Translations under genes and position numbers: made by a program
The notes under the pieces: model-generated
What the model was told of the DNA's origin: nothing
The model's input: only the letters and a program-made list of their open reading frames with translations
Database searches by the model: none
Part shown: piece by piece, positions 1-64,000 of the stretch
Position numbering within the stretch: the stretch's first letter is position 1
How the letters are laid out: each line of letters starts with the position of its first letter
Source of the DNA: Flexithrix dorotheae DSM 6795
GTDB taxonomy: Bacteria > Bacteroidota > Bacteroidia > Cytophagales > Flammeovirgaceae
Assembly: GCF_000379765.1 (NCBI RefSeq)
Contig: NZ_KB903487.1
Coordinates: 62,001 to 126,000, forward strand
Length of the DNA: 64,000 bases
Reading direction: 5' to 3'

Positions 1-1
1 T

Positions 2-1189
2 ATTACCATTGTTTTGGTTTGTGTTTCATTAGTTGGTATGTGGAAAATCAGGGCAATTGCCTTTATGGTAGATGATATCCCTGAAGATAGCATCATTAGG
101 AAGGACCTGGCTTTCTTTGAAAGTAATTTTAAGGGAATAATGCCTTTGGAGATTGTGGTAGATACCAAAAAGAAAAAGGGAATAAGAAAAAGATCAAATA
201 TCCAAAAAGTGGAAGAACTGGAGACATATCTTTCTTCACTTCCTGAAGTTACTAACCCGGTTTCCTTAGTGAGTTTTTATAAGGCTGCCAACCAGGCCTA
301 TTTCAATAATAATCCCAAGGATTATAAACTTCCGGCAAAGAGAGACGAAGCCTTTATTCAACGATATCTTAAAAATGCCGATCAGCAAAATGATGTTCTT
401 AATTCATTTGTGGATACCTCTGGCCAGATTATCAGGGTTTCGATGAAAGTGGCGGATTTGGGATCAATTAAAATGGATACGCTGGTGAATCAAAAAATTC
501 GCCCGGCCATTGATTCTATCTTTGCAGAAACAGAGAATGAAGTCCATGTTACAGGAACAACCCTGCTTTTTATAAAAGGAAATCAGTACCTGATCAGCAA
601 CCTGAGGACCAGTATGATTATCGCATTTTTCCTAATTGCCTTAATCATGGGTACATTATTTAAAAATGTCAGGATGATTATCATTTCCCTTGTTCCTAAC
701 ATGGTTCCATTGATAGTCACTGCCGGGTTAATGGGCTTTTTAAATGTGCCATTGAAACCAAGTACTGTTTTGGTGTTTAGTATTGCTTTTGGGATATCAG
801 TGGATGATTCCATCCACTTTCTGGCCAAATACCGGCAGGAATTGGTGGCCCATAATTTCGATGTAGTCAAGGCAATTTCCATAAGTTTGAAAGAAACGGG
901 AACCAGTATGATTTATACTTCAATTGTATTGTTTTTCGGTTTTGTGATTTTCGGAGCATCTGATTTTGGAGGAACAGTAGCCTTAGGCGCTTTGACCTCA
1001 ACGACTCTTTTAATCGCCATGATTACCAACCTTATTTTACTTCCTTGTTTACTCAGGTCATTCGATATCACTAAGGAAAGAATTTCTCTTCAATCATTAT
1101 TTGAGAAATATGATAATTTTTATGTGGAAGATGAAGATGAAGAAATTGATATTTCTTTAATTGAAGTGAAACCGGAAATAAAAAATTAA
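2..1189 (+). CDS. MMPL/RND-family exporter, C-terminal part (5' end outside window)
   Basis: The reading frame is open to the left edge, so this is the C-terminal part of a larger membrane protein and no start is claimed. A soluble periplasmic stretch of about 190 residues is followed by five hydrophobic segments, with the family-typical segment containing ISVDDSIHFL and KYRQEL between the third and fourth. This is the pattern of RND-superfamily MMPL-type exporters, which use the proton gradient to move lipids or hydrophobic compounds across the inner membrane. The tail is strongly acidic (EDEDEEIDIS). The substrate cannot be told from the sequence. It ends 192 bp before the TerC-family gene, with a leader and terminator between them. 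Confidence 0.8.
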   Translation: MTIVLVCVSLVGMWKIRAIAFMVDDIPEDSIIRKDLAFFESNFKGIMPLEIVVDTKKKKGIRKRSNIQKVEELETYLSSLPEVTNPVSLVSFYKAANQAYFNNNPKDYKLPAKRDEAFIQRYLKNADQQNDVLNSFVDTSGQIIRVSMKVADLGSIKMDTLVNQKIRPAIDSIFAETENEVHVTGTTLLFIKGNQYLISNLRTSMIIAFFLIALIMGTLFKNVRMIIISLVPNMVPLIVTAGLMGFLNVPLKPSTVLVFSIAFGISVDDSIHFLAKYRQELVAHNFDVVKAISISLKETGTSMIYTSIVLFFGFVIFGASDFGGTVALGALTSTTLLIAMITNLILLPCLLRSFDITKERISLQSLFEKYDNFYVEDEDEEIDISLIEVKPEIKN

Positions 1190-1210
1190 CCTTAGGAAAA
1201 CATAATTCTA

Positions 1211-1241
1211 TTTGTATTTATTTTTTGATCTGATAACTTTA
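1211..1241 (+). promoter_or_regulatory. Candidate Bacteroidota promoter for the terC-type leader
   Basis: TTTG at 1211-1214 and TAACTTTA at 1234-1241 (seven of eight positions of TAnnTTTG) are 19 bp apart, within the range for the Bacteroidota housekeeping sigma factor. The predicted start, about 6-9 nt downstream, falls at or just before base 1251, where the first RNA stem begins. Confidence 0.4.
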
Positions 1242-1250
1242 AAGGAATTA

Positions 1251-1344
1251 TATAAGTGCTAGGACAGAAAAAAATACCATATAATTTGTAACCCGTAGCG
1301 AAATTCTGGCACTTATAAAGGTGGAATTTAATTTCACCTTTTTT
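1251..1344 (+). promoter_or_regulatory. Structured leader RNA with terminator upstream of TerC-family gene
   Basis: A perfect 9-bp stem pairs TATAAGTGC (1251-1259) with GCACTTATA (1309-1317). Inside it a 5-nt one-sided bulge (1260-1264) leads to a second 5-bp stem, CAGAA 1265-1269 with TTCTG 1304-1308, closed by a 34-nt loop. The next base starts an intrinsic terminator hairpin at 1318-1340. Aptamer-like stem, then terminator, then ORF is the arrangement of a riboswitch or attenuator. TerC genes elsewhere are often under metal or pH-responsive RNAs, but I cannot match this one to the yybP-ykoY consensus, and I see no clear antiterminator strand. It could also simply be an unrelated small RNA. 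Confidence 0.45.
1318..1344 (+). terminator. Intrinsic terminator ahead of TerC-family gene
   Basis: Stem AAGGTGGAA / TTTCACCTT (1318-1326 with 1332-1340, one G-U pair), loop TTTAA, followed by Ts to 1344. It lies 37 bp before the ATG at 1382, so it either attenuates the downstream gene or ends the upstream transcript. Confidence 0.6.
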
Positions 1345-1381
1345 CATTAGAAATGATAACTAACCTGAAAAAACAAACAAC

Positions 1382-2185
1382 ATGATTGAAAATATCCTAA
1401 CCCTGTTAATGCTGGTTTTGCTTCAGGCAGTTCTTGGCCTTGATAATTTGTTATATATTTCCCTGGAATCTCAAAGAGTGGCCAAAGAGAAACAGGCATT
1501 TGTTAGAAAGATGGGCATAGGGGTGGCAATGATCCTTAGAATTGGGTTATTATTCGTGCTTATCTCCGTAATAGAATATTTTCAGGATCCATTCTTAAAA
1601 TTCGATATTCCCGATATTTTATCTGCTAAAATGAATGTCCACAGCCTTATTGTGCTGATTGGTGGCATTTTTATTCTTTATACCGCAACAAAGGAAATTA
1701 TCCATATGCTAAGTCTTGAAGAGGCTGATCATGGAAAAAAGAAAGAAGCTTCTGTAAATACCATTATATTCTGGATAATATTAATGAATATCGTTTTCTC
1801 TTTCGATTCCATCCTTAGTGCCATGGCACTCACTAAAGTTTTCTGGGTAATGGCTACAGCCATAATCATAGGAGGTTTACTGATGATTTGGCTATCGGGT
1901 ACAGTTTCTACATTCTTGCAAAAAAACAGAATGTATGAAGTGCTTGGGTTATTTATTCTTTTTATTGTCGGTATTATGTTATTAACAGAAGGTGGTCATT
2001 TGGCGCATATCTACATTTTTGGAAATGAGATCACTCCAATGAGCAAAACTACTTTCTACTTTGTAATTGCTGTACTCATAATTATAGATGTAGTTCAATC
2101 CAAATATCAAAAGAAATTACAGGCAAGGAAACTGGCCAGATTACAGGCAGAGAAAAAAACTGAGTTGGAAGTTAAACAGGTTTAA
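1382..2185 (+). CDS. TerC/Alx-family integral membrane protein
   Basis: 267 residues with about seven hydrophobic segments. The two TerC signature motifs are visible: GLDNLLYIS near residue 20 and FSFDSILSA near residue 140, each putting an acidic residue inside a membrane helix. Family members are linked to tellurite resistance and, for Alx/MeeF-type proteins, to manganese export. The acidic helices are the likely metal site. The tail is Lys/Arg-rich and probably cytoplasmic. The gene sits behind a structured leader and terminator, which would fit RNA-level control. The specific substrate is inferred from family knowledge only. It converges on the next gene, 4 bp away. Confidence 0.8.
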   Translation: MIENILTLLMLVLLQAVLGLDNLLYISLESQRVAKEKQAFVRKMGIGVAMILRIGLLFVLISVIEYFQDPFLKFDIPDILSAKMNVHSLIVLIGGIFILYTATKEIIHMLSLEEADHGKKKEASVNTIIFWIILMNIVFSFDSILSAMALTKVFWVMATAIIIGGLLMIWLSGTVSTFLQKNRMYEVLGLFILFIVGIMLLTEGGHLAHIYIFGNEITPMSKTTFYFVIAVLIIIDVVQSKYQKKLQARKLARLQAEKKTELEVKQV

Positions 2186-2189
2186 GGTC

Positions 2190-2627
2190 TTAAAATTTCT
2201 CCAGCCAAACCCTGGCTTCTTTTTCATTCGAAAAATAATGTAGAGGGAGATCAAAGGTTTGGTCAATTTGTTCCTGGATATTGTTTTTATCGAAAGTTTC
2301 CGGACTAAGGACAACCCCAATTTTAGTAATCCCGAGATTAAAAGCCTTATCTATAAAATTTTCTTTTGCCCATTCCTGCAGATTCGGACTCATATTAAAA
2401 AAGAGTTCTGTAGCTATGGACAGCAGATATTTTGGTTTGAATTGGGAGATGGATTCCACAATTTTGAGCAATTCCGACTTAAATTCACCTTCCTGCATAA
2501 TACAGGTATTAGGAGACCATGAATTCCTTATGATGGAATCTTTTTTGAAAAATTGAATTTCGATGAATTGACTTTTGTATATTTCCATTGGATAGTTAAA
2601 TGCACTCTGTTTTTTGAAATTTATCAT
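2190..2627 (-). CDS. Conserved hypothetical protein, SpoIIAA/STAS-like
   Basis: 145 residues, soluble, no signal peptide. The pattern of a mid-protein beta strand plus helix (LLSIATELFFNMSPNLQEW), followed by a second helix-strand unit (LGITKIGVVLS), resembles the SpoIIAA-like/STAS fold proteins common in Bacteroidota, which are of unknown function. I see no catalytic motif. The assignment rests on the secondary-structure pattern, not on a diagnostic motif. It is divergent from the downstream HEAT-cyclophilin lipoprotein gene, with 44 bp between the starts. Confidence 0.55.
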   Translation of the reverse strand: MINFKKQSAFNYPMEIYKSQFIEIQFFKKDSIIRNSWSPNTCIMQEGEFKSELLKIVESISQFKPKYLLSIATELFFNMSPNLQEWAKENFIDKAFNLGITKIGVVLSPETFDKNNIQEQIDQTFDLPLHYFSNEKEARVWLEKF

Positions 2628-2671
2628 CTCTTTGTTAGAAAGAGATTAATGAAAATACCAGAAATTAAATA

Positions 2672-4642
2672 ATGCAAAAAAAAAATCTGCTTACTTTTTT
2701 TCTTGCAATTTTATCAATTTCCTGTAACAAAGTTATTGATAATGGACAAGAAAGAAATTTTACTAATCATTTTTTTTCCAACCAGGGATATCAGGAAATT
2801 TATAACCTGGTTGATGCCAGAAAAACGGATAGTTTGACAGCGTATTTCTTTTCAGATGACCAAATCGCCCAAAAGGTTGCAATTAATGGAATGGCTTCTG
2901 TTCAGGATAGTGCCGCCATTCCCGAACTTCAGGAGGTTTTAAAAGGTGATTTTCCATCGGAATTAAAAGTGAGCGCAGCATTTGCCCTGGGCCAGACAGG
3001 AAATAATAAGGCTGAAAACTCCCTGAAAAAAGCTTTAGCAATTGAAAATAACCCAGAGATCCAGATAAAAATCCTTGAAGCATTGGGAAAATGTGCCAAT
3101 GAATCAACTCCTGATTATCTGGCCATGCTCAGTCTGTCAAATGATAGTTTAAAATACGGTCAGGCACTGGGTTTATACCGGGCGGGAGTAAAAGGTTACC
3201 ATTCTTCCTTTACCAAAGAAAAAATCGCAGAATTTTTACACCCCAATGTTTGGGTTAAAACAAGAATAATAGCGGCTAATTATTTATCGCGATTTGGAGA
3301 TGAATCATTTAGTGAATATGCCACCCAAATAGCCAATTCAGCACGATTCGATTCGGCAGCATATGTAAGGATGAACACTATAATTGCCCTCCAAAACTTT
3401 GAAGATTCTCATAGCATGGAAACCATTAAAAATGGTATTGCCTCTGACCCCGATTATCGGGTAAGATTAAATGCGATTAGGGCAGCTGATAAACTGGATT
3501 ATAATTTTATTAATGAAGAAATCTGGAAAGCTTTAGATGATGAAAATGTAAATGTAGGTATAGTGGCAGCAGAATATTTTTCCAAAAAAGGAATAAAGGC
3601 AGATTTAAGGAAATACATTGACAGAGCAAAAGTTGAGAAAAACTGGAGAATTCGGTCCATTTTAATTGGAACTGTTTTTAATATGGCTTCCCTGAAGGAA
3701 ATGGATGATTTTGTTTATCACTATTATTCTCAAATTGAAAATAACTACGAAAAAGCTGCCATTGTGCAGGCTATGGGTAAAGGATTCCATCATTTTAGTT
3801 TTTTGCAGAACCAGCTTTATAATGAAAAAATAGCTCCGGTAATTAGAACAGCTGCTATCGAGGCTATGTTGGCATTTAGAAAAGGAGCCCACTATGGTAA
3901 AGCTGTGAAATTTAAAGGTTCAATACCGGAAGATTTTAAAAAATCTTTAAAATATGCCATTGAATCAAAAGACATTTCCCTGGTTTATTATGCGGCACAG
4001 GCCTTCAGAGATGAGGCTCTTAATCTGAAGGAATCCTATGACAATCTGGATTTTCTATATGAAACCAGAGATAACCTGAACCTTCCTTTGGATATAGAAG
4101 CCTGGCTGGAACTGGAGAAAACCATTAATTATATTGAAGGAAAAGGCGCAATTGCCAGTTTACCCAAAACTTCCAAATCTGAAATAGACTGGCTGGAAGT
4201 AGCCTCTATTAAGAAAAATCAAAAAGTAAAAGTGGAAACCAATAAAGGGGAAATAGAATTCAAATTGTTTGTGGAAAAGACTCCGGGAACCACAAGTTTA
4301 TATACTTCTTTAATTAAAGAAGGTTTTTTTGATGGAAAAACTTTTCACAGGGTAGCACCTAACTTTGTGGTGCAGGGCGGATGCCCAAGGGGTGATGGTT
4401 TTGGTGGATTACCCCAAACCATAAGATCGGAATTTGCGGATACTTATTATGATGATGAAGGTTATGTAGGAGTGGCATCCGCAGGCAAGGATACCGAAAG
4501 TTGCCAGTTTTTTATCACTCATTCTCCTACACCACATCTGGATGGCAGATATACCATATTCGGTAAAGTTACCAATGGCATGGAAGTCGTCCACCAATTG
4601 GAAATTGGAGATTTCATGCAAAAAATGACACTTGTCCCATAG
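2672..4642 (+). CDS. HEAT-repeat lipoprotein with C-terminal cyclophilin-type peptidyl-prolyl isomerase
   Basis: 656 residues. A lipoprotein signal peptide ends at the lipobox LSISC (Cys18), placing the protein in the outer or inner membrane facing the periplasm. Residues of about 45-480 are helical HEAT-like repeats with recurring alternation of hydrophobic helices (for example ELKVSAAFALGQTG). Residues of about 515-656 form a cyclophilin domain with FHRVAPNFVVQGG, containing the catalytic Arg, and QFFITH. Known cyclophilins catalyse prolyl cis-trans isomerisation; the repeats probably provide a binding surface for envelope proteins. It stands alone with no operon partner. The substrate is unknown. 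Confidence 0.85.
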   Translation: MQKKNLLTFFLAILSISCNKVIDNGQERNFTNHFFSNQGYQEIYNLVDARKTDSLTAYFFSDDQIAQKVAINGMASVQDSAAIPELQEVLKGDFPSELKVSAAFALGQTGNNKAENSLKKALAIENNPEIQIKILEALGKCANESTPDYLAMLSLSNDSLKYGQALGLYRAGVKGYHSSFTKEKIAEFLHPNVWVKTRIIAANYLSRFGDESFSEYATQIANSARFDSAAYVRMNTIIALQNFEDSHSMETIKNGIASDPDYRVRLNAIRAADKLDYNFINEEIWKALDDENVNVGIVAAEYFSKKGIKADLRKYIDRAKVEKNWRIRSILIGTVFNMASLKEMDDFVYHYYSQIENNYEKAAIVQAMGKGFHHFSFLQNQLYNEKIAPVIRTAAIEAMLAFRKGAHYGKAVKFKGSIPEDFKKSLKYAIESKDISLVYYAAQAFRDEALNLKESYDNLDFLYETRDNLNLPLDIEAWLELEKTINYIEGKGAIASLPKTSKSEIDWLEVASIKKNQKVKVETNKGEIEFKLFVEKTPGTTSLYTSLIKEGFFDGKTFHRVAPNFVVQGGCPRGDGFGGLPQTIRSEFADTYYDDEGYVGVASAGKDTESCQFFITHSPTPHLDGRYTIFGKVTNGMEVVHQLEIGDFMQKMTLVP

Positions 4643-4772
4643 CTTGCTAATTGAAACCAGCCATGTAGGATTTATGAGCTCAGGGATTGAAATAAAAATT
4701 CACAAAACAAATAAAACCCAATCGAATTTCTAAAGCTTAATTCCTCAATCATTTTTTATAAACCTTTGTTTT

Positions 4773-4780
4773 TAACTTTG
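4773..4780 (+). promoter_or_regulatory. Consensus -7 element TAnnTTTG for the structured RNA at 4.8 kb
   Basis: TAACTTTG matches the Bacteroidota -7 consensus at every defined base. No clear TTTG -33 box is present; the expected region is a T-run (4752-4757). The predicted start is near 4786, about 13 nt before the long closing stem of the RNA candidate. Confidence 0.45.
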
Positions 4781-4785
4781 ACAAT

Positions 4786-4940
4786 GAGAACTTTGCATGA
4801 AGTTGTCTAAAGCAGGGGGGGCTCTGGGGAGAATGGATATCCATCTTTGTAACGAAAAAATGGCTGGGTAGCCACCTGTGGAAACATAGAACAAAATCTG
4901 CCATTCGCAGCTGAATGGTTTTACTTTAGACAGCTTCCAT
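4786..4940 (+). ncRNA. Candidate structured RNA or 5' leader, family not recognised
   Basis: A 14-bp closing stem with a single G-U pair joins 4799-4812 (GAAGTTGTCTAAAG) to 4924-4937 (CTTTAGACAGCTTC), enclosing 111 nt that are notably G-rich for this genome. Inside are further possible hairpins: TGGCT/AGCCA with loop GGGT, CTGTG/CATAG closed by a GAAA tetraloop, and CCATTC/GAATGG. A consensus -7 promoter lies just upstream. There is no terminator after the closing stem, and the next ORF starts 23 bp later, so this may be the leader of that gene. A long rod with internal bubble, as in 6S RNA, is also possible. I cannot match it to a riboswitch class. Confidence 0.5.
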
Positions 4941-4960
4941 ATCAAAATCAAATTAGTACA

Positions 4961-5329
4961 ATGGAAAATAGTCCAGAATTAAACGGGAAATATCTAGGAG
5001 AAATAACTGGTGACTTCGCTAAAGTTTCCAATACTTTAAAAGAAGGTGCCTATCAGATTAAAATCCGGAAAATCTCGGATTACCCGATTTTTCCAATTTC
5101 AAAGTCTGATTTACAAATTGGCCAGAAGCTTTTAGGTAAGGAAGAAGTAGGAACAGATTGGAATTTTAACATTTCCTATCTGGATGAGTTCTTACAGAGG
5201 AAACTGGTAGATGCTGAAAAACTAGATGCATTTAAAGAAGCTTATAAAGATCCAGATGAATTTTGTTGCCTTTTTGTGGTGGATAAAGATTTTGTGAACT
5301 TTATATTTATACCTTATCCGGAGGATTAA
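4961..5329 (+). CDS. Hypothetical protein of 122 residues
   Basis: Not recognised. It is a soluble acidic protein without signal peptide or membrane segment. The N-terminal half is beta-rich (KYLGEITGDFAKV, AYQIKIRKIS), followed by a helical stretch near residues 65-90 and a final strand containing CCLFVV and FVNFIFIPYPED. Codon use resembles that of neighbouring genes, which argues that it is a real gene. It lies between two candidate structured RNAs (4786-4940 and 5348-5469), the first ending only about 20 bp before its start. The preceding leader may control its expression, but this is inference from position only. Confidence 0.6.
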   Translation: MENSPELNGKYLGEITGDFAKVSNTLKEGAYQIKIRKISDYPIFPISKSDLQIGQKLLGKEEVGTDWNFNISYLDEFLQRKLVDAEKLDAFKEAYKDPDEFCCLFVVDKDFVNFIFIPYPED

Positions 5330-5347
5330 GTAAAGTTGAATTAATAA

Positions 5348-5477
5348 TATTCGCTTTTTACATCTTTTATTTTTTCCCGGAACGATACGTTTTAAAGGAG
5401 CATAGCAGTTGCTAAGCCACGGAAATACAAAAAAGTTATAGGGCAAAAGGAACAAGTAGAAAGCGAATAATTATTTT
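5348..5477 (+). ncRNA. Second candidate structured RNA, family not recognised
   Basis: A 14-bp stem pairs 5348-5361 (TATTCGCTTTTTAC) with 5456-5469 (GTAGAAAGCGAATA), with one G-U pair, enclosing 94 nt. Inside, AACG/CGTT and TAGC/GCTA hairpins can form. The closing stem is soon followed by a run of six Ts (5474-5479), as in a terminator. A poor -7 element, TAAAGTTG, is at 5331-5338. A long rod closed by one end stem fits the general shape of 6S RNA, including the 6S-Flavo family of Bacteroidota, but I could not recall and check that consensus. It could instead be the 3' structure of the upstream gene. Confidence 0.4.
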
Positions 5478-5531
5478 TTATCTTTACTGAGGATTAAAAA
5501 ACCCTATTTTTTTACCTACACAAAAAAATTT

Positions 5532-6302
5532 ATGAAGCCACACCCAAAGCGGTTAGTGAAATTGGAAGGGACGGATAATTTCAGAGATCTTGGCGGATAT
5601 TCTACAGAAGATGGTAAAACAGTGAAGTGGGGGAAAATTTTCAGGGCCAATAGAATGGACCTGCTTACCGATAATGATTTCCGTGAAATCGAAAACCTAG
5701 GCCTCAAAACAGTTTTTGACTTTAGAAGAACTGATGAAGTAGAAAAGGCGCCACATCGCCTACCGGGTTATATGGATATTACTATTCACAATTATCCTAT
5801 AATATCCGGAGCCTATGGTTTTCAGGCCATTCGCAAAATGATCGATTCAGGAGGAGAGGAAATGGTTGATGGAGTAGCATTAATGAAAGCTGCGAATAAA
5901 TATTACGCCAATAAGGCTTATCCGCAATATAAAGCACTTTTCCAATTGTTGCTTAATTCTGAAGTGCCTCTGGTTTTTAATTGCAGTGCCGGAAAAGACA
6001 GGACTGGTTTTGGAGCAGCCCTGATTCTGATAGCCCTTGGTGTATCGAAAGAAACTGTAATTGCAGATTATCTACTTACCAATTATTACAGAAAAAAACA
6101 TAACGAAAAGCTATTAAATGAAGTGTCGAAAAGTATTGACCCTGAGTTGGTAAGGCCTATATTGGAAGTGAGAGAAGAATATCTGGAAGTAGCTTTTGGA
6201 GAATTGATAAAAACTTTTGGATCATTCGAAAAATATTTTGAAAAAGCTTTAAATGTGGGACGGCAGGATTTGGAGAGGCTTAGGAATTATTACCTCGAAT
6301 AG
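5532..6302 (+). CDS. Tyrosine-protein phosphatase (Y_phosphatase3 family)
   Basis: 256 residues. The N-terminus has the family start pattern NFRDLGGYST and VKWGKIFRAN, and the phosphatase loop is CSAGKDRTG with the catalytic Cys at residue 151 and Arg six residues later (C-x5-R). Proteins of this group remove phosphate from tyrosine, serine/threonine or phosphoinositides. The first loop residue before Cys is Asn rather than the usual His, a common variation in bacterial members. There is no signal peptide, so the protein is cytoplasmic. No kinase or sugar cluster is next to it, and the substrate cannot be inferred. Confidence 0.85.
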   Translation: MKPHPKRLVKLEGTDNFRDLGGYSTEDGKTVKWGKIFRANRMDLLTDNDFREIENLGLKTVFDFRRTDEVEKAPHRLPGYMDITIHNYPIISGAYGFQAIRKMIDSGGEEMVDGVALMKAANKYYANKAYPQYKALFQLLLNSEVPLVFNCSAGKDRTGFGAALILIALGVSKETVIADYLLTNYYRKKHNEKLLNEVSKSIDPELVRPILEVREEYLEVAFGELIKTFGSFEKYFEKALNVGRQDLERLRNYYLE

Positions 6303-6724
6303 AAATAATACCTAATATTTCCCTGATGGAACCCATCCAAACTATTTTTAATTTTAAATGGTTGAACTGGTACAAAATCAATTGGGACTGGCACTTAAGG
6401 TTACTTAGTTGTTATTCTGCGGATTATTTAGCTACATTTGTGGGAAGTTTAAATTGATAAAACCTTCATTTAACGTTAATTGATTGATATTTAATGCTTT
6501 AGTGATTTTTGGGTTGACTTGCTTTTATCTTTATGGGTAATGTTTTTAATTTTTAGTTTACGTAATTTTACGTAAAAAAAATATCAGTTTACTCCTTTTG
6601 ATTTATCATAAAATAAGTAGTAACTGGTCATTAAATTCAGCTCAATAAAGATCTTAAGGCTGGAGCATTATTTTTTTTACAACTTCAAAATCAAAATTTA
6701 ATAATCATCTAAGAAATAATTAAA
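6303..6724. other. Intergenic region upstream of gnd: tandem TTACGTAA palindromes and a weak sORF
   Basis: These 422 bp hold no convincing gene. A 43-codon ORF with four Trp residues clustered between residues 12 and 22 runs from ATG 6326 to TGA 6457. A strong palindromic element is at 6557-6576 (separate entry). The last 100 bp before gnd are AT-rich and are the probable promoter and leader, but no clear TTTG/TAnnTTTG pair is visible. Confidence 0.5.
6557..6576. promoter_or_regulatory. Tandem palindrome TTACGTAA x2, candidate operator for gnd-zwf
   Basis: TTACGTAA occurs at 6558-6565 and 6568-6575, and the whole block is a perfect 9-2-9 inverted repeat. It lies about 150 bp before the gnd start, a plausible place for a transcription-factor site. 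No regulator gene is adjacent, so the factor is unknown. As RNA the loop would be too small for a strong hairpin unless several pairs open. Confidence 0.35.
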
Positions 6725-8134
6725 ATGAAAGAAGAACTTTACGACTTTGGAATGGTGGGGCTAGGTGTAATGGGAAGAAATTTTATTTTAAATGTGGCAG
6801 ATAATGGTTTCTCCACAGTAGGGTTAGACCTTGATAAAGAAAAGGTAAATGCATTAAAGGAAGAGGCTGAGGACAGAAAAATAAAAAGTACCGATTCAAT
6901 TAAGGAATTTGTAAGTTCACTTTCTTCACCCAGAAAGATTATGCTTTTAGTTCCGGCAGGAAAACCAGTTGATGGTGTAATACAGGATTTGATTCCTTTG
7001 CTGGATAAAGGGGACTTAATTATAGATGGTGGAAATTCCTATTTTACAGATACCAACCGAAGAAGTCAGGAACTGGAGGAAAAAGGAATTAATTTCTTTG
7101 GAATGGGTGTTTCTGGTGGAGCAGAGGGTGCGAGAAGAGGGCCTAGTATCATGCCTGGCGGACCAGAGGCAGCTTACCAATCAGTAAAACCTATTATGGA
7201 AGCAGTATCAGCTAAAGTAAATGGCGATCCGTGTGTAGCATATTTAGGTCCAAAATCCGCTGGTAATTATGTGAAAATGGTGCATAACGGAATTGAGTAC
7301 GGCTTAATGCAACTGATTGCCGAAGCTTATGATCTTTTAAGAAACGTGGCAGGGTTGGATAATGATGAAATGCAGGAAGTTTTCACTAAGTGGAATGAGG
7401 GTAGATTGCAGTCATTTTTGGTGGAAATTACTTCTAAAATTTTTAAGGTGAAGGATGATGAAAGTGGAAGGCATTTGGTTGACTTAATTTTAGATAAGGC
7501 AAAGCAAAAAGGTACTGGAAAATGGACTTCCCAAAATGCCATGGATCTTGGAATGCCAATTCCTACAATAGATATGGCGGTGACCATGAGGGAATTATCT
7601 TCATTCAAATCTGAAAGAATTACCATTGATTCTATTTATGAAGGATGCGGAAGTGCTCCTTCTGTAGATAAAGAAGCCTTCGTAAGTCAGGTGGAAAGCG
7701 CACTTTATTTTGCTTTTATCATCACTTATGCACAGGGAATGGCTGTATTAAGCAATGCTTCTGAAGAATATGGTTACAACCTGAATTTAGAAACGGTTGC
7801 AAAGATTTGGAGGGGAGGCTGTATCATAAGAGCGGCATTGTTAGAGGATATCATGCAGGCTTATAAAGCCGATCCTAAATTATTTAACCTGATCACTTCA
7901 CCAGATTTTGCTTCTACTATTCTTACTTTGGAAAAAGATGCCAGAAAAGTTATCAGCACGGGAATTGAAGCGGGTATTCCAATTGCAGCATTATCCAGTA
8001 CTATTTCTTATTTCGATGCTTTCCGATCAGGGCGGCTGCCATTAAATGTAGTGCAGGCACAAAGAGATTTCTTTGGTTCACATACCTATGAAAGAGTGGA
8101 TAAAGATGGAATATTTCATACCGAGTGGGAATAA
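6725..8134 (+). CDS. gnd: 6-phosphogluconate dehydrogenase, decarboxylating
   Basis: 469 residues, full length for the family. The N-terminal Rossmann motif GLGVMGRNF binds NADP, the substrate loop contains GVSGGAEGARRGPSIMPGG, and the catalytic segment is KMVHNGIEYG with Lys and Asn positioned as in characterised enzymes. It oxidises 6-phosphogluconate to ribulose 5-phosphate with release of CO2, yielding NADPH. The next gene, zwf, starts 60 bp downstream on the same strand, so the two oxidative pentose phosphate enzymes are probably co-transcribed. The lactonase gene (pgl) that links them is not in the window. Confidence 0.96.
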   Translation: MKEELYDFGMVGLGVMGRNFILNVADNGFSTVGLDLDKEKVNALKEEAEDRKIKSTDSIKEFVSSLSSPRKIMLLVPAGKPVDGVIQDLIPLLDKGDLIIDGGNSYFTDTNRRSQELEEKGINFFGMGVSGGAEGARRGPSIMPGGPEAAYQSVKPIMEAVSAKVNGDPCVAYLGPKSAGNYVKMVHNGIEYGLMQLIAEAYDLLRNVAGLDNDEMQEVFTKWNEGRLQSFLVEITSKIFKVKDDESGRHLVDLILDKAKQKGTGKWTSQNAMDLGMPIPTIDMAVTMRELSSFKSERITIDSIYEGCGSAPSVDKEAFVSQVESALYFAFIITYAQGMAVLSNASEEYGYNLNLETVAKIWRGGCIIRAALLEDIMQAYKADPKLFNLITSPDFASTILTLEKDARKVISTGIEAGIPIAALSSTISYFDAFRSGRLPLNVVQAQRDFFGSHTYERVDKDGIFHTEWE

Positions 8135-8194
8135 GGGAAGAAAGATCTTTTAAGCAAAAAATCATTTTAAAAATACTCTTAAACACTTTAATCG

Positions 8195-9712
8195 ATGATT
8201 GAAGCGGTAAAAAAACAAGATGCCACCATTGTTGTAATCTTTGGTGCAGTAGGAGATTTAAGTAAAAGAAAGCTTGCTCCTGCATTATATAATTTATTTC
8301 TGGATAACTGGCTGCCAAAGAATTTCGCATTGTTGGGAGTAAGTCATCATGAACATGATGATAATTCTTTGAGGGAATTGCTGAAAGGAGGAATTGAAGA
8401 ATTTTCGAGAAGAGGGATAGTGGATGAGAAAAAGCTGGAGGAATTCCTGGATTGTATTTACTATGTAAGAGCAGACTTCACTGATCCTGAGGCTTATGGT
8501 AAACTTTCGGGAAAGGTAGATCGCCTGGAAGAATCATGGAAAATGAAATCACAGAAAGTTTTTTATCTCTCGGTGGCTCCCAAGTTTATTGAGCCAATTG
8601 CAGAAAACTTAAAATCTTCCGGATTGGCTGCCGATAAAAAACGGGCCAGGATTGTGGTAGAAAAGCCATTTGGAAAAGACCTTGAAAGTGCTAAGGAACT
8701 AAATAAAAAATTGTCGAATAGTTTCGAAGAAAGTCAGATTTACAGGATTGACCATTATTTGGGAAAGGAAACCATTCAGAATATTCTGGCTTTCAGGTTT
8801 GCCAATGCCATATTTGAGCCCCTTTGGAACAGGAATTATATCGACAATGTGCAGATTACAGTGGCTGAAGATGTTGGAGTAGAACACAGGGGAAATTATT
8901 ATGATCATTCCGGAGCTTTAAAGGATATGATTCAGAATCACCTGTTGCAAATTTTATGTATGGTGGCGCTGGAGCCTCCGGTCACCTACATTGCCGATGA
9001 TATCAGAAACAGGAAAGTGGATGTGTTGCATTCGGTGAGAAAATTTATCCCCGATGAGATTGAGGAAAATGCCATAAGAGGGCAGTATGCTGCAGGTGAA
9101 ATCAAAGGAAAAGAAGTAGTGGGGTACAGAGAATCCCCCAGGGTTGACCCGGAATCGAATACAGAAACTTTTGTGGCGCTTAAACTTTTAGTGGACAACT
9201 GGAGATGGAAAGGAGTGCCATTTTACCTGAGAACAGGGAAAAGTATGAAACGAAAATCTTCTACCATTACCATAGAATTTAAGCCGGTTTCACATCAGTT
9301 ATTTCCTTGCAATATTTCTCATGCTTCCACTTCCAACTTATTAATCATCCATATTCAGCCGGAAATGGGCATTAAATTGTGTTTTCAGGCAAAAGAGCCT
9401 GGTTTGGAAATGAATGTACAACCCGTGGAAATGTCTTTCAATTATTCCGATTCCTATGATGGAGGAACGCCAGAGGCATATGAAACCCTCTTACTGGATG
9501 TGATTGAAGGAGATGCTACTTTATTTATGAGAGCAGATGAAATAGAAGCCGCATGGAGTTTAATTATGCCTATTCTAAACCACTGGCAAGGGACTAAGGC
9601 AGATGATTTTCCAAATTATGCTGCTGGCTCATGGGGTCCAAAAAAAGCAATGGATTTGCTGAAGAAAGAGGGACGAAACTGGGTGATAGAAACTTTCCTG
9701 GATAAGAAATAA
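8195..9712 (+). CDS. zwf: Glucose-6-phosphate 1-dehydrogenase
   Basis: 505 residues, normal length. The nucleotide-binding segment is [20 protein letters not shown], and the active-site signature [13 protein letters not shown] carries the catalytic His and Lys. The enzyme oxidises glucose 6-phosphate to 6-phosphogluconolactone, mainly with NADP, feeding gnd just upstream. The ATG at 8195 is in good agreement with the usual N-terminus, leaving about 10 residues before the Rossmann fold. A strong hairpin terminator at 9728-9767 closes the gnd-zwf unit. Confidence 0.96.
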
Positions 9713-9725
9713 GAAGATATTGCCT

Positions 9726-9769
9726 AAAAAAACTCCATTGGTCATAGATGATGCCAATGGAGTTTTTAT
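9726..9769. terminator. Bidirectional intrinsic terminator between zwf and the SnoaL-like gene
   Basis: A 14-bp stem AAAAACTCCATTGG (9728-9741) with CCAATGGAGTTTTT (9754-9767), loop 12 nt. The T-run on the plus strand and the A-run on its 5' side let it act for zwf and for the convergent minus-strand gene. Confidence 0.85.
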
Positions 9770-9788
9770 TTACAGGGGAATATGGTGA

Positions 9789-10307
9789 TTATTTATAGTG
9801 TTCCATAAAAAATAAATCCACTACCTGCTGATCGGCAGGGAAGTTATGCACTTCCACAATTTTGTTTTGTTCAATTTTCCAAAGCAAGCAGGACATACTA
9901 TCCAGATTATTCCCATCCTCCAGATTGCTCCAGTTTCTATGGCAATCGATCACGAAATTATCATTTACGCCCATTACAATCGGCTCGGCTTTTAATGCTG
10001 CCTTATTCAGTTTTCCAAAAAACTCAAGTACTTCATCCACACCGGTTTTTGTGCCACTTAATGGATGATTTCCAGGAATATGCCATTTTATATTTTCTTC
10101 GAGAATTCCTTTTATGGCCTCAATATCGTGACGTCCATAAGCCTGAAAAAAGGCATTTATCAATTTGAGATTGGGATGAGAATCATTCATGAAATTAAAT
10201 TTTTGGTTGGTTAAATTTTGACTTAAAATACCGGAAAAAATACTGGAAGAAAAGGCAAAACCTCCGCAAGTAGCCATCGTTTTTTGGATAAAGTTTCGCC
10301 TGTTCAT
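9789..10307 (-). CDS. Exported SnoaL-like (NTF2-fold) protein with Tat-type leader
   Basis: 172 residues. The N-terminus MNRRNFIQK followed by a hydrophobic stretch is a twin-arginine type signal, so export in folded form is likely. Residues of about 45-170 fit a SnoaL/NTF2-like alpha+beta domain: an INAFFQAYGRHDIEAIKGIL helix pair, then strands with IKWHIPGNHPLSG and a final strand IVEVHNFPADQQ. Such domains include isomerases, hydrolases and binding proteins; the reaction cannot be predicted here. It is an orphan gene downstream of leuA, with the leuA terminator between them. Confidence 0.7.
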   Translation of the reverse strand: MNRRNFIQKTMATCGGFAFSSSIFSGILSQNLTNQKFNFMNDSHPNLKLINAFFQAYGRHDIEAIKGILEENIKWHIPGNHPLSGTKTGVDEVLEFFGKLNKAALKAEPIVMGVNDNFVIDCHRNWSNLEDGNNLDSMSCLLWKIEQNKIVEVHNFPADQQVVDLFFMEHYK

Positions 10308-10343
10308 TTTTTATTATGATGGTGAAAATCAATTTTTGAGCAT

Positions 10344-10368
10344 AAAAAAAGCCACTTAAAAGTGGCTT
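10344..10368 (-). terminator. Intrinsic terminator of leuA
   Basis: Read on the minus strand, a 7-bp stem GCCACTT/AAGTGGC (10351-10357 with 10360-10366) is followed by seven Ts (10344-10350). It lies about 30 bp after the leuA stop. Confidence 0.75.
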
Positions 10369-10395
10369 CATTATAAAATTTTATAATAGATCACT

Positions 10396-11562
10396 TTAGA
10401 AATCAAGTGTTTTTTCTAAATGAGTAGAGAGTAATATTTTTAATTCTTTATCTCCAATCACTTGTAATTTATCAGCCAATTCCAGGAATTTACCATAAAC
10501 GATATCCAATTCCTCTTTGGTAAGTTCTACACCTAAAACCGCTATTCTGTGGTTTAGAGCCGCTCTGCCACTTCTGGCAGTAAGTACAATAGAGGATTTT
10601 TCTACACCAACTTCCTCAGGAGCGATAATTTCATAATTGTCCCTGTTTTTCAAAAATCCATCCTGGTGAATTCCTGAAGAATGGGCAAATGCATTTCTTC
10701 CCACAATCGCTTTGTTAGCCTGCACAGGCATATTCATTGTTTCAGATACTAAAACACTGATTGGATAGATCTGAGTAGCATCAATATTGGTGGTAAAATC
10801 CAACCATTTGTGCTTTCTGATAGCCATTACTACTTCTTCTAAAGAAGTATTTCCTGCTCTTTCTCCAATTCCATTTATAGTACATTCTACCTGTCGGGCT
10901 CCATTTTGAACACCGGAAAGCGAATTGGCTGTGGCCATTCCCAAATCATTGTGGCAGTGAGTAGAAATTGTAGCCTTGTGGATATTCGGTACATTTTCCA
11001 TTAAATATTTAATTTTTTGCCCGTACTCTTCCGGAATGCAATATCCAGTAGTATCGGGAATATTTACAACTGTGGCACCGGCATTAATTACAGCCTCAAT
11101 TACCTTTGCCAGATATTCATTGTCGGTTCTTCCGGCATCCTCAGCATAAAACTCTACATCCTCAATAAATTTCTTTGCATATTTTACAGCAGCCACTCCT
11201 CTTTCAATTACCTGCTCTCTTGTAATTTTCAGTTTGGTGAAAACGTGCTGGTCAGAGGTTCCAAGCCCGGTATGGATTCTGGGTCTTTTTGCAAATTTTA
11301 ATGCTTCAACAGCACAATCAATATCTTTTTCAACGGCTCTTGTAAGCCCACAAACTATAGGATTAGTTACATTTTTGGAAATTTCGGTAACGGATTCAAA
11401 ATCTCCAGGGCTGGAAATAGGAAAGCCAGCTTCAATGATATCCACTCCCAGTTCTTCCAGAGATTTGGCAATCATGACCTTTTGTTGGGTATTCAATCGG
11501 CAACCAGGGACCTGCTCTCCATCTCTTAGAGTAGTGTCAAAAATGTCAACTTTGTTTTCCAT
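10396..11562 (-). CDS. leuA: 2-isopropylmalate synthase, short form lacking the regulatory domain
   Basis: 388 residues. It has the family motifs [13 protein letters not shown] at the N-terminus, [10 protein letters not shown] (metal-binding His-x-His) near residue 205, and GIHQDGFLK. It condenses acetyl-CoA with 2-oxoisovalerate, the first step of leucine synthesis. Classical LeuA is about 510-520 residues long with a C-terminal LeuA_dimer domain for leucine feedback; this protein ends right after the catalytic and linker regions, so leucine inhibition of the usual type is not expected. Homocitrate or citramalate synthase activity cannot be wholly excluded. No other leu gene is nearby. Confidence 0.85.
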
Positions 11563-11729
11563 TATGCGTATGTTGTTTTCTTTTATTTCAAATTGTTCAA
11601 TAAATGTAAAGCGCAGTTAATTTTAATAAAAATTAAAAAAAAAGGACATTACAATTTCTAAAGGTATTAAATCGGATTTATGTGGATTTTTATTAATTTT
11701 AAGGCCATTTTTAAGAAAAAATAAATACG

Positions 11730-13295
11730 ATGGCTAAGGGAAAATCTGATAGCTTGTTCAAATTAATTAAGTCATTAAAAAAAAGTGAAAAGCGATATTT
11801 TAAATTATTTGTTACCCAAATAGAAAGTGGGAAAGGAAAAAAATTTATCAGGCTTTTTGATTTAATTGATAAACAATCCGACTTTGATGAGGACAAAATT
11901 ATTGCAAAGGACAGCATTATTAAAGCAGATCAATTGTCCAATTTAAAGGCACATCTCTATAAAAGGATATTACAGAGCTTAAGGCAATATAATGTAACCA
12001 AAGTATTGGATATTGAAACCAGAGAATTGATCGATTATTCTGAAATTCTATTTAACCGGTGCCTGTATGATCAATGCCTGAAAGTATTGCAAAAAGCAAA
12101 GAAAAGAGCAAGGAAAAATGATAACCTTGAATTACTGCTCGAAATTTATAAATGGGAAAAGCTGGTCATAAATAATACTGTAGGGCCGGATAATCAGAAT
12201 AGGGCAAACAAAATTGTAGCTGAAGTCCAGGATGCCAACAATAGAATTAATAATATCAATACATTTACCAACCTGGCAGTAAAACTGAATTCCTTTTACC
12301 TAAAACTGGGGTTTATCCGGAATAAAAAAGACTATGATAAGATTAAGAACTTTTTTAATGCCAGCCTGCCCTATTATGAAGAGGATCAGCTTTCCTTCAA
12401 TGAAAAACTCCACCTCTATGACCTGATGGTAAGTTATTGTTTTTTTATCCAGGACTTTGAAAAAGGCTACGGTTATGCCAAAAAATGGGTGGGTTTATTT
12501 GAAGGATCTAAAGATTTGATTTCTGCCAGATTGGAAATGTACATTAAGGGACTAAATAGTCTTTTAATTGCCCAGCATAAACTTTGGCGGTATAATGAAT
12601 TTGTAGAAAGCCACAGAACACTTAGGAATATTAAAAATATTCCCGGGATTGAATTAAATGAAAATATTCAGCTAAAACTCTTTAAGTATAACTATGTACA
12701 TGAGTTTAATAGGTATTTCATGCTTGGAGAGTTTGCCCAGGGAGTGGCAAGGTTCAATAAATTTAAAACCAACCTTGAAGTTTATATCAACAGGCTTGAT
12801 GAACATTCCAAGTTAATTATGTTTTATAAAATCGCTTGTCTGTACTTTGGGAATGCGGATCACCGAATGGTAATTTCATGGCTAAATAAAATTATCAATA
12901 CTTCTGACATAGATTTGAGAGAAGATATTCACTGTTTCGCCCGGATTGTAAACCTTGTTAGTCATTATGAACTTGGGAATACTGACGTAATTGAATATTA
13001 TATCAAGTCAACTTACAGGTTTTTACTGAAAAAAGACGATTTGCACCTTTATCAAAAATACATTCTTAACTTTTTGAAAAGGCTGAATAAGGAAATGACA
13101 GAAGAAAAACTTTTAGAGCAATTTAAAAACTTAAGAGATCAGTTATTACCACTTACCAGTAACAGATTTGAAAAAAGGCCCTTTATCTATTTTGATATTA
13201 TTTCCTGGCTGGAATCTAAAATTCAAAAAAGACCAATTCAGGAAATAGTGAGGGAAAAGGCCAATGTAGTCATATTTGGAAAAAATGCCGCTTAG
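11730..13295 (+). CDS. Hypothetical helical-repeat protein
   Basis: 521 residues, not assigned to a known function. The sequence is very rich in Lys, Asn and Leu with regular amphipathic helices throughout, consistent with a TPR-like superhelix (for example CLYDQCLKVLQKAKKRARKN near residue 115). There is no signal peptide or membrane segment, so it is probably cytoplasmic. The basic N-terminus (SLKKSEKRYFKLF) is a recurring feature of this Bacteroidota family. It is divergent from leuA, with 167 bp between the starts, so the intergenic region holds promoters for both. Confidence 0.7.
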   Translation: MAKGKSDSLFKLIKSLKKSEKRYFKLFVTQIESGKGKKFIRLFDLIDKQSDFDEDKIIAKDSIIKADQLSNLKAHLYKRILQSLRQYNVTKVLDIETRELIDYSEILFNRCLYDQCLKVLQKAKKRARKNDNLELLLEIYKWEKLVINNTVGPDNQNRANKIVAEVQDANNRINNINTFTNLAVKLNSFYLKLGFIRNKKDYDKIKNFFNASLPYYEEDQLSFNEKLHLYDLMVSYCFFIQDFEKGYGYAKKWVGLFEGSKDLISARLEMYIKGLNSLLIAQHKLWRYNEFVESHRTLRNIKNIPGIELNENIQLKLFKYNYVHEFNRYFMLGEFAQGVARFNKFKTNLEVYINRLDEHSKLIMFYKIACLYFGNADHRMVISWLNKIINTSDIDLREDIHCFARIVNLVSHYELGNTDVIEYYIKSTYRFLLKKDDLHLYQKYILNFLKRLNKEMTEEKLLEQFKNLRDQLLPLTSNRFEKRPFIYFDIISWLESKIQKRPIQEIVREKANVVIFGKNAA

Positions 13296-13373
13296 ATGGA
13301 AATCGGTTATTTTGATTATTTCTCATTATACTTTTACTTTATGTATTTAAAATAAACAATCATAAGATAGACA

Positions 13374-14690
13374 ATGGAAAAAGGAAAGGATACCTCAAAA
13401 TCGAGAACAAGAAGAGATTTTATTAAATCGACTGGTGCAGCTGCTTTGGCCAGCCCATTTGTATTCAATATTGGAATGGCCCAGGGACTGGATAATACTA
13501 ATGTTGATACCTTAAAAATTGGGTTAATCGGATGTGGAGGAAGAGGAACAGGAGCAGCCAATCAGGCACTCAATGCAGATGATAATGTGATACTTACCGC
13601 AGTGGGTGATGTGTTTCCGGATAAAATGGAAGCCTCAATTACCAATCTCAAAGAGATTCATAAAGATAAAGTTAAAATAGATGATGATCATAAATTCTTA
13701 GGTTTTGATGCCTATCAAAAAGTGTTGGATTCTGATGTAGATGTAGTGCTTTTAGCCACTCCTCCTGCCTTTCGTCCGGAACACTTATCTGCGGCAATTG
13801 CAGCAGGGAAACATGTTTTCTGTGAAAAACCTATGGCTGTAGATGTGCCAGGCCTGAAAAAAGTATATGCAGCAGCAAAGGCAGCTAAAGAAAAGAATTT
13901 ATCTCTGGTATCCGGATTCTGTTGGAGATATCATTTCCCCAAAAGAGAAACTTTTGGAAAAGTATTGAATGGAGATATTGGGGAAGTCATGTCAGTTTAC
14001 AATACTTATAATACTGGTGAATTATGGTCCAGACCAAGACAACCCGAATGGACAGAAATGGAATTTAAAATGAGGAACTGGTTGTATTTCAACTGGCTCT
14101 CTGGAGATCACATTGCCGAACAGGCTGTTCACAGTATAGATATGATGTCGTGGGCGATGGGTGATGTTTTACCTGTTAAAGTAACAGGAACCGGTGGGCG
14201 GCAACAAAGAATTGACCCCAAATATGGCCATGTGTACGATCACTTTGCAATAGTTTATGAATATGAAAATGGTGCGAAAGGATTTCATTTTAGTCGCCAG
14301 CAAAAAAATTGTACTAACAGTTATGCTGTAGATGTGAATGGAACCAAAGGAAGTTGCCTGGTAGATTGTATCAAAAGGAAGCACGAAATTGTAAGTGGAG
14401 GAGAAAAGTGGAGATACAGGGGTGAAGGCAATGATATGTACCAGACAGAACATAATGAATTGTTTGCTTCGATAAGAAGTGGAAAACACATGAATGATGG
14501 AGAATGGATGGCCAATAGTACTATGCTGGCCATTATTGGTAGAATGGCGGCCTATTCCGGCCAGACAATTACTTGGGAAGAAGCTATGAAATCTGAAGAA
14601 GTTTTAGGCCCGCCAATGGAAGATTATTCCTGGGATTTGGATTGGTCAACTAAAGCTCCGGCAGTTCCTGGTGAATATAAATTATTCTAA
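13374..14690 (+). CDS. Exported Gfo/Idh/MocA-family oxidoreductase
   Basis: 438 residues. A Tat-type signal (TRRDFIKSTG followed by a hydrophobic core) precedes a Rossmann domain with GLIGCGGRGTGAA near residue 45 and the family signature HVFCEKPMAVD near residue 150. The C-terminal half is the alpha/beta substrate domain, with GDHIAEQAVHSIDMM carrying conserved His and Asp. Family members are NAD(P)-dependent sugar or inositol dehydrogenases; exported Bacteroidota members often carry a tightly bound cofactor and act on glycosides. The substrate is not predictable. A strong terminator follows, and the large esterase gene lies downstream. Confidence 0.88.
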   Translation: MEKGKDTSKSRTRRDFIKSTGAAALASPFVFNIGMAQGLDNTNVDTLKIGLIGCGGRGTGAANQALNADDNVILTAVGDVFPDKMEASITNLKEIHKDKVKIDDDHKFLGFDAYQKVLDSDVDVVLLATPPAFRPEHLSAAIAAGKHVFCEKPMAVDVPGLKKVYAAAKAAKEKNLSLVSGFCWRYHFPKRETFGKVLNGDIGEVMSVYNTYNTGELWSRPRQPEWTEMEFKMRNWLYFNWLSGDHIAEQAVHSIDMMSWAMGDVLPVKVTGTGGRQQRIDPKYGHVYDHFAIVYEYENGAKGFHFSRQQKNCTNSYAVDVNGTKGSCLVDCIKRKHEIVSGGEKWRYRGEGNDMYQTEHNELFASIRSGKHMNDGEWMANSTMLAIIGRMAAYSGQTITWEEAMKSEEVLGPPMEDYSWDLDWSTKAPAVPGEYKLF

Positions 14691-14722
14691 GAAAGTACTT
14701 TTTCCTAAAAAATAAACTTTTT

Positions 14723-14758
14723 AAAACAGCTGAAAATTAAGTTTTTCAGCTGTTTTTT
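14723..14758 (+). terminator. Intrinsic terminator after the Gfo/Idh/MocA gene
   Basis: Stem AAAACAGCTGAAAA (14723-14736) with TTTTCAGCTGTTTT (14742-14755), followed by further Ts, 32 bp after the stop codon. Confidence 0.85.
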
Positions 14759-14759
14759 T

Positions 14760-15003
14760 ATGGCCAGGATTTAAAACTCTCCAAAAATTTTAAGAGGTAA
14801 ATCTAACCGACAGTATTTTTTAGCCATAAAAGCCTGATTGAGAGTTTACTATTTTCGAAAATAAAAACGAAGGTGCTTATTTCCCCTATGAAATTTCTCA
14901 CTTCATAAAAATTATCCTTAGAAAATGTTTGGCAAAGGATTGAAAATCATTTCAAATCCTTTAATTTCAATCACGAATTTAAAGATTTCCTCTATTTTTT
15001 GAT
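14760..15003. other. Intergenic region before the esterase gene
   Basis: Together with the terminator this makes a 313-bp gap. It contains an imperfect inverted repeat, AAAGGATTGAAA near 14934 with TTTCAAATCCTTT near 14951, about 40 bp before the start at 15004. It could be an operator or a leader hairpin. No clear promoter pair or small ORF is visible. Confidence 0.4.
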
Positions 15004-18000
15004 ATGGTTAATTTGAAGTACCAGTTTTTTCTCCTGATTTTTATTTCCCTGATTAACCTGCCTTTGGCAAAGGCGGATGTTACACTACCTTATCTTTTTG
15101 GTGATCATATGGTATTGCAAAGAGACCATAAAATAAAGGTATGGGGATGGGCCAACCCGGGAGAAAGAGTAGCTGTTACCTTTAGAAGTAAAAGTTACAG
15201 AACAAGAGCGGACAGGATGGGAAACTGGCAGGTGGTTTTGGATAGGTTGCCGGCCGGAGGTCCTTATGATATGTATGTGTTGGGAAATAACCTGATCACC
15301 ATCCGAAATGTAATGCTTGGGGATGTCTGGATATGTGGCGGACAATCGAATATGCGGTGGAAATTAAAAAATACAGAAAATCCGGAAGAGGAGATTGCCC
15401 AATCCGAAAATACAAAAATCAGGTTATTTGAAGTAAAAAAAGACCGGAGTTTTAAGCCAAAGGATAATACATTGCCTGCTGAATGGAAGGAAGCAAACCC
15501 TGAAACAGTAAAAGAATTTTCAGCAGTAGGCTATTATTTTGGGAAAATCCTTCAAAAAGAGCTGGATGTTCCAATTGGATTGATCAGCACTAATTGGGGG
15601 GGGACAAAAGTGGAAACCTGGATTCCGGCAGATAGACTGATGAAATTTCCTGAATACCAGGAAAAACTGGTGGAAATGAGCAAAAGCTACCGCACAGTAG
15701 AGGAAATAGAGAAACAACAGCAATATCAGGATTCTACTTTTCAGATTCAACCGAATCAATACCCATCCATTTTATTTAATGCCATGATTCACCCGATTAT
15801 TCCCTATTCTATGAAAGGCGTAATTTGGTATCAGGGAGAATCCAATGCGGGGGAAGCCTTTAAATATAATACCTTATTTGAGGAAATGATAAATGCCTGG
15901 AGGGATTACTGGGCTGATGAAGATACATTGAACCGAAATTTCCCTTTTTTGTATGTGCAATTAGCCAATTATCAGAAAACTGAAAATAATCCGAAACCAG
16001 GTGAATGGCCGGAATTAAGAGACGCTCAGTTCAAAGCCCTTGATATGCCTAATACAGGAATGGCAGTTACCATAGATATTGGTGACAAAACGGATATTCA
16101 TCCCAGAAATAAGAAAACAGTTGGGAAAAGGCTGGCACTATTAGCCTGGGAGAAGGCTTATGGAAATGATATTGTGAGTTCCGGGCCTGTTTTCAAAAAT
16201 TATCAGATTGATAATCAAAAAATTATTCTCGAATTTGAGGAAGTTGGAAGCGGATTGGTTTTTAATAATAAATATGGATATGGGAAGCATTTCCAAATTT
16301 GTGGTCCTGACCGGGAATTTCATTGGGCAAAAGCCTATATAATTGATGATAATAAAATTGAGGTTTTTAGTGATTCAGTTCCAAATCCTATAGCTGCAAG
16401 ATATGCATGGGGAAATGACCCTGAAGGAGCAAACCTTTACAACATAGAAGGACTCCCCGCCTCTCCTTTCCGTACGGACAACTGGCCGGGAATTACTGAT
16501 AAGGTAAGTTTCAGACAGTTGTATTTGAAAACTTCAGAAATTGATACGGTGGAAATGGTAAACCGTCAGCATAAGGCAATAGCTCAGCTTCCTCCTCCAC
16601 TGGCAAAGCCCTGGCCAGTCAGTTTGGAAGAATGGGAAGGACAAAAAGCATTTTATAAGGAAAAATTAATAAATGCCATTGGGTTTGATGAAAAAAGCCT
16701 GAATCAAAGACCTCCGGTAAATGGTCGTTTTGTGGGAAAACCAGTGGAATATCCTGATTATACTATACGGCATGTGGTGTACCAAAGTCAGCCAGGTTTT
16801 TGGGTAACTGCTAATTTATATATTCCCAAAAACAGAAATTTTCCTTTGCCAGCCGTAATTTACCTCAATGGACATAGTGGAGATGGTAAAGCAACAATGA
16901 ATTACCAGAAAAGTATGATTGCACTCGCCAAAAAAGGATATATCGTATTGGCTCCGGATGAAGTGGGAGCAGGAGAAAGAACTTTTACAGGGCAAAGCCA
17001 GCCATTTCAATATCTGGTAGGGAAAAGTGCAGGAGGCTGGCAGATATGGGATGGAATTCGGGCAATAGATTATTTATATACCCAAAAAAATCTGGTGGAT
17101 GTGAATAGAATTGGGGCTACAGGACGATCAGGTGGTGGTTTCCAGACTTTTTATCTTGCAGCCATTGATGAAAGAATAAAATGTGCGGCTCCGGTAATGT
17201 ACGTAGCCGGATACGATGGTATGATTGAAACTGACCAGACTCATACTATGGATAATTATATTATTAATCCCAGAAAGTATTTCGAACAGCCTCATCTGGT
17301 AGGGCTAATAGCCCCAAGACCATTTTTTATGGGAGTTGGTACAAAAGATTTTTTCCCAATCAAAAATGCTGAACGAACTTTTTACAAAGCGAAAGAGATT
17401 TACAGTTTGTATGGGAAAGCAGATCATCTGGCACTAAAGGAGGTAAATATTGGACATAAAGATACCATTGTGCATAGAGAAGCCGTATATGCCTTTTTTA
17501 ATCAACATCTCCAGGTGGAGGAATCAGAAAAGGAAGGGGAAGTGCACCCTGATTCGGCTTCGGTAATTAATTTTGGAATGCCCGCTTATTCCACTGCTAC
17601 CCTGGCAACTCTTGCTTACAGAGAAAGCCTGAAACTTCCAAAAGCTCCTGTAAACCTCACTAAAAATAATTTAGAAAAACTATTGGGGTTCGATGCGTAT
17701 TTTGACAGACCTTTGGAAATCAGAAGCAGGTCAAATAGTCTGGAATTTAATGGAAGTTATTTTGAGGAAACATTTGTATTTGAAAGCGAGTCAGGCATTT
17801 ATTTATCAGGGGAATTATTTTACCAGAAAAAGGATGAACAAAAGCCAGTGGTTTTCCTTTTCTCAAATTCAAAAAATGAAATAGACAGCCTCATTTCCAA
17901 TGGCTTTAATGTATTCAGTGTAAAACTCAGGAAAGGTTCGAATGCACACAACAAACCCAGAAAAAGCAGAGGACCCCAATACCTTTCCTTTACAAATGGT

Positions 18001-18501
18001 TTATTTCTGGGCAAGCCTTTATTTGGACAAAAGGTGTTCGATATTATCCGGTCATTGGATTATTTAACTACCAGAAGAGAAATATGTGACAGTACCCGGA
18101 TATTTCTGGTTGATACTGATACTTCTTCCAGTTTGGCTCTTCAGGCCTTAGTGGCTTCCGCCATTGATGACAGAATAAAAAAGATAATGGTAAATCGTCC
18201 ACTGGCGACTTTCAAAGGAACTTCAACCCAATATAATAATTGGGAAAACTGGAATCTGGATATATACTTGCCGGAAATTTTGGAGTATGGAGATGTACAG
18301 GATATCGCATCTATTGTAGCTCCAAGATCGCTTTTCCTATCAAATTTAAGAAGTATAGATAATAAACCAGTAAGTCAGAGAACAGGGCTAAGTTTATTTG
18401 CCAGATGTAGAAATACTTATAGGCTAAAAGGAGCTTCAAGAGCCATTCAGATAAAAGATGAAGTGGGAATTGAGGAAGTATTGAAGTTTTTGGAGGAGTA
18501 A
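15004..18501 (+). CDS. Secreted multidomain esterase: SGNH sialate O-acetylesterase-like plus two alpha/beta hydrolase domains
   Basis: 1165 residues with signal peptide (cleavage near LPLAKA, residue 24). Residues of about 25-520 are a sialate O-acetylesterase-like SGNH domain, with CGGQSNMRW (nucleophile Ser near 116) and WYQGESNAG. Residues of about 535-840 form an acetyl-xylan-esterase-like alpha/beta hydrolase with [11 protein letters not shown] as nucleophile elbow and [14 protein letters not shown]. Residues of about 870-1165 resemble the second domain again but are degenerate: the elbow region reads [12 protein letters not shown] and the later strand [10 protein letters not shown] is retained. 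The likely role is deacylation of polysaccharides or sialylated glycans outside the cytoplasm. The gene is monocistronic. Confidence 0.85.
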
Positions 18502-18596
18502 TTAATTAAAATGAAAAATTTAAGACATTTATAACCTGACCTGAAATTAGAAAAGGTTTTAAATATATTTGTCATTCACCAAAGTCAATTTAGTTT

Positions 18597-19049
18597 GTGG
18601 ATAAGTTATTTGGAACCTTTGCTTTTGTACTTATACTTCTCAATTTAGCTCCGGAGAAAATTAAAGCTCAGAATGATCCGAACTGGATTATTCTTTCTCA
18701 GGTGATGTTTGGCGAGGAAAGAGAAACCGACTTTGGATTAAAAATAGCTCCTCCCATTTTTACCGAACAAATCAGAGAAAAAACCGGAAAAGAAATTACA
18801 CTTGATGGATTTATTTATCCGCTGGAAGGCGCTAAAGCTTCCAAATATTTTGTGCTTTCCATGAAGCCCATAGCTACTTGTTTCTTTTGTGGAAAGGCTG
18901 GCCCGGAAACAGTAGTGGAAGTATATGCAAAAAAGGAAATTGAATATACTGAAGAAAGGATTACCCTAAAAGGGAAGTTTATGGTAAACGAATTCAGTAC
19001 TACCGGAGTCATTTATATTTTGGATGAAGCGGAAATTATTGAGGAATGA
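18597..19049 (+). CDS. Small exported protein with a CFFCGKAGPE motif
   Basis: 150 residues. GTG at 18597 is the only reasonable start, because an in-frame TAG lies two codons upstream and a signal peptide (residues 1-24, ending near KIKAQ) begins immediately. The mature part is beta-rich, contains TLDGFIYPL, and has the conserved-looking CFFCGKAGPETVVEVY, a CxxC pair that could bind metal or be redox-active. It resembles a family of small Bacteroidota secreted proteins of unknown function with an OB-like fold; I do not assign a role. It overlaps the convergent AlkB-like gene by 14 bp. Confidence 0.65.
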   Translation: MDKLFGTFAFVLILLNLAPEKIKAQNDPNWIILSQVMFGEERETDFGLKIAPPIFTEQIREKTGKEITLDGFIYPLEGAKASKYFVLSMKPIATCFFCGKAGPETVVEVYAKKEIEYTEERITLKGKFMVNEFSTTGVIYILDEAEIIEE

Positions 19050-19626
19050 CTTTCCTGAAAGTCAGATTGATTCTTACCCCAGTTTCCTTTTTAGATTTCG
19101 GCAATTGATGTTGCCAAAGATGCTGTGTTTTGCCTTTCATTAAAAGCAGGCTGCCATTTTCTAATTCTAAGTCATATTTTTCTTTTTTATTCTCCTTTTT
19201 CCTGAGCTGGAATTTTCTTTTTGCGCCAAAACTCATAGAAGCAATTACCGGATTTTTTCCAAGCTCCGGCTCATCATCACTATGCCATGACATACTATCA
19301 TTTCCATTTCTGTAGAAATTCAACAAAACACAATTGAATTGTTCATGGTATTCCATTTCAATTTTTTGTTTGATCCCTTGCAACACAGGATGCCACTCTA
19401 TGGCCTTCCAGGTAAGTTTTGAATAAGTATAGGAGATACCATTCTCCCCATAAAAGGCTGTTAACCGGGGCTGATTGAACGTTTTTCCAAAAAGTTGGAT
19501 TTCCTTTTGTTCCCATACTATTTCTTTTTGCAGTTGGGATAAAATATTGGCAGCACCTTCTTTTTCATAAAAATTAGGATGATAATAAATTTCAGCACTG
19601 GAAATTGATTGTAGTGGATCGGCCAT
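19036..19626 (-). CDS. AlkB-like 2-oxoglutarate/Fe(II) dioxygenase
   Basis: 196 residues. The iron-binding motif WHSDDEPELG (His-x-Asp) is preceded by NFYRNGNDSM and followed by SFGAKRKFQLR, the order found in ALKBH2/3-type DNA repair dioxygenases; a further His and Arg toward the end (GVRINLTFR) fit 2-oxoglutarate binding. These enzymes remove alkyl groups from DNA bases such as 1-methyladenine by oxidation. There is no signal peptide. The gene is alone and overlaps the convergent small exported protein gene by 14 bp. The family assignment is firm; substrate preference is inferred. Confidence 0.85.
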   Translation of the reverse strand: MADPLQSISSAEIYYHPNFYEKEGAANILSQLQKEIVWEQKEIQLFGKTFNQPRLTAFYGENGISYTYSKLTWKAIEWHPVLQGIKQKIEMEYHEQFNCVLLNFYRNGNDSMSWHSDDEPELGKNPVIASMSFGAKRKFQLRKKENKKEKYDLELENGSLLLMKGKTQHLWQHQLPKSKKETGVRINLTFRKVIPQ

Positions 19627-19917
19627 TTTAAATTAGGGTAGTTGATTGTTTAAATGGTGAAGGATTTAAAATCCAATAAGAGGCTTTAATATTGGAAAAA
19701 TAGTTTTTCAACAGGTACATTAAAAATGTTAAATTTATTTGACAAATTTCGGTGTTTTTTTCTCATCCAATAATAGAAACCTGAAAAAAATCAGTGTAAT
19801 TTTCTTTTGTAAAATTCTCTTTTTTTTACGCTAATTATGGTTTGTTAACAGATAGGCTGCTTTTTTCCTTTCATTATTCATTATCTTCAGGCAGATTATA
19901 ACAAACATTTTTTCATT

Positions 19918-20085
19918 ATGGATTTTATTTATTTTACCTGGACGCCCAGCCAGGCTTTCGATAGGATCGAAGAATTAAATCAAAAAGCGATGTATGAAAG
20001 GCTTTCTGATTTTGAGCAGGAAGAATTGGATGAACTTAGAGAAGTTTTCCAGGACTCTTTCAACGAGTACGATTTTGAATTTTAA
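19918..20085 (+). CDS. Small acidic hypothetical protein of 55 residues
   Basis: ATG 19918 to TAA 20085, starting MDFIYFTWTPSQAFDRIEE. It is highly acidic, with Glu/Asp-rich helices (SDFEQEELDELREVF), and has no signal peptide. It is very likely real because an otherwise empty region carries it with a perfect intrinsic terminator 24 bp after the stop, and its codon use and composition are protein-like. The function is unknown. It may be a small regulatory or acid-rich binding protein. Confidence 0.55.
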   Translation: MDFIYFTWTPSQAFDRIEELNQKAMYERLSDFEQEELDELREVFQDSFNEYDFEF

Positions 20086-20108
20086 ATCCATCCACCTTTA
20101 AAACTTTT

Positions 20109-20135
20109 AAAACCCGGGAAACCCGGGTTTTTTTT
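20109..20135 (+). terminator. Intrinsic terminator after the 55-residue gene
   Basis: Stem AAAACCCGGG (20109-20118), loop AAA, CCCGGGTTTT (20122-20131), with Ts to 20135. It isolates the sulfur operon promoter region from upstream transcription. Confidence 0.9.
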
Positions 20136-20336
20136 GTGAGCTACTCTTTTTCATAAAATCAAAAAAAATCGGGAATCAATTGAACTTTAAATCAAGCCTT
20201 TAGGTTAGCAGATAAAGTTGGGAAATTAAATACAGGGAAATGCATACTAGTTTTTCAACTAAACCGTAAATAAGCTGATAGATTTGCAAAAGATTAGTTG
20301 ATTCATTAACATATTAATAAATTAATCACAAAAAGC

Positions 20337-20367
20337 TTGCATGGGCTTAGTTTAGTTTATAATATTG
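20337..20367 (+). promoter_or_regulatory. Candidate promoter of the sulfur assimilation operon
   Basis: TTG at 20337-20339 and TAATATTG at 20360-20367 (seven of eight positions of TAnnTTTG) are separated by 20 bp. Transcription would start near 20373, about 24 nt before the first leader peptide ATG. The copy of the repeat TTAATCACAAAAAG at 20322-20335 ends just before the -33 element. Confidence 0.45.
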
Positions 20368-20396
20368 TAACTAGAAAAAGTTTAAATATCGATTTT

Positions 20397-20495
20397 ATGT
20401 CATTAAGTACACCATTTCAAAGCCGACCAAATGCACATCATAGCTGTTGTATGATGCAGGTTTTCTATGGGAAAGGTGTGTCAATACGTCATTAA
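20397..20495 (+). CDS. Leader peptide 1 of the sulfur operon (Cys-Cys-Met-Met)
   Basis: A 32-codon ORF from ATG 20397 to TAA 20493-20495, peptide starting MSLSTPFQSR. Codons 17-20 read Cys-Cys-Met-Met (TGT TGT ATG ATG), preceded by HHS. The antiterminator strand GGAAAGGT (20470-20477) lies in codons 25-27, 13 nt after the last Met codon, and the stop is 16 nt beyond that strand. A ribosome stalled at the sulfur codons would leave this strand free, while one reaching the stop would cover it. The role is inferred from this geometry and the downstream cysteine biosynthesis genes. The ORF is too short for a usual gene call, and no Shine-Dalgarno sequence is visible, as is normal here. Confidence 0.65.
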   Translation: MSLSTPFQSRPNAHHSCCMMQVFYGKGVSIRH

Positions 20496-20551
20496 ATTTA
20501 GTACATATTCAAAATACTAAAGCCTTTCCAAATGGAAAGGCTTTTTTTTTT
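20470..20551 (+). promoter_or_regulatory. Attenuator 1: antiterminator, linker hairpin and terminator
   Basis: Strand A GGAAAGGT (20470-20477) can pair with strand B GCCTTTCC (20522-20529), seven Watson-Crick pairs and one G-U. Strand B is also the 5' arm of the terminator at 20519-20551. Between them TTTAGTA (20497-20503) pairs with TACTAAA (20515-20521), forming a hairpin that ends exactly next to strand B and could stack on the antiterminator helix. The two folds A:B and terminator exclude each other. Confidence 0.6.
20519..20551 (+). terminator. Terminator of attenuator 1
   Basis: Perfect 11-bp stem AAAGCCTTTCC (20519-20529) with GGAAAGGCTTT (20534-20544), tetraloop AAAT, and ten Ts (20542-20551). 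No upstream full-size gene on this strand needs it, so it acts in the operon leader. Confidence 0.9.
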
Positions 20552-20593
20552 GACCATGCTATTTATTTTCACCTTATTCTTAACCAAAAGCAC

Positions 20594-20680
20594 ATGAATT
20601 GTTTTAATAATTGTTGTTGTAATTGTTGTTGTTGCTGTGAAATACAGCAGCTAAAGGAAGGCTTCATACGTACCGATTGA
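20594..20680 (+). CDS. Leader peptide 2 of the sulfur operon (poly-Cys)
   Basis: A 28-codon ORF, ATG 20594 to TGA 20678-20680, peptide MNCFNNCCCNCCCCC followed by EIQQLKEGFIRTD. Nine of 28 residues are Cys (codons 3, 7-9, 11-15; eight TGT, one TGC). The antiterminator strand AGGAAGGCTT (20655-20664) lies in codons 21-24, starting 17 nt after the last Cys codon, and the stop is 14 nt further on. This is the classic layout of an amino-acid-specific leader peptide: low charged tRNA-Cys would stall the ribosome before the strand. The in-frame reading can be extended upstream to non-ATG starts near 20447, but ATG 20594 lies beyond terminator 1 and best fits a leader. Confidence 0.75.
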   Translation: MNCFNNCCCNCCCCCEIQQLKEGFIRTD

Positions 20681-20749
20681 TTTTAATTTTATTAAAAGTT
20701 AATCACAAAAAGTGTAAGCCTTCCTATTTTAAATATGAAGGTTTTTTTT
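20655..20749 (+). promoter_or_regulatory. Attenuator 2: antiterminator and terminator
   Basis: Strand A AGGAAGGCTT (20655-20664) is a perfect 10-bp complement of strand B AAGCCTTCCT (20716-20725). Strand B also forms the terminator 5' arm: AAGCCTTC (20716-20723) with GAAGGTTT (20737-20744), one G-U pair, continued inward after one mismatch by TATT/AATA. Eight Ts follow (20742-20749). A:B has ten perfect pairs and blocks the terminator. The ATG of the sulfite reductase gene is 27 nt after the T-run. Confidence 0.7.
20716..20749 (+). terminator. Terminator of attenuator 2
   Basis: Eight-bp stem (20716-20723 with 20737-20744) that can extend by four inner A-U pairs past a single mismatch, with a T-run at 20742-20749. 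It sits directly before the first structural gene at 20777. Confidence 0.75.
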
Positions 20750-20776
20750 ATCTCAAAATATATATAGTCAACCAAA

Positions 20777-22924
20777 ATGAGCACAAATCCTAATTCAAAT
20801 ATTAGTAAGGAAGCCAGAAAAGATATTCTGGAACTTGAAGAAAAAATTAAGGAATTTAATGCAGGTAAAATTCCAGAAGACAAGTTTAAGCTTTTCAGGC
20901 TAACCAGAGGTGTTTATGGACAAAGACAACTGGGCGTTCAAATGATAAGGATTAAAATTCCTTATGGAAAGATCTCCACTAAGCAATTGAAAACTATTGC
21001 GGCTACTTCAGATAAGTACAGTAATGGTAATTTGCACCTTACTACCCGGCAGGATATTCAGCTCCATTATGTAAAAGTTGAAGAGTCTCCTGCACTTTGG
21101 GCAGATTTGGAAGAGTCTGATGTTACTTTAAGAGAAGCTTGTGGAAATACAGTAAGAAATGTAACGGCTTCTGCTACAGCAGGTATTGATCCAAATGAAC
21201 TTTTTGATGTTTCTCCTTATGCACAAAAGTTATTTGAATTCTTTTTGAGAAATCCTATTTGTCAGGAAATGGGAAGGAAGTTTAAAATTGCGCTTTCTTC
21301 AAGTGATGATGATTCTGCTTTTACTTATTTCCACGATTTGGGTTTAATCCCAAGGGTACAAACGGTTGACGGAGTTGAAAAGAAAGGATTTAAGGTTTTA
21401 ATAGCTGGTGGTTTAGGCGCGCTTTCCATGATTGCTTATACTGCTTATGAATTTTTACCGGAAGAAGATGTATTACCTTTTGCAGAAGCTTTGGTAAGGG
21501 TATTTGACCGACATGGTGAAAGAGCCAGTAGAAATAAAGCCAGAATGAAATTTTTAGCCAAAAAAATAGGTGCTGAAAAAATCATGGAATTGGTGGAGGA
21601 AGAAAGAAAAGCGCTTAAAGCTAAAGCAGGTAAGATTGAATTAAAAGAAGAGGTTGTAAGTCTTCCAGAGGAAAAAGAAATTGGTGAGGTTAAACCAGTA
21701 GATGAAAAACTTTATAAAGACTGGCTGGTTACAAATGTTTTTGAGCAAAAGCAAAAAGGATATTTTGGGGTTTATGCTCTTGTACCATTAGGCAACTTTA
21801 GTTCGGATACTGCAAGGGAACTTGCGGACCTGATCAAAGATTATGCGGCTGATGATATTAGAGTGACTGTGGATCAAAACCTTCTATTTAAATATGCAAG
21901 GAAAGAAGCTCTTCCTATAATCTTCAATAAACTGTATGAATTGAATCTTGCTCAACCAGGTTTTAATTCTGCTGCTGATATTACTGCATGTCCTGGTACG
22001 GATACTTGTAACTTAGGTGTTTCGAACAGTACTGCTCTTTCACTTGAGATAGAAAAACTGATCAGAAAAGAATACCATGACCTGGTATTTGATTCTCAGA
22101 TAAAATTCAAGTTGAGCGGATGTATGAATTCGTGTGGCCAGCATATGGCTGCCAATATTGGATTCCATGGGAGTTCAATAAAAAAAGGAGCTTTAGTAAT
22201 TCCAGCCATGCAAGTAGTGATAGGAGGAGGAATTGACCCTAGCGGGAAAGGATTTGTAGCCGAAAAAGTAATTAAACTTCCTTCTAAAAAAGTGATTGAA
22301 GCGATTAGATGGATCCTTAATGATTTTGAGGAAAATAAGGAAGAAGGAGAATATTTCAATGATTACTTCTATCGGTTGGGGAAAAGATATTTCTACGATT
22401 TATTAAAGCCTCTTTCAGATACCAGTGAATTAGTAGGAGAAGATTTTGTGGATTGGGGAGATACTGAAGAGTTTAAACTGGCCATAGGTGTTGGAGAATG
22501 TGCGGGTGTAATGTATGATATGATTGGGTTGATTTTGAAAGATGCTGAAACTAAAGTGGGATTAGCAAAAGAAGCCATTGAGGAAGGACATTATGCAGAC
22601 GCCATTTACCATGCATATAATGTGAAAATCATTGCTGCAAAAGCACTATTACTGAGTGATGATGTAAAATGTAATACACAAATCGGTATCATCCGTGATT
22701 TTGATAAGCATTTTGTATCAACTGGAAAGTTCAAATTTGAAGGTTCTTTTGAGGAAGATGTACTTCAATTGAATAAGCAGGAGCCATCCAAAGAATTTGC
22801 AGAAAGCTATTTGGCAAATGGAGTTAAGTTTTTCAAGGAAGTATTAGCACACAGAAAAGATCAAATCCAACAAGACAAAAATCAGGATGAAAAGTTGGTG
22901 ATTGAGGATTATTATAAAGCTTAA
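20777..22924 (+). CDS. Siroheme sulfite (or nitrite) reductase with C-terminal HEPN domain
   Basis: 715 residues. Residues of about 40-550 are the duplicated ferredoxin-like and siroheme-binding core of nitrite/sulfite reductases. The [4Fe-4S]-siroheme cysteines are visible as CPGTDTCNLG (C-x5-C) near residue 413 and SGCMNSCGQH (C-x3-C) near residue 450. After residue of about 575 a helical HEPN-type domain follows (ECAGVMYDMIGLILKDAE, and AIYHAYNVKIIAAKALLL). With cysH-type and siroheme genes downstream, the role is six-electron reduction of sulfite to sulfide; nitrite reduction is the alternative. The HEPN tail is not needed for catalysis and may mediate oligomerisation or regulation. Expression appears controlled by two attenuators. 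Confidence 0.9.
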   Translation: MSTNPNSNISKEARKDILELEEKIKEFNAGKIPEDKFKLFRLTRGVYGQRQLGVQMIRIKIPYGKISTKQLKTIAATSDKYSNGNLHLTTRQDIQLHYVKVEESPALWADLEESDVTLREACGNTVRNVTASATAGIDPNELFDVSPYAQKLFEFFLRNPICQEMGRKFKIALSSSDDDSAFTYFHDLGLIPRVQTVDGVEKKGFKVLIAGGLGALSMIAYTAYEFLPEEDVLPFAEALVRVFDRHGERASRNKARMKFLAKKIGAEKIMELVEEERKALKAKAGKIELKEEVVSLPEEKEIGEVKPVDEKLYKDWLVTNVFEQKQKGYFGVYALVPLGNFSSDTARELADLIKDYAADDIRVTVDQNLLFKYARKEALPIIFNKLYELNLAQPGFNSAADITACPGTDTCNLGVSNSTALSLEIEKLIRKEYHDLVFDSQIKFKLSGCMNSCGQHMAANIGFHGSSIKKGALVIPAMQVVIGGGIDPSGKGFVAEKVIKLPSKKVIEAIRWILNDFEENKEEGEYFNDYFYRLGKRYFYDLLKPLSDTSELVGEDFVDWGDTEEFKLAIGVGECAGVMYDMIGLILKDAETKVGLAKEAIEEGHYADAIYHAYNVKIIAAKALLLSDDVKCNTQIGIIRDFDKHFVSTGKFKFEGSFEEDVLQLNKQEPSKEFAESYLANGVKFFKEVLAHRKDQIQQDKNQDEKLVIEDYYKA

Positions 22925-23685
22925 TGATAAAGAAACTTACTTTGGTTGGGGCGGGACCCGGTGATCCTGATTTGATAAGTGTAAAAGGAGTAAAAGCACT
23001 ACAAAATGCAAGGGTAGTGCTTTATGATGCTCTTGTGCATACAGATTTATTGGATTATGCTCCGGAAAATTCAACCAAAATATTTGTAGGAAAAAGGTCT
23101 GGAGCTCATAGTTATAAGCAGGAGAAAATTAATGAAATAATTGTTTCCCAAGCGCTTACTAAGGGCAGTGTGGTGAGACTCAAGGGTGGAGATCCATTTA
23201 TTTTTGGCAGAGGACATGAAGAAAAGGAATATGCAGAAAGTTTTGGTATTGAGGTGGAAGTGATTCCCGGAATTTCCAGTGCAACCTCGCTGTCGGGTCT
23301 CCAAAGTATTCCATTAACCAGAAGGGAAATTACGCATAGTTTCTGGGTAACCACAGCTACCGGAAGTGAAAATGAATTGACCGGAGATATCAAAGTTGCT
23401 GCCGGAACCAATGCCACTTTGGTAGTTTTGATGGGGATGAAAAAATTACCTCAAATTTCAAAACTGTTTAAAGTTTTAGGGAAAGCAGAAACCCCTGTTT
23501 TGATTATCCAGAATGGTTCATTGCCCGGAGAGCAAATTGTGGTAGGAACAATGGAAAATATAGTGGAGAAAGTGGAAGAGAGAAAAATTGGTACTCCTGC
23601 CATTATTGTGATTGGGGAGGTGGTAAAACTTCATCCTGAGTTTGTGATGGAATATGTCTCCAATAATTATTACTACGAAGGCTAG
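22924..23685 (+). CDS. cobA: Uroporphyrinogen-III C-methyltransferase
   Basis: 253 residues, full length for the single-domain enzyme. The SAM-binding start LVGAGPGDPDLISVKG, the segment RLKGGDPFIFGRGHEE, and VIPGISSATS are diagnostic. It methylates uroporphyrinogen III twice using SAM to make precorrin-2, the precursor of siroheme needed by the sulfite reductase just upstream. The ATG overlaps the preceding TAA by one base (TAATGA), indicating translational coupling in one operon. The symbol cobA is used here for the single-domain SUMT; a cobalamin role is possible but the context says siroheme. Confidence 0.93.
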   Translation: MIKKLTLVGAGPGDPDLISVKGVKALQNARVVLYDALVHTDLLDYAPENSTKIFVGKRSGAHSYKQEKINEIIVSQALTKGSVVRLKGGDPFIFGRGHEEKEYAESFGIEVEVIPGISSATSLSGLQSIPLTRREITHSFWVTTATGSENELTGDIKVAAGTNATLVVLMGMKKLPQISKLFKVLGKAETPVLIIQNGSLPGEQIVVGTMENIVEKVEERKIGTPAIIVIGEVVKLHPEFVMEYVSNNYYYEG

Positions 23686-23689
23686 TTTT

Positions 23690-24316
23690 ATGGATCAATC
23701 TGCTGAAAATATATCTCGAAATGTACTTTATCCAGTTTTCCTGAAACTGGACAAATTTGACATTTTAATAGTTGGAGGAGGGGATGCAGGCGCAGAAAAA
23801 ATGAGATATATAATGAAAAGCAGCCCCAATGCAAGAGTTACCCTGGTCGCTCCTGAGTTCATTGAAGAGGTTGCGGAAATAGCCGGAAGACATGAGCAGG
23901 TAATTGTGCACAAAAGAAATTTTGAGGAGGGAGATTTAAATGGGAAAAAACTGGTGATTGTAGCCACTGACGATCACGAATTAAACAAGGAAATCAGGGA
24001 ATTGGCAGTTGCCAGAAATATACTTACTAATGTAGCTGATACGCCTGATTTGTGTGATTTTTATCTGGGATCAATTGTGACTAAAGGAGATCTTAAAGTT
24101 GCTATTTCCACAAATGGAAAATCACCAACTTTTGCCAAGAGGTTCAGAATGCTTCTTGAGGATATTTTACCAGAAAATATTACGGAAACCCTTGACAGAC
24201 TCAAAACCATTAGGGACAGTCTTAAAGGAGATTTCCAGCATAAAATAGACGTACTTAATCAAATTACTTCAAACCTAATTGAGAAGAATGACAAAAATGG
24301 AGACACAGGAAGTTGA
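23690..24316 (+). CDS. Precorrin-2 dehydrogenase / sirohydrochlorin ferrochelatase (siroheme synthase)
   Basis: 208 residues from ATG 23690, chosen because it follows the previous stop by 4 bp and gives the family start (LYPVFLKLDKFDILIVGGGDAG). An upstream in-frame ATG at 23654 would overlap cobA. The NAD-binding motif VGGGDAG and the later NVADTPDLCDFYLGS and ISTNGKSPTFAKRFR segments are typical of the CysG N-terminal/Met8p-type enzyme. It oxidises precorrin-2 to sirohydrochlorin and inserts iron to give siroheme. Together with cobA it supplies the cofactor for the sulfite reductase. Its end overlaps the start of the next gene. Confidence 0.9.
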   Translation: MDQSAENISRNVLYPVFLKLDKFDILIVGGGDAGAEKMRYIMKSSPNARVTLVAPEFIEEVAEIAGRHEQVIVHKRNFEEGDLNGKKLVIVATDDHELNKEIRELAVARNILTNVADTPDLCDFYLGSIVTKGDLKVAISTNGKSPTFAKRFRMLLEDILPENITETLDRLKTIRDSLKGDFQHKIDVLNQITSNLIEKNDKNGDTGS

Positions 24317-24992
24317 AACAGAATCGCTTAATTTACTTTACAATAAATTAAAACCAGAAGAAAGGTTGGGGTTATTATACCAGGATTTTCCTAACAATCA
24401 GGTTTTAATGACTTCTTCTTTTGGAACAACTTCAGTTTATTTGTTGCATTTGATCAGCCGAATAAATAAAAACCAGAAAGTATATTTTATCAACACAAAT
24501 TATCACTTTCAGGAAACTTTAAATTATAAAAATCAACTTCAGGATTTGCTGGGGATAGAAATAGTTGACCTGCATCCTGATAAATTACATAATAAATTTA
24601 CCACTGAAAATCAGACCTGGAAGGAAAATCCGGATTTGTGTTGCTCGGTAAATAAAGTTTTGCCTCTCAATAGCCTTAAAGAAAAACACCAGGTGTGGAT
24701 TTCAGGATTAATTGGTCAGCAAAATGATTTTAGAAACGGAAGATCAATCTTTGAACAGACTAAGGAAATTTTAAAATTCCACCCGATAATAGATGTTTCT
24801 CTGGATGAAGTCAATAAGCATATTGCCAAATACAACCTGCCAAGAAACCCCTTGTTGAGTAAGGGATATGGTTCAGTAGGATGTATGCACTGTACTTCGA
24901 AAGGAGAAGGCAGAACCGGAAGATGGAAAACCAGTACGAAAACTGAATGTGGACTTCATGTTCAGCCCAAAGCTGTTCAGATGGCAGTTTAA
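24288..24992 (+). CDS. cysH: APS/PAPS reductase (adenylylsulfate reductase, thioredoxin-type)
   Basis: About 235 residues. The PP-loop-like motif TSSFGTTS near residue 40 and the C-terminal active site KTECGLH are typical of CysH. Two more Cys pairs, DLCCSVNKV near residue 126 and GCMHC near residue 204, match the [4Fe-4S]-binding set of the form that uses APS, so APS rather than PAPS is the likely substrate. It makes sulfite for the reductase encoded first in the operon. ATG 24288 or 24297 is the probable start; both overlap the upstream gene. Sulfate adenylyltransferase and transport genes are not in the window. Confidence 0.9.
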   Translation: MTKMETQEVETESLNLLYNKLKPEERLGLLYQDFPNNQVLMTSSFGTTSVYLLHLISRINKNQKVYFINTNYHFQETLNYKNQLQDLLGIEIVDLHPDKLHNKFTTENQTWKENPDLCCSVNKVLPLNSLKEKHQVWISGLIGQQNDFRNGRSIFEQTKEILKFHPIIDVSLDEVNKHIAKYNLPRNPLLSKGYGSVGCMHCTSKGEGRTGRWKTSTKTECGLHVQPKAVQMAV

Positions 24993-25012
24993 ACAAGCAT
25001 CAACCTGGTCTC

Positions 25013-25049
25013 AAAAAAAGGAATTGATTTTAAAATCAATTCCTTTTTT
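25013..25049. terminator. Bidirectional terminator closing the sulfur operon
   Basis: A palindrome of 18-bp arms, 25014-25031 with 25032-25049, with A-run on the left and T-run on the right. It can terminate both the sulfur operon and the convergent PIG-L gene. Confidence 0.85.
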
Positions 25050-25073
25050 GCTTTTAGATGAAGTGTTGATTAC

Positions 25074-27608
25074 TTACTTGGCAGTTTCCAGTTTTAAGGG
25101 TTCTTTTTTTCCATATCCAATCAGGTTGGCCAATAGTCTGTAAGCTCCGGGAACTCCGGCTGGTAATTCTCTGAAAAAGGATAAACCCGTGTAAATATAA
25201 TTCCCTTCTCCATATTGAGTAACTAACAAACTGCCAGATTTAGCCTCTTCCCCAGGATCATTCATAGAAAGAATCGCTTCATATTTATTATCCCATTCAT
25301 TTGGGAAATAAAGTCCTCTTTCCTGTACCCAGCCATCAAAATCAGCTTCTGTAATTTTGTTGGGAAAATTAAGAATTTCGTGATTTGGGTTAAGCAATTT
25401 TACTTCAGCTTCCTCCACAGTTACCCTGTCACGGGAAATTTTTAATGGGTAAGGTCCTAAATCCATAGAAAGTGTACGGCTGGTGTTATATTGAACAATT
25501 ACATTTCCACCTTTTTCCACATATTCCATTAAATATTTTTGATGAAATTTCATTCGGCTATTGGTGTTATATGTCCGAACTCCGGTAATAACTGCATCAT
25601 ACTGGCTCAGGTTATCAGTGTTGATATCTTCATCGGAAAGAATATCTACTGTATAACCAATTTGTCTTAATGCTTCGGGAACTGCATCTCCAGAGCCCAT
25701 AATATAACCAATTTTTTTACCCTGAATCTGAATGTCCAGTTTGGCCAGTTTGGCTTCCGCTTTCGGAAAAATGGTTTGAACAGGAATGTGTGGATAGTCA
25801 ATGATTTTAAGGCTGTAATCTAAAATCTGGTCACCAATTTTTACCAATGCTTTTACCTTTCCTATAGATTGACCTACTGGAGGAGTTACCTGAAATGTGG
25901 TGTTTAATTCTTCAAACTTTTCTTTAAAACTAAAAGGAATTTTATCAGGAGAAACTTTCCAGCCTTTTGGCAGGTCCAAAGTCAATTCTCCTTCAATATC
26001 TTGAGTGTTTGATTTTAAAACAATATTAACAGGAAGGGCTTCCTGATTGGCAAAAATATAAACCTGTTCGGCAATATTGGCTGTAACCGGAGGAGCAATT
26101 GCAAGCGGTCTGTATTTTTCCCCATCAGCCGGGTCAACCCATCGGTACATTACCGGAGTAACTAAAGATATTTCCCTATTGATCCCTTCACTTTCAATTT
26201 CCAAATCATAAATTACTGACAAAGGTGGTTCATTTTCTGGTAAACCAATTAATTCCTGGTTTTCTACCTGAAACATACCTTTTAGAGGAGTTTCTTTGAG
26301 CCAGTAGGGTTGTGAGTAAGAGAGATTAGTGGGTATTTTAAAAGAATCCAAAACAGAAACCAGCTTATTAAACTCCAGCAGAGAATCATTTTTAATTTTG
26401 GTATATTGATAATCGATTTCCTTTAGAACAACCTTTGCTTCTGATCTTTTAATAATTCTTGCTGTCACAAATAAACTATCTCCGGGAGAAGTACTGTAAA
26501 CTTTACTGTTGGCATCTGCCCAGATTCCTGCACACTGTAAGATTAAATCTTCCAATTCCTGCTTTTTCAGGTTTACATAATGATTATCTGCAGGTAGTTT
26601 AGTTATTTCTGCATGTGCTTTTAAAAGTGTACTCAGTGAAGCAGAAGGCTTTTCAATATTATAATTGGCAATTGCCTTTTTAATAAGGGCTTTTACCTTT
26701 TCACTTCCATCTACCCTATCCCAGTTTGTGACAATTCCTTCGAATAAATCTGTGGCAGCACTATCCCCTGCCAAATGGCCTAAATATTCAATTTCACTTC
26801 CTCTTTGCTTACTTGCCCCAAAGCCCTGGCTTTTATGCATTGATCTGCTTTCTGCGGCAATCTCTCCATAGGATTTTCCCAAAAGGGTATTGTAAGCTCC
26901 TGCATCTATTTTGAGGTATTGGGAATAATCATGATTTTTCTGGGTGCGGAAAAACCACCATGAAGTATTCCATAAAATTCTTTTGGCCTGCCAGGGTGCT
27001 ACAAATTCCAATTGTTCCGGAAACCTGTTGGGATCGGCTGCTGCTGAAAAGGCTTCAAGGGCAATTTTGGCTGAGGTTGTATGGTGGCCATGTGTTTCTC
27101 CATCCCGATAAGGAGAAAATCTGGTAATGATCACATCAGGTTTAAACTTTCTGATTACCCAAACGGCATCTGCCAGTACTTTTTCTTTATCCCATATGGT
27201 AAGGGTTTCATCCGGATGTTTGGAGTATCCAAAATCATTGGCTCTGGAAAAAAACTGTTCCCCCCCATCTGTTCTTCTGGCTGCCAGTAACTCCTGAGTT
27301 CTGATCAAACCCATTTGTTCTCTTACTTCCTTACCAATTAAGTTTTGACCACCATCGCCTCTGGTTAAGGAAAGATAAGCTGTTCTCATGCCTTTTTCAT
27401 TAGCCATGTAGGTAATCATCCGGGTATTTTCATCATCCGGGTGGGCTGCTACATAAAGCACTGAACCCAATACCTGTAATTTATTTAGGGCATGTTTTAT
27501 TTCTGAAGAGTTTTTAGAGGGATCAGGGCCTGCCTGAGCTAAAATTTCAAATGGTAAAATTAAAATTGCCAACAATATGAAGGCTGATTTTATTGGTTTA
27601 TGAGACAT
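25074..27608 (-). CDS. Secreted PIG-L/LmbE-family deacetylase with C-terminal ThuA-like region
   Basis: 844 residues. A signal peptide ends near FEILAQA (residue 26). The PIG-L zinc motif AHPDDE lies at residues 55-60, and GHHTT, with zinc-binding His residues, follows near residue 175. These enzymes hydrolyse N-acetyl groups from sugars such as GlcNAc derivatives. Residues of about 300-620 contain beta-sandwich-type sequence. Residues of about 630-840 (KIGYIMGSGDAV, YDAVITGVRTYN, GGNVIVQYNTS) resemble the glutamine-amidotransferase-like ThuA fold. This large secreted form is common in Bacteroidota, but its physiological substrate is unclear. It appears to be monocistronic. Confidence 0.85.
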   Translation of the reverse strand: MSHKPIKSAFILLAILILPFEILAQAGPDPSKNSSEIKHALNKLQVLGSVLYVAAHPDDENTRMITYMANEKGMRTAYLSLTRGDGGQNLIGKEVREQMGLIRTQELLAARRTDGGEQFFSRANDFGYSKHPDETLTIWDKEKVLADAVWVIRKFKPDVIITRFSPYRDGETHGHHTTSAKIALEAFSAAADPNRFPEQLEFVAPWQAKRILWNTSWWFFRTQKNHDYSQYLKIDAGAYNTLLGKSYGEIAAESRSMHKSQGFGASKQRGSEIEYLGHLAGDSAATDLFEGIVTNWDRVDGSEKVKALIKKAIANYNIEKPSASLSTLLKAHAEITKLPADNHYVNLKKQELEDLILQCAGIWADANSKVYSTSPGDSLFVTARIIKRSEAKVVLKEIDYQYTKIKNDSLLEFNKLVSVLDSFKIPTNLSYSQPYWLKETPLKGMFQVENQELIGLPENEPPLSVIYDLEIESEGINREISLVTPVMYRWVDPADGEKYRPLAIAPPVTANIAEQVYIFANQEALPVNIVLKSNTQDIEGELTLDLPKGWKVSPDKIPFSFKEKFEELNTTFQVTPPVGQSIGKVKALVKIGDQILDYSLKIIDYPHIPVQTIFPKAEAKLAKLDIQIQGKKIGYIMGSGDAVPEALRQIGYTVDILSDEDINTDNLSQYDAVITGVRTYNTNSRMKFHQKYLMEYVEKGGNVIVQYNTSRTLSMDLGPYPLKISRDRVTVEEAEVKLLNPNHEILNFPNKITEADFDGWVQERGLYFPNEWDNKYEAILSMNDPGEEAKSGSLLVTQYGEGNYIYTGLSFFRELPAGVPGAYRLLANLIGYGKKEPLKLETAK

Positions 27609-27794
27609 GCCAGAATTAATTTGTGCTTTGAGAGAAAGTGTTTGACAAATAAAAAAGTTTGAATATTATTCTCAACAAAAATGGAAAATGGAATCCTTAA
27701 TATCTATTGGATTTTTATGAATTAACAATTTCCAGGGTGAAAAGGTCTGAATTTTTTTCTTTTTGATAGTAAGTGGAAGTAATGAGCAGATAGA

Positions 27795-27828
27795 AGGGAA
27801 AATAGTGGCAAGCGAACTTACCACTATT
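27795..27828 (-). terminator. Terminator downstream of the DUF2911 gene
   Basis: Stem AATAGTGG (27801-27808) with CCACTATT (27821-27828), with an inner AAG/CTT pairing around a CGAA loop. On the minus strand it is followed by a short T-rich stretch, 17 bp after the stop codon. Confidence 0.6.
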
Positions 27829-27844
27829 ATAAAATTGGAATTTC

Positions 27845-28453
27845 TTATTTCAAGGAATTTTTCATGCTCTCAATAATACCCTCTGGATTTGTATCTACAT
27901 CAAAAGATACCATAGTTTTATCCCAGGCCATAGAAACTTTTCCTGTTTTGTTATCTCCTGCAGAAATTACATAAACTAATCTTTCCACTGCATCAGAAAG
28001 TTGTTTTGGAGTAGCACTTAATTTTACAGCAGCTTCCGATTCTAATTTAGCTTCATCTACATTTCCCTGATTGAAGTAGGTGAAAATGCTTTTTCCATCA
28101 CCGTGTAAGTAGATTGTCCAGTCTCCACTTTCCATAGGTTTGATTGAAATAGCATATGAACCCGCATTAAGTTCTTTTCCTCCTACTTTTACAGCGGTAC
28201 TGAAAGTAATTTTTGTAGGCTGGTTTGCTCCTGCTCTCCAGGTAGTGCCAAATTTTTGTAATTCACCAAAAACCTTTCTCCCTTTTACTCCAGGCGAAGA
28301 ATATTCCACCGTGATGTTGGTAAGTCCAACCTTTTGAGTTACACTGGCAGCAGGGCTTGGCTGAGGCATTTGAATTTGTGCGAATAGTTCAGCACTGCAA
28401 AGTCCTAATGTAAAAATGGCGATAAAAATGGGTAGAAATTTGTGTGTTTTCAT
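27845..28453 (-). CDS. DUF2911-family exported protein
   Basis: 202 residues from ATG 28453, chosen because it starts a clean signal peptide (MKTHKFLPIFIAIFTLGLCS, cleaved near ELFAQ); the longer reading to 28570 adds 39 hydrophobic, non-conserved residues. The mature part carries the DUF2911 pattern: SPAASVTQKVGLTNITVEYSSPG, KFGTTWRAGANQPTKI, and LNAGSYAISIKP. DUF2911 proteins are beta-sandwich envelope proteins of unknown function, frequent in Bacteroidota. Nothing in the neighbourhood suggests a role. Confidence 0.85.
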   Translation of the reverse strand: MKTHKFLPIFIAIFTLGLCSAELFAQIQMPQPSPAASVTQKVGLTNITVEYSSPGVKGRKVFGELQKFGTTWRAGANQPTKITFSTAVKVGGKELNAGSYAISIKPMESGDWTIYLHGDGKSIFTYFNQGNVDEAKLESEAAVKLSATPKQLSDAVERLVYVISAGDNKTGKVSMAWDKTMVSFDVDTNPEGIIESMKNSLK

Positions 28454-28664
28454 TTTAAAAAATTTTAGTAAAAAAATAAAATCGATAATGTGTTTGTAAA
28501 AGTCAAGTTGGTAAAAAAGCTCCATCAGTCCTGCATCAACTACTTGATAAAGAGATGGATTCCCTCGCAATTAATATGATTGAGGAAATTCAATTTACTA
28601 AAAATTTGACGCGTCACAAACTTACATTTTAAAGCAATGAAAATTTGTTAAAGAAATGTTAAAT

Positions 28665-29447
28665 TCAATTGATTTCAGGGTGAAAGGAAACTAAAACCGG
28701 GCTATTGACAGTCATGCCCAGTAAATTACTGGCATTTCCCTGGTTGATGGCAATTTCAAGATAGCCTAAACTGTTGAAAATAACTACACAGTCCCCAAAC
28801 TCTACCACAGAATAATGGTGAGTGATTTTTCTGATGGATTCATACTCAAATTCAACTTCATACCGTCTTTCTTTTCTGATTTTCTGAAAAGTATCTAAGT
28901 CAATATTGGTAATGAGATTGCCATTAAAATCCACATAAATTACCTTCCCTTTAATCTGATTTTTATTTACCGAAACACTTCCCAAAGTTCTCTTCTGAAA
29001 ATAAGAAATTGGCTCACCAAACTCTTCGGGAGTATGTCCGCTAAGTAATCGAACTACGATATTGGCATAAATCGATTTGGCAGGAAATGATTTTATCCAA
29101 TTGTCGGGCTTGAAAAGGTTAATAATAATTTCGGGCTCTTCTTCGGTAATTAAGCTGAATATACCGTTATCAGGACCTATAAAATAGTGGCCGTTTATTT
29201 TTACCAATAAATGCTGGTTTTGAAAACTATCCGTAGTCCCTATAGCCACCAGGTGAATAGTGCCTTCAGGGAAGTCCTGGTAAACAGCTTTTAAATTAAA
29301 TCCGGCATAAGCAATATTACCACAGTCCGTAGAGTGAGAAATATCAATAATCTGCTGGTTGGGGAAATGGCATAGGATGGCTGCTTTTACGGAAGCAACG
29401 TAAAAATCAGTATTACCAAAATCGGATATGAATGTAATTATGGGCAT
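28665..29447 (-). CDS. SAM hydroxide adenosyltransferase (DUF62 family)
   Basis: 260 residues. The family N-terminus ITFISDFGNTDFYVASVKA and the segment FIGPDNGIFSLI are diagnostic, and the C-terminal beta domain contains VNKNQIKGKVIYVDFNGNLITN. Characterised members hydrolyse S-adenosylmethionine to adenosine and methionine using an activated water; others are fluorinases or chlorinases, but the common bacterial form is the hydrolase. It may limit SAM excess. The gene is monocistronic and has no physical link to the sulfur operon, only a thematic one. Confidence 0.88.
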   Translation of the reverse strand: MPIITFISDFGNTDFYVASVKAAILCHFPNQQIIDISHSTDCGNIAYAGFNLKAVYQDFPEGTIHLVAIGTTDSFQNQHLLVKINGHYFIGPDNGIFSLITEEEPEIIINLFKPDNWIKSFPAKSIYANIVVRLLSGHTPEEFGEPISYFQKRTLGSVSVNKNQIKGKVIYVDFNGNLITNIDLDTFQKIRKERRYEVEFEYESIRKITHHYSVVEFGDCVVIFNSLGYLEIAINQGNASNLLGMTVNSPVLVSFHPEIN

Positions 29448-29924
29448 TTATTAATATTATTTTGCCTTATCCTCTTAAATGTGAATTAAATTACCAACTA
29501 AAAATTCATAAAAAATAGAAATCAAAGGGTAGCGGTTTGCTGCCAGAAATTTTTTCAAAAAGCTAAATTAGAAATAAATCTAATTTCAATCATCCTAAAA
29601 AATCAAGAAAAAAAGATTTGGATTCTAACATGTTTTTATACCTGTTTTTTAGGGAATTTCGCATTATTCCTAAAGCATGATTCCCTTTTTATAATATTAA
29701 AACGAGCCTTTCATTTAGTATTATTCCTTCTAAATAAAGATTATTTGCAGCACAGAATTCTGAAATTAAGTAGCCTAATATAAAGCTAATGAACCTTTTA
29801 AATTAAAATGAATCTATACAAGGAATCTTTTTGTTTAATAGAGTAAAGATTTCGTTAAATTTACTGTAAATATTAAATCGGCTTCTTTTTCTAAATTGAA
29901 GCCTTAAGATTAAAGCCAGAAATT
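29448..29924. other. Intergenic region with two hairpins and no gene seen
   Basis: 477 bp of AT-rich sequence between the divergently transcribed SAM hydrolase and coiled-coil genes. A hairpin AGGGAAT/ATTCCCT (29651-29657 with 29680-29686) followed by Ts has terminator form but no gene upstream on that strand. A hairpin GGCTTC/GAAGCC (29880-29885 with 29898-29903) sits about 20 bp before the ATG at 29925 and may affect its translation. Confidence 0.4.
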
Positions 29925-30266
29925 ATGAAGCAGAATGATGATAAATTAGAATCACTGATAAATGAATTTATTAAGGAAATGATGTCCAGAGGATTTAATA
30001 AATTCAGGCAAGCGAATAATGGCAGAAATCCGGGGATGGATGATCTGTTCGATATGTTCAACAAATTCAAACAAAAATTTGAATGGGATAACTCAGAGGA
30101 AGTTGTGCCTACAAAAGAAGAGGATAAAAAAGATGACTTTTCTAAGGATTTGGAAATAAAATACCTGAAGGAACAGGTAGAAACCCTTAAAGAACAACTT
30201 AAGGATAAGGATAAAATCATAAAAATGCTTAAAGATAAAAAAGCTAAAAGTAAGGTAACTGACTGA
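29925..30266 (+). CDS. Hypothetical coiled-coil protein
   Basis: 113 residues, not recognised. The N-terminal 50 residues are polar helical sequence containing GMDDLFDMFNKFKQKF. The C-terminal third (LEIKYLKEQVETLKEQLKD onward) has a clear heptad pattern and is very Lys-rich, so a coiled coil is likely. There is no signal peptide. It may be a small structural or adaptor protein. It converges on guaD with only 9 bp between the stops. The antisense frame over it is open but hydrophobic and Ser/Leu-biased, as expected of a shadow. Confidence 0.6.
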   Translation: MKQNDDKLESLINEFIKEMMSRGFNKFRQANNGRNPGMDDLFDMFNKFKQKFEWDNSEEVVPTKEEDKKDDFSKDLEIKYLKEQVETLKEQLKDKDKIIKMLKDKKAKSKVTD

Positions 30267-30275
30267 TTTAGTTTT

Positions 30276-30755
30276 TCAATAAAGCTTTTTATCAGGTTTA
30301 TTTCTCCAGGCCAGAAAGGTTTCCAGCCCTTCATGTCTGGAGATTTGTTTTGTAGGGATTTTTCTATCTTCCCATTTTAAATCTAATTCCCTGTAAATAA
30401 AGGAATCGTCAAAGCCATTTTCTGAAGCATCTTCTTTCGTGCAGGCATAAAATAACTGATCCGGCCTGGCCCAATAAATGGCCCCCAGACACATCGGGCA
30501 GGGTTCACAGGACGTATAAAGGATGCATCCATCTAGTTGAAAAGTATTAAGTTTTTTGCATGCATCCCGAATGGCGACCACTTCTGCATGGGCAGTCGGA
30601 TCATTGGTGGAAGTCACCTGATTATTTCCTTTTCCCACAATTTTTCCGTCTTTTACTACAATGGCTCCAAAGGGCCCGCCTTTTCCCGATCGAACACCAT
30701 CTACCGCAAGGTCTATGGCCATTTGCATGAATTTTTCATGGATTGATTTTTCCAT
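30276..30755 (-). CDS. guaD: Guanine deaminase-type nucleoside deaminase
   Basis: 159 residues. The zinc motif HAEVVAIRDAC and CEPCPMCLGAIYWARP is that of the cytidine-deaminase fold, and GFDDSFIYREL plus the tail FLAWRNKPDKKLY match the Bacillus GuaD type rather than the tRNA deaminase TadA, which lacks this tail. The enzyme converts guanine to xanthine and ammonia. It is the last gene of a minus-strand unit after folA, with 5 bp between them. Deamination of related bases is possible. Confidence 0.88.
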   Translation of the reverse strand: MEKSIHEKFMQMAIDLAVDGVRSGKGGPFGAIVVKDGKIVGKGNNQVTSTNDPTAHAEVVAIRDACKKLNTFQLDGCILYTSCEPCPMCLGAIYWARPDQLFYACTKEDASENGFDDSFIYRELDLKWEDRKIPTKQISRHEGLETFLAWRNKPDKKLY

Positions 30756-30760
30756 TCCAC

Positions 30761-31246
30761 TTATTTTCTTTCGTAAATCAAAAATGAAAAACTGTACTCA
30801 TTTTTTTCATCAGCCTCAATTTTTCTTTCGGAAATCATTTTCCATAATTCAGGCTTTATTTCAGGAAAACTTGTATCTCCTTCTATTACTGTATGTACTC
30901 TGGTGATGTAAAGTTTATCGGCTATTTCCATTCCCATTTTATAAATTTCTCCTCCACCGGTAATAAAAACTTCTTCATTTTCTTCTGGTAGTTTTAAAGC
31001 TTCTTCCAGGCCTGAGGTTACCTCAAAATTTTCCTTTTGGTAGTTTCCCTTTCTGGTTATTAAAATATTTCTTTTCTTGGAAAAAAACATATCAGGAGAT
31101 TCAGCAGTTTTTCTTCCCATGATGATGGTTTTGTCCTGTATAGTATTTTTATAATATGCTGTGTCGGTAGGAAGATTCCAGGCTAGTTTGTTGTCCTGGC
31201 CAATTATATTATTTTCGGAGACTGCAGCAATCATTGAAATAATCAT
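30761..31246 (-). CDS. folA: Dihydrofolate reductase
   Basis: 161 residues, normal length. MIISMIAAVSENNIIGQDNK at the N-terminus, LAWNLPTD with the catalytic acidic residue, IIMGRKT for NADPH binding, and FITGGGEIYK are the standard DHFR motifs. It reduces dihydrofolate to tetrahydrofolate with NADPH. It is co-directional with and only 18 bp behind the FGE-like gene, and 5 bp ahead of guaD, so the three are probably one operon. folP is elsewhere in this window (42.3 kb), so folate genes are dispersed. Confidence 0.95.
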   Translation of the reverse strand: MIISMIAAVSENNIIGQDNKLAWNLPTDTAYYKNTIQDKTIIMGRKTAESPDMFFSKKRNILITRKGNYQKENFEVTSGLEEALKLPEENEEVFITGGGEIYKMGMEIADKLYITRVHTVIEGDTSFPEIKPELWKMISERKIEADEKNEYSFSFLIYERK

Positions 31247-31264
31247 GATTTTTCAGTTGGAGGG

Positions 31265-33139
31265 CTATAATTCTAAAATCCAGATGTTATCGTACAACTC
31301 ACTAAAGCTTCTTTGAGCAGATTGCGCTTCATCCAATGAAGAATAATGTGCAATTGATAAATTATATTCCTGATTTACATTAATCAATTCAGATCCAACA
31401 AATCCAAAGTTGATTAATTTACCCAAAGAAGTTTTTGCTTTGTCATTGTTCTCAAAAGAATCAACAATTAAAAAGTATTTTGTGTTTGCCTCTGGTCTTT
31501 TGTTGGCCAGCTTTGGTTCAGCTTTTTTCACAGGAACTTTGGCTTTTAGAGGTGCTCTTGGGGTATAACTGTTCCAGTTGGTGTAAACAAGCTTTCCGAA
31601 GTTTCTTTCCGGGAAATCGGCTCCAACAGGCATGCCTGCCAAATCGAAATAAATTTTTGGGAAAACATAAAACCATCGTTTATTTTCTTTTCCTAAATAA
31701 TTAAGCTGAAAGTCGTATAAATCTGATTTGCCTGCTGCTTTTATTTGTTCTTTTTGAATGAATTTGCAAAAAGCGGTAAAATTTGCCCTTAAATCACTGT
31801 ATTGCTTATTTCGATCAAAATGATTTGGTAAAACTGAATAATAACTATCCTTTGGAACGGGTTTTTCCTTCCACCTGAAATGCAGGGGATTATTAAACCA
31901 GCGAGGCAATCCGGCACTTGCAAAGCCACTTTCCGAAGCTAAAACTGCAGTGAGAAAAATGGGATTAACCTTATTGTTTAGCGCAACTTCAATAATCAAA
32001 TCAGCTAATTCCTTTGGAGAAAGCACTTTTTGTTTACCTACGTTTTCACTAAAATAAAGGCAATTGGGATAATTTTCCTTTATAAAAACTTCAAGCTTTT
32101 TGTTGAACTTATCATCGAATCTTTTAAAGTCCACATTCTTAAAATCAGTAATCTGGTAATTTGGTGTATAAAATTGGTGGGGGACATCCAAATCGATATT
32201 GGTTTTTCCCCGTGAGACTACCATAGGCAGGGAAATAGGTCTCACACACCTAAAGCCTATATCAAAATTAAAATTACCTGGGGTGGAATGGCTTTTAGAA
32301 GCCACCCGAAGAAATTTTTTGGAAGGGCTCCCATACGAACCTCCTTTCAGAACCTTGGAGAAATGTGGCTTTTCCCTTGCCGATTTTTTTCTGTTACTGA
32401 TTTTAACTTTTCCTTCTTCATACCAGTCATCTGTCCATTCCCACACATTTCCGCTCATACCAAGCAACCCAAAATCATTTTCATATTGAGATGACACATC
32501 AGCGAGATAAACCCAGTTACCAATTTCATTTCCTTTTTCATTATCGAAATTGGCAAAAGTATTTTTAAAGGAATTCCCCCAAGGGTAATAATGCTTTTCA
32601 TGCCCGCCACAAGCGGCATATTCAAACTCGATTTCGCTTGGAAGCCTGTAACCATTGGAAAGTGGGGCAATTACCCATTTTTGCTGGCCCCAGCTATCTT
32701 TATCCATTACCTGAATGTAAGCAGGCGAAAGTCCTTCTGCTTTGCTTCTCCAATTACAATAGTCCACAGCCTGATACCAGCTAATTCCTGTTACCGGATT
32801 ATTTTTATCCTGAAATTCAGTTTCTTCCCAATAGGCGGTAGGCAATCCTCCGGCTTTCAGATATTCTTCAAATTCCTGATTGGTGACAGGCGTTTTATCC
32901 ATATAAAAGGCCGAAACCCAAACTTTTTGATAATTCCCGGATGGGTCAATATAGGCAGGTCTGTGTTTTAAGGTGAGCTTTCCTCCAGGCACCAGTACCA
33001 TTTCTTTTACTCCCTTAATGTCATTTGGTAATAATAATTCCAGTATCCCAATCCTTTTATTGATTAGGACGGCCAGGGTAAGAATGATTAAAAATATACC
33101 CCCTACAGTCGCGTGAATTATTAACCTTAAAGGTTTCAT
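31265..33139 (-). CDS. Membrane-anchored FGE-like protein with glucosaminidase-like and SPOR domains
   Basis: 624 residues. An N-terminal hydrophobic segment (residues of about 8-27) anchors the protein. Residues of about 45-300 form a formylglycine-generating-enzyme/SUMF1-type fold (MDKTPVTNQEFEEYL, GYRLPSEIEFEYAACGG, GMSGNVWEWTDDWY, GFRCVRP). The region GGSYGSPSKKFLRVA lacks the Cys residues of catalytic FGE, so it is probably structural, as in GldJ/GldK. Residues of about 375-535 look like a Bax/glucosaminidase-type lytic domain (FLTAVLASESGFASAGLP). Residues of about 555-624 are a SPOR domain (YFLIVDSFENNDKAK), which binds denuded peptidoglycan. The role is likely in envelope remodelling. 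It heads an operon with folA and guaD. Confidence 0.75.
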   Translation of the reverse strand: MKPLRLIIHATVGGIFLIILTLAVLINKRIGILELLLPNDIKGVKEMVLVPGGKLTLKHRPAYIDPSGNYQKVWVSAFYMDKTPVTNQEFEEYLKAGGLPTAYWEETEFQDKNNPVTGISWYQAVDYCNWRSKAEGLSPAYIQVMDKDSWGQQKWVIAPLSNGYRLPSEIEFEYAACGGHEKHYYPWGNSFKNTFANFDNEKGNEIGNWVYLADVSSQYENDFGLLGMSGNVWEWTDDWYEEGKVKISNRKKSAREKPHFSKVLKGGSYGSPSKKFLRVASKSHSTPGNFNFDIGFRCVRPISLPMVVSRGKTNIDLDVPHQFYTPNYQITDFKNVDFKRFDDKFNKKLEVFIKENYPNCLYFSENVGKQKVLSPKELADLIIEVALNNKVNPIFLTAVLASESGFASAGLPRWFNNPLHFRWKEKPVPKDSYYSVLPNHFDRNKQYSDLRANFTAFCKFIQKEQIKAAGKSDLYDFQLNYLGKENKRWFYVFPKIYFDLAGMPVGADFPERNFGKLVYTNWNSYTPRAPLKAKVPVKKAEPKLANKRPEANTKYFLIVDSFENNDKAKTSLGKLINFGFVGSELINVNQEYNLSIAHYSSLDEAQSAQRSFSELYDNIWILEL

Positions 33140-33737
33140 TTAGTTAGAAAATCTGTTAGGTCTTTTTGGTGCTGTCAAGTAATATGATAGTTATACTATT
33201 TGTTTTGAGGATTCGGTGTTGTTGTTAATTAAAAAAGTACTCTTTAGCAGCCGTTGAAAAAATCCTGGAATTTACTAATAATATTTGTTTATTAAATGGC
33301 AAATTCAAATATAGTTTGGCGCAAACTTTAAACCAAGTATGCCAAAATTCTAAATTGTTTTTCCAGAAAAGTCTAAAAACAATAAAAGACAGAAGAAGGC
33401 TTAATTGGTTAAAAGAAAAGACGTGAAATTTATCTCTAAAAAATCAATGTACCGTACCCTTTCAGGCAATTCAGAAGTAAAATTATTAACAAATTAATTA
33501 TTTTATATCATATACTCAAATTCTTCTCTAACTTTGCCGATCCCATGTTTTTTCCCAATAAATGCCCTTGCAAAATATTGGGAATTGGTAGTTGATAATA
33601 TTAGAAGTTGAATTAAGACATTTTTGTTTCCTGAAACTTCTAAATTGTTGAGATAAAATACACAAAAAAGGATTTTGTCGGAAATAATGGAGAAAGTCCA
33701 TTTATATAGACAGGTTGGTGGAAAAATTTTTAAAAAG
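33140..33737. other. Long intergenic region upstream of lysS
   Basis: About 600 bp without a credible gene, between divergent genes. It includes a consensus -7 box TAACTTTG (33529-33536) and a hairpin TTCCCAATA/TATTGGGAA (33552-33560 with 33576-33584) that would lie near the 5' end of a roughly 195-nt lysS leader. No terminator, T-box or leader peptide is visible. Confidence 0.4.
33529..33536 (+). promoter_or_regulatory. Consensus -7 element TAACTTTG, candidate lysS promoter
   Basis: Exact match to TAnnTTTG. No TTTG -33 box is found at the expected distance. The predicted start near 33543 is about 195 nt before lysS. Confidence 0.35.
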
Positions 33738-35459
33738 ATGCAGCATTTAAGCGAACAAGAAATTTTAAGAAGAGAAAAAAGACAAAAATTGTTGGATTTA
33801 GGCATAGAGCCTTATCCGGCTGATTTATTTGTTGTTAATGCCCATAGTAAAGATATCCATGAAAATTACGAAAGGATGAAGCTTCAGTACAAGGATATTT
33901 CCCTGGCTGGAAGAATCATGGGCTTTAGGATAATGGGAAGTGCTGCATTTGCTGAAATTCAGGATGCTACAGGCAGAATTCAGGTTTACCTGAGAAGGGA
34001 TGATATTTGCCCTGGAGAGGATAAAACCATGTATAATACCGTATTCAAAAAACTATTGGATATTGGGGATATCATCGGGGTAAAAGGATATGTGTTTACC
34101 ACCCAGACTGGGGAAATTACAATTCATGTTACTGAATTTAAAGTTTTAACAAAATCTTTAAAACCACTTCCACTTCCTAAAACAGACGATGAGGGTGTGG
34201 TACACGATGCTTTTACAAATCCTGAATTAAGATACAGACAACGGTATGTAGACCTTGTAGTGAATCCTCAGGTGAGGGAGACTTTTATCAAAAGAACTCA
34301 GCTGATGAATGTAATGAGGGAATACCTGAATGATAAGGGTTATCTTGAGGTAGAAACACCTATTCTTCAGCCTATTTATGGGGGGGCAGCTGCAAGGCCT
34401 TTTAAAACCCATCACAATACTTTGGACATGACGCTTTATATGCGAATTGCCAATGAATTGTATTTAAAAAGACTTATTGTAGGAGGCTATGATGGAGTTT
34501 ATGAATTCTCAAAAGACTTTAGGAATGAAGGAATGAGCCGTTTCCACAATCCGGAATTTACCCAGATAGAGTTGTATGTGGCCTACAAAGATTACAACTG
34601 GATGATGGATGTGGTGGAGGAAATGGTAGAAAAAATAGCCATGAAACTTCATGGAGATACTGTGGTGCAGGTGGGCGAAAATAAAATTGATTTCCAAAGA
34701 CCCTGGAAAAGGTTTACCATGTATGAGGCAATTGAGCACTTCACTGAAATTGATATTTCGGAAATGAGTGAAGATGAACTAAGAGAAACCGCCAGAAAAC
34801 TGAATGTGCCAATTGATGATACAATGGGAAAAGGGAAGTTGATTGATGAAATTTTTGGTGAAAAATGTGAGCCTTATTTAATCCAGCCGACTTTCATTAC
34901 TGATTATCCTGTGGAAATGTCTCCATTGGCTAAAAAACACAGAGACAAAGAAGGATTAGTAGAAAGGTTTGAAGCGATTTGTAACGGAAAAGAAATTTGT
35001 AATGCTTTTTCTGAACTAAACGATCCAATTGACCAAAGACAAAGATTTGAGGAACAACTGGAATTGGGAAAAAGAGGAGATGATGAAGCTATGGTGCTGG
35101 ATGAAGATTTCCTGAGAGCTTTGGAATATGGTATGCCACCCACAGCTGGTTTAGGAATTGGAATTGACAGACTCAGTATGATCATGACGAATTCAAATTC
35201 TATTCAGGATGTTTTATTTTTCCCACAAATGAAACCTGAAAAGAAACCAAAATATGCTACAGTAGAAGATTATGTGAAATTGGGCATAAGAGAAGAGTTG
35301 GTACCAATCATTCAGCAACTTGGATTGCTAACCATTGAGGAGGTAAAGAAATCTAGTCCTTCTAAATTGTTTAATGATGTTTGTGGCATGAGGAAAAAGC
35401 TCAAACTTAAGGATGTGAAAAACCCAACAAAGGATGAAGTTGATGGTTGGTTGTCCTAA
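33738..35459 (+). CDS. lysS: Lysyl-tRNA synthetase, class II
   Basis: 573 residues from ATG 33738, which gives the family start ([18 protein letters not shown]); an upstream in-frame start at 33675 adds 21 residues unlike other LysRS. The OB-fold anticodon-binding domain comes first (residues of about 50-160). The class II core follows, with motif 2 [20 protein letters not shown] and motif 3 [12 protein letters not shown]. It attaches lysine to tRNA-Lys. The C-terminus carries an extra 70-residue helical tail typical of Bacteroidota LysRS. A terminator follows at 35479. Confidence 0.96.
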
Positions 35460-35478
35460 CCAGAGAAAATTGAATTGG

Positions 35479-35507
35479 AGTCCGGCAGCTTGTCGGACTT
35501 TTTTTAT
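35479..35507 (+). terminator. Intrinsic terminator of lysS
   Basis: Nine-bp stem (one G-U) AGTCCGGCA with TGTCGGACT around a 3-nt loop, followed by seven Ts, 20 bp after the stop. Confidence 0.8.
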
Positions 35508-35614
35508 GCCCTTATAGTTAGGAAAATCCCATTTTCACCTTAATTTTAGTTTTTCAAAAATTATCTGAATAAATCTTCAAAGACCACCCTGAGTCTGCAA
35601 AAGTGTATAAGAAA

Positions 35615-36157
35615 ATGAAATTTTTACAAACCTATATTCACATCGTTAACCAAATAAATGAGAATCTGGGGAGAGCAATAGCGTGGCTGAGTAGTATTTT
35701 GGTAATAGTTATTTGTCTCGATGTGGCCATAAAAAATATTTTCAGTATATCTTCGGTGGCATTTTTTGAATTACAATGGCATTTGTTTGCCCTGATATTT
35801 TTGTTGGGTGCAGCTTATACTTTAAAGCATGATAAACATGTACGTGTAGATGTTTTTTATCAAAAGCTATCTCCAAAAGGCCAGGCCTGGGTCAATATAA
35901 TTGGAAGTATTATTTTTCTTATTCCATTTTGTATTATTATAATCAAATCGAGTCTCCCTTATGTAGCTACTTCCTATAAACTGGCAGAAGGCTCAAATGA
36001 TGCTGGTGGTTTACCTGCCCGGTACATTATTAAAAGTTCCATTTTTATTGGCTTTTTCTTTCTGCTAATTCAGGGAATTTCCCTGATTTTTTCCTCTTTA
36101 CTTACGGTTTTAGATAAACCTCAGCCTGATAATGAAAAGGATTCAAATAGGGTATAA
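35615..36157 (+). CDS. TRAP transporter small permease (DctQ type)
   Basis: 180 residues from ATG 35615; a GTG at 35603 would add four residues. There are four predicted membrane segments, and the DctQ-like segment FFELQWHLFALIFLLGAAY followed by HDKHVRVDVFY is diagnostic. It forms the membrane complex with the large permease encoded 71 bp downstream and takes up organic acids or similar solutes with a sodium gradient. No periplasmic binding protein (DctP) gene is adjacent, which is unusual because TRAP systems need one. The substrate is unknown. Confidence 0.88.
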   Translation: MKFLQTYIHIVNQINENLGRAIAWLSSILVIVICLDVAIKNIFSISSVAFFELQWHLFALIFLLGAAYTLKHDKHVRVDVFYQKLSPKGQAWVNIIGSIIFLIPFCIIIIKSSLPYVATSYKLAEGSNDAGGLPARYIIKSSIFIGFFFLLIQGISLIFSSLLTVLDKPQPDNEKDSNRV

Positions 36158-36228
36158 ACCGTTTCAGGGCAGAATGCCAGTTATATAAAAATAAGTGGAG
36201 CAACTTAAATACTAACAAAACAAACTAG

Positions 36229-37539
36229 ATGGAAGCACTTTTACTTTTCCTTGTTCTGATTATTCTCATTCTGTTGGGTTACCCTGTGGCTTTTACCCTG
36301 GCAGGAGTTTCTATAATTTTTGGATTAATTTTTCTGGATGTAGAGTTTTTTAACTTACTGCCCCTTCGGATTTATGGCACCATGAGCAATTTTATCCTGA
36401 TTGCAGTTCCCCTGTTTGTTTATATGGGGGTAATGCTGGAGAAATCTGGAATTGCCGAGAGGTTGCTGAATACCATGGCCATGCTTTTGGGAAGAATTAA
36501 AGGAGGATTGGCCATTGCAGTAATTTTGGTTGGAGCTATGCTGGCCGCATCCACCGGAATTGTAGGAGCGACTGTAGTTACAATGGGTTTACTGAGTTTG
36601 CCTACCATGCTCAAAAGAAAATACAGTCCTGAACTGGCCACCGGTACAATCGCTTCAGCTGGAACTCTGGGACAGATTATTCCTCCAAGCATTGTGCTTG
36701 TATTGTTGGGAAGTGTCATGAACATTTCCGTTGGTGATTTATTTATTGGGGCGATTGTTCCCGGGGTTTTGTTGGTTTTATGCTACATCCTTTTTGTAGT
36801 CGTAGTGGCAATTATAAAACCAAGTGCTGCACCATCTGTGCCAAAAGAGGAAATTGATGCTTTTAAGGAAAAAGATTTTTACAGCAAATTATTCAGGGCA
36901 TTTGTTTTGCCTCTTTTGCTGGTCTTTTCAGTGTTGGGCTCCATATTTTTAGGCATTGCTTCTCCAACTGAAGCAGCAGCAGTTGGGGCTCTGATGGCTA
37001 CCATCCTCACCGTTCTGGAAGGAAAACTTACCAAGAAAGTGCTCACTGATGTGATGAAAGAAACAACATTCCTAACTTGTATGGTATTTATCATTCTGGT
37101 GGGGGCGACAGTTTTTGGTTTGGTATTCAGGGGGCTTGAGGGAGATGATGCTTTGATCAATTTTATTCGGGAAACGGAAATGAGTCCTTATGCCTTTTTG
37201 GCATTTGTAATGGTAGGGATATTTATAGCAGGCTTTTTTATCGATTTTATTGAAATTATTTTCATTTTCATGCCTGTAGTAACTCCGGTTTTTGCCGCCT
37301 ATCAAATGGATTTGCTTTGGATAGCAATTTTAGTTTCAATGAATCTGCAAACCTCATTTCTTACTCCACCTTTCGGATTCTCTTTATTTTATTTGAAAGG
37401 AGTTGCCCCTCCTGAAGTCAAAACAGTGCACCTTTACAAAGGAATTATTCCCTTCATAGTTATTCAGCTATTAATGTTAGGAATGATTGTTTTATTTCCG
37501 GAAATGGTTACCTGGTTGCCAGGATTAAAGTTTGAATAA
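36229..37539 (+). CDS. TRAP transporter large permease (DctM type)
   Basis: 436 residues with about 11-12 membrane segments. The family segments PLFVYMGVMLEKSGIAERLL, GTLGQIIPPSIVLVLLG and SPTEAAAVGALMA are typical of DctM. It is the transport channel of the TRAP system and works with the small permease upstream. The operon ends here; 277 bp of noncoding sequence separates it from glgX. The missing binding protein must be encoded elsewhere if the system is functional. Confidence 0.92.
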   Translation: MEALLLFLVLIILILLGYPVAFTLAGVSIIFGLIFLDVEFFNLLPLRIYGTMSNFILIAVPLFVYMGVMLEKSGIAERLLNTMAMLLGRIKGGLAIAVILVGAMLAASTGIVGATVVTMGLLSLPTMLKRKYSPELATGTIASAGTLGQIIPPSIVLVLLGSVMNISVGDLFIGAIVPGVLLVLCYILFVVVVAIIKPSAAPSVPKEEIDAFKEKDFYSKLFRAFVLPLLLVFSVLGSIFLGIASPTEAAAVGALMATILTVLEGKLTKKVLTDVMKETTFLTCMVFIILVGATVFGLVFRGLEGDDALINFIRETEMSPYAFLAFVMVGIFIAGFFIDFIEIIFIFMPVVTPVFAAYQMDLLWIAILVSMNLQTSFLTPPFGFSLFYLKGVAPPEVKTVHLYKGIIPFIVIQLLMLGMIVLFPEMVTWLPGLKFE

Positions 37540-37775
37540 CATGTAGCTTAATTATTTAGTCTGATCGGAAACATTAAAGAACCACACCCAAATTATTTGA
37601 TTTTTAAAAATTCTGAGTAAGTTTAAGACATCAAATTACCAAAACTGCTTTATTCATCACTTTCTCCACAGACCAGGAGCTTTGATGAATATGAATTAAA
37701 AAAGCCATTATCTCAAATCCGTAAGTTAAAGCTTCTTTCAACCCAATTTCCTGAATTGGACTAGTCAATCAATTT

Positions 37776-37790
37776 TGACTTCTGAAGTCA
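37776..37790. promoter_or_regulatory. Palindrome TGACTTC-T-GAAGTCA upstream of glgX
   Basis: A perfect 7-1-7 inverted repeat centred 34 bp before the glgX ATG, next to another small palindrome, ACTAGT, at 37760. The spacing suggests a repressor site or leader element; the regulator is unknown. Confidence 0.3.
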
Positions 37791-37816
37791 GGAGAATTTG
37801 ATAATATTAAAAATAT

Positions 37817-39883
37817 ATGAAGATCAATACCCAAACAGGACAAAGTTTTCCCTTAGGAGCCACCATAAACAAAGAAGGTGTTAATTTTTGTGTTTTCTCC
37901 AAAAATTCCCAGGCAGTTGAATTGTTGTTTTTCGACAAAGTGGAGGATGCCACTCCAAGTAAAATTATTCCTCTTGATCCTGAAGAAAATAAAACTTTTT
38001 ATTATTGGCATATATTCGTGCCGGGAATAAAGGAAGGTCAACTATATGGTTATAGAGTTCATGGAGAGTTTAATCCAGAAAAAGGGTTGTGGTTTGATGA
38101 ATCTAAATTGATACTTGATCCCTATGCCAAGGCAATTGCTCTGGGAGAAAATTATGACAGAAATGCGGCCAAAAAAGTAGGGGAAAATAATTTTGGAAAA
38201 GCCATGAAAAGTGTTGTGGTTGATCCGGATAATTACGATTGGGAAGATGACCAGCCCTTACAAATCCCTTATAAGAAAACGATTATTTACGAATTACATG
38301 TAGCAGGATTTACCAAAAACCCTAACTCGGGAGTAAATGATAAATTAAGGGGAACCTATTTGGGATTAATAGAAAAAATACCCTATCTCAAGGAGTTGGG
38401 CATTACAGCAGTAGAATTGATGCCTGTTCACCAATTTGATCCACAGGATGCTCCTAACGGAACAAATTACTGGGGATATAGTCCAATTGGTTTTTTCGCC
38501 CCTCATCATGCATATGGAACCACAGATGACCCTCTCAAAACTGTAAATGAGTTTAAGGATATGGTGAAAGCCTTGCACAAGGCAGGAATTGAAGTGATCC
38601 TGGATGTGGTTTATAATCATACATCAGAGGTTGGGGATAATGGTACAATACAATGCTTCAAAGGGTTAGAAAACATTGCCTATTATTCTTTTGAAAAAGA
38701 CAGTTATCGGTTTGCCAATTATACCGGGTGTGGTAATTCCCTGAATGGCAACCATTCTATTGTCAGGAGAATGATTATGGATTCTCTCAGATATTGGGTA
38801 TCAGAAATGCATATTGATGGTTTCCGTTTTGATCTGGCTTCTGTACTTTCCAGAGATGAGGAAGGAGTGCCAATGGAAAACCCGCCAGTTTTATGGGAAA
38901 TCGAATCGGAACCGGTTTTAGCCGGGACAAAAATTATTGCCGAAGCCTGGGATGCTGCAGGATTATATCAGGTGGGCCGATTTATTGGCGATAAATGGTC
39001 GGAATGGAATGGTATGTACAGGGATGATATCAGGAAGTTTATTAAAGGGGATAAGTCGATGGCAGGTGGAACGGTGCAGCGGATTATTGGCAGTCCGGAT
39101 TTTTTCTCGGGAATCAACCGTGACCCTAACAGAAGTGTAAATTTTATTACCTGCCACGATGGTTTTACGCTAAATGATCTGGTTTCCTATAATTCCAAAC
39201 ATAACATGGCAAATGGGGAAGACAATCGAGATGGCATGAATGATAACAATAGCTGGAATTGTGGGGAAGAAGGGGAAACCCAAAACCCTGAGATCGAAAA
39301 ATTAAGACTTAAACAAATAAAAAATTACCTTACCATTTTAATGCTTTCACAAGGAACGCCCATGTTGCTGATGGGTGATGAAGTAAGGCGAACACAGGGA
39401 GGAAACAATAATGCTTATTGTCAGGATAATGAAATAAGCTGGTTCGATTGGGACCTTACCCAAAAACATAAGGATGTACTTGAGTTTGTGAAAAATCTCA
39501 ATCATAATTTGTTTAAGAGATATGATATTCTTCACGAAGAAAAATTTTGGATAGAGGATAAGAAAAATCCGAAGGAATCAAATATCAAATGGCATGGTAT
39601 AAAACTAAATAAGCCGGATTGGGGAGTAAATTCCCGGACACTTGCCTTTACCATTGGTAATCATAAAACCAATGGCCATATTCACGTGATGATCAATGCT
39701 TATTGGGGTGATTTGAAATTTGAGATTCCTCCACTCTTTTCAGGAATAGGATGGAAAAGGGTAATTGACACTTCCTTGCCTCATCCTGAAGATTTTATTC
39801 CTTTTGAAAAAGCTTCCATGGTGGAGGAAAATACCTATAAATTAAAAAGCCGATCTATTGTGGTTTTAGTAGGGGAAGACTAG
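37817..39883 (+). CDS. glgX: Glycogen debranching enzyme (GH13, GlgX/isoamylase type)
   Basis: 688 residues. The N-terminus has a CBM48-like domain (FPLGATINKEGVNFCVFSKN). The GH13 catalytic regions follow: DVVYNHTSE, DGFRFDLASVL with the nucleophile Asp, IIAEAWDAAG with the acid/base Glu, and ITCHDGFTLNDL. It hydrolyses alpha-1,6 branch points in glycogen or limit dextrin. The length matches GlgX of other bacteria. There is no signal peptide, so it acts in the cytoplasm. No other glycogen gene is in the window. Confidence 0.92.
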   Translation: MKINTQTGQSFPLGATINKEGVNFCVFSKNSQAVELLFFDKVEDATPSKIIPLDPEENKTFYYWHIFVPGIKEGQLYGYRVHGEFNPEKGLWFDESKLILDPYAKAIALGENYDRNAAKKVGENNFGKAMKSVVVDPDNYDWEDDQPLQIPYKKTIIYELHVAGFTKNPNSGVNDKLRGTYLGLIEKIPYLKELGITAVELMPVHQFDPQDAPNGTNYWGYSPIGFFAPHHAYGTTDDPLKTVNEFKDMVKALHKAGIEVILDVVYNHTSEVGDNGTIQCFKGLENIAYYSFEKDSYRFANYTGCGNSLNGNHSIVRRMIMDSLRYWVSEMHIDGFRFDLASVLSRDEEGVPMENPPVLWEIESEPVLAGTKIIAEAWDAAGLYQVGRFIGDKWSEWNGMYRDDIRKFIKGDKSMAGGTVQRIIGSPDFFSGINRDPNRSVNFITCHDGFTLNDLVSYNSKHNMANGEDNRDGMNDNNSWNCGEEGETQNPEIEKLRLKQIKNYLTILMLSQGTPMLLMGDEVRRTQGGNNNAYCQDNEISWFDWDLTQKHKDVLEFVKNLNHNLFKRYDILHEEKFWIEDKKNPKESNIKWHGIKLNKPDWGVNSRTLAFTIGNHKTNGHIHVMINAYWGDLKFEIPPLFSGIGWKRVIDTSLPHPEDFIPFEKASMVEENTYKLKSRSIVVLVGED

Positions 39884-39998
39884 TGTAACTAGCAGAAAGT
39901 TTGTCTAAAAGAAATAAGAAAGGTGTATCAGTGGGTTAATAAGTTGATAATTAGCCCCAAAATTCTGTTGCTTATTTAATGTTTCTGGTTTAAGGAAA

Positions 39999-41189
39999 TT
40001 AGGAATAAGAACCTCTTATGAATAACCTGAGTAAATAGCCCAGACCTGTAATAAATTGAATACTGAAAATCAGTATAATAAGTTTATCTGGAGTAGGCTG
40101 CTTCATTAATTTATTGGGAAAGTTTTGAATAAACTGACTTTCCTGGAGGAAAATAACCAGGCAGGATAGATAAAATAAATAATTACAAACCACGGTCTGC
40201 CACATGAAATTTCCATGAAACTCTCTTGCTCCGGTTTCGGTAAGCACACTGAAAATCATGATACCTGCAAGGAATAATCCAAGTGCATATAGAAATAAAT
40301 CCGACTTAAAAGCAGCTTTGTGGTATTTACTCAATACCGCAATGGGGAATGGAATAGATAGTAAGAAGGAGATGAAAATATTTTCAGAATACTTACCCCA
40401 AACATGGAATAGAGTTACTTTAACCCCGCCTGTATTTCCGCTCAGCGCCTCTTTACTCTCTGGATAAAAATATAGGATGGCGTATTGGGAAAGGATTAAA
40501 AATATGGAAATAACAACGATAATTATTCCTTTAAGCAATCGGTTAGAGAAACCAGTTTTCCACCAAAGCCAAAGTGGATAAATTATAATAAAACAGAAAA
40601 CGAAGCTGGGCTTTATCAGGATGTTAATCAGCGAAAATAAAAGTGTAAAATAAAAGAATTTGTTTAAGCCTGTTTGGGCAAATTTCCATGAATTCCAGAA
40701 TAACAAAATGGCAAATGGCATGAGAAAAATGGTAGTGCTATTATGCCAAACGTTGGGTGGCAGCTGGCCAAAATACCAGTGATTATAGGCTACAGGAAGG
40801 GAAAATAGAAAAATGAAACAGAGAGGTAAAATAACGTTTGTGACCTGATTCGTTTTGGTAGACAGGTCTGAAAGTACTTTTTCTGTCACATAATATTTAA
40901 AGGCAATGGAAAGTGCCATTACTAAAGTAGTAGCCATGTATAATTTTGCCGGTGAGGTAGAAAATAAAGACAAGCTGGCTATTAAAAAATAGTATAAAAA
41001 GTTTGGTCTCCAGTAGCCGGTTTCCAAAAACTGTATAGTTTGGTTTACGTGGGCTGTAAAATCGAGGTGGGTATAAAAAGTAAGTTTATAAAAAAGGGGA
41101 ATGGAAATAACAAAGAGTGCAAACGTGATAAAAAAAGAAAAAAATCTCTTTGCAGCTTTGTGAAGTCTTGTCATTAAAGAATTAGGCAC
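39999..41189 (-). CDS. Polytopic membrane protein, possibly GT-C glycosyltransferase-like
   Basis: 396 residues with about ten hydrophobic segments. The first periplasmic loop contains THLDFTAHVNQTIQFLETGYW, with an acidic residue shortly after the first membrane segment, as in GT-C type glycosyltransferases that use polyprenyl sugars. I see no definitive family motif, so the call is tentative. The start overlaps the end of cdaA by 8 bp on the same strand, suggesting co-expression with the cyclic-di-AMP synthase, though a functional link is not evident. Confidence 0.5.
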   Translation of the reverse strand: MPNSLMTRLHKAAKRFFSFFITFALFVISIPLFYKLTFYTHLDFTAHVNQTIQFLETGYWRPNFLYYFLIASLSLFSTSPAKLYMATTLVMALSIAFKYYVTEKVLSDLSTKTNQVTNVILPLCFIFLFSLPVAYNHWYFGQLPPNVWHNSTTIFLMPFAILLFWNSWKFAQTGLNKFFYFTLLFSLINILIKPSFVFCFIIIYPLWLWWKTGFSNRLLKGIIIVVISIFLILSQYAILYFYPESKEALSGNTGGVKVTLFHVWGKYSENIFISFLLSIPFPIAVLSKYHKAAFKSDLFLYALGLFLAGIMIFSVLTETGAREFHGNFMWQTVVCNYLFYLSCLVIFLQESQFIQNFPNKLMKQPTPDKLIILIFSIQFITGLGYLLRLFIRGSYS

Positions 41190-42051
41190 TTTGGACTTTT
41201 TCCTGTTCCTGATCGGCTATATCCCCATCTTCAGGAGCTACAATCGATTTGCTAATAGATTTTCCAGAAAGGTATTCGTTGAGTTTTCTTCTTATTTCCA
41301 ATGGGGAAAGGTTATGGAAGATTTTTCCATTGAAAACATAGGATAATTGCCCTGTTTCTTCAGATACAATTAAAACCGCTACATGATTTACCTCTGAAAT
41401 TCCAATTCCGGCACGGTGTCTTAATCCCATGGAAGCAGGAATATTCTGATTATCAGAAACTGGCAGAATACATCTTGCCGCCACTATTTTATTGTCATGA
41501 ATAATGACAGCTCCATCGTGAAGTGGACTATTTTTATAAAAAATACTCATTAAAAGTCTTTTGGAAATCTGAGCGTCCAAAACATCTCCTGTTTCTACAA
41601 AAAACTTAAGATCGTCATTTCTTGAAATGACAATTAATGCGCCTGTGTTTGTACCACCCAAAACTTTTATGGCTTCAATAATTGGGGAAATATCATAATT
41701 ATCTTTCTCCATGGATCTGCCGAAGCTGAAAATATTGGAAAAAGTGAAATCTCTGAGAGAGGTTGTTTTCCCCACAAGTAAAAGAAACTTTCTGATTTCA
41801 TTTTGGAAAATAATTAAGGCACCCAAAACACCAACACTCATAAATTGACCAAGAATAGAACTAAGCAGTTCCATTTCGGTGGCTTTTACTACAAGGTAAA
41901 GGAGATAAATAGAAAGAAACCCAATGGATACTTTTAGCGCAACACTTCCCCGAATAAGTTTGTATAAATTATACAATAGGATGGTAACCAGAGCGATATC
42001 CAGGATATCAACCCACCGAATCTCCAGAAAACCAACATGAAATCCTAACAT
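41182..42051 (-). CDS. cdaA: Diadenylate cyclase CdaA
   Basis: 289 residues. Three N-terminal membrane segments (residues of about 10-75) precede a DisA_N-type domain. The catalytic motifs NSPLHDGAVIIHD (Asp-Gly-Ala) and MGLRHRAGIG (Arg-His-Arg) are both present. The enzyme joins two ATP molecules to form c-di-AMP, a signal controlling osmotic balance and envelope stress. The neighbour on the upstream side is folP, a linkage found in other Bacteroidota, but 252 bp separate the two. The downstream membrane gene overlaps it by 8 bp. Confidence 0.93.
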   Translation of the reverse strand: MLGFHVGFLEIRWVDILDIALVTILLYNLYKLIRGSVALKVSIGFLSIYLLYLVVKATEMELLSSILGQFMSVGVLGALIIFQNEIRKFLLLVGKTTSLRDFTFSNIFSFGRSMEKDNYDISPIIEAIKVLGGTNTGALIVISRNDDLKFFVETGDVLDAQISKRLLMSIFYKNSPLHDGAVIIHDNKIVAARCILPVSDNQNIPASMGLRHRAGIGISEVNHVAVLIVSEETGQLSYVFNGKIFHNLSPLEIRRKLNEYLSGKSISKSIVAPEDGDIADQEQEKVQSA

Positions 42052-42303
42052 AAATTTAAAAATACCGGTTAGTTACTATGCTTCAAAAAAATATATTTTA
42101 ATAGGTAAACGTCAAATCACTTTAAGGTATAAGTAATAATTTAATTAAGGGTACAAACAAATTCAGTTTAATTTTGTCAAATCTAAAAATTATCCTTTTT
42201 TGTGTTAAGTTTTTCTTTAGAAAATTCCATACAGTTAGTTGTCAGTACAAAAAAATGTACGATAATTACAGTCCATATCAGAATAGTTACAAAAGGAAGA
42301 ATA

Positions 42304-43152
42304 TTAATTGTCTGTTAGTAAGTCAACGATTTCCCTTGCCTCCTTCACATCATGAACCCTCAGGATGGCAGCTCCTTTTTCAATGGCAATTGCATTTAAA
42401 GCAGTAGTGCCATTAAGGGCAAGGTCAGGTAGGATGTTTAACTTTTTATAAATCATGCTTTTTCGGGAAAGCCCAATCAGCATGGGTAAATTTAATATAT
42501 TAAATTGATCTAATTGCTTAAGAATCAAATAATTTTGATTTAAATTTTTTGCAAATCCAAATCCAGGGTCAATTATTATATCCTTGCAGCCTAATTTCCT
42601 GAGCTGGTAAACTTTTTCCTGAAAATAGTCGATCATTTCCAAAAGTAAATCATCGTATTTGGTGAATTTTTGCATAGTTTGAGGAGTTCCCCTCATATGC
42701 ATGAGAATATAAGGAACGCCCAGATTTGCCACTGTTTCAAACATCCTTTCATCGAGATTTCCACCAGAAATATCGTTTATAATATCTGCGCCACTTTCCA
42801 CTGCTTTTTTAGCCACATTTGCCCGAAAGGTATCCACTGAAATTAAAATTTGATGATGACAGTTTTTGATGACCTCAATAGCTTCTACTACTCTTCTTAT
42901 CTCCTCTTCTTCACTGATATGATCGGCTCCTGGGCGGGAGGAGTATCCACCAATATCGATGATGGAAGCACCGTCTTTTATCATTTGTGTGGCCTGAGTA
43001 GCTAATTTTTCAGCATTGTTAAACCACTTACCACCGTCATAAAATGAATCGGGTGTGATGTTTAATATTCCCATGATCAGGGGTTTATCCAGCCTGATCA
43101 GCCTGCCTTTTACATTTATGAAGTGCGGACTTAAAACTTCTATATTTCGCAA
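42304..43152 (-). CDS. folP: Dihydropteroate synthase
   Basis: 282 residues, full length. GILNITPDSFYDGG near residue 30, DIGGYSSRPGA near residue 60, GADIINDISGG, and the C-terminal IDPGFGFAKN are the standard DHPS motifs. It condenses a pterin pyrophosphate with p-aminobenzoate to form dihydropteroate. It is divergent from the DUF1599 gene, with a 205-bp gap, and precedes cdaA on the same strand. Confidence 0.95.
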   Translation of the reverse strand: MRNIEVLSPHFINVKGRLIRLDKPLIMGILNITPDSFYDGGKWFNNAEKLATQATQMIKDGASIIDIGGYSSRPGADHISEEEEIRRVVEAIEVIKNCHHQILISVDTFRANVAKKAVESGADIINDISGGNLDERMFETVANLGVPYILMHMRGTPQTMQKFTKYDDLLLEMIDYFQEKVYQLRKLGCKDIIIDPGFGFAKNLNQNYLILKQLDQFNILNLPMLIGLSRKSMIYKKLNILPDLALNGTTALNAIAIEKGAAILRVHDVKEAREIVDLLTDN

Positions 43153-43357
43153 TTATAACTTTGTTGATTATGTTTGGAATTAGTACAATTGACCAGTTTA
43201 TTCAATAACTGGATAGTAAATAATAGACAATTGAAAAATGTAATTATTACAATTTTTTTTCAAATTTCTAAAAGTGGGTTAAATTTTTCACCCTTATGAA
43301 AAATTAAAAGGATATTTGCGCAAAATATTTATCTCAATAAAATAAATAAAATAACCA

Positions 43358-43912
43358 TTGTCTGAGTCATCGAAAACCGTAGAACAATATAAAGAAGTGG
43401 TAGGCATGTGCCGAAATCTTTTTGAAAAGAAAACAAAAGATTATGGAACCGCCTGGCGAATATTAAGACTTCCTTCCATCACTGATCAGATTTTTATCAA
43501 AGCCAAAAGGATTAGATCAATACAGGAAAAAGGAACCCAAAAAATACACGAAGATATCCAGTCTGAATTTATCGGGATAATCAATTATTGTATAATTGCC
43601 TTAATTCAAATTACCCTGGATAAGAGTGAGGAAATGGAATTGCCTGTAGAAGAAGTGATGAAGCTTTATGATGAAAAAGTACAGGAAACACTTGATCTGA
43701 TGATGAACAAAAATCACGACTATGGGGAAGCCTGGAGAGAAATGAGGATTAGCAGCCTGACCGACATTATTCTAATGAAGCTTCTGCGGGTAAAACAAAT
43801 TGAAGAAAACAAAGGTAAAACTTTAGTTTCCGAAGGTGTTGGGGCAAATTATAGCGATATGCTTAATTATTCAGTTTTTGCTTTAATTCTTAAAGGGGAA
43901 GGCCAGGTATAA
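43358..43912 (+). CDS. DUF1599 (nucleotide-modification-associated) protein
   Basis: 184 residues. The likely start is TTG 43358: an in-frame TAA lies one codon upstream, and the next ATG would remove 16 residues of the first repeat. The protein consists of two similar repeats, each with a KDYGTAWR or HDYGEAWR motif, a long helix, and a YCIIALIQI or YSVFALILK end, which is the double DUF1599 pattern. DUF1599 is related to nucleotide-modification-associated domains of phage and bacteria; the reaction is unknown. The gene lies between folP and a DoxX gene, a gene order that I recall from other Bacteroidota. Confidence 0.8.
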   Translation: MSESSKTVEQYKEVVGMCRNLFEKKTKDYGTAWRILRLPSITDQIFIKAKRIRSIQEKGTQKIHEDIQSEFIGIINYCIIALIQITLDKSEEMELPVEEVMKLYDEKVQETLDLMMNKNHDYGEAWREMRISSLTDIILMKLLRVKQIEENKGKTLVSEGVGANYSDMLNYSVFALILKGEGQV

Positions 43913-44057
43913 GTATCAGGCTTCTGTATTCCTCATCTTGTGTGAAGTCAAGGGAATAAATATTTTTAGATTTACAAAAGGACATGTTTCTCAAATATTC
44001 CGGACAATTTTCCACTAATTTCTTTATATCCTGTTTAAACTACATTTTAATAAATAC

Positions 44058-45155
44058 ATGAATTTTCTTAGAAAACTGGTTTCTTTTTTTGTAGGAGGAC
44101 TTTTTATTTTCTCGGGCTTAATTAAACTGAATGATCCCGTAGGTACAGCCATTAAGCTGGAAGAATATTTTGAAGTATTTTCTGCAGATTTTGCTTCTTT
44201 CTTCCATATTTTCATTCCTATTGCTCTTCCCCTGGCCATTTTCTTATGTATTTTCGAAGTGGTTTTGGGTGTGGCCATTTTAGTGGGTTTTAAAACCCGA
44301 TTTACGCTTCTGGCTACTTTTGGGCTCATCGTATTCTTTTCCTTCCTTACATTCTATTCAGCCTATTTTGAAAAAGTTACGGATTGTGGTTGCTTCGGAG
44401 ATGCAATTCCACTTGACCCCTGGGAATCTTTCATTAAAGATGTAATTCTCTTTGTGTTAATTGTTTTTCTTCTTACAGATTATAAAAATTTAAGTAATTC
44501 AACAGGAAAAATTAGTTCACTTGTAGTTGGAGGAAGTACTGTTTTTAGTATGATAATCGCCATTTACGTGATCAATTATTTGCCTCTGTTAGATTTCAGG
44601 TCTTATAAAATTGGTAACAATATTGGGGCATTGATGCAGCCGCAGGAACCATGTAAATATGAATATATCATGGAAAAGAACGGGGAGATTTTTGTTTTTG
44701 AGCAATACCCCACCGATCCCGAATATCAATTTAAGGAAATGAAAATGCTGAATGAAAAAGCCTGCTCACCTAAAATTGTGGATTATAATGTTTCCAGTGT
44801 GGAAGGGGAGGATTTTACGGAAGAATCACTCCAGGGTAAAAAACTGGTCATACTTGTCCATAAAGTAAGTGAAACGGATTTTGAAAGTTTTAAGGCTATC
44901 AACCAGTTAATTAGCGATTTGGAAAAATCTAATCCGGAAATAACCTCGGTTGCATTTACCTCAGATGGCAGCAATTTCGAAGAGTTCAGACATGAAGTGC
45001 AATTGGCGATTCCCTACTATTTCGTGGATTCTACTGTGCTAAAAGCCATGATTAGGTCAAATCCGGGAATAATGCTGTTTGAAAATGGCACAGTGAAGGG
45101 CAAATGGTCACATAATGCAGTTCCAAATACGGATGAAATTGTTAATGCTCTATAA
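44058..45155 (+). CDS. DoxX/MauE-family membrane protein with C-terminal periplasmic domain
   Basis: 365 residues. The first 150 residues contain four to five membrane segments with the DoxX-like start FVGGLFIFSGLIKLNDPVG and the Cys-rich TDCGCFGDAIPL. A further membrane segment follows near residue 160, then an extracytoplasmic part of about 170 residues with thioredoxin-like strand order but no CxxC. A redox or quinone-linked envelope role is plausible from family knowledge; the substrate is unknown. Confidence 0.8.
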   Translation: MNFLRKLVSFFVGGLFIFSGLIKLNDPVGTAIKLEEYFEVFSADFASFFHIFIPIALPLAIFLCIFEVVLGVAILVGFKTRFTLLATFGLIVFFSFLTFYSAYFEKVTDCGCFGDAIPLDPWESFIKDVILFVLIVFLLTDYKNLSNSTGKISSLVVGGSTVFSMIIAIYVINYLPLLDFRSYKIGNNIGALMQPQEPCKYEYIMEKNGEIFVFEQYPTDPEYQFKEMKMLNEKACSPKIVDYNVSSVEGEDFTEESLQGKKLVILVHKVSETDFESFKAINQLISDLEKSNPEITSVAFTSDGSNFEEFRHEVQLAIPYYFVDSTVLKAMIRSNPGIMLFENGTVKGKWSHNAVPNTDEIVNAL

Positions 45156-45183
45156 GTTATGGAAGGCTCCGGGATTTATTTCC

Positions 45184-46359
45184 CTAGAAGTTATATTCAA
45201 AAACAAACTGCCCTCTTATATTATCTCCATAGTTTCCAAACTCATCCCTGCGGTTTCCATAAATAAATTCTAAAGCGAAATTTAAAGGGCCAATCGGCTG
45301 CCAGTAAATATTACCACTTACATATGATCCTGTGAAAAGATGATCATTGGGTAAATCAAAAGGGTTATCAACAGCCGCATAACCATAAACAAAGGTAGAA
45401 CTCATAGCGGTTGAGCCCCAGAAATGCTGGTAGCCAAAATATCCACCGTAAACAGGAAGTGCTACAAGGTTTCCCTGAGTATCAGGCAGAGCATCCCATC
45501 CTCCTCCCCCAAATGAAACCAGATACCTTGAAATTCCCTTTCCCCATATGGCTTGCCACACAATATTGTCCCTTTTGTAAAGAATATTTTTACCGGAGAT
45601 GTTAAAACCATAGCCTGGCTCGTAATTGACCCTATTTGCTTCATTTTTATACTTAAATACCCTGGCCACAGCGGCTACCTGAAAATGATTTTTTCCCCAT
45701 CTTTTTTCGTAGTGGGTTGTAAAGTCTGGGAGGCTTGGGTTTCCGCTGGTGATGGTAGTATCCAGTTCTATATAACGGTTGAAGTCCTGCATGGGCGTTT
45801 CAAAGGCTATTAAAATATCCTCACTTTTTGAAGGCCTGATAAAATAGGTAAACTGAGTTTGCCTTACCCAGGCACCAGTCGAAGGTCCATCAAAGTCGGT
45901 GATATTTGGCCAGGCTTCTTCATCGGTAAATCCTGACCAGGTTTGTCCAATTCTAAAATTTAGAAATCGGATATAAGCATGTCTCATTCTTAATCCACCT
46001 CCATTGCCACCGTAAAAATCGGTTTCAATAAAAGAAAAAATTTCTCCAAGCTTAAGGGTTTGGAAAGTACTGGCCAATTTAATTCTGGTTTGGTACATAT
46101 CCATGGTAAAATGTGGATCAGGATTACTTCCATCAGTGGGGATCAAGGTAAGGTTCATCGCAGAAGTATTGGATATCCCCTGATAATCCATTATCCCATT
46201 TAATTTCAACCAGGCAGTGATGTAAAATTCTTTTTTGGGTTTATTATTCAGGCTGTCCTTTGAGGCCAGGGTAAGTAACTGGGCTTCACAAAAGTTTATG
46301 AAAAATAAAAAAAGGGTGAGGAATAAAATGTTAGTGCTTACCAATTTATTATATAACAT
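45184..46359 (-). CDS. Outer-membrane porin, DcaP-like
   Basis: 391 residues. A signal peptide (residues 1-26, ending at FCEAQ) is followed by a beta-barrel sequence with alternating polar and aromatic residues. The segment containing RMRHAYIRFLNFRIGQTWSGF and the ending FVFEYNF (C-terminal Phe) are typical of trimeric outer-membrane porins of the DcaP type, which pass small carboxylates. It has no adjacent transporter gene. A strong minus-strand terminator hairpin lies about 105 bp upstream of its ATG (see 46463-46500). Confidence 0.75.
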   Translation of the reverse strand: MLYNKLVSTNILFLTLFLFFINFCEAQLLTLASKDSLNNKPKKEFYITAWLKLNGIMDYQGISNTSAMNLTLIPTDGSNPDPHFTMDMYQTRIKLASTFQTLKLGEIFSFIETDFYGGNGGGLRMRHAYIRFLNFRIGQTWSGFTDEEAWPNITDFDGPSTGAWVRQTQFTYFIRPSKSEDILIAFETPMQDFNRYIELDTTITSGNPSLPDFTTHYEKRWGKNHFQVAAVARVFKYKNEANRVNYEPGYGFNISGKNILYKRDNIVWQAIWGKGISRYLVSFGGGGWDALPDTQGNLVALPVYGGYFGYQHFWGSTAMSSTFVYGYAAVDNPFDLPNDHLFTGSYVSGNIYWQPIGPLNFALEFIYGNRRDEFGNYGDNIRGQFVFEYNF

Positions 46360-46462
46360 AAAACATAATAAAACTAGGTCTTTGAAATGATTTCAAAATA
46401 ATATTAAGGAACTTGATCCTAAATAAAGGATAAATAGTAAACAAAACAAGCCTTGGAGAGGG

Positions 46463-46500
46463 TAAAATAAAAAAGTACTTCCCCTAAAAGGGAAAGCACT
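46463..46500 (-). terminator. Minus-strand intrinsic terminator without a known upstream gene
   Basis: On the minus strand an 11-bp stem, AGTGCTTTCCC with GGGGAAGTACT (two G-U pairs), loop TTTTA, is followed by TTTTTTATTTT. Plus-strand coordinates of the arms are 46474-46484 and 46490-46500. It precedes the porin gene by about 105 bp, so it may attenuate it or end an undescribed small RNA. Confidence 0.6.
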
Positions 46501-46739
46501 AAATGTTAATCATTTTATACCAGGTTTTTTTGAAAACTTTTGATTAATTGCAGAAAAAATAATTTTTCTTAGTCCTTTCCAAAGTTGGTTGTTTTTCCTT
46601 TTAGGTTATTGTACAAATGATTCAAATTTTAGCAATTTTGTTCCAATAGTGGGTATCTCATATAGTTAATGGTGTTTTGAATTGGTTTTTCAGATCATTT
46701 ATTTATTCTTTATTTCTACCAAACATCTTTATCATTACA

Positions 46740-46774
46740 TTTGCGCCTTATACTTAATTGCAGGTTTATTTTTG
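46740..46774 (+). promoter_or_regulatory. Candidate promoter of the M1 peptidase gene
   Basis: TTTG at 46740-46743 and TATTTTTG at 46767-46774, a complete match to TAnnTTTG, 23 bp apart. The spacing is at the long end of the usual range. Confidence 0.4.
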
Positions 46775-46846
46775 TCTTTTATAATTTTGGATAATGATTT
46801 TTTGAACTGAACTCAATTCCTGCAAATACATTAAACCTTAGCTCGA

Positions 46847-49432
46847 ATGAATATTAATGCCATCCTACGTTATTATCCCTTTCTGATATTTTTGATTTTT
46901 ATTTCTTGTAAGTCTACACAAACTCCTACCGAAAGCCAGGAAAACGTAGAAGTAACCGGGGTTCCTACTATTCCCGTCCCGATAATTCCCGAGGAGGAAG
47001 AAGTACTTCAAAAGCCGGAGTGGTTAGTGACTCCGGGAGAGTATAATCCTTCCAGAACTCATTATTTCCATTTGGTAAATACTTTATTGGATGTAAGCTT
47101 CAATTGGGATAAGCAGTATCTGAATGGAAGAGCAGAACTGACCTTAAAACCCTGGTTTTACCCGCAAAAAGAGGTTATTCTCGATGCCAAAGGATTCGAT
47201 ATCCACAGTGTTTTATTGGCGAATTTAAAAGATTCTATTTCATTGAAATATGAGTATGACAGCCTGAAACTGAAAATATTTCTCGATAAAGAATACACCA
47301 GGTTTGATCAATTTAAAATTAGTATAAAATATACGGCCAAACCCAATGAATTGCCTGAAGGAGGAAGTGCTGCCATTACATCAGATAAAGGACTTTACTT
47401 TATAAATCCCACCAGGAAAAATCCAAATAAACCTCAGCAGATCTGGACCCAGGGAGAAACAGAGGCCAGTTCGTGCTGGTTTCCCACTTTTGATGCACCA
47501 AATGTAAAAACCAAACAGGAAATTTATATTACCGTGGATACTGCATTCCAGACACTTTCCAATGGAAAATTGATTTCCCAAAGGGTAAATGCTAATGGTA
47601 CCAGAACCGATTATTGGAAACAGGAAAAAGTGCATGCCCCATATTTGTTTATGATGGCGGTGGGTAAGTTTAGCAAATATTCCGAAGAGAAATGGAATGG
47701 GATTCCTGTGAATTATTATGTAGAAAAGGAGTATGCTCAATATGCCAAAAAGATTTTTGGAAATACTCCGGAAATGATGACCTACTTTTCGGACATGCTC
47801 GATTATCCTTATCCCTGGGATAAATATTCGCAAATTGTGGTGAGAGATTATGTTTCAGGAGCAATGGAAAATACTTCAGCTTCTATTTTTATGGAGCAAC
47901 TTCAAGTGGATGACAGGTATTTAATTGATCAGAATTGGGATGATATCATTGCCCATGAACTATTCCACCATTGGTTTGGGGATTTGGTCACAGCCGAATC
48001 CTGGGCTAATCTTCCATTAAATGAATCATTTGCCACCTATGCGGAATACCTCTGGCTGGAACACAAATTGGGAAGAGAGGAGGCCGACCTGAAATGGAAA
48101 GAAGAATGGGAAACCTATCTTTTTGAATCGGAAAGTAAAAGGGTTCCAATGATCCGTTTCGGCTATCATGATAAGGAAGATATGTTTGATAGTCATTCCT
48201 ATGCCAAAGGGTCTTTGCTGTTGCATATGCTCCGTAAAATAATTGGTGATGAGGCATTTTTCGCTTCTCTTCAAAAATATGTGAAAGAAAATGCCTACAA
48301 AACCACTGAGGTTCATGATCTTAGAATGTCATTTGAAGATGTTACCGGCCAGGATTTAAACTGGTTTTTTAATCAGTGGTTTATGGAGGCAAGTCATCCT
48401 TCCTTAAATGTTGCTCATACTTATTATGATAGTGGTTTTGTTGAACTTAGGGTAAGGCAAATGCAGGATGAAAAATTTTCCCCAATTTATGAATTGCCAG
48501 TATTCGTAGATATTTGGGTGGATGGAAAAAGGGAAAGGCATAAAGTAGTTGTTTCAGAAAAAAGAAAAGATTTTTGGTTTGAAACAGGGAAAAAGCCAGA
48601 TCTTTTGTTGTTTGATGCAGAAACTTATCTGCCATGCGAAATTGATTATTTGAAATCTACGGACGAATTTATTTATCAATTTTATCATTCGGATAAAATT
48701 CTGGCCAGACTGGAAGCGATAAATGAATTAAAAAGTGACCTTGGCGATTCACAGATAAAACCACTAGTGCTAGCTGGCCTTGAGGATAATTTCTGGAAAA
48801 TCAGACAGGCTGCTTTGGAGGCTTTTGAAGATTACAAAGGAGATGATAAAGATATTATTGGTGAAAAAATTGAACGAATTGCCCTGAGCGACAATAATTC
48901 TTTAGTAAGAGCTGAAGCCATCAATGTGTTATCCACATTAGGGATTAAGTACCTGAATACTGTGGAATCAGCCATGAAGGACAGTTCTTATGCGGTAATA
49001 GCCACCGCTTTATATGCTTATGCCAATATGGGTGGTCCGGATCCAGTGGCAATGGTGAGCCAGTTTGAAGATTCCAATGATCTTTCTATCATTATAACCA
49101 TTGCAGACTTCTACAGTTATATTGGGGTGCCCGGTAAACTTGATTGGTTTGATGAAAAAATGGCCACCAGAGGAAGTCAGGAATTACCTTATTTAATCAA
49201 TTATTTCGGAAGTTATTTATTAGGAAGGCCCTCCGAAACTAAACAACAGGGGGTGAAAATTTTAAGGAAATTCTTCTCCTACGACAGTGATGCTAATACC
49301 AAAATAGCAGCATATAAAGCCCTGGATTTACTATCGGAGGAGGAAGGTGTAAGCCAATTGATGGAGGATTTATATTTAAATGAATCTAATAAAAAGGCTA
49401 AATCTTTTTACGAAAATGTGATAAAAGGATAA
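46847..49432 (+). CDS. M1-family metallopeptidase lipoprotein with HEAT-like C-terminus
   Basis: 861 residues. A lipoprotein signal ends in IFISC (Cys21). The catalytic zinc site is HELFHH at residues 370-375 with the third ligand Glu393 (HEXXH-x18-E), and the exopeptidase motif GAMEN is present upstream near residue 342. This places it in the aminopeptidase N group, cleaving N-terminal residues of peptides in the periplasm or at the cell surface. The last 240 residues are helical repeats resembling HEAT units (IRQAALEAFEDYKGD, LVRAEAINVLSTLG). Together with the HEAT-cyclophilin at 2.7 kb, this is the second HEAT-carrying lipoprotein in the window. Confidence 0.93.
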   Translation: MNINAILRYYPFLIFLIFISCKSTQTPTESQENVEVTGVPTIPVPIIPEEEEVLQKPEWLVTPGEYNPSRTHYFHLVNTLLDVSFNWDKQYLNGRAELTLKPWFYPQKEVILDAKGFDIHSVLLANLKDSISLKYEYDSLKLKIFLDKEYTRFDQFKISIKYTAKPNELPEGGSAAITSDKGLYFINPTRKNPNKPQQIWTQGETEASSCWFPTFDAPNVKTKQEIYITVDTAFQTLSNGKLISQRVNANGTRTDYWKQEKVHAPYLFMMAVGKFSKYSEEKWNGIPVNYYVEKEYAQYAKKIFGNTPEMMTYFSDMLDYPYPWDKYSQIVVRDYVSGAMENTSASIFMEQLQVDDRYLIDQNWDDIIAHELFHHWFGDLVTAESWANLPLNESFATYAEYLWLEHKLGREEADLKWKEEWETYLFESESKRVPMIRFGYHDKEDMFDSHSYAKGSLLLHMLRKIIGDEAFFASLQKYVKENAYKTTEVHDLRMSFEDVTGQDLNWFFNQWFMEASHPSLNVAHTYYDSGFVELRVRQMQDEKFSPIYELPVFVDIWVDGKRERHKVVVSEKRKDFWFETGKKPDLLLFDAETYLPCEIDYLKSTDEFIYQFYHSDKILARLEAINELKSDLGDSQIKPLVLAGLEDNFWKIRQAALEAFEDYKGDDKDIIGEKIERIALSDNNSLVRAEAINVLSTLGIKYLNTVESAMKDSSYAVIATALYAYANMGGPDPVAMVSQFEDSNDLSIIITIADFYSYIGVPGKLDWFDEKMATRGSQELPYLINYFGSYLLGRPSETKQQGVKILRKFFSYDSDANTKIAAYKALDLLSEEEGVSQLMEDLYLNESNKKAKSFYENVIKG

Positions 49433-49620
49433 TCCGGTTGCGTCTACATTTATGGGATTATTTTATTATTCTAAACCTTGATAGGAGTTCTTTTTTATGA
49501 TTAAAATGGGGGAATGCTTTGATTCATATCGTATTTTCTTAATTTTTTGATGTTAATTTTTGCCCTTTAATTAATACCTCAACTTAAAAATTTATTTTTT
49601 AATCATTTACCACTTCATAA

Positions 49621-50937
49621 ATGAATACCAAAGTTTACAACATTGTTTTGATTTCAATTTTACTATTAATTGGAAGCAGTTCTATTGGTTTCGCTCAATT
49701 AAAAGTTACCGGGGAAATTCGTCCAAGAACAGAATTTCGCAATGGGTTTAAAAGAATGACAAATGCCAGTACAGATCCGGTATTATTTGTAGAACAGCGG
49801 TCAAGGATTTACCTGGACTACGCGATGGATAGGTTTAAGTTTAAGTTTGCTATTCAGGATGTGAGATTGTGGGGAAATTATGATCAAATTCAAAAAAGCG
49901 ATCCAGCCATGACTTCCCTCAATTTTGGATGGGGGGAATATGCAATGACCAAAAAATCATTCATAAAAGTTGGTAGAATGATGCTGAGTTACGATAATGA
50001 AAGATTTTTAGGAGGCCTGGAATGGGCTCAGCAAGGCAGAAGGCATGATGGTGTTTTATATAAATATGTAAATGACAGTTTAGGGATACAGTTCCATGCC
50101 GGAGTAACTTATAATGAAAGTAGTATTCCTAATACTGAACCAGGAAAACTGGAAGACACTTATTATGAAAAGTCAAATAACAAAACCATGCAGTTTGCCT
50201 GGTTCCACAAAGATTTTGGGGAGTCCGGATTGTCTCTTTTAATCCATAATGATGGTCGGGAGGCTTTTGATTCTACCGGAATTAAATTTATGCAGACTTA
50301 TGCGCTAATTGGAAATAAAAAACTGGGAGGGATTAATTTAAATGGCGAATTTTATTACCAGGGAGGCAAGGATGCCTTAAAAAGATCTGTGAGTGCCTAT
50401 TTTGTGTCCTTAAATGCTGATATTAAAGCAGGAGGAGTGCCTATTAATTTTGGTGTTGATCTAGCTTCGGGAACTAAAGCTACCGAAACGGAAAAAAATA
50501 ATTCGTGGAACCCATTGTATGGCACAAATCATAAGTTTTATGGTTTTATGGATTATTTTTATGTAGGAAATGATCACAGGCAAGGTGCCACAACTGCTGG
50601 TTTAAATGATATTTTTGTGAAGTCAGTTTTCAAAACAGGAGAAAAATCAAAGCTAATTACCCATGCTCATTATTTCCTTTCTCCGGTTGATGTGATTAAC
50701 CCTGAGGTTACATCAGAAAATTTGGATAAAGCTTTAGGGTTTGAAATTGATTTAGTTTATAACCTGCAAGTCAATAGTTTTATCAATTTCCAATTAGGTT
50801 ATTCTCAAATGTTTGGAACAGATGCACTGGAGGCTATCAAAAGAGTTCCAAATGGAGGTTTTGTAGGAGATAAAAGCCAGATTAATAATTGGGCCTGGGC
50901 CATGTTGACTTTTAAACCAGTTTTATTTAAAAACTAG
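49621..50937 (+). CDS. Alginate-export-family outer-membrane porin
   Basis: 438 residues. A signal peptide (ending near GFAQL, residue 26) precedes the Alginate_exp barrel: VTGEIRPRTEFRNGF, FVEQRSRIYLDYAM, and VGRMMLSYDNERFLGGLEW are conserved features. Barrels of this family pass polyanions or other solutes, and members occur near respiratory or molybdenum genes. A MobA-like gene begins 14 bp downstream, so the two are likely one transcript. The real solute is unknown. Confidence 0.8.
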   Translation: MNTKVYNIVLISILLLIGSSSIGFAQLKVTGEIRPRTEFRNGFKRMTNASTDPVLFVEQRSRIYLDYAMDRFKFKFAIQDVRLWGNYDQIQKSDPAMTSLNFGWGEYAMTKKSFIKVGRMMLSYDNERFLGGLEWAQQGRRHDGVLYKYVNDSLGIQFHAGVTYNESSIPNTEPGKLEDTYYEKSNNKTMQFAWFHKDFGESGLSLLIHNDGREAFDSTGIKFMQTYALIGNKKLGGINLNGEFYYQGGKDALKRSVSAYFVSLNADIKAGGVPINFGVDLASGTKATETEKNNSWNPLYGTNHKFYGFMDYFYVGNDHRQGATTAGLNDIFVKSVFKTGEKSKLITHAHYFLSPVDVINPEVTSENLDKALGFEIDLVYNLQVNSFINFQLGYSQMFGTDALEAIKRVPNGGFVGDKSQINNWAWAMLTFKPVLFKN

Positions 50938-50951
50938 AAAAAATTATCCCT

Positions 50952-51542
50952 ATGGATGTCAAAAATTTTCCCGAATTGAATGGTTTAGTGTTAGTAGGAG
51001 GGAAAAGCTCCAGAATGGGAAAGGACAAAGGGTTCCTGGATTATCATGGCCTTCCTCAAAGGGAATACACTTTTCGTTTAATTCAAAACTTTTGTAAAAT
51101 GACCTGGTTTTCCTGTAGGGAAGATCAGGTCGCTTCACTTAAAAGCAATAATGTGGTTATTGATCAATTTCCCAATGCCGGCCCGCTGGGGGCGATTTTA
51201 TCAGCATTTAGACAAAACTTAAATTGCGCCTGGCTTGTGGTTGCGTGTGATCTTCCACTTTTGAAAAAAGAAACCATTCAAAAACTGATTGATCATAGAA
51301 ATCCAGCGAAAATAGCCACTGCTTATAAAAGCCCTGTTGATCATAAACCTGAACCCCTAATTGCTATTTGGGAGCCATCTGCTTTACCGCTTTTGGAGAA
51401 AAGTATGAGCAAAGAAAAATCAGGGCCAAGGAAATTATTAATGATGAATGAGGCTTTTCTTATCAATCCTGATGATCCGGAGGAATTAAAAAATGCAAAT
51501 AATCCAGAAGATTTCAGGGAGATAAAATCAAGGTTAAAATGA
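50952..51542 (+). CDS. mobA: MobA-like NTP transferase (molybdenum cofactor guanylyltransferase)
   Basis: 196 residues. The nucleotide-binding loop LVLVGGKSSRMGKDKGFLDYHG, GPLGAILSAF and VVACDLPLL match MobA. It attaches GMP to the molybdenum cofactor. The gene is a short distance (14 bp) from the porin gene upstream and 59 bp from the aldo/keto reductase downstream. No molybdenum enzyme is in the window. Related nucleotidyltransferases are not excluded, but the motifs are strong. Confidence 0.8.
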   Translation: MDVKNFPELNGLVLVGGKSSRMGKDKGFLDYHGLPQREYTFRLIQNFCKMTWFSCREDQVASLKSNNVVIDQFPNAGPLGAILSAFRQNLNCAWLVVACDLPLLKKETIQKLIDHRNPAKIATAYKSPVDHKPEPLIAIWEPSALPLLEKSMSKEKSGPRKLLMMNEAFLINPDDPEELKNANNPEDFREIKSRLK

Positions 51543-51601
51543 ATCGAATTTGATTCAAAAATAAAAACAAAGATCTTTATTACTCAATAACACTTTACGA
51601 A

Positions 51602-52585
51602 ATGAAATATAGAAAACTAGGAAAAACAGGATATAACGTATCAGAAGTATCACTTGGAACCTGGCAGGTTGGTGGAAGATGGGGGGAGCCTTTTAATGAA
51701 AAAAATGCTGAAGCGATAATAAATGAATCCATAGATTTAGGCGTGAATTTTATTGATACTGCGGATGTTTACGGGGATGGGATGAGTGAAAAAGTTGTAG
51801 GCAGAGTTGTAAAAAACAGAAGTGAAGAAGTTGTAATTGCCACAAAGTCCGGACGAAGACTCAATCCTCATAATGCGGAGGGTTATAATGAAAAAAACAT
51901 CCGTGGATTTATAGAGGATAGTCTAAAAAACATGGGATTGGAACAAATTGACCTTCTGCAATTGCATTGCCCTCCAACTTCGGTTTACGAAAGCTCCGAA
52001 ATTTTTGATAGTCTTGAGAAAATAAAATCAGAGGGAAAAATAAAGCATTTTGGGGTAAGTGTAGAAAAAGTGACAGAAGCTGAAAAAGCGGTGCTATATC
52101 CTGGAGTTTCAAGTGTTCAGATTATTTTTAATATGTTTAGGCAAAAACCTTCTGACTCCTTTTTTGATCTAGCCACGAAAAAGAATATTGGAATTTTGGC
52201 CAGGGTACCTTTAGCGAGCGGACTATTGACAGGGAAATTTTCCAAAGCTTCCACTTTTGATAAGGATGATCATCGAAATTTTAACCGTGAGGGAAAGGCT
52301 TTTGATAAAGGTGAGACTTTTTCAGGAGTACCTTACGATTTGGGGCTGGAAGCAGTTAATGAAATTAAAGCCATCCTTAACAAGGAAGAAATTACGCTTT
52401 ATGCGCTCAAATGGGTATTGATGTTTGAGGCCATCAGTTGTGTGATTCCCGGGGCAAGCACGATCTCTCATGCTCAAAACAATATCCTGGCTTCCGAGAT
52501 GGATGCGCTAACTGCAGAAGAATTAGAGAAAATTAAAGGTGTTTACGAAAAGCATCTTAAAGAAATTATTCACCCACAATGGTGA
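51602..52585 (+). CDS. Aldo/keto reductase
   Basis: 327 residues, normal length. The start MKYRKLGKTGYNVSEVSLGTW is typical, the catalytic region is DTADVYGDGMSE with Asp and Tyr, and IVIATKSG-like strand (VVIATKSGRRL) holds the Lys. The His of the tetrad lies in LLQLHCPP. It reduces aldehydes or ketones with NADPH. The neighbouring genes do not indicate a substrate. It ends 9 bp before the convergent histidine kinase gene. Confidence 0.9.
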   Translation: MKYRKLGKTGYNVSEVSLGTWQVGGRWGEPFNEKNAEAIINESIDLGVNFIDTADVYGDGMSEKVVGRVVKNRSEEVVIATKSGRRLNPHNAEGYNEKNIRGFIEDSLKNMGLEQIDLLQLHCPPTSVYESSEIFDSLEKIKSEGKIKHFGVSVEKVTEAEKAVLYPGVSSVQIIFNMFRQKPSDSFFDLATKKNIGILARVPLASGLLTGKFSKASTFDKDDHRNFNREGKAFDKGETFSGVPYDLGLEAVNEIKAILNKEEITLYALKWVLMFEAISCVIPGASTISHAQNNILASEMDALTAEELEKIKGVYEKHLKEIIHPQW

Positions 52586-52594
52586 TTTTGTGAT

Positions 52595-54235
52595 TTAGTT
52601 TAAAGTAGGAAGGACAATTGTGAAAGTTGTTCCTTTTCCTACTTTAGAATCTAAAGCAATTGTACCATTTAATTTGGCAACGGCCTCTTTTACCAGATAG
52701 AGTCCGATTCCTGAACCTTTCTTTTCTTCATTAGCCCTGTAGAACATATCAAATACTTTTTCCAGATGATCCTCAGGAATACCAATACCATTGTCACTAA
52801 TCGTGATGTTTGCTGAGTGTTGAGTGATTTCTGCGGTTACTTCCACCTTAGGGTTATCTAAATAATAATTACCATACCTAATTGCATTTGTAATCAGGTT
52901 GTTCATAATGGCCTTAATACATCTGGAATCTGAATTGAAGGTTCCGGTCTGTTTGACATTCACCATTTTATTTACCCTTTCAGCTTCGTCCATAAAGCTG
53001 AGATCTTCAAAAATATCTGAAACGATTTCTTTCAAATTAATCTCTTCTTTAGATACTTTAATTCTGGAGTTTTTTGAAGCTTCCAGAATATCCTGAATGA
53101 ATCGATCTAAATTATTGACACTTTTAGACATTAAATCAGCATATAAATCAATTTGAGAGGGATCTTCGGTGTTTTTTACTAACTCAATCAATCCTTTCAG
53201 TGAAGATAAAGGAGCTTTTAAATCATGGGAAACATTATAGACAAATGAATCCAGGGCATTGTTTTCCTTTTTTAGTTCATAGTTTTTTATTTCAAGCTCA
53301 TTCTGAAATTTATCTGTCAGGGTTAAATCCTTGGTGTAACAGGAGACTCCCGAAATACTGTTTCCTTGTACCACTGGAGACATGATGACTTCCAATACCA
53401 ATTCTTTGCCCTCCAAATTAAATTCCTGAACAAATGACCAGGTTTTCCCACTTAAGGATTGCCTAAATCCTTTATTCCACTTCCTCCTAAAATGACCATT
53501 ATCCAAAAAATTGGAAAATGGCATAGTTAATTTAGGTGTTTCATTGAATTGTTTTTTAAAGAAATGTGTAAATTTTTTATTAAAACCTTTCAGTCTTTTG
53601 TCCCTGTCTACTAACCAGATAAGTTCATGTGTATTATCCAATACCGCCTGCATGGTAGCTTTTTGCTCCAGGAATTTTTGTGTTAATTTTATTTGCTTGG
53701 TGACATCGGTAACTTTGCCAAGGATAAATAAATGGCCATTGAAATCATTTACCCTAAAATTCTTTACCACTACATTTTTTACATCCTCATTCAAAGTAGT
53801 AATTGCTCTTTCCTTGGTGACTTCTATCCCGGTATTCAGCAATTTGCTTTCAATTTCCCAGGTTTCTCTTGCTTGTCTTTCTGAAAAAAGATCAAAGTCT
53901 GTTTTCCCAATGATATGTTGTCTTTCTAATCCTATAAGGTCGGAAAATTGTTCATTCACAAAAATATACCGAAGAGAATTGTCCTTAAGGTAAAGGGGTT
54001 CAACCAGTTTATTGACAAGTGCCCTTAATATATTGTTATCCAGCAGAAGATTACTTTTTTCTTCCATTTGGAGGGTAGAAATCATATTAGAAAACCCTGA
54101 TTCCATTTTTTGTTCGGGTATCCCAATATTTTCTAATTGGCTTTCAATTGCTTCTTTTTCTTTTTGCAATTGGATTAATTCAGTTTGAAGTTGTCTATGT
54201 TTTTGTTCCAGATTTATTACATCAAAATTTTTCAT
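52595..54235 (-). CDS. PAS-domain sensor histidine kinase
   Basis: 546 residues with no membrane segment, so it is a cytoplasmic sensor. Residues 1-55 form a coiled coil. Two PAS domains follow (NILRALVNKLVEPLYLKDNS near 68; MQAVLDNTHELIWLVDRD near 195). The HisKA motif NVSHDLKAPLSSLKGL has the phospho-accepting His at residue 337, and the ATPase domain shows MNNLITNAIRYG (N box), ISDNGIGIPED and GSGIGLYLVKEAV. It probably phosphorylates a response regulator encoded elsewhere, since none is adjacent. The signal is unknown. Confidence 0.9.
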   Translation of the reverse strand: MKNFDVINLEQKHRQLQTELIQLQKEKEAIESQLENIGIPEQKMESGFSNMISTLQMEEKSNLLLDNNILRALVNKLVEPLYLKDNSLRYIFVNEQFSDLIGLERQHIIGKTDFDLFSERQARETWEIESKLLNTGIEVTKERAITTLNEDVKNVVVKNFRVNDFNGHLFILGKVTDVTKQIKLTQKFLEQKATMQAVLDNTHELIWLVDRDKRLKGFNKKFTHFFKKQFNETPKLTMPFSNFLDNGHFRRKWNKGFRQSLSGKTWSFVQEFNLEGKELVLEVIMSPVVQGNSISGVSCYTKDLTLTDKFQNELEIKNYELKKENNALDSFVYNVSHDLKAPLSSLKGLIELVKNTEDPSQIDLYADLMSKSVNNLDRFIQDILEASKNSRIKVSKEEINLKEIVSDIFEDLSFMDEAERVNKMVNVKQTGTFNSDSRCIKAIMNNLITNAIRYGNYYLDNPKVEVTAEITQHSANITISDNGIGIPEDHLEKVFDMFYRANEEKKGSGIGLYLVKEAVAKLNGTIALDSKVGKGTTFTIVLPTLN

Positions 54236-54943
54236 TGCCTTCGAGATTGGATTTTTTAATAAATTTCAATTAAAACAGATTTAATTCCCATATCAGGAAT
54301 AATTACCCGATATTGAACCGGCATTAAGATGAAAACTTTTTGTTTGAATCTGATTCGATTGGAAACTGGTGTTTAATTGAAATATTGGCATTTTTAAATT
54401 ATAGTATTGTTTGTTTATTGATAATCAGTTAATTATGGTTAGATGGTAATTTGGTTTTAATGAATATTCTCCTTCATTTATGCTTTTATATATTCAAGTA
54501 TCATGTCTAATTTTCAGGATTTTCAAATTATGATGTTAACACGTTTAAAGCACCCAAAGAATCAATTCAGATATTACATTCCTCTACTTAAAAGCATATA
54601 AATCCATTAACATAGATTAATAGATGGGATATAATAGGAGCAAACTGGATTGGGAGAATGGAAACAATTACCTGTTTTTATTTCTCAGACCACAAATTGG
54701 GAATGCATTAGAGGTGTTTTGAATATTTGTGGTAGTTCGTTTACTTTTTTTAATTTTTTATCCCCAATTTTATCAGAATAATAGTGTTCAGCTGTTATAA
54801 AATGTAGGTAATTTTTTAAAATACATTTAGAATTTAACTTCAATGGAAATTGAAATTTTTTAGATATTATCCATAAATTTTTTATTCAGTTATTTCAATT
54901 TTCTTTTCAACCTGATTTTTTAATTTCCCTTGATATTCATTTA
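54236..54943. other. Intergenic region upstream of gldF, no gene seen
   Basis: 708 bp of AT-rich sequence between divergent genes. The longest small ORF I can read, 33 codons from the ATG near 54503, is basic and not protein-like. No hairpin terminator or consensus promoter pair is clear. It is the longest noncoding stretch in the window. Confidence 0.5.
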
Positions 54944-55672
54944 ATGTTAAGAATACTTCAAAAAGAAATAAATAATTTTTTCAATTCTCTGGTAGCCTAT
55001 ATCGTTATTATAGTTTTTTTGGTGGGAATTGGGCTTGTTTCCTGGGTTTTTCCACAATCCAATATTTTGGACTATGGATTTGCTAATCTTGATCCTTTGT
55101 TTAACATGGCCCCATATGTTTTTCTATTTCTAATTCCTGCGATTACCATGAGGACATTTGCGGAAGAAACCAAATCCGGAACTATGGAGTTGTTGCTTAC
55201 CCGGCCATTGACTGATTTACAAATTGTTTTAGGAAAGTTTTTGGCCAGCTTCCTCCTAGTTGTATTTGCTTTAATTCCCACACTCATTTATTATTTCTCA
55301 GTTTATGAGTTGGGAACCCCAGCCGGAAATATTGATACTGCGGCTGTGGCAGGTTCTTACATTGGGTTATTAATGCTTGCTGCGGTATTTACATCCATAG
55401 GCGTTTTTTCATCCTCAGTTACTGACAATCAGATAGTGGCCTTTGTGTTAGCCATATTTTTGTGTTTTATTTTTTATGATGGTTTTTCCTCGATTGCTTC
55501 CATAAATGTCTGGTCAGATTATTCATTCTTTATCAGTCAGCTTGGTATCGATTATCATTACCAGTCTTTAAGCAGAGGACTGATTGATATTAGAAATTTA
55601 GCCTATTTTTTTAGTCTGGTCACGCTAATGGTATTTCTGACGAAAATGGTGTTGGAAAGCAGAAAGTGGTGA
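54944..55672 (+). CDS. gldF: Gliding motility ABC transporter permease GldF
   Basis: 242 residues with six membrane segments and the ABC-2 type features RTFAEETKSGTMELLLTRPLT and IVLGKFLASFLLVV. The match to the GldF family is supported by gldG as the next gene, 99 bp downstream. GldA, GldF and GldG form an ABC transporter needed for gliding in Flavobacterium, although its precise role is debated. The ATPase gene gldA is not in the window. Confidence 0.88.
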   Translation: MLRILQKEINNFFNSLVAYIVIIVFLVGIGLVSWVFPQSNILDYGFANLDPLFNMAPYVFLFLIPAITMRTFAEETKSGTMELLLTRPLTDLQIVLGKFLASFLLVVFALIPTLIYYFSVYELGTPAGNIDTAAVAGSYIGLLMLAAVFTSIGVFSSSVTDNQIVAFVLAIFLCFIFYDGFSSIASINVWSDYSFFISQLGIDYHYQSLSRGLIDIRNLAYFFSLVTLMVFLTKMVLESRKW

Positions 55673-55771
55673 TTTTTTGTTGATGTTCAATTTTTAATTT
55701 TTTAACTGTTTTCTAAAAACTGTGACAAGTAATAAACAAGCTTCTTGTCCTGCAAAATCTAAATATTTAGT

Positions 55772-57478
55772 ATGATTGGAAATCTGAAAAAATGGGAAAA
55801 TATATTGGGTTTTACCGCCATTTTTTTATTCATCCTTTTAGTGAATACAAATCTAAGGAGAGTTCCATTAAGGTTTGATCTGACTGAGGAAAAAAGATAT
55901 ACTGTTTCTGATGCCACTAAAAATATGCTTAAGAACCTGGATGATATCGTATATATTGAGGTTTATCTGGAAGGAGATTTAAACTCTGGATTTAAAAGAC
56001 TTCAAAAATCAATACGGGAATTACTGGATGAATTTAAAGTATATGCAGGAAGCAACCTTGAGTACAAATTTGTGGATCCCGGAGAAGCCCCTAATCCCAC
56101 GGCCAGAGATCGTTTTTATCAACAGTTGGCACAAAAAGGTTTACCACCCACCACACTTTATGATAATATTGATGGAAAAAGAACCCAAAAAGTAATTTTC
56201 CCAGGTGCCATTATATCTTACCGGAATAAGGAAAAACCTGTATTACTTCTAAAGGGAAACAAAGCTTCTTCCGCAACTGAGAGGCTTAATCAATCTGTGG
56301 AAGGATTGGAGTATGAAATAGCTTCAGTCATTGAAAATTTAAGCATTGTGGAAAAGAAAAATATAGCATTTATTGAAGGCCACAATGAACTACAACCCGC
56401 TGATTTGATAGAAATTACCAACGCTTTACAGGAAAATTATATCGTAGATCGAATTAAACTGGATAATCCTCAGCTCAATAATTATCAGGCGGTCATTATT
56501 GCTCAACCAAAATCAGCTTTTTCGGAAGAAGAAAAATATTATTTTGATCAGTATATCATGAAAGGAGGAAGGGCAATGGTGCTGATGGACGCCATCCAAA
56601 TGAACCTGGATAGTATTGCGCTTGGAGGAACCTATGCTTTTGGCTATGATTTAAATATTGAGGATTTGCTTTTCCGGTATGGCGTAAGGGTGAATACTGA
56701 TCTTATTCAGGATGTACAATCCGGAACCATTGAAGTTTATACAGGTAATTTTGGTGATCAACCTAGCATAAATAAGTTGCCCTGGCCTTATTATACCTTT
56801 CTCAATACTTTTAGCAAGCATCCGATAGTAAAAAACCTTGATGTAGTTTACAGTAAATTCTTAAGTACAGTAGATACGGTGAAAGCTCCGGGTATACAAA
56901 AAACGCCCCTGATATTTACTTCTCAATACACCAGGGTGAAAAATGCTCCCACAATGGTTGATCTGAATGAATTGCGGGAAGATCTTAACCAGGGATTGTA
57001 CAAAGAATCATTCCTCCCGGTGGCTTATCTATTGGAAGGAAGTTTTAAATCTCACTATGCTACCAGGTTTGCTCCAAAAGGAATTGATACAAAAGGTAAA
57101 ATTGATCAATCGGAACCAGCTAAAATTCTGGTAATGTCTGATGGAGATGTCATTAGGAACGAATTTGATAAACAAAGTAAAAATCCATTGCCTATTGATT
57201 TTGATAAAAGCAGTAATCAATCATTATCAAATAAAGAGTTCTTTTTAAATGCCATCGCTTATTTGGTGGATGAGGATGGATTAATCACGTCCAGAGCGAA
57301 ACAGGTAACCCTGAGGCCTCTGGATAATTTTAGAATAAAAGAAGAAAAATTATTCTGGCAAATATTGAATATTGGTGCACCAGTTTTAATGATTATTTTA
57401 TTTGGCATTGCACGATACTATTGGAGAAAGAAAAAATATGAATCCAATAGGTTTTTGAAGCCTAAAGCCAAAGCCTAA
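55772..57478 (+). CDS. gldG: Gliding motility ABC transporter substrate-binding component GldG
   Basis: 568 residues. A membrane segment at residues of about 12-29 (ILGFTAIFLFILLVNTNL) is followed by a large extracytoplasmic region with RFDLTEEKRYTVSDATKN, typical of the ABC_transp_aux/GldG family, and a second membrane segment near residue 540 before a basic tail. It partners GldF. It is the end of the unit; the next gene is convergent. Confidence 0.9.
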   Translation: MIGNLKKWENILGFTAIFLFILLVNTNLRRVPLRFDLTEEKRYTVSDATKNMLKNLDDIVYIEVYLEGDLNSGFKRLQKSIRELLDEFKVYAGSNLEYKFVDPGEAPNPTARDRFYQQLAQKGLPPTTLYDNIDGKRTQKVIFPGAIISYRNKEKPVLLLKGNKASSATERLNQSVEGLEYEIASVIENLSIVEKKNIAFIEGHNELQPADLIEITNALQENYIVDRIKLDNPQLNNYQAVIIAQPKSAFSEEEKYYFDQYIMKGGRAMVLMDAIQMNLDSIALGGTYAFGYDLNIEDLLFRYGVRVNTDLIQDVQSGTIEVYTGNFGDQPSINKLPWPYYTFLNTFSKHPIVKNLDVVYSKFLSTVDTVKAPGIQKTPLIFTSQYTRVKNAPTMVDLNELREDLNQGLYKESFLPVAYLLEGSFKSHYATRFAPKGIDTKGKIDQSEPAKILVMSDGDVIRNEFDKQSKNPLPIDFDKSSNQSLSNKEFFLNAIAYLVDEDGLITSRAKQVTLRPLDNFRIKEEKLFWQILNIGAPVLMIILFGIARYYWRKKKYESNRFLKPKAKA

Positions 57479-57500
57479 AATTAACCTGACTTTAGTTTGC

Positions 57501-57528
57501 AAAAAGACATAATAAACTAATTTATGTC
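57501..57528 (-). terminator. Terminator of the His-rich ABC permease gene
   Basis: Read on the minus strand, GACATAA (57522-57528) pairs with TTATGTC (57506-57512), followed by five Ts. It is 6 bp beyond the minus-strand stop, between convergent genes. Confidence 0.6.
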
Positions 57529-57533
57529 ATAAA

Positions 57534-58808
57534 TCAGCCCTGAGCTAATATTTTGGAAATATCTGTTTTATAAGCCTGAACGGCTGGAATAAAAGCTGTA
57601 AATATTCCAATGAAAACAGCTCCCAAAACAATTAGAATTTCTTCAGGAAGAAATATTAAACCGGTAATTCCGGTTTTCTGACCCTCTTCCAGGAAATAAC
57701 CTATGGATTCAACCACGCAATGGCCAAGCATTAAACCCAATATTGCACTTAATAGGGTAATAAGGATTCCCTCAATGATCACCAGAACAAATAATTTGCT
57801 TTTTGAAGAACCTAGGGAACGCATAATGGCTAAATCATATTTTCGCTCTTTTAAGGCATTAAAAAGTGCGATGAAAATACTTAAGACCGCAATAAAAATC
57901 ATCAAATAGGCAAAACCCTCCATAATGTCAATGCCTACTCCAAGCAGACTAAATAGTCTGGTGATTTCGAAGGCTGGAGAAGCTGCCTGCATTTCGGTAT
58001 TTTCATTAATTATTCTAGGCATGGTGATAGCTGCCATTGGAGACTTAAACTTTAATAAAAGCGAAGTGATTTCTTCATCATCACCACCAATAGGCAAACC
58101 GGTTGGGGAAAATTTTTGCTCATGAGCTTCATGATGATGATCATGGCCATCATGGTCTTTGTGATTTTCGGTTTCTTCCTCTTCCTCCGGATGTTCATGA
58201 ACCGCCCAGATACTTTGAATATTGGTGAGGATAAGGTTGTCAATCACAGAACCGGAAGGCTTAAAAATTCCCTTCACTACGAAAGGCGCATTTTCATGTT
58301 CATGTCCTACTGCATTTCCCATTCCATGGGCGCTATTAAAAGTATCCCCAATTTTTAAATTTAATTTTCTGGCCACAGAGGAGCCAATTGTTACTTCCAA
58401 TTCATGTTCCCAAAGCTCTCCTTCCCCTAATTCTACTTCATAATGTTCCGGATATTTGTAGTTTGTACCTACTATTCTGAATGATTCATAACTATCTCCC
58501 AAAGCCAAAGGGATGGCTTTTTTCACCATGGGGTTTTTGGCTAATTTTTCAGCTTCTGGCAAGGGAATATTTCCAGTGGGGAAATCAATATGGAAAATAT
58601 TACAAAGGACCAATTGCATGGGACTGCCTTTAGCGCCTACAACCAAATCCAGCCCTTTAGAGTTTTTGGAAAGTTCTCCTTCAAATTGCCGGCTAACCAA
58701 AAGCAACAAAATAATAATAGCGATGCCTAAGGACAGAATTAGGATGTTTAAGAATGAACTTAAAGGTTTTGCTATCAAATATTTAAGACTTATTAAAGGA
58801 AGATTCAT
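57534..58808 (-). CDS. FtsX/MacB-like ABC transporter permease with His/acid-rich loop
   Basis: 424 residues. One N-terminal membrane segment, a long extracytoplasmic domain, and three C-terminal membrane segments give the MacB/FtsX topology. Residues of about 203-227 form an insert rich in Glu, Asp and His (HPEEEEETENHKDHDGHDHH and following), a probable metal-binding stretch. The start SKGLDLVVGAKGSPMQL resembles permeases found near zinc-related genes in other bacteria, so a role in metal-linked transport is a reasonable guess. No ATPase partner is next to it. It is 42 bp downstream of the M14 peptidase on the same strand. Confidence 0.7.
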   Translation of the reverse strand: MNLPLISLKYLIAKPLSSFLNILILSLGIAIIILLLLVSRQFEGELSKNSKGLDLVVGAKGSPMQLVLCNIFHIDFPTGNIPLPEAEKLAKNPMVKKAIPLALGDSYESFRIVGTNYKYPEHYEVELGEGELWEHELEVTIGSSVARKLNLKIGDTFNSAHGMGNAVGHEHENAPFVVKGIFKPSGSVIDNLILTNIQSIWAVHEHPEEEEETENHKDHDGHDHHHEAHEQKFSPTGLPIGGDDEEITSLLLKFKSPMAAITMPRIINENTEMQAASPAFEITRLFSLLGVGIDIMEGFAYLMIFIAVLSIFIALFNALKERKYDLAIMRSLGSSKSKLFVLVIIEGILITLLSAILGLMLGHCVVESIGYFLEEGQKTGITGLIFLPEEILIVLGAVFIGIFTAFIPAVQAYKTDISKILAQG

Positions 58809-58850
58809 TGATTCAAAATGTTAAAAGATCTCAGTTTCAGAATAAAAATT

Positions 58851-61370
58851 TTACTGACCTACAAAAAATACGGCATTTCCCAATAGCAACTTACCTGAAT
58901 GCCAAAATCCTCTGATGATAGGGGAATCGCTGAAGTAAATTATATTACCACTGCCATAACTTTCGGTTCCTATTGCCAGAGTGTTTTTACTTTTCTTCTT
59001 CATTTTATAGCCCACAAATCCACTCACATGACTATCATCTTTAAAAACTCCAACATTCCAGCCGCCTTCGGGTAAATATGGGTAAACTTTGGAATTTCTC
59101 TTCATTAAAAAAGTTTGGCTTGTCTCTCCAAAAGCTAAAGGATGCGTATTATCAAGAGAAACCTTAAAAATACTTCCCTCTACACTTTCTGATAAATTTT
59201 TTCTTTCCCGGTTACCATACTTTTTCAGCAGATTAATACTATTCTCCTCCTTTTCTTCTGCTTCCATATTCTTTTTAGCCGCACTCAATAGTGTTCCATT
59301 TTCTCCTGCGAATATTTCTACTGAGTTTTCAAGGGCTATTATTTTTCCTCCATTTCTCAAAAACTGGTAGAAAGTGCTGGAAAATTTGGAAAGCCTTCCG
59401 CTAGGTAAAATCAAAATATCCTGATCAAATAGACTGGATAAACTTAAATCTTTGGTATTAATAATCGATACCGGATAGTTTAATTCCTGATCAAAATAAT
59501 ACCATAATTCTCCAAAAGCTGTGGGGGAAACACCATCACCATTTATTAGGGCAACCCTGGGGGGATGAATCAACCCCACGCTAGAAGAACCTAAATCTTT
59601 GCCTTCACTCATGAGCCCCGTTTGAGAGGCAAATACTTTTGTTTCGGTTTGGTTGGCTACTTCCAGTACCTTATTTACAAATTGACCATTAAGATGCAAA
59701 TTATCTTTTTTTGTGATGATTAAAGTTCCTCTGTCATACCATTTTCCTTCTGCCTGAAAAGGTTCTTCTGTAAATCTTGTTTTTATTCCATTATTAATCA
59801 GGGCAGCCAGAAACTTTACATCCTGAAAGTCCTTCCATTCTACAAAAAATGCATAAGTATTGGATGATGGAGTAGCGTTTTGGTTATTAAAATTGATTTC
59901 AGCAGAAGTCACATCCACCCTTTCCTTAAGCGCATAAGTTTCCAGGTTAAATACATAAGGCAATGCCCAGGCGGTAAGATCATAAGTGAGGGAGTCACTA
60001 AAATTTGATTGGGGTTCCATGAGTACTTTCACCATTCTGGATTGGGGCTGGTATGCAGAAATGATCAGATCTTCTTCTTCAATTTCCACATTTGATACTT
60101 TTCCTTCCTGATAACTAAACCCCGAAAAACTTTTTGATTTTCCTATGAGCTTTGGATAACCATAAATTATCTGTTGATTGTCCAGCATTTGAAGAAATGC
60201 TTTGATTTTATCCGAATTACCATTTTGTTTAATGAGGTAGGTTTTGTATTCGCCAATTCCCTTTTCCCTGGCTTCATTAAAATAATTTTCAAATTCAGAA
60301 ATTAGTTGGTCTTTGTTATCAAAGGCTGCTTCAATAGTGGCCAGGCTTGAAGTATAATGATGATCCAGCCTGTCCTTAAGTGTAAGTGTATCTCCGGAAC
60401 TGGTAATCACACCAAGTCCTGCTCTTCCTGAGCCTCCCTGTTCATAGGTAAACCCAATTGCGCCATTGTAAGTAGGCCAGGTATCACCATAGCTTGGATA
60501 GAACATATCAAATACTTCGCTTGTATAATATAACCAGCCATTTTTGTCAAAGTACTTAGAATTATATTTCCCGGAAATTTGGTGAAATTCCCTTTGCCAT
60601 GGAGTAATGACATCATGAAAAGGTTCGGCTGAAGGACCAAAAAAATAAGGGGAATTAACGCCCATTTCATGTAAATCAACATGAACATGAGGCATCCATT
60701 GATGATAAACTTTTATTCTGGCTTTGGTTTCTTTTTGTGTTTGCCATGCCCAGTCTCTGTTCAGGTCAAAAAGGTAATGGTTGAACCTTCCTCCAGGCCA
60801 AGGCTCATTGTGTTCCCAGGTTTCTGGGTTTGGATTGTAATTCGAACCTCTGGTTTGTTTGTACCAGTTCACATACCTGTCTCTCCCATCAGGATTTTCA
60901 CAGGGATCAATCACTACAACCACCTCAGAAAGCCACTTATCAATTTTGGGTTGGTTTCCTGCTAATAGTGTATAAATAACAGACATGGCAGCTTCGGTTC
61001 CTACCGATTCGTTTCCATGAATATTATAACTAAGCCAGACTATTGGCAGCTGTTTGCCAGAAATTTTTCCTTCCTCCAAACCTGTACTGATCCGATTATT
61101 TTTTCTGATATTTTCAAGATCCTGAATGTTTTCAGGGGATGAAATAAATACCAAATGCAATTCTCTTCCCTCATTGGTTTCTCCGTATTTCAGTAATTTT
61201 GCTTTATCTGAATGCTCAGTGGCGTGGGTTATATAGTTTACCACCTGATAGGAAAAAGTAAACTTACTTCCTGGGGAATACCCTAAAAATTCTTCAGGAG
61301 ATTTCAGGTTTTGTCCCGAAAGATTAACATAAACCAGTGATAAAATTAAAAGAGCACTAAGAATTTTCAT
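58851..61370 (-). CDS. Secreted M14-family zinc carboxypeptidase
   Basis: 839 residues. A signal peptide (residues 1-19) precedes the catalytic domain: the zinc motif YNIHGNESVGTE (His-x-x-Glu) near residue 115, PDGRDRYVNWY with substrate-binding Arg, and VDLHEMGVNSPYFFGP with the third zinc ligand. It cleaves residues from the C-terminus of peptides, or cleaves peptidoglycan in some members. The last 300 residues are beta-rich with a region of glutamine-amidotransferase-like pattern (LFDQDILILPSGRL). It is upstream of the ABC permease gene, with 42 bp between, and may be co-transcribed. Confidence 0.9.
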   Translation of the reverse strand: MKILSALLILSLVYVNLSGQNLKSPEEFLGYSPGSKFTFSYQVVNYITHATEHSDKAKLLKYGETNEGRELHLVFISSPENIQDLENIRKNNRISTGLEEGKISGKQLPIVWLSYNIHGNESVGTEAAMSVIYTLLAGNQPKIDKWLSEVVVVIDPCENPDGRDRYVNWYKQTRGSNYNPNPETWEHNEPWPGGRFNHYLFDLNRDWAWQTQKETKARIKVYHQWMPHVHVDLHEMGVNSPYFFGPSAEPFHDVITPWQREFHQISGKYNSKYFDKNGWLYYTSEVFDMFYPSYGDTWPTYNGAIGFTYEQGGSGRAGLGVITSSGDTLTLKDRLDHHYTSSLATIEAAFDNKDQLISEFENYFNEAREKGIGEYKTYLIKQNGNSDKIKAFLQMLDNQQIIYGYPKLIGKSKSFSGFSYQEGKVSNVEIEEEDLIISAYQPQSRMVKVLMEPQSNFSDSLTYDLTAWALPYVFNLETYALKERVDVTSAEINFNNQNATPSSNTYAFFVEWKDFQDVKFLAALINNGIKTRFTEEPFQAEGKWYDRGTLIITKKDNLHLNGQFVNKVLEVANQTETKVFASQTGLMSEGKDLGSSSVGLIHPPRVALINGDGVSPTAFGELWYYFDQELNYPVSIINTKDLSLSSLFDQDILILPSGRLSKFSSTFYQFLRNGGKIIALENSVEIFAGENGTLLSAAKKNMEAEEKEENSINLLKKYGNRERKNLSESVEGSIFKVSLDNTHPLAFGETSQTFLMKRNSKVYPYLPEGGWNVGVFKDDSHVSGFVGYKMKKKSKNTLAIGTESYGSGNIIYFSDSPIIRGFWHSGKLLLGNAVFFVGQ

Positions 61371-61896
61371 CGTTTGAGTTTAGAATGTGTTTAATTTTTA
61401 ATGATTTGTGCTTTTGGATTGAAAAAGTCTCCATTAATAGTTTTCAAACACCTCTTATTAAAATAAAAATATCACTAAGATTGTATTCAAAAGGGTTTGT
61501 ATCGAAAAAAGCGGCAGGTTTTGTAACTTTTTTAAGAAAAAAATATTTAGTATTTATTGGTATTGAAATTATTTGCCCCTTTTCCCAAAATTAATTGGTG
61601 ACTATTTTCCAGAATTGGTCAAATTTAAATTACAATTCAGTAATTCCTATTAAAATCACTGCCAAACGAGGAGGAAAATAGTTTTAGATTTAATATTTTT
61701 TGGTTAAATTATAGGAAAGGTTTGGAAAAAATGATTTGGATTTGATTTATTTATAGAAATAAATTTGATCTGATCAAAGTCCTTTCAATCCTTGTTTCAA
61801 ATTTTGATTTTTCCTTTGTGCGCATTTGCAGTGCCATAATAAAAATATAAACATCTCTAATAATCAAATTTAGAATTCAATAAGAAATACAGGTTT
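61371..61896. other. Intergenic region, no gene seen
   Basis: 526 bp between divergent genes, AT-rich. A 69-codon ORF on the plus strand near 61385 begins just after the M14 gene start and is rich in Phe, Ile and Lys with no domain; I consider it noncoding. No strong hairpin or promoter pair is visible. Confidence 0.45.
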
Positions 61897-63522
61897 ATGG
61901 GAAATATTTTACAAAACTATTTAATTCTTATATTTCTCCTGTTTTGGGGCAGTTTTGCTCAAGGTCAGGTATTTCAGAAGGAATACAAAGAATGGGAAAT
62001 AGAGGATAAAAATGGAGAAGATTATAAGGTTATAACCGCCAAAGAAAAAGGAGTTGCGGTTATTCTGGCCAACACTTCCTTTCAGAAAAATTCTAAAAGA
62101 AGCCTTGATGTTACTTTTTTGGATACCTCACTGGAAAAGGTTTGGGAAAAATCATATTTGGTGGATAATACCCTTGATTTTATTGATTACCAATACATTA
62201 AGGAAAATATTTATATACTTTTTGAAAAGCCATCTAATAAATATCATGTGCTCAGAATAAATGTAAATGATGGAAGCAATGAGATCATCACCTATGAAGA
62301 AGTGAAGAATTTTTATGTTACTGATTTCTCTGTGTTGGATAGTGTATTATTTCTGGGTGGCATGGTAAAAGATTCACCCGCAGTAATCATGTATAATTAT
62401 AAAACAGGAAATTCTGTTGTGACACCATCTATAAATCAGCTAAAGGCTTATATAGTAGGCATGCAGGTGGATGAAGAATATGGGGTGGTAAGTGTGGTGT
62501 TAAAAAGTAAAAATCGTTCTAATGACCACTCAGTTTATATTGCCACCTACGATCTTGAAGGAAAACTAATTTTTAATTTCCCCTTAGAACGGAGCCTCGA
62601 TTATAATTTTCTCACCTTCAGACCAATGGTTACAGCCGAAGATGAAATGATGGTTTTGGGCACCTATGCCTTAAATTCAGATGATAAAACTCAGGGAGTG
62701 TATGCTTTAAAAACAAAAGACAGCCATCTGGAATATTTGCGGTTTTATGACTTTGGTTACTTCAAGAATTTTTTCAATTATCTGGAGGAGAAACGGTATG
62801 ATAGAATGATGGCTAAAATTGTAAAAAAGCGTGAAAATGATAAAATCTATCCTTTGAGGTTTGATGTCTTTGTCCACAATTTAAAAGTGGTAAATGACCA
62901 GATAGTTTTTTCAGGTGATATCTATGAACCTATAAATGAATCTTCAAATTCATCACTTTCTTATTTCAACGGATATTATACAGGATGGCGGGACCCTTAT
63001 TTCAGGCAGGTATCCACTGAAGGAAAAGGATTTGATGGAGAATTTGTCCCTGCAGCCATGATTTTAGATCCTATTCCGAAGAATCAACCCATTTCTTATG
63101 GCTTTACTCATGTAAATAGCTTTGCCTGTGGGTTCAATAAGGATGGTGTTATGCTTTGGGACAATACTTTTTCCGATGAAGATATTGAGGTGGATTATCC
63201 TATTGAAATTTCCAATGTATATGCAGATTATGATTCAGCAGTGTTTTTACAGGTGGAAGAGGATCTGATGAGATATAAAATTTCTGGTTTAAAAGAATTC
63301 ACAGATAGTGTCACTGTGGATTCAATTGCTTACCTCAGGCCGGAAGAAAAATCAAGTTATTTCGATAATGGGGGAGTGATTGACTGGTATGGGCCAAATT
63401 TCCTGGCTTCTGGAATTAGAAAAATAAAGCACAAGTTCAATAATGACCTGACAAGAGAAGTATTTTTCCTGCAGAAAATAGTTTACATCCCCAGAAAAAA
63501 AACAGCCGTTGAAGGGAATTAG
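61897..63522 (+). CDS. Hypothetical secreted protein, probable beta-propeller
   Basis: 541 residues, not recognised. A signal peptide ends near FAQGQ (residue 24). The mature protein is made of repeated four-strand units of about 45-60 residues (for example YIVGMQVDEEYGVVSVVLKS, and MVTAEDEMMVLGTYALNS), consistent with a beta propeller. It has no catalytic motif that I can identify. It is followed 56 bp later by an alpha/beta hydrolase gene on the same strand. Confidence 0.6.
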   Translation: MGNILQNYLILIFLLFWGSFAQGQVFQKEYKEWEIEDKNGEDYKVITAKEKGVAVILANTSFQKNSKRSLDVTFLDTSLEKVWEKSYLVDNTLDFIDYQYIKENIYILFEKPSNKYHVLRINVNDGSNEIITYEEVKNFYVTDFSVLDSVLFLGGMVKDSPAVIMYNYKTGNSVVTPSINQLKAYIVGMQVDEEYGVVSVVLKSKNRSNDHSVYIATYDLEGKLIFNFPLERSLDYNFLTFRPMVTAEDEMMVLGTYALNSDDKTQGVYALKTKDSHLEYLRFYDFGYFKNFFNYLEEKRYDRMMAKIVKKRENDKIYPLRFDVFVHNLKVVNDQIVFSGDIYEPINESSNSSLSYFNGYYTGWRDPYFRQVSTEGKGFDGEFVPAAMILDPIPKNQPISYGFTHVNSFACGFNKDGVMLWDNTFSDEDIEVDYPIEISNVYADYDSAVFLQVEEDLMRYKISGLKEFTDSVTVDSIAYLRPEEKSSYFDNGGVIDWYGPNFLASGIRKIKHKFNNDLTREVFFLQKIVYIPRKKTAVEGN

Positions 63523-63577
63523 AGAAAAGGAAAGTAAGGTACTGGTTGGAAGCCCCTGGATACAGCACTTCCCTGCA

Positions 63578-64000
63578 ATGGTTAATAATCTTGTTGGGAT
63601 AACTCTGGTGGTGCATGGTTTAAATAACACATCATCCATTATGGATGATATAGTCCGGGAACTATCTGAAAATGGTTCTGAGGTAATTCAGCTTCAGTTA
63701 ACCGGACACAGAAATAATGGCCAATCCGAAATAAATAAGGCAACAATAAAAGATTGGCTTAATGATCTGGAAGAAGCTTATTCCACCGTAAAAAATATCT
63801 CTCAAAACCATCAGAACATCCCTGTATATTTTGTTGGATTTTCCCTTGGAGCTTTATTGAACCTTGTATCCATGACTAAAAATGAAAAAATGAGATACAA
63901 TAAAATTTTGTTGTTTGCTCCGGCCCTCTCACTTACTCTTTTTTCGTCCATAGTTCGGCTTTTAAAAGCATTTCCTCCGGGTTTATTATTGCCCAATATA
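63578..64000 (+). CDS. Alpha/beta hydrolase, N-terminal part (3' end outside window)
   Basis: The frame is open to the right edge, giving at least 141 residues. ATG 63578 starts MVNNLVGITLVVHGLNNTSS, with the HG oxyanion-hole motif at residues 13-14. The nucleophile elbow is VGFSLGALLN (Gly-x-Ser-x-Gly), with the strand and helix order of alpha/beta hydrolases. The frame continues upstream in-phase to a TTG at 63509 that would overlap the previous gene; the ATG is preferred. The substrate cannot be told from the fragment. Confidence 0.75.
   Translation, partial: MVNNLVGITLVVHGLNNTSSIMDDIVRELSENGSEVIQLQLTGHRNNGQSEINKATIKDWLNDLEEAYSTVKNISQNHQNIPVYFVGFSLGALLNLVSMTKNEKMRYNKILLFAPALSLTLFSSIVRLLKAFPPGLLLPNI

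Follow-up and report, generated by a model that had tools for sequence, protein, structure and literature searches.

What do two short cysteine-rich reading frames, each followed by a hairpin, do in front of an operon for sulfite reduction? The question is raised by the window, by which we mean the whole 64,000-nucleotide stretch of Flexithrix dorotheae DNA that was analysed, and in particular by the few hundred nucleotides that precede its sulfite reductase gene (Table 1). We think it very probable, judging from the sequence, that a single transcript carries both as ribosome-mediated transcription attenuators, one after the other, through which cysteine supply would control the sulfite reduction operon. 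If this is true, many Bacteroidota would switch sulfate assimilation directly by cysteine supply, with no regulator in between, and a single orthologous operon would offer single and double attenuators side by side in nature, in which the assumed gain of serial gates (lower leak, steeper response) is measurable. Conserved peptide motifs in some of the leaders might, in addition, point to new arrest peptides in sulfur metabolism.

A preliminary description of this DNA placed sulfite reductase, siroheme synthesis and APS reductase genes downstream of the leaders, and the Pfam and NCBIfam matches agree, those of the sulfite reductase to NCBIfam models lying below their cut-offs; that its substrate is sulfite would follow from the neighbouring genes. 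The four genes of the operon (20777-24992) overlap end to start. Cysteine is the amino acid made by the pathway that this operon serves. We also note a weak match to a HEPN domain at the C-terminus of the sulfite reductase (residues 587-651, 24.7 bits against a cut-off of 22).

Table 1. Features of the window upstream of and within the sulfite reduction operon
Feature	Position	Strand	Remarks
Candidate promoter: TTG (20337-20339), 20-nt spacer, TAATATTG (20360-20367)	20337-20367	+	similar sequence in L003 and L084 (alignment); weak
Leader ORF 1, MSLSTPFQSRPNAHHSCCMMQVFYGKGVSIRH	20397-20495	+	counterparts in loci L003 and L084; related leader before 2-oxoacid:acceptor oxidoreductase genes
Leader 1 codons 5-18, TPFQSRPNAHHSCC	20409-20450	+	conserved at the amino-acid level
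Leader 1 regulatory sulfur codons, Cys Cys Met Met	20445-20456	+	from translation
Antiterminator strand A1, GGAAAGG	20470-20476	+	within leader ORF 1; complementary to CCTTTCC at 20523-20529
Terminator 1, AAAGCCTTTCC-AAAT-GGAAAGGCTTT	20519-20551	+	5' arm 20519-20529, 3' arm 20534-20544, U tract up to 20551
Leader ORF 2, MNCFNNCCCNCCCCCEIQQLKEGFIRTD	20594-20680	+	counterpart in L003
Leader 2 Cys codon cluster, CCCNCCCCC	20612-20638	+	from translation
Antiterminator strand A2, GGAAGGCTT	20656-20664	+	within leader ORF 2; complementary to AAGCCTTCC at 20716-20724
Terminator 2, weak hairpin	20716-20749	+	5' arm 20716-20724, 3' arm 20737-20744, U tract up to 20749
Sulfite reductase (nitrite/sulfite reductase family), first structural gene	20777-22924	+	PF01077, PF03460; NirA/CysI-type NCBIfam matches, all below cut-off
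Uroporphyrinogen-III C-methyltransferase (siroheme synthesis)	22924-23685	+	TIGR01469 above cut-off
Siroheme synthase N-terminal-type dehydrogenase	23654-24316	+	TIGR01470 above cut-off
(Phospho)adenylyl-sulfate reductase CysH	24279-24992	+	NF002537 above cut-off

Two leader units and a proposed mechanism

The two leader ORFs are confirmed, each with an antiterminator strand (A) after its sulfur codons and with its own terminator, the 5' and 3' arms of which we call B and C. In leader 1 the distance to A1 is 13 nt from the last Met codon and 19 nt from the last Cys codon, and 16 nt separate A1 from the stop; in leader 2 there are 17 nt from the last Cys codon to A2 and 13 nt from A2 to the stop. 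The distances first reported (13 and 16 nt to the strand, 15 and 13 nt to the stop) were therefore correct to within 1 nt. Terminator 1 (20519-20544) has a folding energy of -16.1 kcal/mol and terminator 2 (20716-20744) one of only -8.4 to -8.9 kcal/mol, each followed by U's; terminator 1 is listed in a simple terminator scan of the window and terminator 2 is absent from it. When each leader-terminator segment was compared with 200 dinucleotide shuffles, none folded as well (z = -3.7 and -4.8). Across the whole window there was no match at gathering score to any Rfam family, the cis-regulatory ones (SAM riboswitches, T-box, amino-acid leaders) included, and the matches at 20150-20800 are all below threshold (for example Phe_leader, 28.9 bits against 55). 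Further upstream, a small ORF of 55 codons (19918-20085) lies just 5' of a strong terminator-like hairpin, AAAACCCGGGAAACCCGGGTTTT (20109-20131).

We propose that, when Cys-tRNA is ample, the ribosome would pass the sulfur codons, reach the leader stop and cover strand A, leaving B free to pair with C, so that the terminator would form and RNA polymerase would stop. When Cys-tRNA is short, the ribosome would stall on the Cys (or Cys and Met) codons and leave A exposed to pair with the emerging B; with A:B formed, the terminator would come too late and transcription would continue. The polymerase would have to pass such a test twice before reaching the sulfite reductase gene. What the DNA itself shows is the set of parts and how they are spaced, how they recur at orthologous loci, the leader-specific complementarity of A and B and the purifying selection described below; from this we infer that ribosome stalling and termination would occur at both gates.

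Bacteroidota promoters have a -33/-7 consensus, with TAnnTTTG as the -7 motif. The candidate at 20337-20367 lacks an exact TAnnTTTG; there is one at position 20279 of the window, where L003 reads CAGATTTG. Only 17 of 51 loci have the strict motif in the 150 nt that precede the first leader, and claims about the promoter are therefore weak.

Recurrence at orthologous loci

We assembled a sample of 108 sulfite reductase loci, consisting of the window, the best 80 of at least 551 relatives (the nearest relatives from a scan of genome contigs, and no census) and 27 of 29 further loci from 58 related genomes. Counts refer to the 105 loci with at least 250 nt of upstream sequence, which leaves out L031, L053 and L065. 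L083, on the same contig as L003, and L111, a partial gene at a contig end, were excluded from all counts; L096, taken as the same contig as L062, and L108, whose first 300 residues equal those of L106, are still within the 105. To count under our strict rule, an ORF had to start with ATG and hold two or more Cys within three codons, and it had to be accompanied by a hairpin of -10 kcal/mol or below that has a T tract and a 5' arm 40-85 nt beyond the last Cys; looser cut-offs were needed to admit the weak terminator 2 and so to count both gates of the window.

Conservation of the leader ORFs at related loci, which was to be expected on the preliminary description, is borne out by a complete Cys leader with terminator on the sense strand at 49 of 105 loci under the strict rule, 14 of them in tandem, and by pairing that is specific to each leader's own arms (see below). 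Under the loose rule the element is found at 51 of 105 loci (17 in tandem) and never in antisense. By the strict rule none of 105 antisense sequences, 315 coding windows or 95 windows lying further upstream shows the complete architecture, and 10 sets of dinucleotide shuffles, made from a set in which 17 loci faced the wrong side, held no locus with it. Cys-rich ORFs as such are present in sense at 57 of 105 loci, compared with 6 of 105 in antisense. By record title the carriers include Saprospiraceae, Fulvivirga, Cesiribacter, Marinoscillum, Adhaeribacter, Mucilaginibacter and Parapedobacter. Even by the loose rule 54 of the 105 loci lack the element, among them all six from Neolewinella or Lewinella and both from Larkinella; it is common in this sample and not universal. 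The leaders of L004, L010 and L045 start with GTG or TTG and are missed by the ATG rule, and L034, L035 and L037, scored as single, have an extra upstream poly-Cys ORF with no accepted terminator of its own. We note that L034 comes from a metagenome-assembled genome titled Rickettsiales whose sulfite reductase and leaders are near-identical to the ones in Marinoscillum pacificum (L035), which suggests a wrong label or a contamination of the record.

Close orthologous leaders indicate that their peptides are under purifying selection. Seven pooled pairs, which do not include L039/L046, show 22.2 synonymous differences over 106.5 sites and 39.8 nonsynonymous differences over 466.5 sites (p = 8e-4). 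Six of the seven fit purifying selection, and leader 2 of L028/L030 is reversed, with more nonsynonymous differences per site. The short translated leader ORF of a ribosome-mediated attenuator is thus represented here by the ORFs themselves and by selection on them, translation being deduced from the sequence. A run of codons for the pathway's own amino acid and a terminator between leader and gene are likewise present.

Pairing and folding of the antiterminator strands

The complementarity of A and B is specific to each leader. Among 66 leaders (L003 and L096 left out), a leader's own A:B pairing has a mean of -10.23 kcal/mol, compared with -7.70 kcal/mol when arms are swapped among leaders, and none of 10,000 permutations reaches the observed value; 36 of the 66 pair better than 95% of shuffles of their own leader, where 3.3 would be expected. 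In a set of 66 leaders (L003, L096 and L108 left out), 61% have the start of the best A:B helix 12-19 nt beyond the final Cys codon, compared with 38% for swapped arms (maximum 54% in 300 sets) and 22% for shuffled leaders (maximum 36%). At this distance the RNA would be free if a ribosome were stalled on the final Cys codon.

We also folded the RNA as it would be before the 3' arm is made. B is then paired upstream with a mean probability of 0.70 with the ribosome stalled on the last Cys codon, 0.16 with the ribosome at the stop and 0.40 when the leader is shuffled, and 62 of 68 leaders (L096 and L108 left out) differ between stalled and stop by more than 0.2 in the predicted direction, with none in the opposite one. 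For the window the values, stalled and at the stop, are 0.92 and 0.00 at gate 1 and 0.77 and 0.21 at gate 2. The second gates of L084 (0.36 stalled, 0.39 shuffled) and L011 (0.43 and 0.49) fail. The E. coli leaders thrL, trpL, leuL and hisL gave 0.44-0.62 stalled and 0.00-0.24 at the stop; the test is imperfect, because hisL, a proven attenuator, also does no better than its shuffles (0.44 and 0.45). Pairing, spacing and folding all point to a competing antiterminator strand that stalling at the codons would free, as in a ribosome-mediated attenuator.

Folding to full equilibrium gave a different picture. Terminators win in nearly all states, here as in the E. coli controls, and in most loci (L096 and L108 left out) and in the controls such folding does not separate the stalled from the terminated state. 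In the window, terminator 1 beats A1:B1 whatever the state of the ribosome (probability 0.89-0.95), so that gate 1 must work by the order of folding; terminator 2 needs a ribosome at the stop in order to form. In classical attenuators the order of folding is held to matter.

Tandem units and their proposed action in series

The preliminary description knew of no such leaders in tandem in Bacteroidota. In nature this is untrue, as tandem Cys attenuators are found at 17 of 105 loci by the loose rule. On a tree of 103 sulfite reductases (L096 and L108 left out) the tandem label, carried by 17 rows, requires 11 changes, at least 7 of them on well-supported branches, and we therefore conclude that gains or losses of the double arrangement were frequent. 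One tandem clade, with full support, is made up of the window, L003 and L084. Terminator 1 and leader 2 are separated by 8-73 nt in 16 of the 17 tandem loci, and in L005 the first ATG of leader 2 lies inside terminator 1. TAnnTTTG is absent between the gates of 16 of the 17, each of which has two complete units by the loose rule. Both the gap lengths and this absence are in keeping with one transcript for both gates.

It is conceivable that a single gate is active in this genome and that the other is a decaying duplicate, as might be suggested by the weakness of terminator 2 (-8.4 kcal/mol) and its absence, at equilibrium, from the naked or stalled leader. However, A2, B2 and C2 are identical in the alignment of the window with L003 and the tandem is recurrent, and we regard this reading as improbable. 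If, as we prefer, both gates work in series, they may sharpen or tighten the response. Folding further predicts that, in the window and L003, an untranslated gate 1 would terminate and an untranslated gate 2 would be read through. Such opposite defaults are absent from the folds of the other 15 tandem loci and may be a quirk of their clade.

Cysteine, methionine and other target operons

It had been proposed that the series senses charged tRNA-Cys and tRNA-Met. The cysteine part is strongly supported by comparison, and the methionine part is only suggested by it. That cysteine is the sensed amino acid is, on sequence evidence, well supported, and Cys-tRNA would be the signal. Turning to methionine, in 59 leaders, all from correctly oriented loci, Met makes up 58 of 416 residues within Cys clusters or at most three residues from them (Cys excluded), compared with 36 of 949 elsewhere (Fisher p = 1e-10), and 21 of 174 after the cluster alone (p = 4e-5). 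An enrichment of Met beside Cys suits a sulfur-amino-acid sensor, and the spacing of leader 1, in which A1 is 13 nt from the last Met yet 19 nt from the last Cys, also favours a sensing of methionine through Met codons in the runs. On the other hand, leader 2 has no Met save its start, several other leaders have none near the Cys run, and a Met before the cluster may be an internal or alternative start. No relative separates the sensing of Cys from that of Met. We consider that the leaders may sense methionine as well as cysteine, though this is somewhat doubtful.

Leaders of this kind are also found at other operons. In this genome (G000) the leader MLSFAQNIICLTAAATCCCCCAMRIGRIRLCMSKV and a terminator precede a cysteine-synthase-type gene, whose best NCBIfam match is to cysteine synthase B (317.8 bits, below the cut-off of 394.2) and which is followed by JAB and ThiF-rhodanese genes. 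Among the best 30 such loci in 38 genomes, the leader is present in the four nearest orthologues (G000, G001, G002 and G025; 61-100% identical), and no such leader was found in G021 (59%) or at 25 more distant loci. The gene in G025, which belongs to another family of the order, has tandem poly-Cys attenuators (L170, 1030-1422). A Cys leader and terminator also precede genes for a 2-oxoacid:acceptor oxidoreductase (TIGR03710 above cut-off) at 3 of 11 loci, in G000, G001 and G002; a possible reason is the supply of reduced ferredoxin to sulfite reductase. At the locus in G000 (L148, 880-1300; G000:C1:446879-447299) the leader and terminator are followed by a short ORF, MLLSCCCCK, with MLLSCCCCI in a like place in G001 and MFHYCCCK in G002, and no obvious terminator.

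Searching G000 for DNA that could encode CCCC gave 40 matches and led to three leaders with terminators, leader 2 of the window included. DNA that could encode CCCCC was sought in eight genomes, and 40 stretches chosen from the list, rather than every match, yielded ten candidate rows, both G025 cysteine synthase leaders among them; the other eight rows were set aside for TTG or GTG starts, a position inside longer ORFs or poor terminators. Could the Cys-rich ORFs then be no more than a chance reading of TGT repeats, or encode small metal-binding proteins that are unrelated to the terminators? TGY runs are indeed common, with many per genome, and 32 of the 40 chosen stretches gave no candidate unit, but the specificity of strand and position, the spacing from Cys to A and the purifying selection make this explanation extremely improbable.

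Conserved peptide motifs

Our model of ribosome-mediated attenuation treats the leaders as counters of codons, and some of them conserve more than such counting requires. Codons 5-18 of leader 1 differ from those of L003 by four synonymous and no nonsynonymous changes, while residues 2-4, 21, 25 and 30 vary. The oxidoreductase leader carries TPYQSRPNAHNSCC; compared with leader 1 it has six synonymous and four nonsynonymous differences (p = 9e-4), the two leaders using different codons, AGC and TCT, for one serine, and its copies in G000 and G001 differ by four synonymous and no nonsynonymous changes. The residues common to these leaders are TPxQSRPNAHxSCC. As DNA, the strict leader 1 motif has five matches, spread over 3 of the order's 390 genomes and all standing before one of these sulfite reductase or oxidoreductase operons, and the backward control pattern has one match. 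Other Cytophagales sulfite reductase leaders conserve the class of ACWFWCC. (K/R)RCACWFWCC or RRACWFWCC occurs in 5 of the 390 genomes, always upstream of sulfite reductase, with no match to the control; a terminator follows in four of the five, and none was found behind the G031 leader. The rows of the class are L110/L275 (the same place, in G031), L274, L276, L277 and L278, and it is also seen in L025 and L027. Trp codons are no sulfur codons, and so the peptide of this class may itself matter. Neither motif is needed by a pure codon-counting model.

When an arrest peptide stalls its ribosome, the constrained residues sit in the exit tunnel. Leader 1 shows such constraint on residues that precede the stall site, beyond the regulatory codons, and the ACWFWCC class shows it through recurrence of the motif. 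One might suppose that leader 1 and the ACWFWCC class are arrest peptides that answer a metabolite or a metal; with Cys-tRNA read by leader 2, the two gates would then sense two signals. The lack of nonsynonymous change both to L003 and between the oxidoreductase copies, while other residues of leader 1 change, would fit this, as would the likelihood that, with the CCMM codons in the A site, the conserved residues occupy the tunnel, and the recurrence of ACWFWCC upstream of sulfite reductase. The leader 1 motif nevertheless still ends in Cys Cys Met Met and is followed by a terminator of the usual kind; only 3 of the 390 genomes have the strict motif, with a control that matched once, and shared descent partly explains it; most of the detected leaders are Cys runs with neither motif; and the G031 leader has no terminator that we could find. 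We judge an arrest-peptide role rather unlikely. The full two-signal device, in which gate 2 would count Cys-tRNA and gate 1 would be a nascent-peptide sensor, through TPxQSRPNAHxSCC, for a metal or metabolite of sulfur metabolism, seems to us more unlikely again.

Relation to known systems

As putative attenuators that count codons, the units closely resemble trpL, hisL, thrL and leuL of Gammaproteobacteria, with which they share a short leader ORF, a run of codons, strand A, a competing intrinsic terminator and similar behaviour in the folding test. They differ from these in that the codon is that of cysteine, the hosts are Bacteroidota and two gates may stand in a row.

Short ORFs with consecutive Cys codons are known upstream of sulfur or cysteine genes in Actinobacteria. 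For the poly-cysteine leaders of cys operons in Mycobacterium, Propionibacterium and Bifidobacterium, no conserved terminator hairpin is reported to have been found (PMC1262725), and the control exerted by a Cys leader in M. smegmatis is termed translation attenuation (PMC13236596). By contrast, the leaders described here have intrinsic terminators with matching antiterminators, often two, whereas the mycobacterial arrangement, as these papers present it, has no conserved terminator and acts on translation of the next gene. Closer in this respect is uORFC-8-2, before cysS in Rhodobacterales, in which conserved Cys codons in a uORF are followed by an intrinsic terminator; it differs in having two Cys codons, a tRNA synthetase gene as its target, one unit in the part of the account available and a host among Alphaproteobacteria (PMC8632094).

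Leaders in series also have precedents. In Salmonella mgtCBR one leader ORF follows another, and one of the pair is specific for proline codons; the two respond to different signals and the stem-loops are unlike intrinsic terminators (PMC3641672). The same paper cites tandem riboswitches before metE of B. clausii (PMC3641672). In some Gammaproteobacteria the rimP-leader is joined by a further terminator, so that here too a gene is preceded by two terminators in a row, of which one has a candidate antiterminator; no Cys leader is named in the excerpt (PMC2965389).

Within the phylum of the window, leader-peptide attenuation has been mentioned for amino-acid operons of Flavobacterium psychrophilum (PMC9723704), and sORFs in long 5' UTRs have been mentioned for Bacteroides thetaiotaomicron (PMC7366714), no cysteine leader being named in the available parts of either report. 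In the literature searched, outside which most subscription journals lie, we found no report of Cys-leader attenuators in Bacteroidota. The principle of the attenuator is known; what appears to be new is a probable cysteine attenuator with intrinsic terminators that is common in the sampled Bacteroidota and has repeatedly been doubled.
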